DNA from: Lysobacter capsici
GTDB taxonomy: Bacteria > Pseudomonadota > Gammaproteobacteria > Xanthomonadales > Xanthomonadaceae
DNA: 64,000 nt
Assembly (NCBI RefSeq): GCF_014779555.2
Contig: NZ_CP094357.1
Span: forward strand, 4,154,001 to 4,218,000
Reading direction: 5' to 3'
Shown here: positions 1 through 64,000 of the stretch, in pieces
Position numbering within the stretch: the stretch's first letter is position 1
Layout: each line of letters starts with the position of its first letter
Position numbers and translations under genes: made by a program
The notes under the pieces: generated by a model
Seen by the model: the letters and a program-made list of their open reading frames with translations, nothing else
What the model was told of the DNA's origin: nothing
Databases searched by the model: none

Positions 1-6
1 GCCGCA

Positions 7-690
7 ATGTTCACGGGATAAGCGCTGCCGCGATGCTCCCTGTAGGAGCGGCGCGAGCCGCGACCGCGACACTGCGCTTGGGTCGTGACCTTTGGATCGC
101 AGCGCTTGGCGCAAGCGCTTGCTTCGCGGTACTCGCGTCATACCTGTGATGTCGCGGTCGCGGCTTGCGCCGCTCCTACAGGGGGCTGTCCGAACAATGG
201 GGGCAGCTGCCGCATCGATCCAAGCGACGGACGCCAGGCTGTTGGCCAGAATGTTCACGGGATAAGCGCTGTCGCGATGCTCCCTGTAGGAGCGGCGCGA
301 GCCGCGACCGCGACACTGCGCTTGGGTCGTGACCACTGGATCGCCGCGTCTGGCGCAAGCGCTTGCTTCGCGGTACTCGCGTCATACCTGTGATGTCTCG
401 GTCGCGGCTTGCGCCGCTCCTACAGGGGGCTGTCCGAACAATGGGGGCAGCTGCCGCATCGATCCAAGCGACGGACGCCAGGCTGTTGACCGAGATATTC
501 AAGCGAGAAGCGCTGCCGCGATGCTCCCTGTAGGAGCGGCGCGAGCCGCGACCGCGGCACTGCGCTTAGGTCGTAACCTCTGGATCGCCGCGTCTGGCGC
601 AAGCGCTTGCTTCGCGGTACTCGCGTCATACCTGTGATGTCGCGGTCGCGGCTTGCGCCGCTCCTACAGGGGGCTGTCCGGACAATGAGG
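7..690. repeat. Three tandem 244-bp units, each carrying a REP pair
   Basis: The same block recurs with an exact 244-bp period: the motif TGTAGGAGCGGCGCGAGCC starts at 41, 285 and 529, and its inverted partner ends near 180, 424 and 668. The first two units are almost identical. The third has a few changes and breaks off after about 690. Between the REP arms lies a conserved segment with CGCAAGCGCTTGC. No plausible gene is visible: the open frames here run straight through the palindromes. Confidence 0.9.
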
Positions 691-750
691 TGGGCATTCG
701 CGGCGCTTGGTGTGAGCGCTGGCTTCGCGTTATTTACGCCGTTGCCGTGG

Positions 751-782
751 TGCCGCGGTCGCGGCTCACGCCGCTCCTACAA
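751..782 (-). repeat. Single REP element
   Basis: A lone REP in the inverted orientation (GCGGTCGCGGCTCACGCCGC followed by TCCTACA) sits just downstream of the DUF2065 gene on its coding strand. It could act as a 3'-end stem-loop for the hfl transcript. No separate T-rich terminator is seen. Confidence 0.75.
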
Positions 783-809
783 GGGGCTATCGAAACCGCG
801 CGGCGGGCG

Positions 810-1001
810 TCAGCTGCTGCGCAAGACCCACAGCGCGATCACCCCGACCGCGACGACGATGCCGCCGACGATACGCAGTTGCTTGTCGGGTAGCGCCTGC
901 AATTGTTCGGCCGCGCGCTTCCAGCCGTTGGGCGCGACGAACAGGAACAGGCCTTCGAGCACTGCGACCAGGCACAGCGCTCGTATCAGTTCACCGGCCA
1001 T
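810..1001 (-). CDS. DUF2065 small membrane protein
   Basis: This 63-residue protein has two hydrophobic stretches (about residues 4-22 and 43-58) separated by a polar loop with the APNGW-type turn typical of DUF2065 (YjeT-like) proteins. It begins 6 bp after the hflC stop, so it is the last gene of the miaA-hfq-hflX-hflK-hflC cluster. DUF2065 genes are commonly found next to hflC; their function is unknown. Size and position agree with the family. Confidence 0.85.
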   Translation of the reverse strand: MAGELIRALCLVAVLEGLFLFVAPNGWKRAAEQLQALPDKQLRIVGGIVVAVGVIALWVLRSS

Positions 1002-1007
1002 GTCCGA

Positions 1008-1871
1008 TCAGCGATCGGACTTGAGGTATTGCAGGAACGGATCGTCGCGGTCCAGCACGATCACGCTCTGGCCGTCGGCGAAGGACTTGCGGTAGCTCTC
1101 CAGGCTGCGCTGGAAGGCGAAGAACGCCGGGTCCTTGTTGGCGGCAATGCCGTAGATGCGGGTGGCCTCGGCATCGCCCTCGCCGCGCGAACGCTGGGCG
1201 TCGCGCTCGGCTTCGGCCAGGATCACGGTCTTGTCGCGGTCGGCGGTGGCGCGGATCGCCTGCGCCAGTTCGAAACCTTCGGCGCGCAGCTGGCTGGCGA
1301 CCTGCAGGCGCTGCGACTTCATCTGGTTGTACACCGACGCCAGCACGTTGCTGTCCTGCGGCAGGTCGATGCGCTTGATCCGGATGTCCTTGATCTGGAC
1401 ACCCAGGGTCGCCGCGCCCTTGTTGATCGCGACCAGTTGTTTGCCGATCACCGCTTCGCGATCGCCCTTGACCACGTCGAGCAGCTTGAGCGAGTTGATC
1501 TCGTTGCGCAGCGAATCGCGGATGATCGGCGCCAGACGCTCGGCCGCGACGCTTTCGTCGCCGCCGGTGGCCTGGAAGAAACGGCGCATATCCTTGATCT
1601 GGCCCACGGCGAAGAAATCGACGCTGACGTCGAGCTTGTCGGCGGTCAGGTAACGCTCGGGCTCGGCCGGCAGGATCTTCAGGCGCAGGTCGAACACGCG
1701 CTGGCTTTCGATCAGCGGCCACTTGAAGTGCAGGCCGGGGCCAAGGTCGCTGCGCACCACGGTGCCCAGGCGGAAGATCATCGCGCTGTGACCGGCGTTG
1801 ACCACGAACATCGACCCCATCAGGGCCAACAGCAGGGCGACGCCCGCGGCAATCAGGGCGGGAACTCTCAT
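1008..1871 (-). CDS. hflC: Protease modulator HflC (SPFH/band 7)
   Basis: This 287-residue protein has an N-terminal membrane anchor (about residues 4-24) followed by an SPFH/band-7 domain and a charged helical C-terminal part rich in Ala, Glu and Arg. HflC pairs with HflK in a large periplasm-facing complex that surrounds and modulates the AAA protease FtsH. The start overlaps the hflK stop by 4 bp, so the two are probably translationally coupled. ftsH itself lies about 8 kb away in the same orientation. Confidence 0.96.
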   Translation of the reverse strand: MRVPALIAAGVALLLALMGSMFVVNAGHSAMIFRLGTVVRSDLGPGLHFKWPLIESQRVFDLRLKILPAEPERYLTADKLDVSVDFFAVGQIKDMRRFFQATGGDESVAAERLAPIIRDSLRNEINSLKLLDVVKGDREAVIGKQLVAINKGAATLGVQIKDIRIKRIDLPQDSNVLASVYNQMKSQRLQVASQLRAEGFELAQAIRATADRDKTVILAEAERDAQRSRGEGDAEATRIYGIAANKDPAFFAFQRSLESYRKSFADGQSVIVLDRDDPFLQYLKSDR

Positions 1872-2977
1872 CGCATCACCTCGTCACGGGTCTTCGGGCG
1901 CGTCGGTCGGCCGACATAGGGCACGGTGCTTTCGGTCGCGGTCACCGGGTTGAGCAACTCGGGTTGAGTCAGCGGCACGCTGACCGGACCGGGGGTGACC
2001 GCCACGCCGTTGCGATCGGCCATCGGCACGTACAGCACCTGGCGCGAATCGCCGCCGACGATCTTGCGGTTCTGGCTCAGCACGTCCTGCACGGTGTCCA
2101 GCCACATCCGCTTGCGGGTCACGTCGGGCGCGTTCTTGTACTGGTCGACCAGCAGCGAGAAGTGGGTCGCCTCGCCTTCGGCGCGGGCCACGGTCGAGGT
2201 CTTGTAGCCCTCGGCGGTGGTGCGGATGCGCTGGGCGTTACCGCGCGCTTCGGGCACGATCTTCTTGGCGTAGGCCTGGGCCTCGTTGATCGAGGTGGTC
2301 TTGTCGGCGTTGGCCCGCTGAGCTTCGTCGAACGCGTCCTTGACCTCGTCGGGCGGGCGCGCGTTGGGCAGGTTGAGCTCGGTGACGGTCAGGCCGGTCT
2401 CGTAATCCTTGAGCGAACCCTGCAAACGCTGGCGCACCTGGGTGGTCAGCACGCTGCGCGCGCCGAGCACGGTGTCCAGGTCGGAGCGGCCGATCTGCTC
2501 GCGCACCGCGCTCTGCGCGGCCTGCTTGAGCACTTCCTCGGGTTCGCGCGAACCGAACAGGTACTGGTACGGCGACTCGATCCGGTACTGGACGTTGATC
2601 TCGACGTTGACCATGTTGCCGTCGCGGGTCAGCACCGGCACGGTCTCGCTATAGGCCTTGCTCTGGGTCGCATTGACCTTGCGCACGCTCTCGATCGGCC
2701 ACGGCGCCTTGAAGTGCGGGCCGGGCTGGAGCACGCGCGAGAACACGCCGAAGCGCAGGACCACGCCGCGTTCCTGCTCGGTCACCAGCACGAAGCAGTT
2801 GAACACCATCCACAGGCCGACCAGCAACGCGACCCAGCGCAAGATGCCGCCGCCTCCGCCGCCGAACAGCCCGCGCAGCGGATCGATCAGCGCGTCGAGG
2901 CCGCGGCCTTGGGGTTTGCGTTGCCGCGACGGTCGGTTGTCGCCGGAATTGTCACTGCCGGGGGTGTTCCAGGCCAT
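1868..2977 (-). CDS. hflK: FtsH modulator HflK (SPFH/band 7)
   Basis: This 369-residue protein starts at MAWNTPGSDN, the conserved HflK start; the frame stays open about 100 bp further upstream, but that extension is not HflK-like. It has a Gly/Arg/Gln-rich N-terminus, a Gly-rich stretch (GGGGGG), one membrane segment (about residues 47-66), a band-7 domain, and a helical region with the AYAKKIVPEARG signature of HflK. It partners HflC to control FtsH access to membrane substrates. Its stop overlaps hflC. Confidence 0.96.
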   Translation of the reverse strand: MAWNTPGSDNSGDNRPSRQRKPQGRGLDALIDPLRGLFGGGGGGILRWVALLVGLWMVFNCFVLVTEQERGVVLRFGVFSRVLQPGPHFKAPWPIESVRKVNATQSKAYSETVPVLTRDGNMVNVEINVQYRIESPYQYLFGSREPEEVLKQAAQSAVREQIGRSDLDTVLGARSVLTTQVRQRLQGSLKDYETGLTVTELNLPNARPPDEVKDAFDEAQRANADKTTSINEAQAYAKKIVPEARGNAQRIRTTAEGYKTSTVARAEGEATHFSLLVDQYKNAPDVTRKRMWLDTVQDVLSQNRKIVGGDSRQVLYVPMADRNGVAVTPGPVSVPLTQPELLNPVTATESTVPYVGRPTRPKTRDEVMR

Positions 2978-3120
2978 GCCTGCTCCTAAAGAAGTGGACG
3001 CCAGGCGGAACATCCGATGTTCCGCCTGCTGCACCGGCCCGCGGCGGGGCCGGCACCGGACCGTGGCGTGGGGCGCCACGGAGATACGCGCGCGGGTTAC
3101 CGCGCGCGAACCTGTCGATT

Positions 3121-4419
3121 CTAGGTGGGGGCCTGAACGGTCTCAAGCAAGGGGCGCAATGCCTCGCCATTGGCCTGGGCGAACAGGCGCTCGGCGTCGG
3201 TCACCGCGAGGTCGACTTCGACCACCCAGCCGTGCTCGTCGGCCTGTTCGGAGCGCACCGCGCCGAGCTCGTGCAGGCGCGCGCGCAAACGCGCGTCCTG
3301 CGAGGCGATCCGCACGCTGCCGGTAACGTGGCGCAGTTGCAGGGCCTCGCCCAGCGCCTCGCGCAGCAGGTCCAGGCCCTTGCCGTCGCGGGCCGATACC
3401 CAGACCCGGTTCTTGCCCTCGCCCGGGCGGTCGATGCGCGGGGCCACGTCGTCGAGCCGGTCGATCTTGTTGAATACCAGCAATTGCGGCAAATCGCCGG
3501 CGCCGATATCGGCCAGCACCTCGTCGACCTGGGCGATGCGCTCGTCGCGCAGCGGGTCGGCGGCGTCGATCACGTGCAGCAGCAGATCGGCCTCGCGCGC
3601 CTCCGACAGGGTCGAGCGGAACGCGGCGACCAGGTCATGCGGCAAATCCCGCACGAACCCGACCGTATCGGCCAATACCGCGCCGCCACCGGGCAGATCG
3701 ATCCGGCGCACGGTCGGGTCGAGCGTTGCGAACAACTGGTCGGCGGCATACGCGTCGGCGCCGGTCATCGCATTGAACAAGGTCGACTTGCCGGCGTTGG
3801 TGTAGCCGACCAGCGCCACCCGCGGCAGCTCGCTGCGCATGCGCGCGCGGCGCATCTGGGTGCGCTGCACTTCGACCTTGTCCAGGCGCTTTTGCAGTTG
3901 CTCCAGGCGTTTTTGCAGCAGCCGGCGATCGGTTTCGAGCTGGGTTTCACCCGGGCCGCGCAGGCCGATCGAACCGCCGCGCTGGCGCTCCAGGTGGGTC
4001 CAGCCGCGGATCAGCCGGGTCGACATGTGCTTGAGCTGGGCCAGTTCGACCTGCAGCTTGCCCTCGGCGCTGTGCGCGCGCTGGGAGAAAATGTCGAGGA
4101 TCAGGCCGGTGCGGTCGACCACCCGCCGCTCCAGCAGCTTCTCCAGGTTGCGCTCCTGGCCCGGCGACAGCCGGTGGTTGACCAGGATCAGGTCGGCGCC
4201 GCTGGCGTCGGCCGCGGCCTTGACCTCGTCGAGCTTCCCGCTGCCGATGAGGATCGCCGCATTGGGCTTGTCGATGCGCGCGGTGATGACCGCGGCCACC
4301 GTGGCGCCCGCCGACCGCGCCAGATCGGCGAATTCTTCCAGAAGGTCCTCATCCGGCGCACCGCCGGCATGAGGCTGGATCAGCAGGGCGTGTTCGCCCT
4401 TCTTGGAACGCTCAAACAT
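3121..4419 (-). CDS. hflX: Ribosome-associated GTPase HflX
   Basis: This 432-residue protein has an N-terminal HflX domain with the SGKLDEVK and NHRLSPGQERNLE motifs, then a coiled-coil linker (QKRLEQLQKRLDK), then a G domain: P-loop GYTNAGKSTLFN, DTVGF switch II, and NKID for guanine recognition. HflX binds the ribosome and rescues or splits stalled or heat-damaged 70S particles. It lies between hfq and hflK, the standard order. About 140 bp separate it from hflK, leaving room for a separate promoter. Confidence 0.97.
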   Translation of the reverse strand: MFERSKKGEHALLIQPHAGGAPDEDLLEEFADLARSAGATVAAVITARIDKPNAAILIGSGKLDEVKAAADASGADLILVNHRLSPGQERNLEKLLERRVVDRTGLILDIFSQRAHSAEGKLQVELAQLKHMSTRLIRGWTHLERQRGGSIGLRGPGETQLETDRRLLQKRLEQLQKRLDKVEVQRTQMRRARMRSELPRVALVGYTNAGKSTLFNAMTGADAYAADQLFATLDPTVRRIDLPGGGAVLADTVGFVRDLPHDLVAAFRSTLSEAREADLLLHVIDAADPLRDERIAQVDEVLADIGAGDLPQLLVFNKIDRLDDVAPRIDRPGEGKNRVWVSARDGKGLDLLREALGEALQLRHVTGSVRIASQDARLRARLHELGAVRSEQADEHGWVVEVDLAVTDAERLFAQANGEALRPLLETVQAPT

Positions 4420-4506
4420 CGGGTATGGGCAACGAGTGGAGAGTGAGAACTAATGCAGATGGAGGCGACGCACCGGTTTCTCAATTCTCCCCGCCCGCGG
4501 CTCGCA

Positions 4507-4779
4507 TCATTCCGCTTCGTCGCCGCCGTCGCTGCCGTCGGCCGACTGGACATAGCCGCCGCCCGGGCCGACGCGGACGTTGCGCGCGGGGACGACGGTG
4601 GAAATGGCGTGTTTGTAGACCATCTGACTGACGGTGTTGCGCAACAGCACCACGAACTGGTCGAACGATTCGATCGTGCCCTGCAGCTTGATGCCGTTGA
4701 CCAGGTAGACCGACACCGGTACGCGTTCGCGACGCAGCGCATTCAGGAAAGGATCCTGCAGGGATTGCCCCTTAGACAT
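4507..4779 (-). CDS. hfq: RNA chaperone Hfq
   Basis: This 90-residue protein has the conserved start [13 protein letters not shown], the Sm1 region ([11 protein letters not shown]), and the Sm2 motif YKHAIST, whose Tyr, Lys and His line the U-rich RNA pocket. The C-terminal tail is Gly-rich then acidic (ending GDEAE); an acidic tip of this kind is known in Hfq to help release RNA. Hfq forms a hexameric ring that pairs small RNAs with mRNAs. The downstream neighbour is hflX. Confidence 0.98.
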
Positions 4780-4952
4780 CTTCTAGTTCCCCAGCATGTT
4801 CTAGTTATTAGGAACGGCGCGCCCTGCCCTGCGGTGCCCCGAAGGCAGGTGCTTCCGTATCGCCGGCTGTTGTCCCCACAGGGGCGACCGCCCGATGTTA
4901 ACGCAAGTCCAAGCAAACATTGCGACCCGGTTCCGGGTTTGCGCGCTCCATT

Positions 4953-5939
4953 CTAAGCGGCGTGCCCCGCCCCGCGCAGCCGGGCGCCGGCGAACAGCCT
5001 CAAGGCATGCTCCAGTTCGGCCGCGTCGCGCAAAGGATCGAACCAGCGCGCGTCAAGTTCGCCGCGCAGCCAGGTCAGCTGGCGCTTGGCCAGCTGGCGG
5101 GTGGCGTAGATGCCGCGATCGCGGAACTCGGCCGCCGGGTAAGCGCCGTCCAGATGCTCCCAGGCCTGGCGATAGCCGACCGCGCGGATCGCCGGCAGGT
5201 CCAGCGGCTGCGGATGTGCCTGCAACTGCGGCAACGCGCGCAGGCCGCGGACTTCATCGAGGAAACCCTGCGCCAGCATCGCGTCGAAACGCTGCTCGAT
5301 GCGGCCGTGCAGCACCGCGCGCTCGGCCGGCGCCAGCACCAGCTTGAGCACCCGATACGGCAATCGCGGCGGCGGCGCCTGCTCGCGCCAGTGGCTGATG
5401 CTGCGGCCGGACAGGCGATAGACCTCGAGCGCGCGCTGGATGCGCTGGGCATCGGTGGCGTGGATACGCGCGGCGGCCCGCGGGTCGATCCGGGCCAGCT
5501 CGGCGTGCAGCGCGGCCCAGCCGCGTTGTTCGGCCTCGATGCCGAGCTGCGCGCGCATCGCCGGATCGGCCTGCGGCATCTCCGACAGCCCCTGCAACAA
5601 AGCGTGGAAGTACAGCCCGGTGCCTCCGGCCAGGATCGGCAGCCGCCCGCGCGCGGCGATCGCGTCCATGGCGCGGCGCGCGTCGAGCGCGAACTCGGCA
5701 GCCGAATACGGCTGCCACGGCTCGCGCACGTCGATCAGGTGATGCGGCACCGCCGCCTGTTCCTGCGCCGACGGCTTGGCCGCGCCGATGTCGAGGCCGC
5801 GGTAGACCAGGGCCGAGTCGACGCTGACGATCTCCGCATCCAGCCGCCGCGCCCACTCCAGCGCGAGCGCGGTCTTGCCCGAGGCGGTCGGCCCCATCAG
5901 GGCGATGGCGAGCGGGCGTGGATCGGCGGAAACGTTCAT
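4953..5939 (-). CDS. miaA: tRNA dimethylallyltransferase MiaA
   Basis: This 328-residue enzyme adds the dimethylallyl group to A37 of tRNAs reading UNN codons. The P-loop [11 protein letters not shown] lies near residues 15-25, followed by [14 protein letters not shown] and the acceptor-binding [10 protein letters not shown]. Start MNVSADPRP was chosen because the residues before it (the frame is open another 117 bp) are unrelated to MiaA and overlap the start of the repeat array. The C-terminus has TWLRGE. It is the first gene of the hfq-hfl cluster. Confidence 0.96.
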
Positions 5940-6043
5940 TCGCGATGCGGGGTCATGCGCGGTGCGGGCCGCGGCGGTGGAATCAGCCGGCAGACTCGCA
6001 CAGCCGGGTTGATGACGAAAGCGCCGCAGCGTCCGGCGCGAGC

Positions 6044-6121
6044 AGTGGACAACCACGGCGGGCGATCACCTCGCTTGCGCACAAAAGCTGTGGAGAACCG
6101 CTGGGGCAAGCCTGTTGATAA
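6044..6121 (+). other. Loose DnaA-box-like 9-mers upstream of miaA
   Basis: Three direct-orientation 9-mers resemble the high-GC DnaA box TGTGGACAA or the classical TGTGGATAA: AGTGGACAA at 6044, TGTGGAGAA at 6089 and TGTTGATAA at 6113. Each differs from a consensus form by one base. They lead into the array of inverted pairs that starts at 6189 and lie in the miaA upstream region. Binding by DnaA is inferred from similarity only. Confidence 0.45.
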
Positions 6122-6188
6122 GCCCATCCGGCCCTTACGGCGCAACGCTTCGCGACTGTTTGTCGGTTTTTTGACCAAGCCGTTACGG

Positions 6189-6211
6189 TTGTCCACACAG
6201 CCTGTGGACAA
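6189..6211. other. Perfect inverted pair of TTGTCCACA boxes (unit 0)
   Basis: TTGTCCACA, 5-bp spacer CAGCC, then its exact inverse TGTGGACAA. TTGTCCACA is the DnaA box form favoured in GC-rich bacteria and differs from TTATCCACA at one base. This is the only copy with both boxes complete over nine bases. Confidence 0.65.
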
Positions 6212-6427
6212 GCCTGCGGACAGTTTCCAGATCACCCCCTTCGAAGCGTTGCGGTACAAGCATTGCAAGAGGTTTGGCGAAAATTTCGCCAGCGATTTTC
6301 GCTTGACGTGCGAGCGCTGATCGGCATCGCCGCGGTGGCCGGCGGCGATGCAGAAGCGCTTGGCGAATGCAAGCGTTTCGAACATTCCGCAGCCGGCGAT
6401 CCGCCGAGGCCCGCGGCCGCTCGCGCC

Positions 6428-6449
6428 TGTCCACAATGCCTGTGGACAA
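6428..6449. other. Inverted DnaA-box-like pair (unit 1)
   Basis: TGTCCACA, spacer ATGCC, TGTGGACAA. The left box has C instead of T at its first base; the right box is a full TGTGGACAA. The AT-rich box of this unit follows at about 6508-6529. Confidence 0.6.
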
Positions 6450-6597
6450 AGCTGCGGACACACGCATTGCAATCGGGTTTCACGCCTTGCGTGGCAAGGG
6501 CTGGGCAAGTTTGGCTAATTTTTGATCACCCGCCGATACCTCGCTGATATTCCGCCGCGGCTCAAATTCCGCACGGGCAGTCAAGCGTTTTGGCTTC

Positions 6598-8335
6598 CTG
6601 TAGGAGCGGCGTGAGCCGCGACCGCGAATCATGGCTGCGACGTAGCTGCGAAGTGGTGGTCGCGGCTCGCGCCGCCTCTACAGGGGGCTCTCGGGTTTTC
6701 GCGTAAGCGTGCGGGCAAGCGCTGGTCGAATCTCGTCTGGCAACTCCCGTCGCCAGGCCATCGCGATGTCCACATTGCCTGTGGGCAAAGCTGCGGATAC
6801 ACACCTTGCAATCGGGTTTCACGCCTTGTGCGGCAAGGGCTAGATAAGTTTGGCTAATTTTTGATCACTCGCCGATATCGGCCGGCGACTCAAATGTCAT
6901 CCGCACAGTCAAGTGTTTCGTATCCCACTGCAGGAGCGGCGCAAGCCGCGACCGCGAACCATGCCGACGACGCAGGTGCGAGGTCGCGGTCGCGGCTCGC
7001 GCCGCTCCTACAGGAAGCGCTCGGATTTTCGCGGAGGTATTCGGGGCAAGCGCTGGTCGAATCTCGTCTGGCAACTCCCGTCGTCAGACCATAGCGATGT
7101 CCACATTGCCTGTGGGCAAAGCTGCGGATACACGCGTTGTAATCGGGTTTCACGCCTTGTGCGGCAAGGGCTGGATAAGTTTGGCTAAATTTTGACCACG
7201 GCTGATATCGGGCCGCGGTTCAAATTTCGCGCGGGCAGTCAAGCGTTTTTTCTCCTGTAGGAGCGGCGTGAGCCGCGACCGCGAACCAAGCCCGCGACGC
7301 AGGTGCGAGGTCGCGGTCGCGGCTCACGCCGCTCCTACAGGGGCGCTCGAGTTTTCGCGGAGGTATCCGGGGCAAGCGCCGGTCGAATCTCGTCTGGCAA
7401 CTCCCGCCGTCAGACCATCGCGATGTCCACATTGCCTGTGGGCAAAGCTGCGGATACACAACTTGCAATCGGGTTTCACGCCTTACGCGATAAGGGCTAG
7501 GCAAGTTTGGCTAATTTTTGATCACCCGCCGATATCTCGCTGATATTCCGCCGCGGCTCAAATTCCGCACGGGCATTCAAGCGTTTTTTCTTCCTGTAGG
7601 AGCGGTGTGAGCCGCGACCGCGAACCAAGCCCGCGACGTAGGTGCGAGGTCGCGGTCGCGGCTTACGCCGCTCCTACAGGGGCACTCGGTTTTCACGGAG
7701 GTATGCGGGGCGAGCGCTAATCAAATCCCGCCTGGCAACTATCATCGTCAAGCCATCGCGATGTCCACATTGCCTGTGGGCAAAGCTGCGGATACACACC
7801 TTGCAATCGGGTTTCACGCCTTGTGCGACAAGGGCTGGATAAGTTTGGCTAATTTTTGATCACGCGCTGATATCGGGCCGTAACTCAAATGCCATCCACA
7901 TAGTCAAGTGTTTCGTATCTCCCTGTAGGAGCGGCGCAAGCCACGACCGCGAACCATGCCGACGACGTAGGTGCGAAGTCGCGGTCGCGGCTCACGCCGC
8001 TCCTACAGGCCCCGTGTTTTCGCGTAGGTGTGCGGCCAAGCGCCGGTCGAATCTCGTCTGCAATTACCGTCGTCAGGCCATAGCGATGTCCACATTGCCT
8101 GTGGGCAAAGCTGCGGATACACGCCTTGCAATCGGGTTTCACGCCTTGTGCGGCAAGGGCTGGGCAAGTTTGGCTAATTTTTGATCACTCGCCGATAGCG
8201 GCCGGGGACTCAAATGTCATCCGCACAGTCAAGCGTTTCGTATCCCTCTGTAGGAGCGGCGCAAGCCGCGACCGCGAACCATGCCCACGACGCAGGTGCG
8301 AGGTCTGGGTCGCGGCTAGCGCCGCTCCTACAAGG
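6598..8335. repeat. Six REP pairs inside the array
   Basis: Convergent REP arms (forward TGTAGGAGCGGCGYRAGCCG, then its inverse about 50 bp on) occur near 6598-6686, 6929-7015, 7255-7341, 7595-7681, 7923-8009 and 8249-8333. The GTAG foot and GC-rich hairpin match the REP type spread through Xanthomonadaceae intergenic DNA. The sequence between arms is variable. No REP-associated transposase gene lies in the window. Confidence 0.85.
6767..8108. other. Five imperfect inverted DnaA-box-like pairs (units 2-6)
   Basis: Each has TGTCCACA, spacer TTGCC and TGTGGGCAA, at 6767-6788, 7098-7119, 7424-7445, 7762-7783 and 8087-8108. All five share the same A-to-G change in the right box and the same spacer, so they were probably copied from one another. 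The left box is intact over eight bases in every copy. Confidence 0.55.
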
Positions 8336-8414
8336 GCACTCGGAGGTTCGTGAATGCAGGCAAGGCACGCGATGGCCGAACGCCAATCTGGCAATGATCG
8401 TCAGGCCGTCACTA

Positions 8415-8436
8415 TGTCCACAACGCCTGTGGACAA
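8415..8436. other. Inverted DnaA-box-like pair (unit 7)
   Basis: TGTCCACA, spacer ACGCC, TGTGGACAA. As in units 0 and 1, the right box keeps the full consensus. The outermost copies are thus closer to consensus than the five inner ones. The AT-rich box after it (8499-8515) is altered to TTGGCTAATTTTTAGCCAC. Confidence 0.6.
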
Positions 8437-8601
8437 GCCTGCGGACACACGCCTTGTATCGGGTTCCACGCGTTGCGCCGCAAGGCATGCGCAAGATTGG
8501 CTAATTTTTAGCCACTCACATCGACGCATGCTCGCGCTCGCGGATCGACCGCCTCAGGGCGGCCTCATCGGCGACACGCCTGGAGCGTCCTCAACGCCAG
8601 C

Positions 8602-9501
8602 TTATTCGTCGTCCGGCCACTTCGGCATCGAAGGCGTCGACGCGCGCTTGGGCGCTTGTTGCGCGGCCACGGCCGCCCAGACCTTGAGGGCGTCGATGGT
8701 GGCGGCGACATCGTGCACGCGCAGCAGCTTGGCGCCGCGCTGGGCCGCGATCAGGTGCGCGGCCACCGAGCCCGCCACGCGATCGCGCGGATCGTCGCGG
8801 CCGGTGATCTGGCCGATGCTGCGTTTGCGCGAAAGTCCGGCCAATACCGGCACGCCGAGTTCGGCATAGCGTTCGAGCTGCGCGAGCAAGGTCAGGTTGT
8901 GCTGCAAGGTCTTGCCGAAACCGAAGCCGGGATCGACCACGATGCGCTTCTTGTCGATCCCGGCCATCTCGGCGGCGAAGATGCGCTCGGCCAGGAAACG
9001 ATGCACCTCGGACACCACGTCGTCGTAGCTCGGCTCTTGCTGCATCGAACGCGGCTCGCCCTGCATGTGCATGAGCACCACCGGGACGCCGAGCGATGCG
9101 GCCATGTCGAGCGCGCCGTCGCGGCGCAGGGCGTAGACGTCGTTGATCAGGCCGGCGCCGGCTTCGATCGCGGCGCGCATGACCTCGGGCTTGGAGGTGT
9201 CGATGCTGATCGGCAGCGCGGTTTCGCGCGCCAGGCGCTCGATCACCGGGATGGTGCGGCGCAGTTCTTCTTCGAGCGGCACCTCGTCGGCGCCGGGACG
9301 GGTGGATTCGCCGCCGATGTCGAGCGCGTCGGCGCCCTCTTCGGCCAGCCTGAGGCCGTGCGCGACCGCCGCCTCGGTCGTGTCGTGCGCGCCGCCGTCG
9401 GAGAACGAATCGGGCGTGACGTTGACGATGCCGAGCACGCGCGGGCGATCGAGCAACAGGCGGCGGCCGTTGCAGTCCAGGGTCGGGGCTAGGTCGAACA
9501 T
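8602..9501 (-). CDS. folP: Dihydropteroate synthase
   Basis: This 299-residue enzyme condenses dihydropterin pyrophosphate with p-aminobenzoate in folate synthesis and is the sulfonamide target. Visible signatures are GIVNVTPDSFSDGG near residue 24, DIGGESTRPGA, the SIDTSKPEV strand, and DPGFGFGKT for pterin and phosphate binding. The C-terminus has a short extension after the LRVHDVAA end of the TIM barrel. It lies downstream of ftsH, as in the usual rlmE-ftsH-folP order, separated by 282 bp with a terminator and a REP. Confidence 0.97.
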   Translation of the reverse strand: MFDLAPTLDCNGRRLLLDRPRVLGIVNVTPDSFSDGGAHDTTEAAVAHGLRLAEEGADALDIGGESTRPGADEVPLEEELRRTIPVIERLARETALPISIDTSKPEVMRAAIEAGAGLINDVYALRRDGALDMAASLGVPVVLMHMQGEPRSMQQEPSYDDVVSEVHRFLAERIFAAEMAGIDKKRIVVDPGFGFGKTLQHNLTLLAQLERYAELGVPVLAGLSRKRSIGQITGRDDPRDRVAGSVAAHLIAAQRGAKLLRVHDVAATIDALKVWAAVAAQQAPKRASTPSMPKWPDDE

Positions 9502-9667
9502 GGGCGGTTCCCAGGGGGCGTCGAGAACCCGAATGCTACCCGCTTGGCGTGGGCCGGGCCGGTCGCTAATGGCGGCGGCGCGGGTTGCGGGCGTGGCATC
9601 TCGCCTATGTGCGACGGGGGCTCTCGTTTTGCGGCCTGACTTGCTGCTTGCGTCGTTACGCCTGTTT

Positions 9668-9699
9668 CGCGGTCGCGGCTTGCGCCGCTCCTACAGGGG
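9668..9699 (-). repeat. Single REP element
   Basis: CGCGGTCGCGGCTTGCGCCG followed by CTCCTACAGGG, a lone REP arm between the ftsH terminator and folP. Confidence 0.75.
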
Positions 9700-9721
9700 A
9701 TGTGGGGAATCGTCGGGACGT

Positions 9722-9756
9722 GAAAAACAAAAACGCCGGGGAGTGCCCGGCGTTTT
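9722..9756 (-). terminator. Intrinsic terminator after ftsH
   Basis: The stem AACGCCGGG with loop GAGTG and CCCGGCGTT is followed, on the minus strand, by TTTTGTTTTT. It lies 28 bp past the ftsH stop, so folP probably has its own promoter or depends on read-through. Confidence 0.85.
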
Positions 9757-9783
9757 GTTGGAGCGCGTTGAACGCAACTTCGG

Positions 9784-11679
<1,896 letters not shown>

Positions 11680-11837
11680 GTATTTCCTACCCTGCGACCC
11701 CACCCGAAGTGGGAAGTCTCGTGTCCTCCGGCGCCTTGTGCGCCGGCGGTAACGCCCAGATTGCCATACAGCCACGCCGCGCACCTGCCGAGATTCGGCC
11801 GGTGGCAGCCTCGGCGCAATCACCCGATCGTCATGGA

Positions 11838-12485
11838 TCAGGTCATCGCCGCCTTCTTGCCCTGCGCCAGCGCGTACACCTCCGGCGACCGCTTGCGCGA
11901 CGCCGCCGGCTTGCGGATCGAGACCTTGGCGTAGCGACGGCGCAGTTCGCGCACGTAATCGTCGAAGCCCACGCCCTGGAACAGCTTGATCAGGAACGTG
12001 CCGTCGACCTTCAGATGCCGGTCGGCGAAATCCATCGCCAGCTCCGAAAGGTGCATCGCTCGCGGCAGGTCCACCGCGTCCACACCGCTCATATTGGGGG
12101 CCATGTCGGACAGAACAAGGTCCACCGGCTGCCCGCCCACGCTGGTCTCCAGCTGGGCCAGGACCTCGTCTTCACGGAAATCGCCGAGGATGAACTCGAC
12201 CCCGGCCAAGCCGGGCATGTCCAGGATGTCCAGGGCGATGACCCGGCCGGGCTGGCGCGGGTTCAGCCGGTCCAGCTCGCTGCGCAGCCATTGCGACCAG
12301 CCGCCCGGGGCGGCGCCCAGGTCGACCACGATCATCCCGGGCTTGAGCAGACGGTCGCGTTCGACCAGTTCCTCGAGTTTGTAGGCCGCGCGCGAGCGCA
12401 AGCCTTCGGCCTTGGCCTTCTTTACGAAGGGGTCGGAGAAGTGTTCCTTGAGCCAGCGCTGGCTGGATTTGCTTCGGGTCGCCAT
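11838..12485 (-). CDS. rlmE: 23S rRNA (uridine-2'-O)-methyltransferase RlmE
   Basis: This 215-residue SAM-dependent enzyme methylates U2552 in the ribosomal A loop. It begins [15 protein letters not shown], the family start; the open frame continues upstream through repeats, so the longer version is rejected. Motif I is [14 protein letters not shown], and SDMAPNMSG carries the catalytic Asp of the K-D-K-E set. The partner Lys residues are in FVKKAKAEG and FLIKLFQG. It is upstream of ftsH and divergent from yhbY, as in Escherichia coli. Confidence 0.97.
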
Positions 12486-12563
12486 GAGCGGGCGGCCGTC
12501 CCGGTAGGGGTTAGGGACGCCATGATACCCTGAGCGCCCTTTACGCTTAGTACGTGTGACCCG

Positions 12564-12869
12564 ATGCCCACCCTGTTGACCTCCGCCCAGACCCGTTTCC
12601 TGCGCGGACAGGCCCACGACCTCAAGGCCATGCTGCAGGTCGGCGGCAAGGGCATTACCGATGCGCTGCTGGCCGAAATCGACCATGCGCTCGAGCACCA
12701 CGAGCTGATCAAGGTCAAGGTCGGCGCCGACGACCGCGAGGTCCGCGACGCCATGATCGCCGACATAGCTGAACGGACCGGCTCGGCCCTGGTCCAGCGG
12801 ATCGGCCACACCGCCGTGCTGTACCGCCCGAGCAAGGAAAAGCGCCAGATCGTGTTGCCGAGGTCTTGA
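12564..12869 (+). CDS. yhbY: YhbY-type CRM-domain RNA-binding protein
   Basis: This 101-residue protein is a single CRM (CRS1-YhbY) domain, with [18 protein letters not shown] at residues 14-31 containing the GGKG-type loop, and [14 protein letters not shown] near the C-terminus. Family members associate with pre-50S ribosomal particles. The gene is divergent from the rRNA methyltransferase rlmE with 78 bp between starts, which must hold both promoters. Length is normal for the family. Confidence 0.93.
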
Positions 12870-12874
12870 TGAAG

Positions 12875-12969
12875 CCGGGAATGGGGAATCGGGAATAGGG
12901 AATCGGAAAGCCTCCCGCCCTGCTCCGCTCCGGTTTTGCCGATTCCCGATTCCCCATTCCCGATTCCCG
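12875..12969. repeat. GGGAATC-rich inverted repeat
   Basis: Roughly 32-bp arms made of GGGAATC and GGGAATAG steps (12875-12906) and the complementary ATTCCCG steps (12939-12969) can form a long hairpin between yhbY and the next gene. Related heptamer runs appear at 22318 and 24218. Confidence 0.8.
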
Positions 12970-12974
12970 CCCCA

Positions 12975-13349
12975 ATGCAACTGACCCTGGAACGCCCCGA
13001 CCACGAATTCTTCCTGCGCGGGGCCGACGGCCAGGTCGCGCTGGTCAACGACCGGCGGCTGCAGCGCAGTTTCGTCCTCGCCCCGAACCGGCTGATCGAG
13101 GACTGGGCGGTCAGCGACGTGCGCGCCCTGACCATCGACGACCTGGAACCGCTGTTCGCGCTGGAGCCGGAGCTGATCGTGCTCGGCGGCGGCGCCGCCC
13201 AGGTCTTTCCGCCCGCCGCGACCCTGGCCGCCTGCCTGCGCCGCGGGGTCGGGCTGGAAACCATGACCAATTCGGCCGCCGCGCGCACCTTCAACGTGCT
13301 GGCCGGCGAAGGCCGCAAAGTGGTCGCGGGGTTCGTGCTGGGCGCGTGA
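12975..13349 (+). CDS. Mth938-like (DUF498) domain protein
   Basis: This 124-residue protein begins [13 protein letters not shown]. The body matches the Mth938/DUF498 fold: [10 protein letters not shown], then [14 protein letters not shown], then [19 protein letters not shown], a conserved cleft. Bacterial members have no proven role; the mitochondrial relative NDUFAF3 helps assemble complex I. Start ATG 12975 was preferred to one 39 bp upstream, which would encode the hairpin repeat. It follows yhbY on the same strand. Confidence 0.85.
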
Positions 13350-13415
13350 GCCGGCGCGGTGCCCGTTCGAGGCGAACCACCCATGCCGCGCCCGATACCT
13401 ATCCCACGGTTCCGA

Positions 13416-13504
13416 CTGCAGGAGCGACGCGAGTCGCGACCGCGACCTCGGGGCTGCGTCGAAACTGTGAGGCCGCGGTCGCGACTTGCGTCGCTCCTAC
13501 AGGG
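13416..13504. repeat. REP pair
   Basis: Two convergent REP arms (13416-13445 and 13473-13504) of a slightly different subtype, GGAGCGACGCGAGTCGCGAC, lie directly before the M15 peptidase gene. This shows that the long open frame there cannot start at its first ATG. Confidence 0.85.
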
Positions 13505-13528
13505 GGCTGCCGGGAGAACGTCGAGGGC

Positions 13529-14164
13529 TTGAGCGCTCGCTTTGCCGCGGCGCGGCTTTTGCCGTTGCTCGTGGCGATTGCGATCGCCGGCTGTCGCGCG
13601 CCCTCGCCCAGCGAACGCTACGAACGGTGGCTCGCGGACGGCCAACGCGAGAAAGTCGCCGAATACCGCGGTTACTTGCGCGCTCAAGGCCTTGCCGAAC
13701 TCCCGCCGATGCAGCAGTTGCTGCGTTCCGGACGACGTTGGCGCCGATGCGGCGCGGCCGAGTTCGCGCTGCCACCGAAACCGATGTGGCCCGAGACCGC
13801 GCGCACGCTGCGCTTGATCGCCGACTTGCGCGCCGCGGGCTTGCTCGAAGGCGTCGAAATCACGTCCGGGTATCGCAATGCGGCCTTGAACCGCTGCGAA
13901 GGCGGCAGTTCGCGCAGCCGCCACATGAGCGGCGGCGCCTACGACTTCGACCTCGCCCGCGATGCGGATACGCAAGCGCTGTGCGACTTCTGGCGTCGTC
14001 GCGGTCCGGCGAGCGGCTTCGGGCTCGGGTTTTACGACGCGCGCCATCTGCACATCGACACCGCCGGGTTCCGCACCTGGGGCGAGGACTACACGTACCG
14101 GACATCGCAGTGCGTGCCCGGCGCGCGCCTGAAACACGATGCGAACCAACCCGACGCCCCATGA
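13529..14164 (+). CDS. Peptidase M15-family lipoprotein (D-Ala-D-Ala carboxypeptidase-like)
   Basis: Read from the TTG at 13529 this is a 211-residue lipoprotein: a signal segment ending in lipobox IAGC, then a peptidase M15-type domain. The zinc-site signatures are visible: SRHMSGGAYDFD (His and Asp ligands) and RHLHID (third His). M15 enzymes cleave D-Ala peptide bonds in peptidoglycan; here action at the outer membrane or periplasm is inferred. The frame is open 183 bp further upstream, but that part crosses the REP pair. The TTG start is likely but unproven. Confidence 0.75.
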   Translation: MSARFAAARLLPLLVAIAIAGCRAPSPSERYERWLADGQREKVAEYRGYLRAQGLAELPPMQQLLRSGRRWRRCGAAEFALPPKPMWPETARTLRLIADLRAAGLLEGVEITSGYRNAALNRCEGGSSRSRHMSGGAYDFDLARDADTQALCDFWRRRGPASGFGLGFYDARHLHIDTAGFRTWGEDYTYRTSQCVPGARLKHDANQPDAP

Positions 14165-14342
14165 CGCGCGGCATCGCCCAGCGGGCCGGCATCCAGCCGC
14201 GGCGCGTTCCGCCACCGCCGTAAAGACGCGCGGGTAGTCAGAACCTCATCTCCCCGGTCAGGCCAACTTCGATAGTCGATGGCGAGTAGCCAGTCGACTC
14301 CCGCAGCCGTTCTTGCGAATCAGCGAGCGCCGCCGATCGCGG

Positions 14343-15536
14343 TCAATCCGATTTCCGGCGCAGCGAGTAGCTATAAGAGTCGGTCCGCAAATGCAGGATG
14401 GTCTTGCTGATCGGCGCGTAGACGATGCGCACCGCGTCTTCTGGCAGCAGCGCATGGAACAAGCGGTGTTCAACCACGAACACGATCGTCCGCGGCGGCG
14501 ACTCATCGACCGTCACCGTGATGAAGCACAAGGGGCTGCCGCTTTCGGAGCTCTCGGCACGCATGTGGCTGATGCGGCCGCGGATGCTGAGCTTGATCCC
14601 CCTATCGAGATCGGCCTGCAATTTGTCGTCTTCGTTCGACACGACGAAAACCATCAGCGCCGCCGCCAGCACAGCGGCAACGACAATGACCGCGATCGCT
14701 CCTGCGCCCATGTCCTTCACGTCGGCCAACATCAGTACCGCCACGAAAATCAGGCCTACGCCCAGCAAAGCGACCATTCCGCAGCCGCCCGTCCGCCTCG
14801 GGGCCAAGGTATCGCGCTCGTGTTTGTTGAGCGTTCCGGTTTGGCGCGGCGGCGTGTCTTCGATGCTCGCGGCGACTTCGGAGAGAGGCGCTGCGGACGC
14901 CTGCTGGAGATCGGGATCCGATGACGCGGACAAGGTTTTCCGCCGCAACGCCCGCGCCGCATCGCGCTGCGCCCTGCGCTGTTGCAAACGCGAATCGGCT
15001 GAACTGTTGGGCTCCAGCGCGGCCTGCAGAGCCAAGTCCGGCGCGGCGAAATCGTACTCGCATCCCACCGCGACGACGCTGATGACGGTCTTGCTGGCCG
15101 GCGCGTAGGCGACACGGACTTGCTCGCCGTATTCAACCTCGAAGAACACGAGGTCTTGCGGGGTGAATTCGAGCGAGCACGGCGGCGTTTCCTCGGTCCG
15201 CAGCTCGATGCGGCAGCGCGATTGCTCGCCGTCATGAGCTACCTTCGTTACCGTCGCCACGGCGAGCCGCTTGATGCCGCCGTCCATGTCTGCCTGAAGG
15301 TTCGCGTTGGTGGCCCAGCTGACCAGCGCCGTCAATGCCGCCAGTGCGAGGCCAGCGACTACGGCCACCGCGATCAAGAAAGCGCCGTAACGCTCCCACG
15401 TCGTCCACACCATTAACAGCGTGATCACGACGATCGCTATCGCACCCAACACGCCGTTGGACTTGAGCGCATCCAGGCGAGCGATCTCGTCCTGGCTCAG
15501 CGGCTGCGTCTTGTTTTCCTCCGACGATGCCGTCAT
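14343..15536 (-). CDS. Membrane protein with two copies of an unnamed module
   Basis: I do not recognise the family. The 397 residues contain two repeats of one layout: a hydrophobic pair (about residues 27-76 and 251-295), a LQAD-D-GIK motif, a beta-rich stretch, and an R(V/I)(A/V)YAP-SKT motif. A polar, Arg/Ala-rich linker with DTPPRQTG joins them. The neighbour at 15533 holds a third copy. Start MTASSEENK overlaps that gene's stop by 4 bp, so the two are co-translated. The function is unknown; a membrane-tethered sensor or scaffold is possible. Confidence 0.7.
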   Translation of the reverse strand: MTASSEENKTQPLSQDEIARLDALKSNGVLGAIAIVVITLLMVWTTWERYGAFLIAVAVVAGLALAALTALVSWATNANLQADMDGGIKRLAVATVTKVAHDGEQSRCRIELRTEETPPCSLEFTPQDLVFFEVEYGEQVRVAYAPASKTVISVVAVGCEYDFAAPDLALQAALEPNSSADSRLQQRRAQRDAARALRRKTLSASSDPDLQQASAAPLSEVAASIEDTPPRQTGTLNKHERDTLAPRRTGGCGMVALLGVGLIFVAVLMLADVKDMGAGAIAVIVVAAVLAAALMVFVVSNEDDKLQADLDRGIKLSIRGRISHMRAESSESGSPLCFITVTVDESPPRTIVFVVEHRLFHALLPEDAVRIVYAPISKTILHLRTDSYSYSLRRKSD

Positions 15537-16165
15537 GGCGAGGTGCCCGCCCCGACCTTGTCTGGATCCGGACGCCGGCCATAGCGGCAATGCTCGGTCC
15601 TCAACTGAAGGATCGTCTTGCTGAGCGGAACATAGGCGATGCGCACTAGGTCGTCCTGCTTGACCTGCAGGTACAAGCGCTTTTCCACGAAGAATTTGAT
15701 CTGTCGCGAAGGCGTTTCATCGATGGCCACGGTGAGGATGCCTGGACCGGTGGTCTCTTCGGAATCCATGCGGATGATGCGGCCCGAGGCGATCAACTTG
15801 ATGCCCGCATCCAGGTCGGACTGCAGCTTGCCGTCCTCTTTCCGGATCATGAAACCCACCGCGGCCAGAAGGCAGACGACGCCCGCCGCGATGCCCGCGA
15901 CAGCACCCATGTCGAGGGTGAAAATTCCGCCCAGACCCAGGCAGATCGCAATGATCAGAGCCATCGCGCCCAGAAAGCCGATGATTCCGCTGCAGCCCTC
16001 GCGCATGGAGGCCAACACCACCGTGTCGTGCATGCTGAGCGGCCGGGTCAGGATTTGCCCCGACCTGCCATCGCTGTCGTCCGCGACGTCCCATTGAAGA
16101 TCGTCGCCCTCTTCGAACGAGTCCGGCGGCGGCTCGATCTGGGCTTCATCCGGCGGTGTCGACAT
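15533..16165 (-). CDS. Membrane protein with one copy of the same module
   Basis: This 210-residue protein has an acidic N-terminus, two adjacent hydrophobic segments (about 58-80 and 84-106), then LQSDLDAGIKLIASGRI, a beta-rich part with IDETPSRQIKFFVEKRLY, and VRIAYVPLSKTILQLRT. These motifs align with both halves of the next gene's product, showing an ancestral duplication. The two genes overlap by 4 bp. The family was not recognised. Two alternating hydrophobic stretches suggest a hairpin in the inner membrane with a soluble C-terminal domain. Confidence 0.7.
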   Translation of the reverse strand: MSTPPDEAQIEPPPDSFEEGDDLQWDVADDSDGRSGQILTRPLSMHDTVVLASMREGCSGIIGFLGAMALIIAICLGLGGIFTLDMGAVAGIAAGVVCLLAAVGFMIRKEDGKLQSDLDAGIKLIASGRIIRMDSEETTGPGILTVAIDETPSRQIKFFVEKRLYLQVKQDDLVRIAYVPLSKTILQLRTEHCRYGRRPDPDKVGAGTSP

Positions 16166-16344
16166 GCTGATCCTTCAGGCGGTTTCGCCGGCTTATTCTG
16201 CACCGATCCGGCCCACCGCATGCTGGCGGCGAGAAATGATCGTTCGATGCCGCCGAGCGGCTCGCGGGCGGATGCGTCCGCGTTCGAACATCGAGCCGCG
16301 GCGTACCGTCAAACAGCAGAGGCGGCAACGATGCGCGTCGACAC

Positions 16345-16638
16345 CTAAAGCGGCGCCAGCCCCAACTGCGACAGTTTTCGCGCCATGCCTTCGGGCGTAT
16401 TGAGCGTATGCAAGCAACCGCCGTCGGCCCGCCGATACGAGATCAAACCGCCATCGGTCAGCCACGCGACCAGAATCGCGTCGCGCGCCAAGGCGCTGCG
16501 GTGTTCGGACACGGGAATATCGGAACCAAGCAGGTCTGCGGGCATCAGCGCGGGATCGGCCTGCTTGAGCACGAACCGGCCCGGACAGTCGACGATGTCG
16601 GTCCATGGCCAGGCCGCTTTCACAGTCGCGAAATCCAT
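16345..16638 (-). CDS. Hypothetical protein
   Basis: This 97-residue protein is unrecognised. It has a Trp-rich start (AAWPWTDI), an LKQADPALMPADLLGSDIP segment and no signal peptide or membrane segment. It begins 40 bp after the nlpD stop on the same strand and may be co-transcribed. The position just after nlpD is where rpoS lies in enterics, but this protein bears no resemblance to a sigma factor. Reading frame and codon bias (G/C at third positions) look genuine. Confidence 0.6.
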   Translation of the reverse strand: MDFATVKAAWPWTDIVDCPGRFVLKQADPALMPADLLGSDIPVSEHRSALARDAILVAWLTDGGLISYRRADGGCLHTLNTPEGMARKLSQLGLAPL

Positions 16639-16678
16639 GGGCTCGCCCGGCGCCCCGCGACGGCGGGTGCGCGATCGG

Positions 16679-17491
16679 TTATTTCGCCGGCAGGTACAAC
16701 AACGGATCGACCGGCTTGGCGTTGTAGCGCACTTCGAAATGCAGCATGTCGCGCGCGGCGCCGCTGCGGCCCATCTCGGCGATCTGTTCGCCGGCCTTCA
16801 CCAACTGGCCTTCGTTGACCAGACGCTTGCGGTTGTGGCCATAGGCCGACAGCCACTGCTCGTTGTGCTTGACGATGATCAGTTCGCCGTATCCGACCAG
16901 ACCGGTGCCCGAATACACCACCACGCCATCGGCCGCGGCGCGCACCGGGGTGCCGCTGGCGCCGCCGATGTCGACGCCCTGCTTGGTCGGTTCGTTGGCG
17001 ACGTAGCGGCCCAGCAGCGGACCGTCGGCCGGCCAGCGCCAGCGGATGCCGCTGTTGATCGGCGCGGCCGGGGTCGGCGCGGGCGTGCTGGTGCGCGGCG
17101 GCGTGGTGCCGGCCGACGACGAACCCGAGGACGCCGGCGGGCGGCTGCCGTTGGACGGGTACAGGCGCAGGCGCTGGCCCGGATACAGGTTGTACGGCGG
17201 CGACAAGTTGTTCCAGGCGGCCAGGTCGGCCAGCTGGATGCCGTTGTTGGCGGCGATGCGGTACAGGCCTTCGCCGCGCTGCACGGTGTAGGTGGCGCCG
17301 TACTTGGGCTTGGACGCCGGCTGCGACGGGGTGGACGGGCGCGAGCCGCCGGGACGCGCCGACGTGCCCGGACGGCTGTGGCCGCCGCGCGAGGGCTCGC
17401 GCACGACCGTGCTCGAACAACCGATCAGGGCGAGCGCGGCCAGCACGCAAGCGGCCATCGCCAGGGTCGGGGTTCGGGTCGTGTGGGTCAT
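16679..17491 (-). CDS. nlpD: NlpD-like lipoprotein with LysM and degenerate LytM domains
   Basis: This 270-residue lipoprotein has lipobox IGCS near residues 23-26, a Pro/Ser-rich linker, a LysM domain (YTVQRGEGLYRIA), then a LytM (M23-type) domain. Two zinc ligands are missing: the usual H-x-G-x-D reads KQGVD, and the usual HLH reads MLH. This matches the known role of NlpD-class proteins as activators of amidases rather than enzymes. It sits downstream of surE-pcm-yqaA. Confidence 0.9.
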   Translation of the reverse strand: MTHTTRTPTLAMAACVLAALALIGCSSTVVREPSRGGHSRPGTSARPGGSRPSTPSQPASKPKYGATYTVQRGEGLYRIAANNGIQLADLAAWNNLSPPYNLYPGQRLRLYPSNGSRPPASSGSSSAGTTPPRTSTPAPTPAAPINSGIRWRWPADGPLLGRYVANEPTKQGVDIGGASGTPVRAAADGVVVYSGTGLVGYGELIIVKHNEQWLSAYGHNRKRLVNEGQLVKAGEQIAEMGRSGAARDMLHFEVRYNAKPVDPLLYLPAK

Positions 17492-17588
17492 GCCTGTCCT
17501 CGTGCCGCGGCGATCGTCGCGCCGATCGCCTCGGGTTAATTCCTGAATTGGGTGCAGCCGTCGCGAACAGTCTGGCGGCAGGCGCGGC

Positions 17589-18200
17589 TTATTGCTGTGA
17601 ACGCCACACCAGCCAGGCGATCGCGCCGGCCACGATCAACGTGGCGATCCAGCCGATCGGCTCGATATAGCGCCGCAGCGCCTGCTCGGCGCGTTCGCCG
17701 CCGATGCGGATCGCTAGCGCCAGCAGGTACACACGCTTGCCGCGGCCGATCAACATGCTCGGGATGTATTGCAGCATAGGCACGCCGACGATGCCCGACG
17801 CCCAGGTGAACACCTTCATCGGAATCGGCATGAAACCGCCGAGCACCAGGAAGGTGAACACCGCCCAGGGCGACTCGACCATCTTGGCCTGGACCGTGGC
17901 GATGCCCGCCTCGATGCTGGTCAGCATGCCCAGCGAGGCGAACACCGGCTTGAGCGCTTCGAACGCGTAGTGGCCCAGCGCATAACCGACCAGCGCGCCG
18001 GCCATCGAGCCGATCAGGCTCAAGGTCGCGAACCAGAACGCGCGCCGCGGCTGGGCGACGCACATCGGCGCGAGCATCACCTCCGGCATCACCGGAAAGA
18101 TGATCGCCTCGATGAAGCTCAGGCCGGTGAGGTAGGCCGGGGCGTGCTTGTGCCGGGCCCAGGTGATGGTGCGCTCGTAGAGCGGTCCGAAGATCTTCAA
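17589..18200 (-). CDS. YqaA/DedA-like membrane protein
   Basis: This 203-residue membrane protein starts MKIFGPLYERTI, with FIEAIIFPVMPEVMLAPM near residues 29-46, the SNARE-associated/DedA-type signature of YqaA proteins, and about four to five hydrophobic segments. Family members are proposed lipid flippases or scramblases. It lies between pcm and nlpD, the usual Xanthomonadaceae order, 25 bp after the pcm stop. Confidence 0.88.
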   Translation of the reverse strand: MKIFGPLYERTITWARHKHAPAYLTGLSFIEAIIFPVMPEVMLAPMCVAQPRRAFWFATLSLIGSMAGALVGYALGHYAFEALKPVFASLGMLTSIEAGIATVQAKMVESPWAVFTFLVLGGFMPIPMKVFTWASGIVGVPMLQYIPSMLIGRGKRVYLLALAIRIGGERAEQALRRYIEPIGWIATLIVAGAIAWLVWRSQQ

Positions 18201-18225
18201 ATCGTGCCTCTGTCGCGAATCGTGT

Positions 18226-18906
18226 TCAGTCGATCATGCCCGACAGCAGCGGCACGAAGACCACCGGCGCGAGCGTGTGTTGGCTGATGGTGCCGTCGGC
18301 ATCCTTGCGCAGCTTGAGCAGCGACTGCGACGAAGCCGCGCCGACCGGCGCGATCAAGGTGCCGTTGGGCGCGAGCTGATCGGTGAGCGCGTCGACCAGC
18401 GCGGGCGCGGCGGCGGTGACGATGATCGCGTCGAACGGGCCGTTCTCGGGCCAGCCGATGCGGCCGTCGTCGTGCTTGCTGCGCACGTTGAGACCGAGCT
18501 GGCGAAAGCGCTTGCGCGCGGTGCGCAGCAGTTCGCCGATGCGTTCGACGGTGTGCACTTCCAGGCCCAGCGCGGCCAGGATCGCGGCCTGATAGCCCGA
18601 ACCGGTGCCGATTTCGAGCACCTTGCCGGGAATGCCGTCCTCCAGCAACGCCTCGGTCATCTTGGCCACCACCCACGGCTGGGAAATGGTCTGGCCGTGG
18701 CCGATCGGCAAGGCGGTGTCTTCGTAGGCGCGCATCGCCAGCGCTTCGTCGACGAACAGATGGCGCGGCACGGTGCGGATCGCGTTGAGCACGCGCTCGT
18801 CGCGCAGGCCCGATTCGCGCAGGCGCTCGACCAGGCGGTCGCGCACCCGCTGCGAGGTCAGGCCGCTGCCGATCGCTTCGGGCTGCAGACGCATGCGCTG
18901 GATCAT
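18226..18906 (-). CDS. pcm: Protein-L-isoaspartate O-methyltransferase
   Basis: This 226-residue enzyme repairs isoaspartyl residues using SAM. Motif I is [16 protein letters not shown], preceded by [15 protein letters not shown], the conserved substrate-site segment, and followed by [16 protein letters not shown]. Start ATG 18906 overlaps the surE stop by 4 bp (ATGA). A second ATG lies 12 bp downstream. Length is typical. The surE-pcm pair is a conserved survival operon. Confidence 0.96.
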
Positions 18907-19703
18907 CGCGGCCGCTCCGCGCCCGACGCCGCGCCATCGAGCGCGCCGGCCAGGCCGCCGACCCAGCTGGCGACCTGCTCCAGGGCCTGATAACGGGTCA
19001 GATCGACGTGGATCGGGGTGATCGAGATATTGCCGGTGCGCACCGCGTTGAAATCGGTGCCCGGGCCGGCATCGGCCTCGGCGCCGGCCGCGCCGATCCA
19101 CCACCACTGGCGGCCGCGCGGGTCTTGTTGCTGCACGCAGGCTTCGGCGCGATGGCGATTGCCCAGGCGGCTGACTTCGAACCCGGCGATCTCGCTCCAC
19201 GGCAGATCGGGCACGTTGACGTTGAGAATGGTGTCGGCCGGCAGCGGGTCGGTGCGCAGACGGGCGATGATCTCGACCGCGGCGCGCGCGGCGCTTTCGT
19301 AGTGACGGCCGACGTGGTCGGCGGTCGCCAGCGAGACCGCGACCGCGGGCAGGCCGAGGAAGCGGCCTTCCATCGCCGCGGCGACGGTGCCCGAATAGAT
19401 CACGTCGTCGCCCATGTTGGCGGTGTTGTTGATGCCCGACACGACGATGTCGGGCTCGACCTCGAGCATGCCGGTGATCGCCACGTGCACGCAGTCGGTC
19501 GGCGTGCCGTAGACGCGCCAGGTGCTGTCGTCGAGCTTGCTCACGCGCACCGGCATGTCCAGGGTCAGCGAATTGCTCGCGCCGGAGCGGTCGCGGTCGG
19601 GCGCGACCACCAGCACTTCGTGACCGGCCTCGCGCAGGCCCTGGGCGAGGATGCGAATGCCGGGGGCGTCGACACCGTCGTCGTTGGAGACCAATACGCG
19701 CAT
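18903..19703 (-). CDS. surE: 5'/3'-nucleotidase SurE
   Basis: This 266-residue phosphatase starts [15 protein letters not shown], with the divalent-metal Asp-Asp pair. Further conserved blocks are [17 protein letters not shown] and [20 protein letters not shown]. SurE hydrolyses nucleoside monophosphates in stationary phase and stress. The open frame extends 138 bp further upstream without SurE similarity and is not used. It is the first gene of surE-pcm-yqaA-nlpD, divergent from a luxR-type gene 136 bp away. Confidence 0.97.
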
Positions 19704-19839
19704 GAGACTCCGCAAGTAAAAAGCTGGCAAACCAGCCCCGGATGATACCCGATATGGCCGGCGCCCCCGCGCCGCACGCGGCGGCCGAGCGGCGTTATGA
19801 TGAGCCCACGACCGCCGGGACGCAGGTACACAGCACGGC

Positions 19840-20583
19840 ATGGAGTATTGGGATCATATCGATCGGGTGATGCGCGCCAACACGATGGACGAGGTGAAAT
19901 CGTTCACCGCGGCGTACACCAAGGCCATCGGCTTCGAGCATCACGGCTACGCGACGAAACTGCGCGAACCGCTGAGCGGCGGCGCCGATTCCCTGTTCTT
20001 CGAGGATTTCGACAGCGACTGGTCCAAGACCTATCCGCGCCTGTTCACGCCGCAGGCCGAGCAGACCGATCCGCGCATCGTGATGTCGCGCGAAGGTTTT
20101 CCGGCGGCGGCGTGGAATTCGCGCGGCCGCACCAACTACGAGCCGCCCGGCGCCTCGTTGGCCCAACGCACGCGCAAGACCCTGATCCAGGCCGGCGAAT
20201 TCGGCCTGCACGGCGGCATCACCGTGCCGAGTTGGTCGCCGTCGACCCATTGGGCCTTCACCACCTTCACCCACAAGGCCGTGCTCGATCCGCGCGAGCT
20301 GATCCCGCTGATCGGCGAGTCGGTGTATTTCGTCAGCTGCATGCATGCCGCGATCGATCGCCTGCTGCGGCGGCCGCGCAGCGCGCCGCGCCTGAGCGAA
20401 CGCGAGTGCGAAGTGCTGCGCTGGTCGGCGGTCGGCAAGACCTCGTGGGAGATCTCGATGATCCTGCGCATCAGCGAGCGCACGGTGAATTTCCATCTGC
20501 AGCAGGTCTCGCGCAAGTTGGGCGTCAAGGGCCGGCGCGCGGCCTGCGCGCGCGCGGTGGCGCTGGGGCTGATCCTGCTGTGA
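19840..20583 (+). CDS. LuxR-family regulator with autoinducer-binding domain (LuxR solo)
   Basis: This 247-residue protein has an N-terminal autoinducer-binding-type domain and a C-terminal GerE-type HTH (about residues 183-245, with [20 protein letters not shown] and [19 protein letters not shown]). Conserved ligand-pocket features are partly kept: W-x3-Y in [14 protein letters not shown], and GGITVP. The D-P pair is spaced three residues further from the Trp than usual. No luxI-type synthase is in the window, so it is a solo. It resembles the LesR-type solos known in Lysobacter, but identity cannot be confirmed here. Confidence 0.88.
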
Positions 20584-21310
20584 GTCATCGAGGGCGCGCG
20601 CGATGCGCGGTTGCTCAAGCCGTTCACGAGGCGTTTCGCTCGAATCGCCGCGATCTGGAACAGGAGCGTCGGGCTTGAAAGCCCGCCCACACCAAGCCTC
20701 GCGGCTTCGACGTCTTTTGTGGGCGGGCGCTTCAGCCCCGACGCTTTTCGCTCAGGTCGCCGCGATCCGGAACAAGAGCGCCCGGCCCACGGCTTCCAAC
20801 ATCAACCGCACCGATCGAACTTTGCCGAATCGGTCGTTTCGCCGCCGGTTCGCGCTGGAATGCAGCGCACTCGAGCGGATCGGCCGGCCGATACGACGAA
20901 GGCAAACGTAACGCGTTTCGCCGTACGCCCACGCATTCGCCACCCATCGTTCTGTCCCTTATCGCCCCGTCGCCACCGCGCAGGCATCGAGTATCCGCCT
21001 GTCAGTTCTTACAGGCGCCACGTCGGTGCCGCGCCCGCCCATGCTCAACTTCGCGCCGCGGGATACGTCGAGGCATGCGCGCTTGCGCGAGGGGACTTGC
21101 CGACCGATACCGCGGCAGCAAGTTTTCCCCGGTGCCGGCCCGATACCGACGGTCCGCAAGTCCCAAGGAAGGGCCGGGGCTTTTAATCGCGCGAGGTTTC
21201 AATCGCGCTGCTTTCGACGGCCCCGGTTTGGACGGTGCCGCTTCGACGATGCGGCTTCGACACCACGACCATTGCCTGCACCGTGGCCCGGCGCCGATTA
21301 TCCTGTGGCC
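20584..21310. other. 727-bp gene-poor stretch between luxR and smr
   Basis: No convincing gene is seen. It holds an inverted repeat at 20668-20743, and a loosely repeated phrase TCGCCGCGATC-GGAACA-GAGCG at about 20644 and 20757. The rest is GC-rich without clear structure; open frames here lack good starts and family motifs. The promoter of the smr gene must lie at its 3' end. Confidence 0.6.
20668..20743. repeat. Inverted repeat of a second REP-like family
   Basis: CGTCGGGCTTGAAAGCCCGC-CCACA at 20668-20692 faces TGTGGGCGGGCGCTTCAG-CCCCGACG at 20718-20743. Each arm also folds on itself (GGGCTT-GAAAGCCC). This differs from the GTAG-type REPs elsewhere in the window. Confidence 0.8.
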
Positions 21311-21889
21311 ATGACGCCCCCGCCCGACCGACCCGACGACGACAGCGACGACGCGGCCCTGTTCCGCGCCGCGATCGGCGAGGTCCGCCGCCTGCCCGAT
21401 GCCGCCCTGCCGCCGACCGCGCCCAAGCCGCGGCCACGCGCGCGCATGGCCGAACGCGATGAGGCGCTGGCGCGCGAGGAATTCCGTCACGCCCTCGACG
21501 AGAGCCTGCTCGAAGCCGGCGACGCCCTGAGTTATCGCCGCGACGAACTGCCGCCGCGGGTGTTCGCGCGCCTGCGCCGCGGCGAGATCTCGGCGCAGGA
21601 GGAACTCGACCTGCACGGCAGCCCGGCGCGCGAGGCCGAAGCGTTGCTGCGCGCTTTCCTCAACGACGCGCGCGAACACGGCCTGGGTTGCGTGCGGGTG
21701 ATCCACGGCAAGGGCCGCAACGGCGGCAGCGACTATGTCGACAGCCGCGGTTCGCCGGTGCTCAAGAATCTGGTCGACCGGATGCTGCGCCAGCGCGCGG
21801 ACATCCTCGCCTTCCACTCCGCGCCGCCCGCGCAGGGCGGCACCGGCGCGGTGCTGGTGTTGCTCGCGCCGCCGCAGCGGCGGCGCTGA
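21311..21889 (+). CDS. Smr-domain protein (SmrA-like)
   Basis: This 192-residue protein has an acidic/Arg-rich N-terminal half and a C-terminal Smr (small MutS-related) domain: LDLHGSPAREAEALLRAFL at about 98-116 and VRVIHGKGRN at about 132-141. These LDLH and HGKG motifs form the nuclease site in the family. Smr proteins nick DNA or cleave RNA on stalled or collided ribosomes. Start ATG 21311 was chosen over an upstream in-frame extension that reads through intergenic DNA. Confidence 0.88.
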   Translation: MTPPPDRPDDDSDDAALFRAAIGEVRRLPDAALPPTAPKPRPRARMAERDEALAREEFRHALDESLLEAGDALSYRRDELPPRVFARLRRGEISAQEELDLHGSPAREAEALLRAFLNDAREHGLGCVRVIHGKGRNGGSDYVDSRGSPVLKNLVDRMLRQRADILAFHSAPPAQGGTGAVLVLLAPPQRRR

Positions 21890-21916
21890 GCGGCGCGACG
21901 ATTTGCGCGATCGCGC

Positions 21917-22162
21917 TTATTCGACCTGCTGCGCCACGGCGCGTTCGCGATTGGGCGGATTGATCCACACCACGCCGATGCCGCGGCGACGGGCGATGCG
22001 CTCGACCGTGGCGATGTAGCGATCGTCGCGGCTCATTTCCGAGGATGCCTGCGGCGCGACGCTGGCGGGTTCGACATAGCTGCTGCGGGCCTGGGTGCCG
22101 GCGCAAGCGGCCAACCCCAGAACGGACAACGACAGGACGGCAATACGCGATAGAGCGTTCAT
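21917..22162 (-). CDS. Small predicted lipoprotein
   Basis: This 81-residue protein has a clear signal peptide (MNALSRIAVLSLSVLGLAAC) with lipobox LAAC near residue 20, then a short polar stretch and a C-terminal helix-like part (RDDRYIATVERIARRRGI) ending VVWINPPNRER. The family was not recognised beyond small exported lipoproteins of gammaproteobacteria. It lies downstream of truD on the same strand, separated by a duplicated truD fragment. Confidence 0.75.
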   Translation of the reverse strand: MNALSRIAVLSLSVLGLAACAGTQARSSYVEPASVAPQASSEMSRDDRYIATVERIARRRGIGVVWINPPNRERAVAQQVE

Positions 22163-22350
22163 GACCTGGGCTCCCTGACGTGCATGGAACCCGGTCCCGA
22201 AACCGGAGCCGGGCGGCAGCCGGCCCCTGCCGACTGTTACTTGGCTTATACGCCCGCTGAAATCGTGATCCAGTGCCGGCCGATACCACCCGACGAGCGG
22301 TCGTTTGGCTGCCGGGATTGGGGATTCGGGATTAGAGATTCGGTCATGCG

Positions 22351-22502
22351 TAGGCGTCGGATTCGATGTCGGCCCGTTCGGTCAGGACGAGAGTCGCGTA
22401 GGCGTTAACAGGCAAGGCGACGCCGACTTCCAGCACGTCATCCTCGAGCCAGCGCCACGCCGGCGCGTCCGGACGCAGCCGCAGCGCGCGGCGTTACTGA
22501 CC
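22351..22502 (-). pseudogene. Duplicated fragment of the truD 3' end
   Basis: About 150 bp closely matches the last 150 bp of truD (22548-22700). Both contain GCCAGCGCCACGCCGGCGCG, GACTTCCAGCAC and GCGCGGCGTT in the same order and spacing, with scattered substitutions. The copy lies just downstream of truD in the same orientation, offset by about 200 bp, and both are preceded by GGGATT-rich steps. It has no start and is non-functional. Confidence 0.85.
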
Positions 22503-22546
22503 CGGGCCGGCCATTGAGGGGCTGGGCTTCGGGATTTGCGATTTGG

Positions 22547-23659
22547 CTAGGCGTGGGCACCGGATTCGATCTCGCCCAGCTCGGCCAGCACCACGGTCGC
22601 GTAGGCGCCGGCCGGCAGCGCGAAGCCGACTTCCAGCACATCGTCCTGAAGCCAGCGCCACGCCGGCGCGTCCGGGCGCAGCCGCAACGCGCGGCGTTCC
22701 TGATCCAGGCCGGCCATTTCCAGGCCCGCGCGCAGCGCCGCGGCCTGTTCGCCCTGCAGGGCCGACAGCTCCAGTTCGCGCACTTCGTCCTGGCTGCGCA
22801 GCTCGCCGCGGCCCCACAACGGGCCGCTGGGATGCAGGTCGAATTCGGCCAGGCGCTGGACCAGGGTGTCGTTCCACGGCTCCGGCCCGAACACGCTGCG
22901 GCTGCCGGCCAGCGCCCAGACCTCGCCCGCCAGCGGCGCTCCCTCGCGCAGACCGCTCCAGCTGCGGTCGTTGACGCGCGCGGCGAGCACCCGATTGAAC
23001 AATTCCGAACGCGCCGCCGACAGCAGCATGCTGCGCTGCTCGCGGCCCATGCGGCGGCCGGCGAACATCGCCAGCGCATTGGCGACGTTGTCGCCGCCGC
23101 GGCCGAAGCGTTGTTCGCCGAAATAGTTGGGCACGCCGTGCGCGGCGATCCGCGCCAGCCGCGCTTCGATCGCCGCGCGCTCGCCTTCGACGTTGCGCAG
23201 GGTCAACACGAAGCGATTGCCGGCCAACGCGCCACGCGGCAGTTTCTTGGCGTGCCACTGGTGTTCGAGCACGCGCAGGTCGTCGCTTTCCAGCAAGGCC
23301 AGATCGGGCGCGACGCGCTTGGGCAGATGCACGCTGAAACGCTGCACGGTGACCGCGTGGCGATCCTTCATCCCGGCATAGCCGATGCCGACCTCGCCGA
23401 TGCCGGCCCAGGCCGCCAGCCGCTTGGCCGCGAACGCGGTGTTCATGCCGCGCTTCTCGATGGTCAGCAGCAGATGCTCGCCGCTGCCGCTGGCGGCGAA
23501 ACCGGGCAGTTCCTCGACCCGGAAATCCTCGGGCGCATTGCGGATGCGCGCGCGCAGCGCGGGCGCGCCGTGGGCGCGCGGCAGACTGTGATCGGGCGCG
23601 GACGCCACTGCCGTGTCGGTGGTCGAAGGGTCGTGCGAGGTCTGGTCAGGGGAATTCAA
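22547..23659 (-). CDS. truD: tRNA pseudouridine(13) synthase TruD
   Basis: This 370-residue enzyme converts U13 of tRNA-Glu to pseudouridine. The key motif [18 protein letters not shown] carries the catalytic Asp. Other family blocks are [40 protein letters not shown] and RSELFNRVL. The first 27 residues are an Asn/Ser/Thr-rich extension. It follows ispF by 63 bp. Its 3' end has been duplicated just downstream. Confidence 0.96.
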
Positions 23660-23722
23660 TTCGTGCCGATCCGTGAAGAGGTGTTGCGGTGAAGTGGCGT
23701 GATCGGGCGGGACGCGGCGCGC

Positions 23723-24196
23723 TCAGGCGCGCAGCAGCAGGCACACCGCCATCGCGGCGATGCCTTCGCGGCGGCCGGTGAATCCCAGTTGTTCCGAGGT
23801 GGTGGCCTTGACGCTGATGGCATCGACCTCGACGCCCAGATCGGCCGCGATCGCCTCGCGCATCGCCAGCGCATGCGGGCCGACCTTCGGCCGCTCGCAG
23901 ACCACGGTGATGTCGGCGTTGCCGAGGCGGTAGCCGCGTTCGCCGATCAGGCTGTTGCAGTGGCGCAGGAAGGTGCGGCTGTCGGCGCCGCGCCAGCGTT
24001 CGTCGCTGGGCGGAAAGTGCTGGCCGATGTCGCCGAGCGCCAGCGCGCCGAGCATCGCGTCGCACAGTGCGTGCAGGACGACGTCGCCGTCGGAATGCGC
24101 GAGCACGCCGCGGTCGTGCGGCACCCGCACGCCGCCGAGCATGACGTGGTCGCCGTCGCCGAATGCGTGGACGTCGTAGCCTTGGCCTATGCGCAT
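23723..24196 (-). CDS. ispF: 2-C-methyl-D-erythritol 2,4-cyclodiphosphate synthase
   Basis: This 157-residue enzyme catalyses the fifth step of the MEP isoprenoid pathway. Zinc ligands lie in GYDVHAFG (Asp and His) and [14 protein letters not shown] (His). It ends with [18 protein letters not shown], the conserved CDP-binding region. Trimer-forming length is normal. Unlike in many gammaproteobacteria it does not overlap ispD: 376 bp of simple and inverted repeats separate them. Confidence 0.97.
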
Positions 24197-24217
24197 GGGG
24201 TGGGGTCTCTGGGGGTG

Positions 24218-24284
24218 GGAACGGGGAACGGGGAACGGGGAACGGGGAATCGGGAATCGGGAATCGGGAATCGGGAATCGGGAA
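24218..24284. repeat. GGGAACG/GGGAATC heptamer run
   Basis: Nine or so consecutive heptamers, first GGGAACG then GGGAATC, lie 22 bp upstream of the ispF start. Copy number could vary by slippage. The position is within the ispF leader. Confidence 0.9.
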
Positions 24285-24300
24285 CAGCGTACTTACCTAT

Positions 24301-24385
24301 CGTCATTCCCGCGAAGGCGGGAATCCAGTGACTTTCGTGCGAGAACGTTTGAAGTCACTGGATTCCCGCCTTCGCGGGAATGACG
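24301..24385. repeat. Inverted repeat with CGTCATTCCCGCGAAGGCGG arms
   Basis: A 32-bp arm (24301-24332) and its near-perfect inverse (24354-24385), separated by 21 bp, form a dispersed element type common in proteobacterial intergenic DNA. A third degenerate half copy (CCGCGGGAATGACGAACTGG) follows near 24451-24470. Confidence 0.88.
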
Positions 24386-24572
24386 AACTGGAAAGATCAT
24401 GCTGAAGTCTCTGGATGTTCAGCTCCGCCGAAGAAAAGCGAAGCCCGCTTCCGCGGGAATGACGAACTGGTTGGAACACTGAAGTCTTCGTCTACGAAAA
24501 AGGCAACGGCGCAGCACTCGACACTGATCGATCCGCAACCAACTGATCGATCGGCAACCAAAGTACCGCCAA

Positions 24573-25259
24573 TCAATCCCGCCCCGCCCTCAACAAAAAC
24601 TCCGCCAGCACCAGATCCGCCGGCGTCGTCACCTTCAAATTATCCTCGCGTCCCTCGACCAACAGCGGCTTCGCGCCGACGCGCTCCATCGCCGAGGCTT
24701 CGTCGGTCACGATCACGCCCTGCGCCGCCGCGTCGCTCAGCGCCGCGGTCAGCGCGCCGCGCGCGAACGCCTGCGGGGTGAACGCGCGCCATAGGCCGTC
24801 GCGCGGTTCGGTCCTCGCGATGCGGCCGGCCTCGGCGCGCTTGAGGGTGTCGCGCACCGGCGCGCCGAGGATCGCGCCGTCGGCGCCGGACTCGGCCGCG
24901 GCGATCAGCCGATCGATGTCGTCGCCGCGCAGGTTGGGCCGCGCCGCGTCGTGCACCAGCACCAGCGCGTGCTCGCCGACCTGCGCCGGCAAGGCGTGCA
25001 AGGCGGCCAGCACCGAGTCGGCGCGTTCGCCGCCGCCGACGCAGCGCAGCACCGGTTTGCCGCACAGTTCGGTCCAGCCCGGCCAGCGCTCGTCCTCGGC
25101 CGACAACGCGACCATCGCCCCGGCGATGCGCGGATGCGACAGCAACGCGCTCAGCGCGTGTTCGATCAGCGGCTTGCCGGCCGCCTGCAGGTATTGCTTC
25201 GGGGTTGGCCCGCCGAAGCGCCGGCCGCTGCCGGCGGCGGGAATCACGGCCCAGATCAT
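24573..25259 (-). CDS. ispD: 2-C-methyl-D-erythritol 4-phosphate cytidylyltransferase
   Basis: This 228-residue enzyme makes CDP-ME from MEP and CTP, third step of the MEP pathway. The N-terminal CTP-binding loop is IPAAGSGRRFGGPTPKQYL, followed by VHDAARPNLR, the RTEPRDGLWRAFTPQAF segment and VTDEASAMER. The last block EDNLKVTTPADLVLAE is the conserved end. It lies between ftsB and ispF. Confidence 0.97.
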   Translation of the reverse strand: MIWAVIPAAGSGRRFGGPTPKQYLQAAGKPLIEHALSALLSHPRIAGAMVALSAEDERWPGWTELCGKPVLRCVGGGERADSVLAALHALPAQVGEHALVLVHDAARPNLRGDDIDRLIAAAESGADGAILGAPVRDTLKRAEAGRIARTEPRDGLWRAFTPQAFARGALTAALSDAAAQGVIVTDEASAMERVGAKPLLVEGREDNLKVTTPADLVLAEFLLRAGRD

Positions 25260-25334
25260 GCGGCGCTCCAGAAGATCATGCGCGGTGCGCCTCGACCGGA
25301 CCGGCTCGCCTGCGCGCGGGCGATGCCGATCGGA

Positions 25335-25811
25335 TCAATGCGCGGGAGCCGGCGCGGGGTGAGGTTCGGGCGCGGCCGGCGGCAGTTCGGTCGGCGGCTC
25401 ATCGACCTGCTCTTCCAGGCCCGGCTCGGCGTCGGCATCCGGCGACTCCTGCACCGCGCCGTTCTGCACCGCGCTGACCGCCGCCGCCGCGTTGGGACCG
25501 GGCGCCGATGGCCGCGCTTCGACCACGCGATAGAAGGTCTCGCCCGGTTTGATCATGCCCAGCTCGCTGCGCGCGCGTTCCTCGACCGCGGCTTCGCCGG
25601 ACTTGAGGTCCTCGACTTCGGCCGCGAGCGCATCGTTGCGCTGCTGCAATCCCTGGTTTTCGCGGACTTGGCCGTCGACCTGGGCCTGCAACGCCGACAC
25701 GCCGCCGCCGTTGCCGCTGGCCCACCACAGCCGGTACTGCAGAAAGGCGAGCAGGGCCAGCAGCGCCAGTACCAGCACGCCCAGCCAGCCCCTGCCCGTC
25801 TTCTCCGTCAT
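25335..25811 (-). CDS. ftsB: Cell division protein FtsB with long C-terminal tail
   Basis: This 158-residue protein has one membrane segment (about residues 8-24), then a coiled coil (GGVSALQAQVDGQVRENQGL onward) and the FtsB-type end RARSELGMIKPGETFYRVV. FtsB bridges FtsL and FtsQ in the divisome. Typical FtsB stops near 100 residues; this one adds about 55 Ala/Pro/Glu-rich residues, probably disordered and periplasmic. The order eno-ftsB-ispD is widely conserved. Start MTEKTGRGW was preferred to an upstream extension overlapping enolase. Confidence 0.93.
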   Translation of the reverse strand: MTEKTGRGWLGVLVLALLALLAFLQYRLWWASGNGGGVSALQAQVDGQVRENQGLQQRNDALAAEVEDLKSGEAAVEERARSELGMIKPGETFYRVVEARPSAPGPNAAAAVSAVQNGAVQESPDADAEPGLEEQVDEPPTELPPAAPEPHPAPAPAH

Positions 25812-25831
25812 CGTGGCGGACCCGGCCGCGC

Positions 25832-28487
<2,656 letters not shown>

Positions 28488-28527
28488 GGTGTGTTTCCAA
28501 TTGGACAGGACCCGGTCAACAGGCCGG

Positions 28528-30581
<2,054 letters not shown>

Positions 30582-30699
30582 TCATGGATTCGACCGTATT
30601 TTTCTCGCCAGGCCCCGACCCGGTGGCCCAGCTGTCGCGCCCCTCCATTCGTCCCATCCAAGCGGCGGAAGCGGCCCGATCAGGCCAGGGCCGGTGGCG

Positions 30700-31329
30700 T
30701 CAACGAGCCGGGACTTGGATCTGGACCCAGCGCACCGGCAGTTCGGGATGCGCCGCGACCAGCCGCTCGATCGCGGCGGAGGCATCGCCGCACTGCGCGC
30801 AATCGGGTGTCAGGAACTGCAAAAACAGCAGACCTCCGGGCGGCCCGCGCATGGGCTCGGCGTGCGGAAGCAGTCGGCCTATTTCGCATTGTCCCAGCCA
30901 TGGAACTCGGTAAAACTGCCGATCGACCACCTCGCCCCAATACGCCTCATCGCGCAGGCGCTCGAAGGTGGGATCGGCCGACCACCACGTATTTCCCGCA
31001 TCCGGCCCGGTAATGTGCTCGCCACGGGCTCCGAAAATATACACAGGCGGTACCGGCAGATCCTCTTCGGGCAGTAACGACGCCACCAGCCTGACAGCGC
31101 GTCCCGGGGCGCCCGGACCATGCGTCGCGGGACCGGCCGTATCCAAGGCGGCCGGGGTCGTCGGATCGCCAGGAACACCTGAGCAATCGGCCAGCCAGTC
31201 CTTGGCCTCAGCCTTCGGGTTCGACGCGCAGGCCGCCAACACACATAAGGCCCCGGCGATCGCCACGGCACGCCGGACACTCGCGAATCGACCTTCCCAA
31301 ACGGTTTTTCGCATCGGCTTAATCCTCAC
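30700..31329 (-). CDS. Predicted lipoprotein
   Basis: This 209-residue protein has a basic N-terminus and a lipobox (GALCVLAACAS) near residue 34, followed by a Pro/Asp-rich region, VPPVYIFGARGEHITG, and a C-terminal domain with FLTPDCAQCGDASAAIERL. The CAQC pattern resembles a thioredoxin-like C-x-x-C motif and the strands around it (LLFLQF before, WVQIQV after) fit that fold loosely, but this is an inference. It may start at the second Met (MRKTVWEG). Its start overlaps the upstream DUF488 gene by about 11 bp. Confidence 0.65.
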   Translation of the reverse strand: MRIKPMRKTVWEGRFASVRRAVAIAGALCVLAACASNPKAEAKDWLADCSGVPGDPTTPAALDTAGPATHGPGAPGRAVRLVASLLPEEDLPVPPVYIFGARGEHITGPDAGNTWWSADPTFERLRDEAYWGEVVDRQFYRVPWLGQCEIGRLLPHAEPMRGPPGGLLFLQFLTPDCAQCGDASAAIERLVAAHPELPVRWVQIQVPAR

Positions 31330-31723
31330 TTGCGCAGGTCGCGAATTTCGCGCCCTTGCCCCTGAGCAACTCGCGCAGAATCGAACGATGGCAATGCGAT
31401 TCGTCCTCGCAGTAGCAACCGACCGAGAAATCGCTGTGATGCGACAACTTCGCCAGCAATTCGATCGCGTGACTGGCGTCCGGCGCGGCCATCTCCGCCT
31501 TGTACTTGCGCACGAACGCGTTCCACTGCGCCGGCGTCCGCGCGGCCTGGGCCTGTTTCATGGTTTCCAGGCTGGGGGCGAGGTTCGGGAACCACACGTC
31601 GTACCAGTCCCGTGAGGCGAACTCGGCCTTCGGCACGCCCCGCGGCGGCCGGCGCACGGTGCCGATGCGGGTGCCTTCACTGGCTGCCCGCGAGGTGCCG
31701 AGTCTGACGATGCGGATAGCCAT
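31319..31723 (-). CDS. DUF488 family protein
   Basis: This 134-residue protein has the DUF488 layout: RDWYDVWFPNLAPS in the middle and VGCYCEDESHCHRSIL near the end, with the conserved C-x-C, E and HR. The family is of unknown function, although the C-terminal cysteine cluster has prompted suggestions of metal or nucleotide binding. It follows a small membrane protein gene and overlaps the lipoprotein gene slightly. Confidence 0.85.
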   Translation of the reverse strand: MAIRIVRLGTSRAASEGTRIGTVRRPPRGVPKAEFASRDWYDVWFPNLAPSLETMKQAQAARTPAQWNAFVRKYKAEMAAPDASHAIELLAKLSHHSDFSVGCYCEDESHCHRSILRELLRGKGAKFATCASED

Positions 31724-31735
31724 CGATACCGTCCC

Positions 31736-32161
31736 CTATGCCGCCCGAGCCTGGATGTCGGCGCGAGCAGCTGGCCACAACTGCCGCGCCCAACGATAGC
31801 CGAGCACGATGCCCCCGGCCAGGGCGGCGCTGGAGATCACTATCTGCAACAGACGTTCGGCCACCCCGTCCATATAGGTTTCTTGACCCAGCTTTATTTC
31901 GGACCATTGGTCGAGGCTGATGAAAACGGCCCACAACGCCCAGAACAGCAACAAGGCGGGCAGCAGGATATATCGGCGCGCGGCCAGCCCGCAGACCGCG
32001 CCGGTGATGCCCACGATGCAGAAGAACAGCAGCATCGAACCGAAGCCCTGCTGATCGAACTCGTCGCTCATCGGCAGAAACCGCAGCGCGCAGAACAGTC
32101 CGACGATCTGCAGACACAGGCCGACGACGACGCGCATCGCCGCGAACAGCATCCGTTTCAT
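31736..32161 (-). CDS. Predicted four-helix membrane protein
   Basis: This 141-residue protein is mostly hydrophobic, with four predicted membrane segments (about 5-24, 38-55, 58-79 and 103-123), and ends in an Ala/Arg-rich tail. Start ATG 32161 was chosen because the longer version adds an unlikely hydrophilic leader. No family was recognised. It precedes DUF488 by 12 bp on the same strand. Confidence 0.6.
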   Translation of the reverse strand: MKRMLFAAMRVVVGLCLQIVGLFCALRFLPMSDEFDQQGFGSMLLFFCIVGITGAVCGLAARRYILLPALLLFWALWAVFISLDQWSEIKLGQETYMDGVAERLLQIVISSAALAGGIVLGYRWARQLWPAARADIQARAA

Positions 32162-32369
32162 GCATCGCTCCCCGAGCAGGCCCCGCCATCGCAGCAGGCT
32201 GCCGCGATAGTAGGCCGCCCCCATCGCCACGGCGCGTGGACCGGCAATCCGCAGCAGAAGTAGCGCATGACGCTACCGCGAGCCGCGGCATCGGCTACCG
32301 CCGTCCGACCGCTATGTCCCGGCGGACCATGGCTTGCGTACGCGCGACGGCAAGGGCGAACGACAGACA

Positions 32370-32396
32370 CGAAAAAGCCCCGGCGAACCGGGGCTC
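32370..32396 (-). terminator. Intrinsic terminator
   Basis: The stem AGCCCCGG, loop CGAA and CCGGGGCT is followed on the minus strand by TTTTT. It lies just after the stop of the Lys-rich secreted peptide gene and isolates it from the downstream membrane protein gene. Confidence 0.88.
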
Positions 32397-32427
32397 TTGC
32401 TCATCGCGTGCGAATCAGGCGACGGAC

Positions 32428-32652
32428 TTACTTATCGCCTTCTTCTTCAGGCTCCACGCCGCGATCGCCGGACTTCTTCTTCTCGGCATCGGCCTTCTTC
32501 TTGGCTTCGGCCTTCTTCGCGTCCTCGGCCTTCTTGGCGTCTTCGGCCTTCTTGTCGGCCTGCGGGTCCTGCTGGGCGAACGCGGCGGGCGCGATCAGCA
32601 CGGTCAGGGCGGCGGCGATGACGGCGGGCAGCAACAGCGAACGAATCTTCAT
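32428..32652 (-). CDS. Small secreted Lys/Ala/Glu-rich peptide
   Basis: This 74-residue protein has a clear signal peptide (LLLPAVIAAALTVLIAPAAFA) cleaved near residue 26, then about 48 residues of almost pure Lys, Ala, Asp and Glu with the repeat KKAEDA, ending EPEEEGDK. The mature part would form a charged, probably helical or disordered polymer-like peptide. It has its own terminator. No family assigned; low-complexity peptides of this kind are easy to mispredict, but signal peptide and terminator support a gene. Confidence 0.7.
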   Translation of the reverse strand: MKIRSLLLPAVIAAALTVLIAPAAFAQQDPQADKKAEDAKKAEDAKKAEAKKKADAEKKKSGDRGVEPEEEGDK

Positions 32653-32881
32653 GGTGAACTCCTGACAAGTGAAACCGGCGCCGGGCCGGCGCGGGACGCG
32701 CCTGGCCCGTTGCAGGGCGGTCGGGGCGTGCAACGCATGCATCGACGCCGCGAACCCTAGCCCCGCCACCCTCGCTGAGGCCTGAACGGGGGTCCGGTCG
32801 GCCGGGGCGTCGCGGACCCGTACCGATATAAGGCTGGGTGCGCGCGAGTTCAACGATACCGGCGCCGCCAACCGCCATGCC

Positions 32882-33292
32882 TCAATAGCGCGCGCTGAAC
32901 ATCCCCGTTACCGACTGCATCGCCGTGCGCCAGCGCCCCAGCAGAGCCTCGTCGGCCTGATCGTCGTATTCGCGCACGGCCAGCAGCAGGCTGTTGATCC
33001 AGTACGGATACAGGCCCGGCGCGACCGGGGTGCGGCCGCGCCGGCAGTGCGCATCGGCCATTTCCTCGCAGGTCCGCCGCACCACCGCGCTGCCGGCGGC
33101 GTGGAAGATCGCCACGCTGATGCCGCGGCGCAGCGCCAGCCGCTGCTTCTGGAAATCGGTGCGTTCGAACAGCGGCGCCACGTCCGGGTGGCTGGCCATG
33201 AAAATCTCGTAGAACCGTTCGATGAAGCCCTTGCGGACCAGACAGCGTCCATAGCTTTGCTGCAAATCGTCGTAGGAATCCTGGACCGACAC
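32882..33292 (-). CDS. Single-domain globin-like protein
   Basis: This 136-residue protein matches the globin fold of sensor- and protoglobin-like proteins: SYGRCLVRKGFIERFYEIF (A/B helices), HPDVAPLFERTDFQKQ (CD region), HCRRG with His82 as the likely proximal haem ligand, and PYWINSLLLAVREYD (G helix). A role in oxygen or nitric oxide binding is inferred from the fold only. No output domain is fused to it. It is divergent from parE. Confidence 0.8.
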   Translation of the reverse strand: MSVQDSYDDLQQSYGRCLVRKGFIERFYEIFMASHPDVAPLFERTDFQKQRLALRRGISVAIFHAAGSAVVRRTCEEMADAHCRRGRTPVAPGLYPYWINSLLLAVREYDDQADEALLGRWRTAMQSVTGMFSARY

Positions 33293-33746
33293 GGTGCCTC
33301 CTGCATGGCTGAAAACGGCGCGCAGGATGGCAGCGTCCGGCCCGACCGACCTTGCGCCAGATCAGCCCCAGGCTTGCCGAAAACCACCGTTGGATCGCGC
33401 ACGCGGGCTGCCGCGCGACCGGTTCGGCGGCGCGTTGGCGCCACGTTCGCGCTCGCTACCTCCGATTTCGGTGTGCATACCCGACGATCGCGGCGCGACC
33501 CCGGCCGCGTCGCCGCAACCGCTGCGACGATCGGACGCAGCCCCGGCGAGGACCTCGGGCGGTCGCCCGGGACGATCGCGCACCGCGCGTCACCCCACCC
33601 CCGACACCCGCCAGCGCGAGCGTCGCAGCCGGCGAGACGCCGGCCCGGCACGCTTTTCATTCGCCCATCACGCCGGCCGGCTTGACCACCCCGCCCGCCG
33701 TCTTCATCCTCGCCGCTCCGAACCCCACGGCCAGACCCAACAGTTA
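33293..33746. other. 454-bp intergenic region between globin gene and parE
   Basis: The parE frame is open through all of this stretch, but the translated sequence is Arg/Pro/Ala-rich and unlike ParE, so I treat it as non-coding. It must hold the divergent promoters. No REP, operator or stem-loop stands out. Confidence 0.6.
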
Positions 33747-35666
33747 ATGAGCAGTCGCTATAACGCCGCCGACATCGAAGTCCTTTCCGGCCTGGATCCG
33801 GTCAAACGCCGCCCGGGCATGTACACCGACACCAGCCGGCCGAACCACCTGGCCCAGGAAGTCATCGACAACTCGGTCGACGAGGCCCTGGCCGGCCACG
33901 CCCGCAGCATCGAGGTGATCCTGCACGCCGACGGCAGCTGCGAGGTCTCCGACGACGGCCGCGGCATGCCGGTCGACATCCACCCGGAGGAGAAAGTCCC
34001 CGGCGTGGAGCTGATCCTGACCCGCCTGCACGCCGGCGGTAAGTTCAGCAACAAGAACTACACCTTCTCCGGCGGCCTGCACGGCGTCGGCGTCAGCGTG
34101 GTCAACGCGCTGTCCAAGCTGGTCGAAGTGCACATCAAGCGCGACGGCAACGAATACCGCATGACCTTCAACAACGGCGACCGCGCAACGCCCTTGGAAG
34201 TGGTCGGCAGCGTCGGCAAGAAGAACACCGGAACCCGCGTGCGCTTCTGGCCCGACGCCAAGTATTTCGACACGCCCAAGTTCAACCTGCGCTCGATCAA
34301 GCACATCCTGCGCGCCAAGGCGGTGCTGTGTCCGGGCCTCAACGTCAAGCTGTTCGACGAAGCCACCGGCGAACGCACCGAGTGGTATTACGAGGACGGC
34401 CTGCGCGATTACCTGTCCAGCGAACTGCGCGACGGCCAGCCGCAGCGCGAGCTGCTGCCGCCGGACCTGTTCGTCGGCCAGCTCAAGAAAGAAAACGAAG
34501 TGGCCGACTGGGCCGTGGCCTGGGCGCCGGACGGCGAGCTGACTCAGGAAAGCTACGTCAACCTGATCCCGACCGCCCAGCACGGCACCCACGTCAACGG
34601 CCTGCGCACCGGCTTCACCGACGCGCTGCGCGAGTTCTGCGACTTCCGCAACCTGCTGCCGCGCGGGGTCAAGCTGGCGCCGGAAGACGTGTGGGACCGG
34701 GTCGCCTTCGTGCTCAGCATCAAGATGACCGATCCGCAGTTCAGCGGCCAGACCAAGGAACGTTTGTCTTCGCGCCAGGCCGCCGGCTTCGTCGAGGGCG
34801 CCGCGCACGACGCGTTCTCGCTGTGGCTCAACCAGCACACTGAACTCGGCGAAAAAATCGCGCAGCTGGCGATCGAGCGCGCCGCCGCGCGCCTGAAGAC
34901 CGAAAAGCAGATCACCCGCAAGAAGATCACCCAGGGCCCGGCCCTGCCCGGCAAGCTCGCCGACTGTTCCTCGCAGGATCTGTCGCGCACCGAGCTGTTC
35001 CTGGTCGAGGGCGACTCGGCCGGCGGCAGCGCGCGGCAGGCCCGCGACAAGGATTTCCAGGCGATCCTGCCGCTGCGCGGCAAGATCCTCAACACCTGGG
35101 AAGTCGCTTCGGGCAGCGTGCTGGGTTCGCAGGAAGTGCACGACCTCGCGGTCGCGATCGGCTGCGATCCGGGCAAGGAAGACATCGGCGGGCTGCGCTA
35201 CGGCAAGGTGGTGATCCTGGCCGACGCCGACTCCGACGGCCTGCATATCGCGACCTTGCTCAGCGCCTTGTTCCTGCGCCATTTCCCGGCGCTGGTCGCG
35301 GCCGGCCACATCTTCGTGGCGATGCCGCCGCTGTTCCGCGTCGACGTGGGCAAGACCGTGTTCTACGCGCTCGACGAAGAGGAAAAGCGCATCCTGCTGG
35401 AAAAGATCGAACGCGAAAAAGGCGATCGCAAAAAGGGCCTGAGCGGCGCGGTCAACGTCACCCGCTTCAAGGGCCTGGGCGAGATGAACGCCTCGCAGCT
35501 GCGCGAGTCGACCATCCACCCCGACACCCGCCGCCTGGTCCAGCTAACCATCGACGACAACGCCCAGACCCACTCGCTGATGGACATGCTGCTGGCCAAG
35601 AAGCGCGCCAGCGACCGCAAGGCATGGCTGGAGACGAAGGGCGATCTGGCTACGTTGGAAGTCTGA
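33747..35666 (+). CDS. parE: DNA topoisomerase IV subunit B
   Basis: This 639-residue ATPase subunit works with ParC to decatenate chromosomes. It starts MSSRYNAADIEVLSGLDPV. The GHKL ATP site has NSVDEALAGHA, DDGRGMPVDIH and GGLHGVGVSVVNALS; the TOPRIM part has EGDSAGGSA and DADSDGLH. It lacks the extra 170-residue insert of long GyrB proteins and ends KGDLATLEV like ParE, which separates it from GyrB. No parC is in the window. Confidence 0.97.
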   Translation: MSSRYNAADIEVLSGLDPVKRRPGMYTDTSRPNHLAQEVIDNSVDEALAGHARSIEVILHADGSCEVSDDGRGMPVDIHPEEKVPGVELILTRLHAGGKFSNKNYTFSGGLHGVGVSVVNALSKLVEVHIKRDGNEYRMTFNNGDRATPLEVVGSVGKKNTGTRVRFWPDAKYFDTPKFNLRSIKHILRAKAVLCPGLNVKLFDEATGERTEWYYEDGLRDYLSSELRDGQPQRELLPPDLFVGQLKKENEVADWAVAWAPDGELTQESYVNLIPTAQHGTHVNGLRTGFTDALREFCDFRNLLPRGVKLAPEDVWDRVAFVLSIKMTDPQFSGQTKERLSSRQAAGFVEGAAHDAFSLWLNQHTELGEKIAQLAIERAAARLKTEKQITRKKITQGPALPGKLADCSSQDLSRTELFLVEGDSAGGSARQARDKDFQAILPLRGKILNTWEVASGSVLGSQEVHDLAVAIGCDPGKEDIGGLRYGKVVILADADSDGLHIATLLSALFLRHFPALVAAGHIFVAMPPLFRVDVGKTVFYALDEEEKRILLEKIEREKGDRKKGLSGAVNVTRFKGLGEMNASQLRESTIHPDTRRLVQLTIDDNAQTHSLMDMLLAKKRASDRKAWLETKGDLATLEV

Positions 35667-35982
35667 CCGATACGCGGCGCGGCACGGCTTTCCGAACCGT
35701 GCCGCGCCCATCGGCCTGAGCGCGCCGACGATTACGACACGGCGCCCTGCCCCGTCGCTGACGCCATGGCTCACTCCCCGCGAAGGCATCGCGGCATCAC
35801 TCCGACGCGATGTTGCCGCCGGCAAGCCAACGCGCTGTCTTAGCGAGTGATTCGTCGATACGCGATAGTGTTCGGCGGTCGAGAGCTCTCTCTACCGCCT
35901 GTAAATCCAGCCTGCGGCACATTGCAGTCGAGTCGGCAGCACCGCTGCCTTTTCTCAATCAGATTGATAAGGACATTGCATC
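35667..35982. other. 316-bp intergenic region before the GH5 gene
   Basis: This region is less GC-rich towards its 3' end. AAGGAC lies about 9 bp before the GH5 ATG and is a good ribosome binding site. GAGAGCTCTC near 35881 is a short palindrome. No coding frame is convincing, and no clear CRP-type site is seen. Confidence 0.55.
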
Positions 35983-37143
35983 ATGCATCTGAAGTTCGCC
36001 CTGCCGCTGCTGTTGCTGGCGGCCAATCTCGCTCACGCCCAGACCACCGCCGACGACCTGCTGCAGGCGCCCGCCGGGCTCGGCCAGATGACCCGCCAGG
36101 ACGGTCAGTGGGTTCGCCTGAAGGGCCTCAATTACAATCTCATCCAGCACACCCAGAAGCGCCCGGTCGACCTCAAGCAGCTCGATCGCTACAAGTCGTG
36201 GGGCTTCAATTTCGTCCGCTTTCCGATCAACTGGAATTTTCTCGAGCCCACTCCCGGCAACATCGACTGGAGCTATGTGGCCGAAATCGAAACCCTGGTC
36301 GCCGAAGCCGACAAGCGCCAGATGTGGGTGCTGATTTCGATGCATCAGTGGAACACCTCGCAATGCTTCCAAAGCGACTGGGGCAGCGGTTTTCCGGGAT
36401 GGTTCGTCGAGGACATGCTGGCCGGCGCCTGCACCTCGTCCAATCAGCTTGATTTCTGGGATGCGTTCTGGAGCAATCAGACCGTCAGCGCCGGCCCGCA
36501 CGCCGGCCAGAAAGCCTGGGACGTCTATTCGGATGCCTGGCGCACGGTGGCCTGGCGCCTGCGCAACTATCACAACGTCGCCGGCTGGGACGTCATCAAC
36601 GAGCCGCACTCCGGTCGCACGATCGGTTCGGGTCAGCTCAACAGCGCGATCCTCCCGCAGTTCTACCAGTACGTGGGCACGCGCATCCGCTGGTCCGACC
36701 GTCGCGACCTGGACAACAAGAGCCACATGCTGTTCGTCGAGGGCGATGTGGGCACGGTGCGGCCGGAACTCGCCAAGCCCGACCTGACCAATTTCGTGCT
36801 GACCCCGCATTTCTACCCGCAAGCCGATCAGGGAGCCGGAGCGGTCGCTTACAACAACCGCGATTGCGCCGGCCTGGTCACGGTGATCCAACCGCTGCTG
36901 GACAAAGCCAGCGCCTGGGGCGTGCCGATGGTGATGGGCGAGTTCGGCGCCGATGTCGTCCAGGACGGCAACAAGGCGCTGTCGCTGGCCAAGCACACCT
37001 CGCGCATCGTCAGCGCCAATGGGCAGAGCTGGGCGTGGTGGCCGTTCGAGGACTACGCGGTCGAAGACTTGCCGTACCGTCCCGAAGTCGCCGAATTGCA
37101 GAACAATCTGCTGGTGTTCAGCGGCGACAAGTGCGTCCCCTGA
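35983..37143 (+). CDS. Secreted glycoside hydrolase family 5-type enzyme
   Basis: This 386-residue secreted enzyme has a signal peptide (LLLLAANLAHA) and a single TIM-barrel domain of clan GH-A. The acid/base is Glu207 in GWDVINEPHSG, and the nucleophile is Glu320 in VMGEFGAD. FVRFPINWNFLEP and LISMHQWN are other barrel-strand signatures. Substrate specificity is not clear: cellulase, mannanase and endoglycoceramidase-like members share these motifs. There is no binding module. Confidence 0.85.
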   Translation: MHLKFALPLLLLAANLAHAQTTADDLLQAPAGLGQMTRQDGQWVRLKGLNYNLIQHTQKRPVDLKQLDRYKSWGFNFVRFPINWNFLEPTPGNIDWSYVAEIETLVAEADKRQMWVLISMHQWNTSQCFQSDWGSGFPGWFVEDMLAGACTSSNQLDFWDAFWSNQTVSAGPHAGQKAWDVYSDAWRTVAWRLRNYHNVAGWDVINEPHSGRTIGSGQLNSAILPQFYQYVGTRIRWSDRRDLDNKSHMLFVEGDVGTVRPELAKPDLTNFVLTPHFYPQADQGAGAVAYNNRDCAGLVTVIQPLLDKASAWGVPMVMGEFGADVVQDGNKALSLAKHTSRIVSANGQSWAWWPFEDYAVEDLPYRPEVAELQNNLLVFSGDKCVP

Positions 37144-37386
37144 AATAGCCGCGGTCGGTCCAGGCCGCCGATTCGTACCACGCAACGGCCGCCCCTCCCC
37201 GGGGCGGCCGATGTCGCTACCGCCGCGATTCGCGCCGCCCCGCCGCGCGGCGCATAATCACGCGGCCCAGCGTGGCGATGCGGCAATCTTCCCGCATCGA
37301 TTCGGCTTCACAGGAGATCGACATGACAGGACGCCACCCCGCCCATTCGTGGGCCGCACGCCTAGCCCCTCGCGAGGCCCGCCGCC

Positions 37387-37728
37387 ATGGTCACTGACAG
37401 CGACGCGATCCGACGCAAACCGCCGGCCGACACCGCCGGCCGCCTGTTCGGCGTGCTCGCCTGGTTCGCGCTGCTGCTCGGGCCGTTGCTGGCGTGGGCG
37501 ATCGTGTTCGGCCTGACCCCGCAGAACCAGTGCGGCGACTGGAGCCTGCACTGCAGCGGCAAGGCGATCATGTACAGCGCGGCCAGCTGGCTGTTCGGCA
37601 GTCTGTTGGCGATCACCGCGTTGTTCCGCGGCGAGCGGCGCGGCATCGCGGTGCCGGCGCTGGTGCTCAACATGATTCCGCTGCTGGGGCTGGTCGCGGC
37701 GTATGTGCTGATCGCCAAGGGCATCTAG
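37387..37728 (+). CDS. Small membrane protein
   Basis: This 113-residue protein has three hydrophobic segments (about 22-43, 58-80 and 90-110) and a CGDWSLHCSG loop with two Cys that may face the periplasm. No family was recognised. It lies between the GH5 gene and a small soluble protein gene; spacing of 243 and 76 bp gives no firm operon link. Confidence 0.6.
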   Translation: MVTDSDAIRRKPPADTAGRLFGVLAWFALLLGPLLAWAIVFGLTPQNQCGDWSLHCSGKAIMYSAASWLFGSLLAITALFRGERRGIAVPALVLNMIPLLGLVAAYVLIAKGI

Positions 37729-37804
37729 GCTCGATCCCCTCACCCCGACGCGCCGACGACAATCGCGAGTCGGCGCCCGCGCCACGTTCCAGGACGATCG
37801 CCGT

Positions 37805-38113
37805 ATGCCGGTCCTGCACGGCCCCAAGCATCTGGACGAATTTCTCGGCTCGCCCGATCAAAGCCTGCAGGTGCAGGCCGCGACCTTGGGCGAAGCGCTG
37901 GCCGCGTATCAAGATGCGTTCCGGGTGCGGATCGCCCCGGCGGTCGGCTACGACGGACGTTACTTTCTCTATTTCGAACTCGATAGCGGCGACGAGCTGC
38001 TGATCGACATCCACGTGCGGCGCGGCGACGACGAATTCTGCGTACGCCAGGACCTCGACCTGCCGCTGCAGGACGACGATGTGGTCCTGCTGATGGCTTT
38101 CAGGGTGTGTTGA
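37805..38113 (+). CDS. Hypothetical small protein, possibly ubiquitin-like fold
   Basis: This 102-residue protein is unrecognised. The pattern QVQAATLGEALAAYQ (strand, helix) and the end DLPLQDDDVVLLMAF recall MoaD/ThiS-type beta-grasp proteins, in which a D-D-V pair precedes the last strand. It lacks the C-terminal Gly-Gly needed for activation, ending in Cys instead, so any carrier role is doubtful. Confidence 0.55.
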   Translation: MPVLHGPKHLDEFLGSPDQSLQVQAATLGEALAAYQDAFRVRIAPAVGYDGRYFLYFELDSGDELLIDIHVRRGDDEFCVRQDLDLPLQDDDVVLLMAFRVC

Positions 38114-38172
38114 TCCGCGCATGACGCCGGCCTGCGCGCCGCAACCACGCGGATCGTCACCGCCCCGGGCGC

Positions 38173-39507
38173 TCAGCCCAACGCCGCCAACGCAGATCGC
38201 AGCGGCTTGGCGAACGCTGCCGGCCGGCAACGCGTCAGCTTCACCGTCGGGGTCTGATGCCAGCGCGCGCAATCGTCGATCGCGCGGGCGATGTCGGCGG
38301 CCAACGCCTCGTCGCCGTCGAGGCCTTCCTGCAGATACAGCGCCTTGACCTCGAACACGCCCTGGGCGCGATGCGCCTTCGCGTCCAGGCGTCCGACCAA
38401 CCGGCCGCGCACCAGGATCGGCAACACGAAATAGCCGTAACGACGCTTGGGCTCGGGCGTGTAGCACTCCAGGGTGTAATCGAAGTCGAACAGTTCGCTG
38501 GCGCGTTCGCGATCCCAGACCACCGGGTCGAACGGCGACAACAGGGTCGAATGACTGGCGCGCAGGCGGCCGGCGGCGGCCTGGGCCAGCGCGGCGGCAT
38601 GATCGGCATGCACGTAACCGGGCGCGTTCCAGCCCTTCACCGCGACCCGGCGCAGCACGCCTTCGTCGACGAAACCGTCGAGGTCGGCATCGCGCAGGCG
38701 CGGCTTGGTGCGGTAGTAATCCGCTATCCAGCGCGCCTGGGTGATGCCGAGCGCCTTGACCGACTTGAGCACGGTTTCGCGCCGCACCTGCGCCGCGTCG
38801 AGCACGCTCGTGTCCCAGCCCGGCACGGCGACGCCGGCCACGCGTTCGCTCAGGTCGTAGACGCGATGGAAATTCTCGCGCCGCGCGACCATCAGCTCGC
38901 CCAGCGCAAAACCGGTTTCCAGCCAGCGCTTTTCGTCCTTCCAGCCCCACCAGCCGCCGCCGCTGCCGCGCTGTTCGCGTTCGAAGTCCGACGACTTGAC
39001 CGGGCCGAGTTCGCGGATATGCGCGAGCAACCGGTCGATCTGCTCGCCGTGACTCTGACGATGCTGGCGCGCGTTGCGGATCGCCCAGTGGTGCGCGCGT
39101 TGCTCCAGCGCATTGCGATGCAGCAGGTAATCGTCCATCGGCGCGAAGCAGGCTTCGTGCGCCCAGATCTCGAAGATCGCGCGCTGCGCCAGCAATTCTT
39201 CCAGCCACTGCGCCGGGTAACCGCCCAGTCGCGAAAACAGCACCAGATACGGGCTGCGCGCGACGACGTGGATGGTGTCGATCTGCAGCAACTGCATGCG
39301 CGCGATCGCGGCCAGCGCATCGGCCCGGGTCGCGCGCTTGCGCGGCCTCGTCAGCAGGCCCTGCGCGTGCAGGTGCAGGGCGCGCGCCTGGGTCAGCGAG
39401 AGGGGCGCGTGCGTCTGCGCGGCCGGATCGCCCGACGCCGCCGCGTCCGTTACAGGCGTCGCGGTCGCGCGCGCGGCGCGGGCAACGGCCACGCGCTTCG
39501 GACTCAT
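38173..39507 (-). CDS. YcaQ-like HTH_42 DNA glycosylase
   Basis: This 444-residue protein has three winged-helix-like regions typical of the HTH_42 superfamily. The catalytic-type motif LQIDTIHVVARS contains Q-x-D, characteristic of the YcaQ (AlkX-like) branch rather than Q-x-Q of AlkZ. Family members unhook DNA interstrand crosslinks and remove alkylated bases. The N-terminal 35 residues are Ala/Thr-rich. Its start overlaps hutG by 4 bp. A DNA repair role is known for the family, not shown here. Confidence 0.88.
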   Translation of the reverse strand: MSPKRVAVARAARATATPVTDAAASGDPAAQTHAPLSLTQARALHLHAQGLLTRPRKRATRADALAAIARMQLLQIDTIHVVARSPYLVLFSRLGGYPAQWLEELLAQRAIFEIWAHEACFAPMDDYLLHRNALEQRAHHWAIRNARQHRQSHGEQIDRLLAHIRELGPVKSSDFEREQRGSGGGWWGWKDEKRWLETGFALGELMVARRENFHRVYDLSERVAGVAVPGWDTSVLDAAQVRRETVLKSVKALGITQARWIADYYRTKPRLRDADLDGFVDEGVLRRVAVKGWNAPGYVHADHAAALAQAAAGRLRASHSTLLSPFDPVVWDRERASELFDFDYTLECYTPEPKRRYGYFVLPILVRGRLVGRLDAKAHRAQGVFEVKALYLQEGLDGDEALAADIARAIDDCARWHQTPTVKLTRCRPAAFAKPLRSALAALG

Positions 39508-40313
39508 GCGTCCTGCGAAGCCAGAGTCGCGCTCAGCAGCTTGCGCAGCAGCGGCTGCAGGCGCGCGGCCTTGGCTTCATCGTAGGCGAAGGAATCTTCG
39601 TCCATGTAGTTGCGCTGGCTCAGCTCCAACTGCACCGCCTGCACGCCGATCTCCGGATCGCCGTAATGACGGGTGATGTAGCCGCCCTTGAAGCGGCCGT
39701 TGGCGATCCAGTCGTAGTCGCTCTGCGCGGCCAGCAGGCCTTCCAGCGCGGCCTGCAACTCGGGCAGGCAGGTCTTGCCGCCGGAGGTGCCGAGGTTGAG
39801 ATCGGGCAAGCGGCCTTCGAACAGGAACGGCACTTCGCCGCGGATCGAATGGCCTTCCCACAACACCGCGCGGCCGTGCTCGCCGCGGATGCGGTCGAGT
39901 TCGGCGACCAAGGTCTGGTGGTAGGGGCGCCAATACAGCTCGACCCGTTCGGCGACTTCCGCTTCATCCGGCGACTGGCCGTCGAGGTAGACCGCCTCGC
40001 CGCTGAACTGCACCGCCGGACACAGGCCGGTGGTGTTCTGGCCGGGATACAGCGAGGTGTCGTCCGGCGGCCGGTTCAGATCGACCACGTAACGCGAATA
40101 GCGCGGCACCAGGATCGATGCGCCCAGTTCGCGCGCGAAATCGTACAAACGCGAGACATGCCAGTCGGTGTCGGGCGCGCGTCGCGCCGATTCGACCATG
40201 CGCGCCTTCAACGACTCGGGGATCACCTCGCCGTCGTGCGGCAGGCTGATCAGCAGCGGCGCGGTGCCGCGATGCAGCTGGAATACGGGCTCGGTCGGAT
40301 GCGCAATGGTCAT
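39504..40313 (-). CDS. hutG: N-formylglutamate deformylase-like amidohydrolase
   Basis: This 269-residue enzyme family cleaves N-formylglutamate to formate and glutamate in histidine degradation. Visible motifs are LLISLPHDGEVIPES, DTDWHVSRLY, YVVDLNRPPDDTSLYPGQ and LWEGHSIRGEVPFLFEGRLP, with the conserved His, Asp and Glu. Other hut genes (hutU, hutH, hutI) are not nearby, so its pathway link here is inferred. It lies 9 bp after the S9 peptidase stop. Confidence 0.88.
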   Translation of the reverse strand: MTIAHPTEPVFQLHRGTAPLLISLPHDGEVIPESLKARMVESARRAPDTDWHVSRLYDFARELGASILVPRYSRYVVDLNRPPDDTSLYPGQNTTGLCPAVQFSGEAVYLDGQSPDEAEVAERVELYWRPYHQTLVAELDRIRGEHGRAVLWEGHSIRGEVPFLFEGRLPDLNLGTSGGKTCLPELQAALEGLLAAQSDYDWIANGRFKGGYITRHYGDPEIGVQAVQLELSQRNYMDEDSFAYDEAKAARLQPLLRKLLSATLASQDA

Positions 40314-40322
40314 GAAGGCGAC

Positions 40323-42491
40323 TCAGTCGGCGCCGGACTGCAGATGCCGGCGGAAGAAGTCCATGGTACTGCGATGCACCGCAAGCCAGGTCGCGTAACG
40401 CAGGAAGAAGTGGTCTTCGTCCGGAATCACCAGGGTTTCCACCGGCGCCTTGCGCGCGCGCAGACGCTCGACCAGATCGATGCTTTGGGAGAACTTGACC
40501 GCGCGATCGTCGTCGCCGTGCACGAACAGCACCGGCGAACGCCAGCCGTCGACGAAGGCGACCGGCGAGGACTTGAACGCCAGGTCCAGTTCGTCCGGCC
40601 CCAGTCCCCACAGGCCGCTGTTGTCGCCGCCCTTGGCGCTTTCGCGCCAGTCGTGGACGCCGTGGCGATCGACGCCGGCCGCGAACAGATCGGAATTGCG
40701 CGACAGCGCCGACGCGGTCAGGAACCCGCCGTAGGAGCCGCCGTAGATGCCGATGCGGCGCGCGTCGACATCCTCGCGCTTGGCCAGATACGCCTGCGCG
40801 GCGAGCACGTCCTGGTATTCGCTGGCGCCGCGCGGGCCTTGTTTCTCGGCCAGCCGGAAGCGCTGGCCGTAACCCGTGCCATCGCGGTAGTTCAAGGCCA
40901 TCACCACATAGCCGCGGCTGGCCAGCCATTGGTTGCTGGCGTAGTCGTTGTAGTAATAGCTGCTGTAGTGCCAGCCCGGCAGCATCTGCCGGATCGGGCC
41001 GCCGTGCACGTAGATCAGCGCCGCGCGCTTGCCCTTGAAACTCGCCGGCGGCTCGAACACGGTCGCGTGCGAGGTCACCCCGTCGCTGGCTCGCAGGCTC
41101 AGGGTCTTGGGTACAACGAGGCGATCGATCGGGAACAGCGCGGGCAAGCTCGCCGGGAAAATCCGCCTGGGCTCGCCGCCGCCGCGCGGCATCACCGCGA
41201 TCGCGGTCGGCCGGCGCGCATCGGCGTGGCGGAACGCGATCCACTGGCCGCCCAGCACCACCGGCTCGGTAGAAATCTCGTCCTTCGCGCTGAGCAGGGT
41301 CTGCGCCGCGCCCTTCGCATCGACGCTGAAGAGCTGGCGGTGATCGATCTGCGCGCAGTTGCCGCTGAACACGAACGCGCCGTCGTCGTCGGCCACGGCG
41401 ACGGTTTCGGCCTCGCACTCGCCGCGGCTCAGCGGCGTGGGCTCGCCGCCCTCGGGCGCGATCGCGTACCAATGCAGCCAGCCGCTTTGTTCGGAGGCGA
41501 AGATCAGGCGGTTGTCGCGGCTCCACAGCAAGGGCGCGGCACCGTTGAACTGGGCGTAGCCGCCGGCTTTCTCGCCCGATCGGAAGACTTTTTGCGCAAG
41601 CCCGGTGGCGACGTCGGCGGTCCAGATTTCGAATGGGTTGGCCTGGGTCAGGTCGAACTGTTCGCCCGGGCGATTGGCGGCGCTGCGCAGGAACGCGACC
41701 CGGCGGCCATCGGGCGAGAACACCGGATTGCTGTCGTTGTAGAAATCCGCGCCGAGCCAGCGCACTTCGCGCTTAGCCAGATCGAGCACGCCGATGAAGC
41801 CGTGATCGCCGCGGTTGCTGGCGAACGCGAGCAGCTTGCCGTCGGGCGAGAACCCGGCGGCGGCGTTGGCGCCGCGGGTCTTGATCAGCGCTTCCTTGCA
41901 CCACGCCGGCGCGGTTGTGCCCGGCAGCGGATAACAACCGACGCCGCGGCCCTGCACGATCAGGGCATCGCCCTGCGGCGCGAACTGCACCGAGCGCCCG
42001 GCGGCGATACGCTGCGGCTTGGACGAGCCGTCGCTGGCGACCAGCCACACCGCCTGTTCCTGCCCGTCCGGATCGCCGGTGGGATTGCTGTTGTTGCCGG
42101 CCGCGTCGGGCCCGCCGCCGCGCACATAGGCAAGCCAACGGCCATCGCGGCTGAGGCGCAACGCGCTGAGCAACTGCCCGTCGTCCTCGTCGAACGCGGT
42201 CAGCTGGCGCGGCGCGAACTGCGGCGCGCGCGCCGACCACAGATTGCGCACGCCGCGTTCGTTCGACACCCATGCGATCACCGGCGCGGCGCCGGCGCCG
42301 ACGAGTTGTTCGGGCTGCGGCGCGCTGAGCAGATCGGCGATGTCGAACTCGCCCGGGGCGGCGCGGGTTTCGGCGGCGTGCGTTTGAGCGGCATGTACCA
42401 GGCCCACACAGGCGATCGCCAACGCCACCGCTGCATGAACCGCGCCGCGCAAGCGCCAAGGCCGTGTGTTCTCGCGATCCCTACCCGTCAT
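40323..42491 (-). CDS. S9-family prolyl oligopeptidase-like serine peptidase
   Basis: This 722-residue protein has an N-terminal hydrophobic signal (VHAAVALAIACVGLVHA), then a WD40/beta-propeller-like part with FSPDG motifs, and a C-terminal alpha/beta hydrolase domain. The catalytic Ser586 is in GIYGGSYGGF. The Asp in FVHGDDDRAVK and His in DEDHFFLR complete the triad. The protein resembles dipeptidyl aminopeptidases or acylaminoacyl-peptidases (S9B/S9C); the exact substrate is unknown. Export is likely. Confidence 0.88.
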   Translation of the reverse strand: MTGRDRENTRPWRLRGAVHAAVALAIACVGLVHAAQTHAAETRAAPGEFDIADLLSAPQPEQLVGAGAAPVIAWVSNERGVRNLWSARAPQFAPRQLTAFDEDDGQLLSALRLSRDGRWLAYVRGGGPDAAGNNSNPTGDPDGQEQAVWLVASDGSSKPQRIAAGRSVQFAPQGDALIVQGRGVGCYPLPGTTAPAWCKEALIKTRGANAAAGFSPDGKLLAFASNRGDHGFIGVLDLAKREVRWLGADFYNDSNPVFSPDGRRVAFLRSAANRPGEQFDLTQANPFEIWTADVATGLAQKVFRSGEKAGGYAQFNGAAPLLWSRDNRLIFASEQSGWLHWYAIAPEGGEPTPLSRGECEAETVAVADDDGAFVFSGNCAQIDHRQLFSVDAKGAAQTLLSAKDEISTEPVVLGGQWIAFRHADARRPTAIAVMPRGGGEPRRIFPASLPALFPIDRLVVPKTLSLRASDGVTSHATVFEPPASFKGKRAALIYVHGGPIRQMLPGWHYSSYYYNDYASNQWLASRGYVVMALNYRDGTGYGQRFRLAEKQGPRGASEYQDVLAAQAYLAKREDVDARRIGIYGGSYGGFLTASALSRNSDLFAAGVDRHGVHDWRESAKGGDNSGLWGLGPDELDLAFKSSPVAFVDGWRSPVLFVHGDDDRAVKFSQSIDLVERLRARKAPVETLVIPDEDHFFLRYATWLAVHRSTMDFFRRHLQSGAD

Positions 42492-42518
42492 GCCGCCTGC
42501 TCCCGTCGCTTCGTTGGT

Positions 42519-43910
42519 TCAACGCATCAGCACCACTTCTTCGGCGCTGGTCGGATGGATGGCGACCGTATCGCGCAGGTCGTCCAGGGTGATGCCGCGC
42601 TTGAGCGCGACCGCGAAGCCCTGCAGCATCTCGTCGGCGGCCTCGCCGAGCAGATGGATGCCGACCACGCGGCGTTCCTCGCCGACGCAGATCAGCTTGA
42701 ACAGGCTGCGCTGCGGCGATTCGGCCAGGGCGTACAGCATCGGCCGAAATCCGGCGCGATAGATGTGCAGATTGTCACCATGTCGCGCCCGCGCCTCGTC
42801 CTCGGTCAAACCGACCTTGCCGATCGGCGGATGCGAGAACACCACGGTCGGAATATCGTTGGGATCGAGCCGGCCCTCGCGCTGGCCGTAGACGCGATCC
42901 ATCAGCCGGCGCGCGGCGGCGATCGCGACCGGAGTCAGCGGCAGATCGGTGGTGACATCGCCGATCGCGTTCACGCCCGCGACGTTGGTCGCGTGCAGCT
43001 CGTCGACGAGGATGTGGCCGTTGGGATCCAGCGCCAGACCGACCCGTTCCAGGCCGATGTTCGCCGTATTCGGCCGCCGTCCGGTCGCGAACAGCACCTT
43101 GTCGAAGGCGTCGCTGAGCGAACCATCGATGGCGCGCAGCCGCACTCGCTCGCCATCGGCTTCCAGCGCGGCGATCGCATGACCGAAATGCAGATGCACG
43201 CCGCTCTGGGTGTAATCGTCGGCCAGTTGTTTGCTCAGTTCCTCATCGAAGCCTTGCAGAAAACGCTGGCCGCGCGCGAACACCTCGACCCGGCTGCCCA
43301 GCGCCTGCAACACTCCGGCCAGTTCGACCGCGATATAGCCCGCGCCGACGATCGCCACGCGTTCGGGCGCGGCGCACCAGTTGAAGAAATCGTCCGAGGT
43401 GTCGCCGAGCTCGGCGCCGGGAATCGATGGTTTGACCGCATGTCCGCCGGTCGCGATCAACACGCGCTGCGCCCGCAGGCGCACGCCGTTCTCGCATTCG
43501 ATCGTGTTGGCGTCGATCAGGTGCGCGCGCATCGGCTGGACCACGATCCCGGCCGCGTCCAGACGCCGGCGGTAACTGTCGTGGATATTGGCGATGTAGC
43601 GCTGGCGATGGACGATGAAGGTCGGCCAGTCGAGTTCGCAGGGCTTGTTCGGCGGGCTGTCGATGGCGAAGCCCAGCGACTGGGCCATGCGCAATTTGCC
43701 GGCGATGTCGGCCGCCAGCCACATCGCCTTCTTCGGCACGCAGCCGACGTTGACGCAGGTGCCGCCGAGCAGATGCGGTTCCAGCAAGGCCACGCGCGCG
43801 CCGTATTCGGCCGCGCGGAACGCGCCGGCCAGGCCGCCGGAGCCGCCGCCGATCACGATCAGGTCGAAGTGGGCGGGTTCGGATTTGAGTTGGGCTTCGT
43901 CTGCGTTCAA
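42519..43910 (-). CDS. gor: Glutathione-disulfide reductase-type oxidoreductase
   Basis: Read from a TTG at 43910 this gives 463 residues. FAD binding is by DLIVIGGGSGGLAG; the redox-active disulfide is in LGGTCVNVGCVPKK; NAD(P)H binding is by VAIVGAGYIAVELAG; the C-terminal dimer motif HPTSAEEVV carries the catalytic His-Glu. It follows the glutathione reductase pattern. No in-frame ATG lies in a suitable place, and the TTG overlaps the dadA-like stop (TTGA), so the start looks coupled. Confidence 0.9.
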   Translation of the reverse strand: MNADEAQLKSEPAHFDLIVIGGGSGGLAGAFRAAEYGARVALLEPHLLGGTCVNVGCVPKKAMWLAADIAGKLRMAQSLGFAIDSPPNKPCELDWPTFIVHRQRYIANIHDSYRRRLDAAGIVVQPMRAHLIDANTIECENGVRLRAQRVLIATGGHAVKPSIPGAELGDTSDDFFNWCAAPERVAIVGAGYIAVELAGVLQALGSRVEVFARGQRFLQGFDEELSKQLADDYTQSGVHLHFGHAIAALEADGERVRLRAIDGSLSDAFDKVLFATGRRPNTANIGLERVGLALDPNGHILVDELHATNVAGVNAIGDVTTDLPLTPVAIAAARRLMDRVYGQREGRLDPNDIPTVVFSHPPIGKVGLTEDEARARHGDNLHIYRAGFRPMLYALAESPQRSLFKLICVGEERRVVGIHLLGEAADEMLQGFAVALKRGITLDDLRDTVAIHPTSAEEVVLMR

Positions 43911-45205
43911 GCGAAACGCTCCGGTCGATAGGGATGCGGGTCGATCGCGGGCGCGCGCCCGGCGATCAGGTCGGCGATCAGCTGGCCGGTGCCGGCGCTC
44001 ATGCTCACGCCCATCATGCCGTGGCCGGTCGCCAGCCACAGGCCGTCGCGGCCGGGCACGCGGCCGATCAGCGGCACGTCGTCCAGGCTCATCGGCCGCC
44101 AGCCCTGCCAGCGCTCGCGCTCGACCGGGCCGACGGGTTGATGCAGGTATTCGGCCGCGCCGCGTTCCAACGCCGCCAGCCGGCGCGGGTTGAGGCTGGC
44201 GTCGAAACCGGAAAATTCCATCGTGCTGCCCAGACGGAAACCGCTTTCCCACATGGTCACGCAGACCTTGCGTTCGCGCAGCACCACCGGCCGGCGCGGG
44301 GTCAGCGCGGGTCGGTCGTAGGTGATCGAATAGCCCTTGCCCGGCTGCATCACCCGCTTGAGCGAGGGCAGCCCGATCGCGTCGGACAACTGCGGCGACC
44401 ACGCGCCCAGCGCGATCACCGCCTCGCGCGCGCGCATCGGCCCGCCGGTGGTGTCCAGTTCGAGCGCACCGTCGCGGCGCTGCACGCCGCGCAGGCCGCA
44501 TCGCTCGACGATCTCGCCGCCGCGCTCGCGCACGCTGCGCGCGAGTTCGTCGACGTACTTGTCCGGGCGCAGCACCGCGTCGTGATCGAAGCGGATCGCG
44601 CCGGCCAGGCCGGGCTTGAACGCCGGGTCCTGGGCGTTGTACGCGGCGCCGTCGATCAGCTCGATGCCCACGCCGAATTCGCGCAGCAGATCGAGTTCGT
44701 GCTGGCCGGCGGCGAACGCCGCGGCGTCGCGGAAGACGTAGTCCACGCCGGAGCTGTCGAATTCGCAGACCAAGCCATACCGCGTCACCCAGTCTTCCAG
44801 ACGAGCGCGCGAGTCGTTCAACAACGCCGCCTTGGCCTGCGCGCTGCTGCGCCAGTCGCGCGGATTGCAGCGCGCGGCGAAACCCAGTAGCCAGCGCCAC
44901 AGCTGCGGGTCGAGTTTCGGATGTACGTATAGCGGCGCGTCGGGCGTCAGCATCCAGCGCAGCGCCTGAGCGATCACCCCGGGCGCGGCCAGCGGCGTGG
45001 CATGGCTCGGGGTGATGGTCCCGCAATTGCCGTGCGAGCTGCCGGCGCCGGCCGCGCGCGCGTCGATCACCCGCACCGCGCGGCCGCTGTCGAGCAGCGC
45101 CAGCGCGCAGGTCAGCCCGATCACGCCCGCGCCGACCACGATCACGTCCTCGCGGCGGCCCGCGACGGCGGCCGCCGAATACTCACCCACCTGCACTGCG
45201 CCCAT
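43907..45205 (-). CDS. DadA-like FAD-dependent amino acid dehydrogenase/oxidase
   Basis: This 432-residue DAO-superfamily flavoprotein has an N-terminal dinucleotide-binding motif DVIVVGAGVIGLTCALALL, then HGNCGTITPSHATPLAAPGV, and C-terminal GLWLATGHGMMGVSMSAGTG. These match D-amino acid dehydrogenase DadA, which deaminates D-amino acids at the inner membrane; closely related proline or sarcosine oxidases cannot be excluded. Start MGAVQVGEY was chosen. It overlaps gor by 4 bp. Confidence 0.82.
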   Translation of the reverse strand: MGAVQVGEYSAAAVAGRREDVIVVGAGVIGLTCALALLDSGRAVRVIDARAAGAGSSHGNCGTITPSHATPLAAPGVIAQALRWMLTPDAPLYVHPKLDPQLWRWLLGFAARCNPRDWRSSAQAKAALLNDSRARLEDWVTRYGLVCEFDSSGVDYVFRDAAAFAAGQHELDLLREFGVGIELIDGAAYNAQDPAFKPGLAGAIRFDHDAVLRPDKYVDELARSVRERGGEIVERCGLRGVQRRDGALELDTTGGPMRAREAVIALGAWSPQLSDAIGLPSLKRVMQPGKGYSITYDRPALTPRRPVVLRERKVCVTMWESGFRLGSTMEFSGFDASLNPRRLAALERGAAEYLHQPVGPVERERWQGWRPMSLDDVPLIGRVPGRDGLWLATGHGMMGVSMSAGTGQLIADLIAGRAPAIDPHPYRPERFA

Positions 45206-45827
45206 TGTGCTCCGTCGCCTGGTTCGAACCGATCCGCGCGCGGCGGCGCGGCATTGCCATGGGCCGTTTCGTGCGGCGCCGCGGACATAGTAACGAGCAC
45301 GCGCGGATGTGATTGCGATGTGGATCGGATACAGGGTTTCAGCGATGCGCGCTTGCGATGCGGCCGAGCGCGTCGGCGCAGTTCCAGCGCGGTTTTTCGA
45401 TGCGACCTCGCCCGGGTCGCGATCGGATCGGAACCGATCCGCCGGTGCGTATCGCCGGCCAGGCGCCAGGCGACGATCGCGCGAAGCCGCCAGGCACCCG
45501 CCCGCAATCCCATGCCGCAATCGGCAAAGCCGTCCGGGCAATCGACGGATCGCGCGAGGGATGACGTATCCGGCGCAGCGCGCAACGGGCTTAAGACTCG
45601 TCCGAACCCATCAATTATGTGATGAATTCCACATTTTCTATTTTCGAAAATATTATTTCTTGGCCCGCAACCCGGGCGCAGCTCTTAGCGTTGATCCCGA
45701 CGCGCCGCTACGACCGCCCGACGCCACCGAGGCAGCCGCGCCGCGTCATACCGGCCTGCCAAGCCGCGCCCTCGCGCCGGCATGGGGAGCGCCGTCTTTC
45801 CGCACTATTTCCAGGGGAATCGCTTCC
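45206..45827. other. 622-bp intergenic region upstream of the first M4 protease
   Basis: No credible gene is seen. It holds a perfect inverted repeat, CGGATCGG AA CCGATCCG at 45424-45441; an AT-rich patch at about 45610-45660, unusual in this GC-rich window; and a CRP/Clp-like site at 45618-45633. The protease start has AGGGGAAT as ribosome binding site about 10 bp upstream. Confidence 0.65.
45618..45633 (+). promoter_or_regulatory. Predicted CRP/Clp-type operator upstream of the first M4 protease
   Basis: TGTGA-TGAATT-CCACA matches the Xanthomonadaceae Clp / enteric CRP consensus TGTGA-N6-TCACA at 9 of 10 defined bases, with flanking A and T extending the symmetry (ATGTGA to CACAT). It lies in the AT-rich patch 195 bp before the protease start. 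Clp is known to control extracellular enzymes in Xanthomonas and Lysobacter; binding here is predicted, not shown. Confidence 0.6.
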
Positions 45828-47657
45828 ATGCAGTTGAAGACCGCACTACTCAGCACCGCCGTGATCGCCGGACTCGCCGGTTTGGCGGTGTACGGCACGC
45901 AGTCGAACGCCACCCTCGACACCTCCGCCGCCGTGGCCGGCACGCAGGGTCGCTCGCTCGCCGCGCCGGCCGCCTCGGCTCACGCCTCTGCCGCCGCCGC
46001 GCGGAACACCGCCGCCCTGCGTGCCCTGATCGACACCTCCGCGCGTCCCGGCAGTCGCCAGGCCTGGGCCAGCCGTTCGCCCGAGCAGGCCGACCGCAGC
46101 GCCGCCGCGCAACGCGCCCGCGAACTGCTCGCCACCGCCGCCGCCCGTGAGGTCCATCTCGCCCAGGCCGACGGCTTCGCCGCGCGCGAGGTCATGATCG
46201 ACCGCGACGGCACCGAGCACGTGCGCATGGAACGCAGCTACGAAGACCTGCCGGTGATCGGCGGCGACATGGTCGTGCATTCGCGCGACGGCCAACTGCT
46301 CTGGGTCACCCAGGGCAACAACATGCGCACCAGCGCGCGCCCGCGGCTCACGCCCGGCATCAGCCCCGCGCAGGCGCAGACCGAGGCCGGCGCGCGGTTC
46401 GACGGCCGCGTCGCCCAGGTCGATCCGGCCAAGCTGGTGGTGTACGCGCGCAACGGCATGGAACCGACCCTGGCCTATCGCGTCGGCCTGCGCGGCGCCC
46501 GCAACGGCAGCCAGGATCCCGGCGTGATGTCGTACTACCTCGATGCGCGCAACGGCAGCCTGCTGCAGGCCGAGGATCACTTCCACACCGCCGCGGCCAA
46601 CGGCACCGGCAAGACCCTGACCCTGGGCAACGTCGGCATCCTCACCGATTCGACCGGCAGCGGCTACCGCATGGTCGACGTGGCGCGCGGCAACTCCGAG
46701 ACCCGGGATATCTTCAACACCACCGGCTCGACCGAAGCCGAGATGGCCGCGGCCAAGATCTTCACCGACACCGACAACGTGTGGGGCAACAACCTCAAGA
46801 CCGACCGCGCCACCGCCGCCGCCGACGTGAACTACGGCGTCGCGTCGACCTGGGACTATTTCAAAGTGGTGCACGGTCGCGACGGCGTCGCCAACAACGG
46901 CCAGGGCATCGTCAGCTACGTGCATTACGGCCGGAACTATTTCAACGCCGGCGCCGGCATCTTGGAAGACGGCACCATGGTCATGGTGTACGGCGATGGC
47001 GATTTCACCAACGGCAACACGCCGCTGGTGGCGCTGGACGTGGCCGCGCACGAGATGGGCCACCTGGTGAACAGTTCCAGCGCCAACCTGGGCTACTACG
47101 ACATCAAGGACAGCGGCGGCATCAACGAGGCCAGCTCCGATATCTTCGGCACCCTGGTCGAGTTCAGCGTCAACAATGCCAAGGACGCCGGCGACTACCT
47201 GCTCGGCGAAAACGTCTATGCGCGCCCGGACGGCAAGCGCGCCTTGCGCGTGCTGTTCCAGCAGAACGCCGACGGCGTCTCGTTCAAGTGCTATCCGGTC
47301 GGCGGCTTCAGCGGCAGCGCCACCGCCGCCGGCGGCCGCTACGATCCGCATAACACCTCCGGCGTGGGCAATCTGTATCAGTACCTGCTTACCGAAGGCG
47401 CCAAGGTGCCGGCCAACTTCGCCACCACCTACCGGCCGTCGGATCTGGTCTGCAATGGCGACACCGCGATCGTCGGCATCGGCCGCGCCAAGGCCGGCGC
47501 GATCTGGTATCGCGCGTTGACCAAGTACTTCGTCTCCAGCACCGACTACCCGCAGGCGCGCGCCGGCACCCTGCAGGCCGCGGCCGACCTGTACGGCGCC
47601 AACTCGATCGAGTACCAGACCGTGGCCCGCGCCTGGTCGGCGGTGAAGGTCAACTAA
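45828..47657 (+). CDS. Secreted M4-family (thermolysin-like) metalloprotease
   Basis: This 609-residue preproprotein starts MQLKTALLSTAVIAGLAG (signal), then a propeptide of the FTP/PepSY type with VIGGDMVVHSRDGQ and LAYRVGLRGA, and a catalytic M4 domain. The zinc motif HEMGH begins at His408; the third ligand is Glu434 in GGINEASSD; DPHNTSGVGN has His508, the transition-state His. It is a close tandem paralogue of the gene at 48210. It lacks a pre-peptidase C or P domain. Confidence 0.93.
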   Translation: MQLKTALLSTAVIAGLAGLAVYGTQSNATLDTSAAVAGTQGRSLAAPAASAHASAAAARNTAALRALIDTSARPGSRQAWASRSPEQADRSAAAQRARELLATAAAREVHLAQADGFAAREVMIDRDGTEHVRMERSYEDLPVIGGDMVVHSRDGQLLWVTQGNNMRTSARPRLTPGISPAQAQTEAGARFDGRVAQVDPAKLVVYARNGMEPTLAYRVGLRGARNGSQDPGVMSYYLDARNGSLLQAEDHFHTAAANGTGKTLTLGNVGILTDSTGSGYRMVDVARGNSETRDIFNTTGSTEAEMAAAKIFTDTDNVWGNNLKTDRATAAADVNYGVASTWDYFKVVHGRDGVANNGQGIVSYVHYGRNYFNAGAGILEDGTMVMVYGDGDFTNGNTPLVALDVAAHEMGHLVNSSSANLGYYDIKDSGGINEASSDIFGTLVEFSVNNAKDAGDYLLGENVYARPDGKRALRVLFQQNADGVSFKCYPVGGFSGSATAAGGRYDPHNTSGVGNLYQYLLTEGAKVPANFATTYRPSDLVCNGDTAIVGIGRAKAGAIWYRALTKYFVSSTDYPQARAGTLQAAADLYGANSIEYQTVARAWSAVKVN

Positions 47658-47701
47658 AGCGCGAACCCGCCATCGCGTCGGAAGACGCGGCGCGATACCG
47701 G

Positions 47702-47734
47702 ACGGCCCGCGCAAGCGGGCCGTTCGTTGTTTGG
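47702..47734 (+). terminator. Terminator after the first M4 protease
   Basis: The stem ACGGCCCGC, loop GCAA, GCGGGCCGT is followed by TCGTTGTTTGG. Strong hairpin, weak T tract. Confidence 0.75.
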
Positions 47735-48209
47735 CGAACCTAGTGGCGAACGAAACCCGTCGCCGACGACCCGGCGCGCGGGTCGGCCACGACTCGCCGC
47801 GACGAACACAAACAGCAGCGATCACACATCACAACCGTGCCACGCCGCGCAATCAGATTCTCGTCACAACTCGGAAAAACACATCCATCTCATCTTGTCA
47901 GCACGGCTTGTGCTGATGCGCCAACGCGGCGTCGCGCCGTGCCGAAAAGCGACGAATTCCGCCGGCGAAACGGCAATATCCGGTTCTGTGATAAGCCCCG
48001 CATTAACCTGCGTTTATCGCCCGCGCACGGACGGCCTCGGGTCTGGACGACGGCCTAAGGTGGTGTCGACGCATCGCGCGCGCTCCACCATGAAGAGCGC
48101 AAGGCGATTCGTCCGCTGCACGCGGAGCGAGCGCGACCCGTCGCCTTTGCATCCGCTCGGCAGCGTCCGTCATCACTCATTGCTCGCTCTTTCTTGAAGG
48201 GGATCACAC
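47735..48209. other. 475-bp region between the two M4 proteases
   Basis: No gene is convincing. It is AT-richer in the middle, with GTCAGCACGGCTTGTGCTGA (47897-47916), a self-complementary stretch. A weak TGTGA-N6-CCGCA (47987-48002) is too poor a CRP match to call. The ribosome binding site before the second protease is GAAGGGG. Confidence 0.5.
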
Positions 48210-50003
48210 ATGCAGTTGAAGACCGCTTTGTTGAGCACCGCCGTCGTCGCCGCTCTGGCCGGCGTGGCGTTCCACTCCGCTCGCTCCGACGTTCCGGCCG
48301 GCCCTCTCGCGACCACCGCGTCCACCGCCGGCAGCGTAGCGTCCGTCGCCCACGACACCCGCCTCACCACCAATGCGAAGCACGCCAGTTCGCACATGGC
48401 GGCGCTCAGCGACACCGGCGCGCGCGCAGGCAGCGAGCTGGCGTTCTCCAGCACCTCGCCGGCCGAGGCCGATACCACGTCGGCGGCCGAACGCGCCCGC
48501 CAGTTGCTGCGCAACGCCGCGGCCAAGGAAGTCAACCTGGCCGCCGCCGACGGCTTCGTCGCGCGCGACGTGATGATCGACCGCGACGGCACCGAGCACG
48601 TGCGCATGGAGCGCACCTATGAAGGCCTGCCGGTGATCGGCGGCGACATGGTCGTGCATTCGCACAACGGCCAGCTGACCTCGATCACCCAGGGCGACAA
48701 CATGCGCACCACCCTGCGTCCGTCGCTCAAGCCCGGCATCAGCGCCGAGCAGGCGCGGATCGAAGCCGGCGCCAAGTTCGACGGCACCGTCGCGTCGCTC
48801 GATCCGGCCAAGCTGGTGGTGTACGCGCGCGGCGGCGGCGAGCCGACGCTGGCGTACCAGGTCGGCCTGCAGGGCGCGCGCAACGGCGATCAGGCGCCGG
48901 GGGTGATGTCGTATTTCCTCGACGCGCGCACCGGCGCGCTGCTGGAAGCCGAAGACCACTTCCAGACCGCGGCCGCCAACGGCACCGGCAAGACCCTGAC
49001 CCTGGGCAACGTCGGCATCGTCTCCAACTCGGTCAGCGGCGGCTTCCAGCTCACCGACCCCAGCCGCGGCAGTGGCCAGACCCTGGATGCGCGCAACAGC
49101 ACCAGCACCTTCAGCGCCGTCGCATTCAACGACGCCGACAACATCTGGGGCAACAACACCACCAGCGACCGCGCCACCGCCGCGGCCGACGCGCACTACG
49201 GCGTCGCTGCGACCTGGGACTATTTCAAGAACGTGCACGCGCGCAACGGCATCTTCAACGACGGCCGAGGCGTCAAGAGCTATGTCCACTACGGCAGCAA
49301 CTACTTCAACGCCGGCTGGAACGGCAGCTACATGGTCTACGGCGACGGCGACTCGAGCAACGGCAACACGCCGCTGGTCGCGCTGGACGTGGCCGGCCAT
49401 GAAATGTCGCACGGCGTCAACTCCGCCACCGCCAACCTGGGCTACTACAACGTCAAGGATTCCGGCGGCATCAACGAAGCCAACTCCGACATCCTGGGCA
49501 CCCTGGTCGAATACAGCGTCGGCAATGCGATCGACCAAGGCGATTATCTGATCGGCGAGGAGGTCTATCCGGCCTCGCAGGGCGCGACCAAGGCGCTGCG
49601 CACCATGTTCAAGCAGGACGCCGACGGCAAGTCGATCTCGTGCTACCCCGTCGGCGGCTTCTCGGCCTCGCTGACCGGCCGCGGCGGCAAGTACGACCCG
49701 CACTTCACCTCCGGCGTCGGCAACCGCGCGTTCTTCCTGTTCGCCGAAGGCGTCACTCCGCAGGCGGGCTTCAACTACACCAAGGCCCAACTGGTCTGCA
49801 ACAACGACACCACCATCGTCGGTATCGGCCGGGCCAAGGCCGGCGCGATCTGGTACCGCGCGCTGACCCGTTACTTCGTTTCCAGCACCACCTACCCGCA
49901 GGCCCGTGCCGGCACGCTGCAGGCGGCGGCGGACCTGTACGGCAACGGCTCCACCGAGTACCAGACCGTGGCCCGCGCCTGGTCGGCGGCCGGCGTCAAC
50001 TGA
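48210..50003 (+). CDS. Second secreted M4-family metalloprotease
   Basis: This 597-residue protein has the same layout as its neighbour: signal MQLKTALLSTAVVAALAG, FTP/PepSY-type propeptide (LPVIGGDMVVHSHNGQLTS), and M4 catalytic domain with HEMSH (His397), Glu423 in GGINEANSD, and His498 in DPHFTSGVGN. The two share identical 11-residue N-termini (MQLKTALLSTA) and long near-identical runs at the C-terminus, so they arose by tandem duplication. A strong terminator follows. Confidence 0.93.
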   Translation: MQLKTALLSTAVVAALAGVAFHSARSDVPAGPLATTASTAGSVASVAHDTRLTTNAKHASSHMAALSDTGARAGSELAFSSTSPAEADTTSAAERARQLLRNAAAKEVNLAAADGFVARDVMIDRDGTEHVRMERTYEGLPVIGGDMVVHSHNGQLTSITQGDNMRTTLRPSLKPGISAEQARIEAGAKFDGTVASLDPAKLVVYARGGGEPTLAYQVGLQGARNGDQAPGVMSYFLDARTGALLEAEDHFQTAAANGTGKTLTLGNVGIVSNSVSGGFQLTDPSRGSGQTLDARNSTSTFSAVAFNDADNIWGNNTTSDRATAAADAHYGVAATWDYFKNVHARNGIFNDGRGVKSYVHYGSNYFNAGWNGSYMVYGDGDSSNGNTPLVALDVAGHEMSHGVNSATANLGYYNVKDSGGINEANSDILGTLVEYSVGNAIDQGDYLIGEEVYPASQGATKALRTMFKQDADGKSISCYPVGGFSASLTGRGGKYDPHFTSGVGNRAFFLFAEGVTPQAGFNYTKAQLVCNNDTTIVGIGRAKAGAIWYRALTRYFVSSTTYPQARAGTLQAAADLYGNGSTEYQTVARAWSAAGVN

Positions 50004-50022
50004 TCCATCGTCAGGCGACACG

Positions 50023-50052
50023 AAAACGGCCCGCATCGCGGGCCGTTTTTTT
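50023..50052 (+). terminator. Bidirectional terminator
   Basis: AAAACGGCCCGC, loop ATC, GCGGGCCGTTTTTTT. T-rich on both strands, it serves the second M4 protease (plus) and the convergent DUF418 gene (minus). Confidence 0.93.
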
Positions 50053-50102
50053 GTCTCGCCTCGTTCGCGCGCGCACCGTCACCCGCGCCGCGCGATCGCG
50101 CA

Positions 50103-51341
50103 TCAACCTTGGCCGCGCACGCGCAACGGCGGCCAGCGGCCGTACGCGAACGCGCGCCACAACCATTCCACCGGTCCGAAACGAAACCGCCGCAGCCACC
50201 ACGCGCTCGCCGCGAGCTGCGCCGCGAACAGCACCAGCGCCGCCACGATCAGCGTCGTGTACGACCAGCGTCCCCATTGATTCAAACCGTGGTGATACAA
50301 GACCCAGGTCGCGATCAGCGATTGGCTCAGATAATTGCTCAGCGCCATCCGCCCGGCCGGCGCGAACACGCGCGGCCAGCGCGCGCCGTCGTGCAATAGC
50401 AGCACCACCGCCGCGACCAGCGCCAGCGCCACCGGCAGGCCGGCGAGCATGTGCAAGGCCTGAGCGAAGATCGACGACGCGCTGAATAAGGCCAGCGACG
50501 GCGCGCTGTCGATCGCCACGCTGATCGCGGTCAGCACGATGCCGGCCGGCAGGCCGTGCACGATCAGCGCGCGCAGCACCCAGCGATGCCGCGCCGGATC
50601 GGCGATCACCCCGCCGCGCACCAGCGAAGCGCCGATCAGGAACAGCCCCAACGACAGCGGCAGCATCATGCTCCAGCCGGCGATCGTGCTGTCGAAAAAG
50701 AACTCCAGGCGCTGCGCGGTGACCGCGGCGTAATCGCCATGCGCATACGCGGCCACCTCGGCCGCGCGCAGCGCCTGCGCCTGGGCCAGATCGGCCGCAT
50801 CGCCCTCGGCCACGCCCGGCAGGGTCAGCGCCGCGGCGATGATCAGCATGTAGCCGATCGTGCCCAGGTACAGGGTCAGGCCCAGCTTCAGCCAGAAATC
50901 CAGCGACAACGAACGCAGCGCCAGCAACGCGAACGCGCTCAAGGCATACGTGACCAGGATGTCGCCGCCCCATATCAGCCAGGCGTGCACCAGGCCGAGC
51001 GCCAACAAGCCGAAACTGCGACGCAGATAGACCGCGCCGAAACCGCGACCGGCCACGCGCGCGCGTTCGAGCATGACCGCGAAGCCCATGCCGAACAGCA
51101 GCGCGAACAAGGTCCAGAACTTGTCGCGCACCACCAGATAGACGAACGCCGACAACACGCGATCCGAACCGCGCAAGGCCGGATCGATGCCTTCGCGCAA
51201 TTCGTTCAACGGCCCGGCGAAGCCCGACACATTGCTCAGCAAAATGCCGAGCAGCGCGATCCCGCGCAGCGCGTCGAGCGCTTGCAGGCGGTCGCGTTCG
51301 GGGATCGGCGCGAGTTCGCAAGGAGCCTCGGCGTGAATCAC
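50103..51341 (-). CDS. DUF418 multi-pass membrane protein
   Basis: This 412-residue protein has about nine to ten hydrophobic segments. The N-terminus (DRLQALDALRGIALLGIL) and the C-terminal VFAPAGRMALSNYLSQSLI and RRFRFGPVEWLWRAFAYGRW match the two DUF418 signature regions; these proteins resemble acyltransferase-3 membrane proteins and have no proven role. It has a shared terminator with the M4 protease at its 3' end. Start MIHAEAPCEL was chosen as the longest in-frame option. Confidence 0.88.
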   Translation of the reverse strand: MIHAEAPCELAPIPERDRLQALDALRGIALLGILLSNVSGFAGPLNELREGIDPALRGSDRVLSAFVYLVVRDKFWTLFALLFGMGFAVMLERARVAGRGFGAVYLRRSFGLLALGLVHAWLIWGGDILVTYALSAFALLALRSLSLDFWLKLGLTLYLGTIGYMLIIAAALTLPGVAEGDAADLAQAQALRAAEVAAYAHGDYAAVTAQRLEFFFDSTIAGWSMMLPLSLGLFLIGASLVRGGVIADPARHRWVLRALIVHGLPAGIVLTAISVAIDSAPSLALFSASSIFAQALHMLAGLPVALALVAAVVLLLHDGARWPRVFAPAGRMALSNYLSQSLIATWVLYHHGLNQWGRWSYTTLIVAALVLFAAQLAASAWWLRRFRFGPVEWLWRAFAYGRWPPLRVRGQG

Positions 51342-51585
51342 GATTTCGCTATCCGCTGCATCTCAACTGTGTGTCCTGATGGAACTCAACGCCGCCTGAA
51401 CCCGCCAGCACGCCGTTCGGGCCAGCGCAGCCTGCGCGACGGCGACTGGGTAAAAAACAGATGCGCCGATCGCATCCGCCTTGAACCGATGCCATCGCGA
51501 TGGTTTCGCACTGCCCTGTCGATGGACGCAGGCTTCGCGATCGGCTCGCACGCATAGATTCCCATGAACTCAAGGATCAGAACAC

Positions 51586-53358
51586 ATGGCAACCGACCAT
51601 ATGAGCGCTTGCGTACACCCGACCGGCAAGGAAACGCCGAATCCCTCTGCATCGGACACCTCGCCGCGGACAGCCATGCTGGCCACCGACGCGGCGGACG
51701 TTCTCTACACGCCCGCGGCGACCGGCATTGCTTCCAACGTCGCCGCGTTTCTCGACAGCCTGTGGGCGCCCGGCAACGCTACCGGCTCGGCGCTGATCCG
51801 CTTTCTTCAGCAAGGCAGCGGCGCCCGCGCGCGCGGGCTGCAAGACAAGGTCCGCGAGCAGGTGAGCGTGAAGGATTACGGCGCGATCGGCGATGGCGGC
51901 TCGCATCCGCTGTCCTCGCGCTATCCCGATCTGGCCGCGGCCCAGGTCGATTATCCGTTCGCCACCTCGCTGAGCGACGAAATCGACTGGGCCGCGTTCC
52001 AGTCCGCGGTCAATCAGAACGCGGGCAAGGGCATCTTCGTTCCCGGCGGCGTCTATGTGATCAACCGCGCCGTCTCCATCACCCAGGGGTCGACCAGCGT
52101 GTTCGGTTCGAACCGGCTGGCTCCGATCGTGCGCACCACCTCGGCGACCGACGACATCTTCCGCATCGATACAGGCACCGCGCCAGTGAGCGGCGTGTCG
52201 ATCCGGCACCTGACCCTCGACGCCACCGTGGCCAAGACCGACGGCGCCGGCATCCGCGTGGCCGCGTCCACCGGCGGCACGCTGTATTGGGGCCTGTTCG
52301 AATACATCCACATGTCGAACAAGATGGCCTATGGCCTGGACGTGCAGTCGGCGTTCTATCTCGAACTCAACGAGATCGTCGTGGCCGGCGTCGCCGCCAA
52401 CAAGGCCGGCCTGCGATTCGCCGGACTGAACGCCACCTCGAAGATCGTCAATGTCTTCATGCGCAATATCAAGGTCGTTTCCGGCAGCCACGACGTGGTC
52501 ACCATCGGCCTGCTGATCAGCGATCACGCCGAGGGCTTCTACGCATCGAACGTGTCGCTGGAGTCGGCCGGCCTGGATTACAGCCTGTATGTCGCCAACC
52601 CGTCGACGCTGTTCGGCAACGCCGCCAAGAACCTGTTTTTCCATAACACCATCACCGACAACGCCAGCAAGAACGGCATCGTGATCGAAAACTGCCAGAC
52701 CGCGCGCTTCGTCGACGTGTGGGCCACCTCCCACGCCGGCACCGGCATCGACTTGATCGCCGGCACCGACATCGAATTGTCCAGCGTCAGCGTGATCGCC
52801 AACGGCCTGCACGGAATCCAGGTCGGCCCGGGCGTGAGCCAGCTGCGGGTCCTCGGCGGTTGCGTCGAAGCCAACAGCGCCAAAGTGCCCAACAGCGCCG
52901 CGGGCATCAATGTGCTCGCGGGCACCAGCTCGTTCACCCTGCGCGACATCGACTTCCTGCGCGCCGGCGGCGCGCCGCAGCATTACGCCGATATCCATGT
53001 CGCCGCCGGCGCGTCCAATCAGTACATCATCGAAAGCAACCGTTGCCTCGGCGGGGTGACCCATCGCATCTTCGACGGTGGCACCGGCGCGCAGAAGTTC
53101 ATCCGCGGCAATCTCGGCTTCAATCCGCGCGTGGGCAACATCGCCACCCCGGCCATGGCCGCAAGCGGGGTCGCGGTGACCAACGCCACCGGCATGGATG
53201 TCGCGGTGTACCTCAACGGCGGCAACGTCAGCGGCATCGCCGTGAGCGGGACGCTGACCGGACTGGCCGCTTCGCCGGCGACCGTGGTCGTCCCGGCCGG
53301 GGCTTTCGTCCAGGTGTTCTACAGCGCGGCGCCGAGCTGGAAGTGGATCGGCAACTAG
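51586..53358 (+). CDS. Pectate-lyase-superfamily beta-helix protein (tailspike-like)
   Basis: This 590-residue protein has an N-terminal region of about 80 residues followed by REQVSVKDYGAIGDGG, the entry motif of pectate_lyase_3 / phage tailspike right-handed beta helices. Repeated short Gly/Asn-rich strands (GSNRLAPIV, NITLE-type turns) fill the remainder, and the last 60 residues form a compact cap. No signal peptide is seen. No phage or capsule genes lie next to it. Substrate or partner unknown. Start has AAGGATC as ribosome binding site. Confidence 0.75.
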   Translation: MATDHMSACVHPTGKETPNPSASDTSPRTAMLATDAADVLYTPAATGIASNVAAFLDSLWAPGNATGSALIRFLQQGSGARARGLQDKVREQVSVKDYGAIGDGGSHPLSSRYPDLAAAQVDYPFATSLSDEIDWAAFQSAVNQNAGKGIFVPGGVYVINRAVSITQGSTSVFGSNRLAPIVRTTSATDDIFRIDTGTAPVSGVSIRHLTLDATVAKTDGAGIRVAASTGGTLYWGLFEYIHMSNKMAYGLDVQSAFYLELNEIVVAGVAANKAGLRFAGLNATSKIVNVFMRNIKVVSGSHDVVTIGLLISDHAEGFYASNVSLESAGLDYSLYVANPSTLFGNAAKNLFFHNTITDNASKNGIVIENCQTARFVDVWATSHAGTGIDLIAGTDIELSSVSVIANGLHGIQVGPGVSQLRVLGGCVEANSAKVPNSAAGINVLAGTSSFTLRDIDFLRAGGAPQHYADIHVAAGASNQYIIESNRCLGGVTHRIFDGGTGAQKFIRGNLGFNPRVGNIATPAMAASGVAVTNATGMDVAVYLNGGNVSGIAVSGTLTGLAASPATVVVPAGAFVQVFYSAAPSWKWIGN

Positions 53359-53388
53359 TCCGCACACGGTTGACCGCGGCGCAAAAAC

Positions 53389-53418
53389 GAACGGCCCGCT
53401 CGCGCGGGCCGTTCGGTC
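53389..53418 (+). terminator. Terminator between the beta-helix gene and slyD
   Basis: GAACGGCCCGC, loop TCGC, GCGGGCCGTTC. It serves the beta-helix protein and the convergent slyD; an A-run upstream gives a T-run on the minus strand. Confidence 0.85.
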
Positions 53419-53448
53419 TGGGCGTCGTCGGCGACCGCCGCGCCTGGA

Positions 53449-53928
53449 TCAGTGGGCGTGACCGCCGTCGCCGTGGACGTGGCCGTGCTCGATCTCTTCC
53501 TTGGCCGCTTCGCGCACTTCGACGATCTCGACCGCGAAATGCAGGTCCTTGCCGGCCATCGGGTGGTTGAGGTCGACGTCGACCACGCTCATGCCGATCT
53601 TCTGGATGGTCACCGCGCGCGGGCCGAAATTGGTCTGCAGCACCGCCTGCATGCCGACTTCCAGCTTGGTGTCCTTGAAATACTTCTTCGGCACGCGCTG
53701 GGTCAGGCCGTCCTGGCGCACGCCGTAGGCGTCGGCCGCGACCACGTCGACTTCGAACTTGTCGCCGGCCTCGTGGCCTTCCATCGCCTTTTCCAGGCCC
53801 GGAATGATGTTGTTGTGGCCGATCAGGATCGCCAGCGGATCGCGGCCTTCCGAACTCTCGAGCGGCTCGCTGCCCTGCTCGGAAACGGTGTAGTGGAATT
53901 GAACGACGCGATCTTTCTCGATTTTCAT
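53449..53928 (-). CDS. slyD: FKBP-type peptidyl-prolyl isomerase SlyD
   Basis: This 159-residue protein starts MKIEKDRVVQFHYTV. The FKBP domain has PLAILIGHNNIIPGLEKAM at about 32-50, the IF insert follows (chaperone domain with DAYGVRQDGLTQRVPKKYF), then LNHPMAGKDLHF. The C-terminal tail HGHVHGDGGHAH is His-rich and metal-binding, as in SlyD, though shorter than in E. coli. SlyD isomerises prolines and delivers nickel to hydrogenases in E. coli. Start was set at MKIEK rather than an upstream extension. Confidence 0.94.
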   Translation of the reverse strand: MKIEKDRVVQFHYTVSEQGSEPLESSEGRDPLAILIGHNNIIPGLEKAMEGHEAGDKFEVDVVAADAYGVRQDGLTQRVPKKYFKDTKLEVGMQAVLQTNFGPRAVTIQKIGMSVVDVDLNHPMAGKDLHFAVEIVEVREAAKEEIEHGHVHGDGGHAH

Positions 53929-54024
53929 GGCAAATCCGGCTGGGAAGACCGCCCCGTGGCGATCAGGAAAGGAACGGCGGTGCCGCAATGAGCGGGCCGC
54001 CACAAAAGGTCACATCTAATTGTC

Positions 54025-54642
54025 TTGTCGCCGCTGCCGTTAGCCGCCAAGCTATCGGCCGTGACGAAGGCCGCGCATTATCCCGGCAACACCGCTCCCG
54101 CGCCAGCACGCGGGCCATTGCCGTGGCCGGCGCTGGTCGCCGGGCTGAGCCTGTGCGTGCTGCTCGCGGCCTGCGGCGGCGGCAAGCAGATCGTCCGCCG
54201 CGGCCCGGCCCCGCAGCCGCCCGCGCGGGTCTGGCCGCACGTCGAGCCGGAAAACCCCGGCGCCTCCAACGCGGTGCTGATGCGGGCGATCAGCCTGGTC
54301 GGCACGCCGTACCGCTACGGCGGCAACACCCCCGACAGCGGCTTCGACTGCAGCGGCCTGGTCAACTACGTCTACCGCGACATGCTGGCGCTCAACCTGC
54401 CGCGCACCTCGCGCGACCTGGCCGGCTACCAGGGCCCGAAGATCGAGCCGACCCGGCTGGCCTCGGGCGACCTGGTGTTCTTCGGCAGCTCGGGCAACGT
54501 CAGCCATGTGGGCATCTATGTCGGCGAAGGCCGCTTCGTTCACGCCCCCAGCAGCGGCGGCACGGTCCGCCTGGACCGGCTCGACGGCCCGTACTGGCGC
54601 GACCACTACAGCGGCGCCAAACGGGTTCTCAGAAAGAACTGA
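54025..54642 (+). CDS. NlpC/P60-family lipoprotein hydrolase
   Basis: This lipoprotein is 205 residues from the TTG at 54025, or 193 from the GTG at 54061; which is used is unclear. Lipobox LLAACGG lies before the domain. The NlpC/P60 catalytic Cys is in SGFDCSGLVNYVYR, His in SHVGIYVG, and the third residue follows in GEGRFVHAPSSGG. These enzymes cleave peptidoglycan peptide bonds at D-Glu-diaminopimelate. A paralogue lies 150 bp downstream. Confidence 0.88.
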   Translation: MSPLPLAAKLSAVTKAAHYPGNTAPAPARGPLPWPALVAGLSLCVLLAACGGGKQIVRRGPAPQPPARVWPHVEPENPGASNAVLMRAISLVGTPYRYGGNTPDSGFDCSGLVNYVYRDMLALNLPRTSRDLAGYQGPKIEPTRLASGDLVFFGSSGNVSHVGIYVGEGRFVHAPSSGGTVRLDRLDGPYWRDHYSGAKRVLRKN

Positions 54643-54685
54643 GATCACTTCCTGAATGCGGGAAGGCTCTCATACTCGTCAGAAA

Positions 54686-54701
54686 TGTGAGCAAAATCAC
54701 A
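54686..54701 (+). promoter_or_regulatory. Predicted CRP/Clp-type operator upstream of the second NlpC/P60 gene
   Basis: TGTGA-GCAAAA-TCACA matches the Clp/CRP consensus TGTGA-N6-TCACA at all ten defined bases, and the symmetry extends to AATGTGA to TCACAT. It lies 92 bp before the GTG start of the second NlpC/P60 gene and 44 bp after the stop of the first. It is the best CRP-type site in the window; binding is predicted, not shown. Confidence 0.72.
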
Positions 54702-54792
54702 TACCTGTTAACGGGCCTCTAACGAAATTTGAACCAACCTCTCGCGCTTCACGGGCATGATCCCCTACCGGTGACGACTTCGTGATGACTAA

Positions 54793-55536
54793 GTGACGAC
54801 CCAAACCCATCGCCACAACCGCAAGGCTGCCCCCCCCCAAGCACCGCGCGCTACCGCCCAAGGCCTCTCGGCCCGGGCCACCCAACGACTTTTGCTGACC
54901 GCCTCGCTGGCGGTTTGCGCTCTGCCCGCCTTCGCCCAGCAGTCCTCTGCGCTGGCCGCGACCGCCGGCGCCCTCCCGTCCGCGACCTCGCTGCGCAACG
55001 ATTCGGCCGATGCGCCGCAGCCGTCGGCCAGCAACATGCTGCCCGAAGCGATGACCCTGTCCGACCGCGCCCTGCTGCTGGCGACGGACCTGAACCGCCT
55101 GCTGGGCCAGGGCCAGGACGTGGCCCTGAGCAAGACCGACATGCCGGTGGCCGAACAAGGCCGCATCAAGGGCATGCTGCAACGCGCGCTGGCCCTGCTG
55201 GGCACGCCGTACCGCTGGGGCGGCACCTCGCCGGACCAGGGCTTCGATTGCAGCGGCCTGGTCGGCTACGTGTTCCGCAACGCCCTGGGCATCGAACTGC
55301 CGCGCGTGTCGCGCGAGATGGCCAAGACCGGCGAAGTGATCGCCCGCGATTCGATGACCGAAGGCGACCTGGTGTTCTTCGGCCGCCGCGGCCGGGTCGA
55401 CCACGTCGGCATCTACCTCGGCGAAGGCCGCTTCGTGCATGCCCCGCGCACCGGCAAGGACGTGACCGTGTCGAGCCTGGACAGCGGTTACTGGAGCGGC
55501 AAGTTCATGGAAGCGCGCCGGGTCGACGGGATCTGA
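54793..55536 (+). CDS. Secreted NlpC/P60-family peptidoglycan hydrolase
   Basis: This 247-residue protein starts at GTG 54793. A basic leader precedes a signal peptide ending in LPAFA-Q near residue 48. A Ser/Ala-rich linker and helical segment (LSDRALLLATDLNRLLGQ) precede the NlpC/P60 domain, with Cys153 in GFDCSGLVGYV and His in DHVGIYLGEGRF. The catalytic core is very similar to the gene upstream. A CRP/Clp-type site lies in its promoter region and a strong terminator follows. Confidence 0.9.
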   Translation: MTTQTHRHNRKAAPPQAPRATAQGLSARATQRLLLTASLAVCALPAFAQQSSALAATAGALPSATSLRNDSADAPQPSASNMLPEAMTLSDRALLLATDLNRLLGQGQDVALSKTDMPVAEQGRIKGMLQRALALLGTPYRWGGTSPDQGFDCSGLVGYVFRNALGIELPRVSREMAKTGEVIARDSMTEGDLVFFGRRGRVDHVGIYLGEGRFVHAPRTGKDVTVSSLDSGYWSGKFMEARRVDGI

Positions 55537-55560
55537 GGTCGCGTTTCAAGATTCAAACGC

Positions 55561-55587
55561 AACAGGCCGCCTTCGGGCGGCCTGTTG
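55561..55587 (+). terminator. Terminator after the second NlpC/P60 gene
   Basis: AACAGGCCGCC, loop TTCG, GGCGGCCTGTT, a perfect 11-bp stem with a stable tetraloop. The T tract is weak. Confidence 0.82.
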
Positions 55588-55665
55588 CGTTGTGGGGGGG
55601 GCCGCGGTCTTGGCTTGCCGCGTTGGCGGTGCTGTTTTCGACAGGGCGGTGCGGACTTGTGCTTG

Positions 55666-56066
<401 letters not shown>

Positions 56067-56091
56067 TTACGAAGCCGACTATTTCTCGCCC

Positions 56092-56275
56092 GAGGCCGCG
56101 GCTGAAATCGGCGCCCACTTTGGAAAAGGGGGCGAGCGCCCGGTATGGCTCGATCCTGGGTATTGGTCGGTGCGCGGGGGATTCGCTTTCAGGCGGTCGG
56201 CGCTGTGTTCAAGCAAAGCAAAAGCGAATCCCCCCTGCCCCCCTTTTGCAAAGGGGGAAAAGCAAAAGCAAAGGC
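56092..56275 (+). repeat. 185-bp direct repeat, copy B
   Basis: Near-copy of 55666-55850, with the shared blocks ATCGGCGCCCACTTTGG, CCTGGGTATTGGTCGGTGCG and the same internal inverted pair. It lies about 426 bp from copy A, on the other side of the hexamer tract and 75 bp before the end of the thioesterase gene (minus strand). Confidence 0.88.
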
Positions 56276-56349
56276 GGACGTAGTTGGGGTGGCGTGCTAG
56301 CAGGAACGCGCGACGCGCGCTCGGAATGCAAAAACGGCAAAGCGCCGCC

Positions 56350-56859
56350 TTACTTCCCAGCATCGCCCTCATGCACATACCGCTCCACCGTCGCCTCGAT
56401 GCCCTTGCTCAGCTCCATCACCTTGAGCGCGTATTCGGCCAGGCGCTTGTCGTCCTCGGTTTCCGGCGTCCACGGCGGCACCGCGGTCGGTTTGCCTTCG
56501 ACCTGGTCCATCGCCACGAACACGATCACGCAGTGCGTGCACAGCCGCTCGTCTGGCTCGCCGTCGTCCAGGCCCGGGTCGCGCGCTTTCACGTCGACCG
56601 CGAAATGCATGCTGCTGTTGCCGGTCAGGATCAGCTTGGTGTGGACGGTGACCAGATCGCTGATCCGGATCGGCGCGACGAAGCGGATGCCGCCGACCGC
56701 GACGGTCACGCTGTACTTGCCGCTCCAGCCGACCGCGGCGGCGTAGCCGGCCTGGTCGATCCATTTCATCACCATGCCGCCGTGGACCTTGCCTCCATAG
56801 TTCACGTCGGTGGGCTGGGCGAGAAAGCGCAGGTTCAATTCGCGTTGCTGGCCTTTCAT
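56350..56859 (-). CDS. Acyl-CoA thioesterase (YciA-like hotdog)
   Basis: This 169-residue protein has the hotdog-fold motif VNYGGKVHGGMVMKWIDQAGYA, then VGGIRFVAPIRISDLV and VFVAMDQVEGKPTAVPPWTP, matching the YciA/BACH thioesterase family that hydrolyses a range of acyl-CoAs. The catalytic Asp is in the MKWIDQAG helix region. It overlaps the upstream FMN reductase gene by 4 bp (ATGA). Confidence 0.88.
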   Translation of the reverse strand: MKGQQRELNLRFLAQPTDVNYGGKVHGGMVMKWIDQAGYAAAVGWSGKYSVTVAVGGIRFVAPIRISDLVTVHTKLILTGNSSMHFAVDVKARDPGLDDGEPDERLCTHCVIVFVAMDQVEGKPTAVPPWTPETEDDKRLAEYALKVMELSKGIEATVERYVHEGDAGK

Positions 56860-57467
56860 GCGCTGGCTCCCGTCGCCGTGTAGACCTTCAGATGCCGCAC
56901 CACCGCCGCGCCGACCCGATGCACGGCTTCGCGCGCGCGTTCGTCGTCCAGCTGACCGTAGTCGTGCAGCTTGTCGGCGGCCTGACCGACCGCGACCTGC
57001 TGCGGCACCACGATCAGACCCAGCTTGGCCAGCGCGTCGCGCAACACCAGCAGCGAACGCAACCCGCCCAGCGGCCCGGGCGAGGCCGAGACGATGCCGG
57101 CGACCTTGTCGGCGAACAGCGTGGTGCCGGACTGGCCGCCGGGCATCGGCCGCGAGATCCAGTCGAGGGTGTTCTTGACCAGCGCCGGCATCGATCCGTT
57201 GTATTCGGGCGTGCTGATCAACAGGCCGTCGTGTTCGCCGAGCAGCGCCTGCAGGCGCAGCGCGTTCTCGGGCAGGCCTTCGGCCTCGATGTCGCCGTCG
57301 TAGATCGGCAGCGGGTAATCGCGCAGCTCGATCAAGGTCACCTGCGCGCCGGCGGCGCGCGCGCCCTCGGCCAGCACCGGGATCAGGCGGCGGTTGTAGG
57401 AGCCCGCGCGCAGGCTGCCGGCGAAGGCGAGCAGACGCGGGGACGGGTCGAGCGGGCTGGCGGACAT
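56856..57467 (-). CDS. NAD(P)H-dependent FMN reductase
   Basis: This 203-residue flavodoxin-like protein has the FMN phosphate loop FAGSLRAGSYNRRL near residues 14-27, then LLISTPEYNGSMPALVKNTLDWISR, the isoalloxazine-binding signature of the chromate/azo-type NADPH-dependent FMN reductase family, and GIVSASPGPLGGLRSL. The substrate (quinones, azo dyes, chromate or free FMN) cannot be told. Start MSASPLDPS was chosen. The stop overlaps the thioesterase start. Confidence 0.88.
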   Translation of the reverse strand: MSASPLDPSPRLLAFAGSLRAGSYNRRLIPVLAEGARAAGAQVTLIELRDYPLPIYDGDIEAEGLPENALRLQALLGEHDGLLISTPEYNGSMPALVKNTLDWISRPMPGGQSGTTLFADKVAGIVSASPGPLGGLRSLLVLRDALAKLGLIVVPQQVAVGQAADKLHDYGQLDDERAREAVHRVGAAVVRHLKVYTATGASA

Positions 57468-57621
57468 GCGGTGCTCCGTGGCGAATCGCCCGATTATGCG
57501 CGAGCCGCCGCCGAGCCGGGTGAGCGCATGGCTCAAAGTAAACGCCCCGGCCGGGGCCGGGGCGTCGTCGTTTCCAGGCGATGCGGCGGCCTGCGCGGCC
57601 GCGCGCACGCTCAAGCCGCGC

Positions 57622-59046
57622 TCACTTCTCCAGCTTGAACTCGCCGTACTCCTTGAGCTGGCTCTGCACGGCCTTGTAGTCGCCGACCACGATGATCGAC
57701 TGATCCTTGGTCGCGTAGTACTTCTTCGCCGCTGCCTGGACCTGATCGGCGCTGACCGCGCGCACCTTCGGCACGTACTCGCCGAGGAACTGCGGCGGCA
57801 GGCCGTACAGCCAGTTGCTCGCCAGCGACGCGGCCACCGATGCCTGCATCTGGTTGCCGATCAGATAGCCGCCGGCCACATAGCGCTTGGTGTCTTCCAG
57901 TTCCTGCGCCGGCACCGGGTAATCGTTGAGCTTGCCGAATTCGTAGATGAATTCGCCGATCGCAGCGCCGGTGACTTCGTTGCGCACGTCGGCCGAGGCC
58001 TGGACGATGCCGCCGGCGCGCAAGGCGTTGAGTCCGCCGCGCGCGCCGTAGGTGTAGCCCTTGTCCTCGCGCAGGTTCTGCATCAGGCGGCTGCTGAAAC
58101 CGCCGCCCAGGACGATGCCGGCCAACTGCGCCGGAATGTAGTCGGCGTCGGTGGCGGCGATCGCCGGACGGCCCAGCCGCACCGCCGACTGCACGCTGCC
58201 GTCGCGCTGCACGAACAGGCGTTGCGGCTTGGCTTCGCGCCGCGCCGGCGCGGTGTCGGCGATCGGCTCGCCGCTGCCCTTCCAGCCACCGAAGGCGGCT
58301 TCGGCGTACTTGAAGCCCTCCTCGGCGCTGATCCGCCCAGTGACGATCAACAACGCGCGTTCGGGACGGAAACGGCGCGCGTGTTCGGCGCGGACCTTGT
58401 CGGCGCTGACCGCGTTGATCGCGGCCTCGGTCGGCTGGGTGTGGCCGTAGGGATGATCGCCATAGGTCGCCGCGAGCAAGGCGCGGGTGGCCTTGAAGCC
58501 CGGCTGCGCCTGCGAAACCTTCAATTCCTGCAAGGCATTGGCCTGGGCGAGCTTGACCTCGGCGTCGGGGAAATTCGCCTGCTGGGCGACTTCGGCCAGC
58601 AGCCGCAGCATCGCTTCGGACTGGGTCGGCAGCGCATAGCCGCTGAGGATCACGCCGTCGTTGAGCGCATTGGCGGCGAGCGTGCCGCCGTAGCCCTGCG
58701 CGGCCTCGGCGATCGCCTTGGCGTCGCGCTTGGGCGTGCCCTGGGTCAGCAACTGCGCATACAGCGACGCGAAGCCCGAAGCGTCGGCCGCATCGGCGGC
58801 GAAGCCGGCATTGCGCACCGCCAGCACGTAGTCGACGCGCGGCAGGCCCTTGCGCGGCACGACCCAGACTTCCAGGCCGTTGGCGAGCGTCTTCTGCGCG
58901 ATCTGCGGCACCGGCAGGGCCTTGTCGGCGGCCAGCGGTGGCAGCTGCGAAGGCAGTTTGGCGGTCGGGCCGGCGAGCGCGACGCCGCCGGTCGCGACCA
59001 GAGCCAGCGAGGTCGCCAGGGCGAGCAGATTCTTGTGCATGTTCAT
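57622..59046 (-). CDS. M16-family protein, inactive-type partner
   Basis: This 474-residue protein has a signal peptide (MNMHKNLLALATSLALVATG) and both M16 domains. In the N-terminal domain the HxxEH metal motif is absent: the equivalent segment ASGFASLYAQLLTQG has no His or Glu at those positions. The C-terminal R-Y region is kept in SSRLMQNLREDKGYTYGARGG. This fits the non-catalytic partner subunit of a two-gene M16 pair; the active partner is immediately upstream. It would form a periplasmic heterodimer. Confidence 0.87.
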   Translation of the reverse strand: MNMHKNLLALATSLALVATGGVALAGPTAKLPSQLPPLAADKALPVPQIAQKTLANGLEVWVVPRKGLPRVDYVLAVRNAGFAADAADASGFASLYAQLLTQGTPKRDAKAIAEAAQGYGGTLAANALNDGVILSGYALPTQSEAMLRLLAEVAQQANFPDAEVKLAQANALQELKVSQAQPGFKATRALLAATYGDHPYGHTQPTEAAINAVSADKVRAEHARRFRPERALLIVTGRISAEEGFKYAEAAFGGWKGSGEPIADTAPARREAKPQRLFVQRDGSVQSAVRLGRPAIAATDADYIPAQLAGIVLGGGFSSRLMQNLREDKGYTYGARGGLNALRAGGIVQASADVRNEVTGAAIGEFIYEFGKLNDYPVPAQELEDTKRYVAGGYLIGNQMQASVAASLASNWLYGLPPQFLGEYVPKVRAVSADQVQAAAKKYYATKDQSIIVVGDYKAVQSQLKEYGEFKLEK

Positions 59047-59059
59047 GTCGTCTCCTCGC

Positions 59060-60460
59060 TCAGTTCTGGCCGGACGGCGCGGCGGCGGCGGGCGCGGCCA
59101 TGGCGGTCGGCCGGCGGTCGATCACGGTGCGGTTGGCGCGGGTCAGGTAGGTCTTGGCCGCGCGCTGCAGATCGGCCGAGGTCACCGCTTCGATCCAGCC
59201 GGGAATCTTGTTGACCACGTTGGCGTCGCCCCACAGGGTCTGCATGCGCGCGACGGTGTCGGCGCGGTCGATGTAGCTTTCCAGGCCGTTGTACCAATCG
59301 GCCAGCATCTTGGTCTTGACCCGCTTGAGCGTGGCCGCGTCGACCCCGCCCTGGGCAATCTTCGCCACTTCCTCGTCGATCGCCGCGAGCACCGCGTCGG
59401 CGCTGCTGTCGGGTTTGTACAGCGCGAACAAGGTGTACAGGGTCGGGCCGTTGTAGGTCCACGGATCAGTCAAGCCGTACAGCGCCTCGACGCTGAGCGC
59501 GACCTGCTTGCGCTTGACCAGGCTCTGGTACAGACGCGAGGCCTCGTCGCCGGCCAGCACGCTGCCGAGCACCGCCATCGGCGCGTGATCGCGGCTGCCG
59601 CGCGCGGGCATCTTCCAGGCCGCGGCGATCGCCGGCACCTGCGCCAGCGCGTCGGTCTGGTTGACGCGTTTTTCCTGGGTGTTGAGGCCTTCGCTGTAAT
59701 CCGGCGGCGGCGGGGTCGAACGCCCGGGGATCGCGCCGAAGTACTTGTCGGCCAGCTCGAACGCCTCGGCCGGGGTGATGTCGCCGGCGATGCCGAGCAC
59801 GGCGTTGTTGGGGCCGTAGTAGTCGCGATGGAACGACTGCACGTCGGCCAGGCTGGCGTTTTCCAGATCCTGGAAGCTGCCGTAGCCGTCGTGGTTGTTC
59901 TCCCACTTCTGGAACGCGTGCTGGCCGATGTCGATCCACATGAAGCCGCCGTAGGGCTGGTTCTTCACGTTGACGCGGATTTCCTCCTTGACCACGTCCT
60001 GCTGGTTCTTCAGCGTGGTCGGGTTGAAGTCCAGGGTCTTCATGCGGTCGGCTTCCAACCACAGGATGCGGCCGAGCGCCGACACCGGCGCGACTTCGAT
60101 GTAGTTGGTGAAGTCGGCGCGGGTCGAGCCGTTGTTGCGGCCGCCGCCGCCGCTGATGACCTGGTCGAACACGCCCTTGGGCGCGGTCGGCGTGCCCTGG
60201 AACATCAGGTGTTCGAACAAATGGGCGAAGCCGGTGCGGTTCTTGGGTTCCAGCCGCATGCCGACGTGATAGACCACGCTGACGCCGACGGTCGGCGAGC
60301 TGTGGTCCTCGGAGACGACCACGGTCAATCCGTTGTCGAGTTTCTTGACCGCCACCGGCACCTGCCAGCGATCGCTCTCGGCCGCGGACGCAGGAGCGAA
60401 CGCGGCGGTCGTGATCGTGGTCAGTCCGGCCAGCAGTACGCTCAGATGACGCGTGCGCAT
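59060..60460 (-). CDS. M16-family zinc metalloprotease, catalytic subunit
   Basis: This 466-residue protein has a signal peptide (HLSVLLAGLTTITTAAF) and an intact HxxEH motif, HLFEHLMFQGT, with the distal Glu in QQDVVKEEIRVNVKNQP. Pitrilysin-family enzymes degrade short peptides. It starts MRTRHLSVLL, chosen over an upstream extension, and its stop is 13 bp before the inactive partner. The two probably form one complex in the periplasm. Confidence 0.9.
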   Translation of the reverse strand: MRTRHLSVLLAGLTTITTAAFAPASAAESDRWQVPVAVKKLDNGLTVVVSEDHSSPTVGVSVVYHVGMRLEPKNRTGFAHLFEHLMFQGTPTAPKGVFDQVISGGGGRNNGSTRADFTNYIEVAPVSALGRILWLEADRMKTLDFNPTTLKNQQDVVKEEIRVNVKNQPYGGFMWIDIGQHAFQKWENNHDGYGSFQDLENASLADVQSFHRDYYGPNNAVLGIAGDITPAEAFELADKYFGAIPGRSTPPPPDYSEGLNTQEKRVNQTDALAQVPAIAAAWKMPARGSRDHAPMAVLGSVLAGDEASRLYQSLVKRKQVALSVEALYGLTDPWTYNGPTLYTLFALYKPDSSADAVLAAIDEEVAKIAQGGVDAATLKRVKTKMLADWYNGLESYIDRADTVARMQTLWGDANVVNKIPGWIEAVTSADLQRAAKTYLTRANRTVIDRRPTAMAAPAAAAPSGQN

Positions 60461-60708
60461 GGATGGCTCCCTGTTCCTGTCGAGATGGTCTGTCGAGATG
60501 AGTCGGATGATGATGCTTGTGCGGGTCTGGCGAATGGCGTCGCGCTGCCTCGACACGCCCCGGGCCCGCGCACCTTAACCTGCCCGGGCGGGCCGCGCAT
60601 GCGGGTCGAAAGTCACGTAGGGGGATGGCGCGCACGGCCCGGCGCTGGCCGTCGCCGCGCGAATCGCCGACACTGTGCGCCCCGTGTCCTTGCCCCACCG
60701 ACCCGCCG

Positions 60709-61197
60709 ATGCCGTACACGCCTATCGTGGCCACCCTGGGCTACGTGCTTTCGCCCGATGGCCGCCAAGTGTTGATGGTGCATCGCAACGCCCGCCCCGA
60801 CGATCACCAGCTCGGCAAGTACAACGGCCTGGGCGGCAAGCTCGAGGCCGACGAGGACGTGGTCGCCGGCATGCGCCGCGAGATCTTCGAGGAAGCCGGC
60901 ATCGACTGCACCGCGATGCAGTTGCGCGGCACTATTAGCTGGCCGGGCTTCGGCAAGCGCGGCGAGGACTGGCTCGGTTTCGTGTTCACCATCACCGCGT
61001 TCGAGGGCACGCCGTTCGCGAGCAATCCCGAAGGCTCGCTGGAGTGGGTCGACCTCGACCGCCTGCACGAACTGCCGATGTGGGAAGGCGACCGCGAGTT
61101 CCTGCCGCTGGTGTTCGACGCCGATCCCCGCGCGTTCCACGGGGTGATGCCGTATCGCGACGGGCGGATGGTGTCGTGGAAGTATTCGCGGGTTTGA
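60709..61197 (+). CDS. MutT-type NUDIX hydrolase
   Basis: This 162-residue protein has a complete NUDIX box, GGKLEADEDVVAGMRREIFE followed by EAGI, at about residues 42-64. It is preceded by GYVLSPDGRQVLMVHRN and followed by GFVFTITAFEGTPF and MPMWEGDREFLP-type residues, resembling MutT-like 8-oxo-dGTP diphosphatases (MTH1-like). The exact nucleotide substrate is unproven. Start ATG 60709 was chosen because the upstream extension is Arg-rich. It is divergent from the M16 pair. Confidence 0.88.
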   Translation: MPYTPIVATLGYVLSPDGRQVLMVHRNARPDDHQLGKYNGLGGKLEADEDVVAGMRREIFEEAGIDCTAMQLRGTISWPGFGKRGEDWLGFVFTITAFEGTPFASNPEGSLEWVDLDRLHELPMWEGDREFLPLVFDADPRAFHGVMPYRDGRMVSWKYSRV

Positions 61198-61269
61198 GCG
61201 GCGCGTGGGCTATCGAGCCCATTCACGAATCGCTACTTGGGCCGCTTCGATACAGGAAAGCCCGCCCGC

Positions 61270-62031
61270 TCAGGCGGCGCGACTCGCATCGAACCGCTGT
61301 TCCACTTCGCTCCAGGGCAGCGCCAGAACCCGATGGGGGTCCGGCAGCGGCCAATCCGCGTCCCACACCGCACGCACGGACACATCGAATGCCCGCCCGC
61401 TGAAAGTGCATTGCAGCAACAGACCCGAGACCGGCGCATGCAGGAGCGTCAAGCATTCGCTCGGCCGAATCGGTTCGCGCGCGCGATCGTTCGGGCCAGA
61501 GTCGTTCGGGTCGGACGCATCGCGTTCGCATTCGTAGACCACCAGGCTGTGCAGGTCGTCGATCTTCATTACGTGCATGAGATCGACCACCTTGCTGTCC
61601 AGCGAAAACGTCCTGCACTCGCTGAAACGGCAATGGCGCTGGATCACCTGGCCGTGTTCCACATCCTCGCGATAGACCCGCCCACGCTCGGGCCAATGCC
61701 GCGCGACATCCCTGGCGTACCCGAATACGTACCAGGCGCAGCCCAGGACCACGAACGCCACCGACGAAGCCAATGCGGCGACCATCGCGTCCGCTGGAAA
61801 AGCGAAGCCGCCGACAAGCCTGTTCGACATCCACATCACCAACACAACCAGCGGCAGCACCAGCAGGCCGCGGGTCAGCGACATGAAAAGCCACTTTCGC
61901 AGCATCGGCGCGAACATCGAGGGCGCCGGGCCGAAGTCTCCGTAACCGGAGAGCCGTTGAATTTCATCCGCGGTCATCGCACGCGTAACCGTCTGCATCG
62001 CCGCCGCGCCGCGGTCGCTGTCGAGCGCCAT
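61270..62031 (-). CDS. Predicted two-helix membrane protein
   Basis: This 253-residue protein is unrecognised. Two hydrophobic segments (about residues 53-70 and 80-104) follow a 45-residue soluble leader. The C-terminal 140 residues are soluble, with FSLDSKVVDLMHVMKIDDLH and LHAPVSGLLLQCTFSGRAFD. Start ATG 62031 was preferred to GTG 62049 because GAGG lies at the right distance upstream. The gene begins 10 bp after the TonB-like lipoprotein stop. Confidence 0.65.
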   Translation of the reverse strand: MALDSDRGAAAMQTVTRAMTADEIQRLSGYGDFGPAPSMFAPMLRKWLFMSLTRGLLVLPLVVLVMWMSNRLVGGFAFPADAMVAALASSVAFVVLGCAWYVFGYARDVARHWPERGRVYREDVEHGQVIQRHCRFSECRTFSLDSKVVDLMHVMKIDDLHSLVVYECERDASDPNDSGPNDRAREPIRPSECLTLLHAPVSGLLLQCTFSGRAFDVSVRAVWDADWPLPDPHRVLALPWSEVEQRFDASRAA

Positions 62032-62041
62032 GACCGCGCCC

Positions 62042-62593
62042 TCAGTCACCGACCCGCACCGTGCCCTTGCCGTCCTTCTGTTCGAACACGAAGCTGAAAG
62101 CCAGGCTCACCGCGACCGCTTCTTCCTTGCCGGTCACGCAGCCTTCTTCCTGCGGCCTGGCGCCTGGATAGACGCAGCGGAACGCCGGATCGAAACGCCA
62201 CTGCCGCACCGCCGCCTGCGCGGCTTCGACGAACTGCGGGGCGGCGGCGGTCGAGGCCGGGCAGCCCTGCTCGATTCCCACTGGATGGCTGCCGCTGACC
62301 CGGCCGTCCGCGCCGATCGCCACGTTCAGGCAGACCGTTTGCGGCGCCAATCGCTGCGCGAGCAATTCCCGCGGATAGGCCGGCGCGGCGTTGTCGCGTT
62401 CGGCCAGCGGCATCTGGAAGGTTTCGTTGTCGGCCAGTTGCATGCGTTCGGGCGCGGTCAGCAGCTTGTCGATCGAACGCACGCCGACCGCGCCGGTGTG
62501 CGGGTCGTCCTGCGTCGCGGCGTGCGGCGGCGCGCTGGCGCAGGCGCTCAACATCACCACGCAGCCGCTGAGCATCCATGAGTTGAATCGCAT
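62042..62593 (-). CDS. TonB C-terminal-domain-like lipoprotein
   Basis: This 183-residue protein has a short signal with lipobox MLSACAS near residue 19, then APAYPRELLAQRLAPQTVCL, GRVSGSHPVGIEQGC and AAQAAVRQWRFDPAF, the classical TonB C-terminal fold layout. A lone C-terminal domain with a lipid anchor suggests an envelope adaptor rather than an energy transducer. Start at 62593 has GGAG 6 bp upstream; a Met 12 bp earlier is possible. Confidence 0.7.
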   Translation of the reverse strand: MRFNSWMLSGCVVMLSACASAPPHAATQDDPHTGAVGVRSIDKLLTAPERMQLADNETFQMPLAERDNAAPAYPRELLAQRLAPQTVCLNVAIGADGRVSGSHPVGIEQGCPASTAAAPQFVEAAQAAVRQWRFDPAFRCVYPGARPQEEGCVTGKEEAVAVSLAFSFVFEQKDGKGTVRVGD

Positions 62594-63118
62594 CGTTGTC
62601 TCCATGACTACGTGAATATCGTTGTGTCGCCGCGATGGGGTCGGCCGATGGCCGATGTCGCCGGCGTGTCCATGAACCCTCGCGTCTGGCGGCTTGCACG
62701 GCCTCGAGGCGGCGCTTGATTTTGTCGGAGGCGACGCTTTGGATGTTGCCATGATCGGGCGGTTGCGGCATCTCGTGGGTCGGTGTCTGGGTCGGTGTTT
62801 TGGCGAAGGGAGGCCCGATTCGATGCTCGTCGGGTCGTTTGTTCCGACGTAATGTCGTCGTCGCGGTCGCAGTGTCCGGTGCGTTGCCTGATTTGGGCCA
62901 TGGGTCGCGATGGTGATGACCTTCGTCGATGTCGGGACGATGTGCGATTGGCGGATGTCCCTTTGGGCGCTACATCAATCGCTGGCCGTTAGATCGCTGG
63001 CTGCAGTTTGCGACTGCGCCATGAGCTCGTCGTTGTCGTGATGACGTGGTCGCGGCTCGCGCCGCTCCTACAGGGAGGCCATGTGGCTTTTGCTTGAGTT
63101 TGAAGCCCTATTCCACCA
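62594..63118. other. Gene-poor region with a REP arm
   Basis: No credible gene is seen. A REP arm lies at 63047-63075 (TGGTCGCGGCTCGCGCCGCT, then CCTACAGGG). The rest is a moderately GC-rich stretch without clear repeats. Confidence 0.55.
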
Positions 63119-63653
63119 CCAGCGCTGCGAGGCTTGTAACTCGCGTTAGCAAAAGCACACCCGTAGGGCGGCGTGCAGGATGCACGCCGTGCGCCACCGG
63201 GACATGGATGTCCCGTGTGGCGCATGCCCGCGTAAGCACCGCACTTGCGGGCCCTTGATTCAAAGAAAAGCGTTTTTCTTTGGTTACCTTTCTTTTGTCG
63301 CTTTTGACAAAAGAAAGTAACTCGGCCGCTTGCGGACGAAAGCTGTTGATCTTGCCTCTGGCTTCAAAAGCTCTAGAGCTTTGAAGCTTTGAAGCTTTGA
63401 AACCTTTAAAGCTGCAAGCAGGGTCAAAAGCTTCCGCCGCTAAAGCGGCGGGTCACTTTCTTTTGTCTAAAGCAACAAAAGAAAGGTAACCAAAGAAAAA
63501 TGCTTTTTTTGAATCAAGGGCCCGCGCGATCGGTGCTTACGCGGGCATGCGCCACACGGGACATCCTGTCCCGGTGGCGCACGGCGCACATCCATGTGCG
63601 CCGCCCTTCGGGTGTGCTTTTACTAACGCGAGTTACAGGCCTCGCAGCGCTGG
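63119..63653. repeat. Large imperfect inverted repeat (arms about 200 bp)
   Basis: Left arm 63119-63320 and right arm 63453-63653 are inverse copies: CCAGCGCTGCGAGGC... at the outer left matches GCCTCGCAGCGCTGG at the outer right. Inside each arm lie the conserved blocks GTGCGCCACCGGGACA, GCATGCCCGCGTAAGCACC, GGGCCCTTGATTCAAA and GGTTACCTTTCTTTTGT. The 130-bp centre has GAAGCTTTGAAGCTTTGAA. No ORF covers it. It could be a MITE-like or hairpin element; no terminal target duplication was confirmed. Confidence 0.8.
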
Positions 63654-63694
63654 ATGTGATGACTGAAATGTGGCTCGAGCAACAGCAACAACTC

Positions 63695-63733
<39 letters not shown>

Positions 63734-63746
63734 TCGTCAGAATGAT

Positions 63747-64000
63747 TCAAGGCACCGCCGACACCAACGTCGCCGTCGGCGGCGTATCCAGCCGGACACT
63801 CACCGTGCTCGACAAGCCCGGACGCAACCGCGCCAGCTCGGGCTGACCCGGATCGAACCGAATCCGCACCGGCACGCGCTGCACGATCTTGGTGAAATTG
63901 CCGGTACCCGGCTCGAACGGCAGCAACGAAAACTGCGACCCCGAGCCCGGCGCGAAACTGTCGATGCGCCCGTGCAAGGTCGTGCCGGGCAAGGCGTCGA
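63747..64000 (-). CDS. C-terminus of an EmrA/HlyD-type membrane fusion protein (partial)
   Basis: Only the C-terminal end is in the window; the gene enters from beyond base 64000 and the frame is open to the edge. The segment GRIDSFAPGSGSQFSLLPFE and NFTKIVQRVPVRIRFD matches the EmrA-class periplasmic adaptor, which links an inner-membrane drug exporter to an outer-membrane channel. The final strands end TATLVSAVP. A partner exporter would lie outside the window or on its other side; this could not be seen. Confidence 0.82.
   Translation of the reverse strand, partial: DALPGTTLHGRIDSFAPGSGSQFSLLPFEPGTGNFTKIVQRVPVRIRFDPGQPELARLRPGLSSTVSVRLDTPPTATLVSAVP

Follow-up and report, generated by a model that had tools for sequence, protein, structure and literature searches.

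The window, by which we mean the entire 64,000-nucleotide stretch of Lysobacter capsici DNA that was analyzed, carries a group of repeated elements in the gap between folP (8602 to 9501, minus strand, TIGR01496), the upstream neighbor, and miaA (4953 to 5939, minus strand, TIGR00174), the downstream neighbor. The L. capsici genome is 6.24 Mb in one contig, with dnaA at its start. Eight clear copies of the element and one variant copy were found in the folP-miaA gap. The original prediction, made from the window alone, had described eight inverted pairs of DnaA-box-like sequences with a constant 5-bp spacer, and all eight were recovered in place, as sites of the form TGTCCACA-N5-TGTGG(A/G)CAA at plus-strand positions 6190, 6428, 6767, 7098, 7424, 7762, 8087, and 8415. 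These pairs are real and far above chance expectation, none having appeared in 100 shuffles of the window. An A-to-G change said to be common to the right-hand boxes of the inner five pairs was likewise confirmed, these boxes reading TGTGGGCAA.

In all eight units the boxes form a rigid core: box II follows box I after 5 bp and box III lies another 3 bp on, both facing the opposite way from box I. By this box geometry, the cores lie on the plus strand at 6189 to 6223 (unit 0, TTGTCCACA-CAGCC-TGTGGACAA-GCC-TGCGGACAG), 6427 to 6461 (unit 1), 6766 to 6800, 7097 to 7131, 7423 to 7457, 7761 to 7795, and 8086 to 8120 (units 2 to 6, which carry the altered box II), and 8414 to 8448 (unit 7, with a consensus box II). 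Box III is weak in all eight units (7/9), and box II of units 2 to 6 is off consensus. The third box had escaped the original prediction, as had REP-like inverted pairs in the spacers and a variant ninth unit, unit -1, which lies nearest miaA (6075 to 6121, plus strand). This unit has four boxes in a 9-5-9-3-9-3-9 arrangement (TTGCGCACA-5-TGTGGAGAA-3-CTGGGGCAA-3-TGTTGATAA), with box I opposed to box II and boxes II, III, and IV head to tail; it agrees with the three-box core in part, having a box III of 5/9 and the extra box IV. It lies 114 bp upstream of unit 0, and its boxes II and IV are kept in 24 of 27 folP-miaA loci, where they precede the first core by 114 bp (115 bp in one locus). A repeat search found that units 1 to 7 are spanned by a tandem repeat of ~325 bp (6428 to 8509, plus strand, 6.3 copies). 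REP/BIME-like inverted pairs (GTAGGAGCGG) occur in the array spacers between 6600 and 8332, and REP-like GTAGGAGCGGCG inverted pairs, as in the array spacers, are also present in a 244-bp tandem repeat at 6 to 687 (2.8 copies).

The AT-rich box reported after each pair turned out to be a predicted Fis-like site, a 15-bp palindrome with an AT-rich center that begins 50 to 52 bp past box III, about 63 bp past box II. Scored on the six fixed positions of the Fis consensus GnnYAnnnnnTRnnC, as given in PMC4245941, seven of the nine units match 6/6 at an offset of 50 to 51: units 1 (6513 to 6527), 2 (6852 to 6866), 3 (7183 to 7197), 4 (7509 to 7523), 5 (7847 to 7861), 6 (8172 to 8186), and 7 (8499 to 8513, offset 50). 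The other two, unit -1 (6162 to 6176, offset 52) and unit 0 (6276 to 6290), match 4/6; none of these sites is assigned a strand. Across 121 unique array cores, a set in which up to three entries are reverse palindrome readings (L085, L093, and L129) and which takes in the L093, L094, and L097 second clusters, conservation was at least 1.4 bits at 24 of 27 box positions. From the boxes to the far edge of the Fis-like site it was lower but clear, and outside these limits, on either side, it fell abruptly to 0 to 0.5 bits, indicating a unit length of ~101 bp.

In Escherichia coli, DARS1 and DARS2 convert ADP-DnaA back to ATP-DnaA. IHF is needed by DARS2 and not by DARS1, and the essential Fis sites of DARS2 lie beyond its IHF sites, not between these and the core. 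Read from the MG1655 record, DARS1 is TTATCCACT-5-TGTGGATAA-3-TGTGTATTA and DARS2 is TTATTCACC-5-TGTGGATAG-3-TGTGAAGAA; the eight array units have the same three boxes, the opposed box I, and the spacings of 5 and 3 bp. According to a review (PMC5742627), box spacing is equal in DARS1 and DARS2, both have a box I that faces boxes II and III, and DARS1 is active without IHF in vitro, its minimal element being 101 bp. A second review (PMC10380432) describes the head-to-head arrangement of boxes I and II as functionally essential in DARS and DARS-like sequences as conserved in many proteobacterial genomes.

DARS1, in the bioD-uvrB gap, thus resembles the array units in its 9-5-9-3-9 geometry and in the size of its minimal element, but it is a single copy with other neighbors and has no Fis-consensus match at offset 51. 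At offset 49 after box III of DARS1 (L015, core at 1908), where the Lysobacter Fis-like site starts, there is a TTGGCG, possibly a relic or a product of chance. DARS2, in the rppH-mutH gap, has the same core geometry and also uses Fis; it differs in being a single copy with Fis beyond IHF, whereas the array units place the Fis-like site at 50 to 52 and have no IHF site. Our own scan of DARS2 placed an imperfect IHF site at offset 74, a position shared with some priA-linked-type relatives, and a second site 3 bp ahead of it; the assignment is ours, and it fits the 3-bp distance between IBS1 and IBS2 in the published description.

We regard the folP-miaA gap as probably holding a multicopy tandem DARS array that would raise DnaA reactivation. 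The identity of the boxes as DnaA boxes, as first proposed, is well supported, and the order-wide element described below mostly carries exact TTATCCACA. DARS itself is known; the tandem, copy-variable arrangement is what is new, and in a literature search of limited reach none of the listed titles and abstracts dealt with DARS in this order, beside priA, or as a tandem array. Homologues of three proteins are encoded in L. capsici: DnaA, 55% identical to its E. coli counterpart; Hda, which scores above the curated cut-off; and Fis, with 50% over 74 residues. What speaks most against DARS2-like behavior is that the units have no IHF site and a weak box III; the off-consensus box II of units 2 to 6 and a Fis placement unlike that of DARS2 also speak against a DARS reading.

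It is unlikely that the array is instead a titration sink, soaking up DnaA and leaving its nucleotide unchanged. Boxes this dense would also titrate DnaA: 19 of the 23 box-like 9-mers in the window (at most one mismatch to TTRTCCACA) fall within 6040 to 8520, and exact TTRTCCACA is otherwise rare, with 21 matches in the 6.24-Mb genome, four of them in the array, versus 44 for the reversed control pattern. For a sink, however, boxes suffice; a fixed 5/3/51-bp layout and an opposed box I are not needed, and neither box III nor the Fis-like site would be accounted for. E. coli datA, to which the array had at first been likened, is also a DnaA-box cluster outside oriC, but its biochemical effect is the opposite one, ATP hydrolysis (PMC10380432). 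A scan of the datA region for the core geometry gave one match, a good II-III-like pair at a gap of 3 (box II 9/9, box III 8/9) with a box I of just 5/9; as both E. coli DARS elements carry all three boxes in this geometry, a datA-like sink or a secondary origin is the poorer fit. A secondary origin of the oriC type would be expected to have head-to-tail box arrays next to an AT-rich unwinding element; in the units, box I is opposed to box II, and boxes II and III run head to tail. The datA-type arrangement around a single IHF site was not found in the array, whose layout differs and whose units have no IHF site.

The possibility that the unit is an ordinary dispersed repeat was not borne out in the L. 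capsici genome, in which the search gave just two further single loci, one copy beside priA and a third flanked by a sensor kinase and by a LuxR-type regulator. Close inverted pairs among exact TTRTCCACA matches occur at three places in this genome, always with a 5-bp spacer. A search with boxes I and II matched 53 of 60 relatives, with no match for the control. When the spacer was freed to 0 to 30 bp, it was 5 bp in 126 of 150 rows among the matches listed (a palindrome is counted once per strand); of the remaining 24 listed rows, at least 12 contain a 5-bp-spaced pair, and the reversed control gave 7 matches in 60 genomes. Box III followed at a gap of 3 in 23 of 25 order-level loci fetched on boxes I and II alone (L017 to L041, the only set used for this test, each oriented by its better box III), the exceptions being L020 and L036, below 7/9. 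For family- and class-level loci, the search pattern itself required TGYG at box III. This core pattern was present in 145 of 150 family genomes, usually as one copy, and in 188 of 377 class genomes, with no control match in either; within the class set no other genome had more than five copies, compared with ten in the L. capsici genome. With a looser pattern, 2 of 15 re-searched genomes still had no core.

Among 30 loci from the boxes I-II search, tblastn placed priA beside the element in 17 (16 of the 25 order-level loci) and the third locus in four, with neither in nine. Other neighbors include an exonuclease I-type gene (L024 and L025), a membrane dipeptidase (L023), a PLP enzyme (L021), and ftsK with lolA (L134); the element is therefore not bound to one gene. 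In another genus (L135 and L136), three DARS cores adjoin priA, a separate small multiplication.

Comparison of the folP-miaA gap covered the window and 20 cluster regions from 17 other genomes, with G004 and G009 outside it. The boxes proved to be kept in relatives: the gap held 2 to 9 cores in all 18 genus genomes examined, the window included. Seventeen of the 20 cluster regions are flanked by folP and miaA, and their cores all point the same way when reverse palindrome readings are left aside; second clusters without folP or miaA occur in L093, L094, and L097, ~57 to 70 kb from the folP-miaA array. The second cluster of L094 adjoins an alkaline phosphatase-family gene. Genome-wide, 20 genus genomes have 3 to 11 core matches each, differing between sister species. 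A sister genus has 3 to 4 cores at folP-miaA in 6 of 6 genomes, and another genus has one core beside miaA in three genomes picked for an extra match (L137 to L139) and one match genome-wide in three further genomes. For named records, 72 of 80 folP loci were scored, and the gap had at least two cores in 10, one in 6, and none in 56; for the 22 scored records titled Lysobacter, these counts were 8, 5, and 9. The array thus marks a clade and not the genus name. In 18 Stenotrophomonas loci, the folP and miaA matches are separated by 2 to 11 bp and there is no core. Among the genus genomes, larger ones tend to have more cores (Spearman 0.55, p 0.012, n=20), in a comparison that ignores kinship and counts one reverse reading (G017).

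Copying without selection, in which one old DARS was duplicated neutrally in tandem and slippage or recombination alone maintained the copies, appears improbable as an account of the array. All identities used to judge this are from gapped alignment with shuffles, as ungapped values understate indel-bearing spacers, above all in the window. The cores are 0.84 to 0.95 identical within each of 23 arrays (shuffled, 0.45 to 0.52), and the next 66 bp are 0.57 to 0.79 identical, whereas the spacers are no more than 0.10 from the shuffled level in 21 of the 23; it follows that across the clade the cores are kept and the spacers turn over. The presence of the array at folP-miaA throughout the genus genomes examined also argues against neutral duplication. 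In its favor, unit number varies widely, and in the window and the sister L078 the spacers are alike as well (0.69 versus ~0.50 shuffled), which marks young copies, so that core identity alone is no proof of selection there. In the window, units 2 to 6 are recent ~325-bp copies that have the same weaker box II and contain REP-like pairs in their spacers. The earlier suggestion that a decayed copy was amplified fits these five units, and the near-shuffled spacers of the 21 other arrays speak against it elsewhere.

DnaA/Fis control of the neighboring genes, on the miaA-hfq side or at the folP end, is very unlikely, in spite of the constant orientation relative to miaA and the 114-bp register of unit -1 and unit 0 next to miaA in most loci, since elsewhere the element stands beside priA, the sensor kinase/LuxR-type pair, the exonuclease I-type gene, and ftsK-lolA, and up to nine cores over 2.5 kb would be odd for a promoter. 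An RNA hairpin or attenuator formed by the palindrome has next to no probability: boxes I and II are complementary and the A-to-G change retains a G-U pair, but this reading explains neither box III nor the Fis-like site, no Rfam family fitted at the gathering score in window positions 1 to 12000, and there was no excess of terminators (1 promoter and 1 terminator found versus 0.5 and 3.0 in shuffles). Two sub-threshold Rfam matches, both to animal microRNAs, fall on REP hairpins of the array spacers.

Returning to the DARS reading, we compared candidate Fis and IHF sites at the single elements and in the arrays, with thresholds of at least 12 of 13 for Fis and at least 8 of 9 for IHF. Among 24 order-level elements, the IHF consensus was present in 0.88 (0.18 in shuffles) and the Fis consensus in 0.29 (0.002 in shuffles). 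The best IHF match lay at 85 to 87 or 74/75 in 23 of them and the best Fis match at 51/52 or 40 in 21, and these positions form two classes one helical turn apart. Among 100 array cores, the Fis consensus was present in 0.15 (0.002 in shuffles), and IHF sites showed no excess over shuffles (0.08 versus 0.075). The priA copy of L. capsici, which has the core and a 4/6 Fis-like site, carries the DARS2-type fixed-distance IHF site as a perfect consensus (TATCAAGGCTTTG) at offset 86. With no IHF site in the array units and one in the single priA-linked copy, IHF-dependent timing may rest with the latter.

If the array acts as DARS, ADP-DnaA would bind boxes I and II head to head in each unit, box III would stabilize this complex, and ADP would be released, leaving apo-DnaA to reload with ATP. 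Each unit would then feed active initiator to oriC, perhaps under growth-phase control by Fis, and many copies of the unit could raise or buffer DnaA reactivation. More tentatively, and with less confidence than we place in the DARS assignment, it is possible that changes in the copy number of the array make it an evolvable dial on the DnaA activity cycle. The ancestor would have been an IHF-free pair next to miaA, with unit -1 and unit 0 separated by 114 bp, and this pair would have been multiplied in this genus to 2 to 9 cores, with second clusters in some species; DARS dosage under Fis, not IHF timing, would set reactivation, and unit -1 would be the entry or nucleation site. If the DARS reading is true, the array may act as a multiplied dial for the start of chromosome copying, and a genus with 3 to 11 DARS-type cores per genome would offer a natural dosage series relating DnaA recharging to initiation timing. 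The order-wide core-Fis-IHF phasing likewise provides a precise architecture testable outside the enterics. A search of the genome for dif gave no match, and we therefore claim no replichore position for the array.

Other repeats were noted in the window away from the folP-miaA gap. The hexamer GGGCAC occurs about 22 times between 55848 and 55977, and short heptamer-type repeats are present at 24217 to 24285 and 12876 to 12969.
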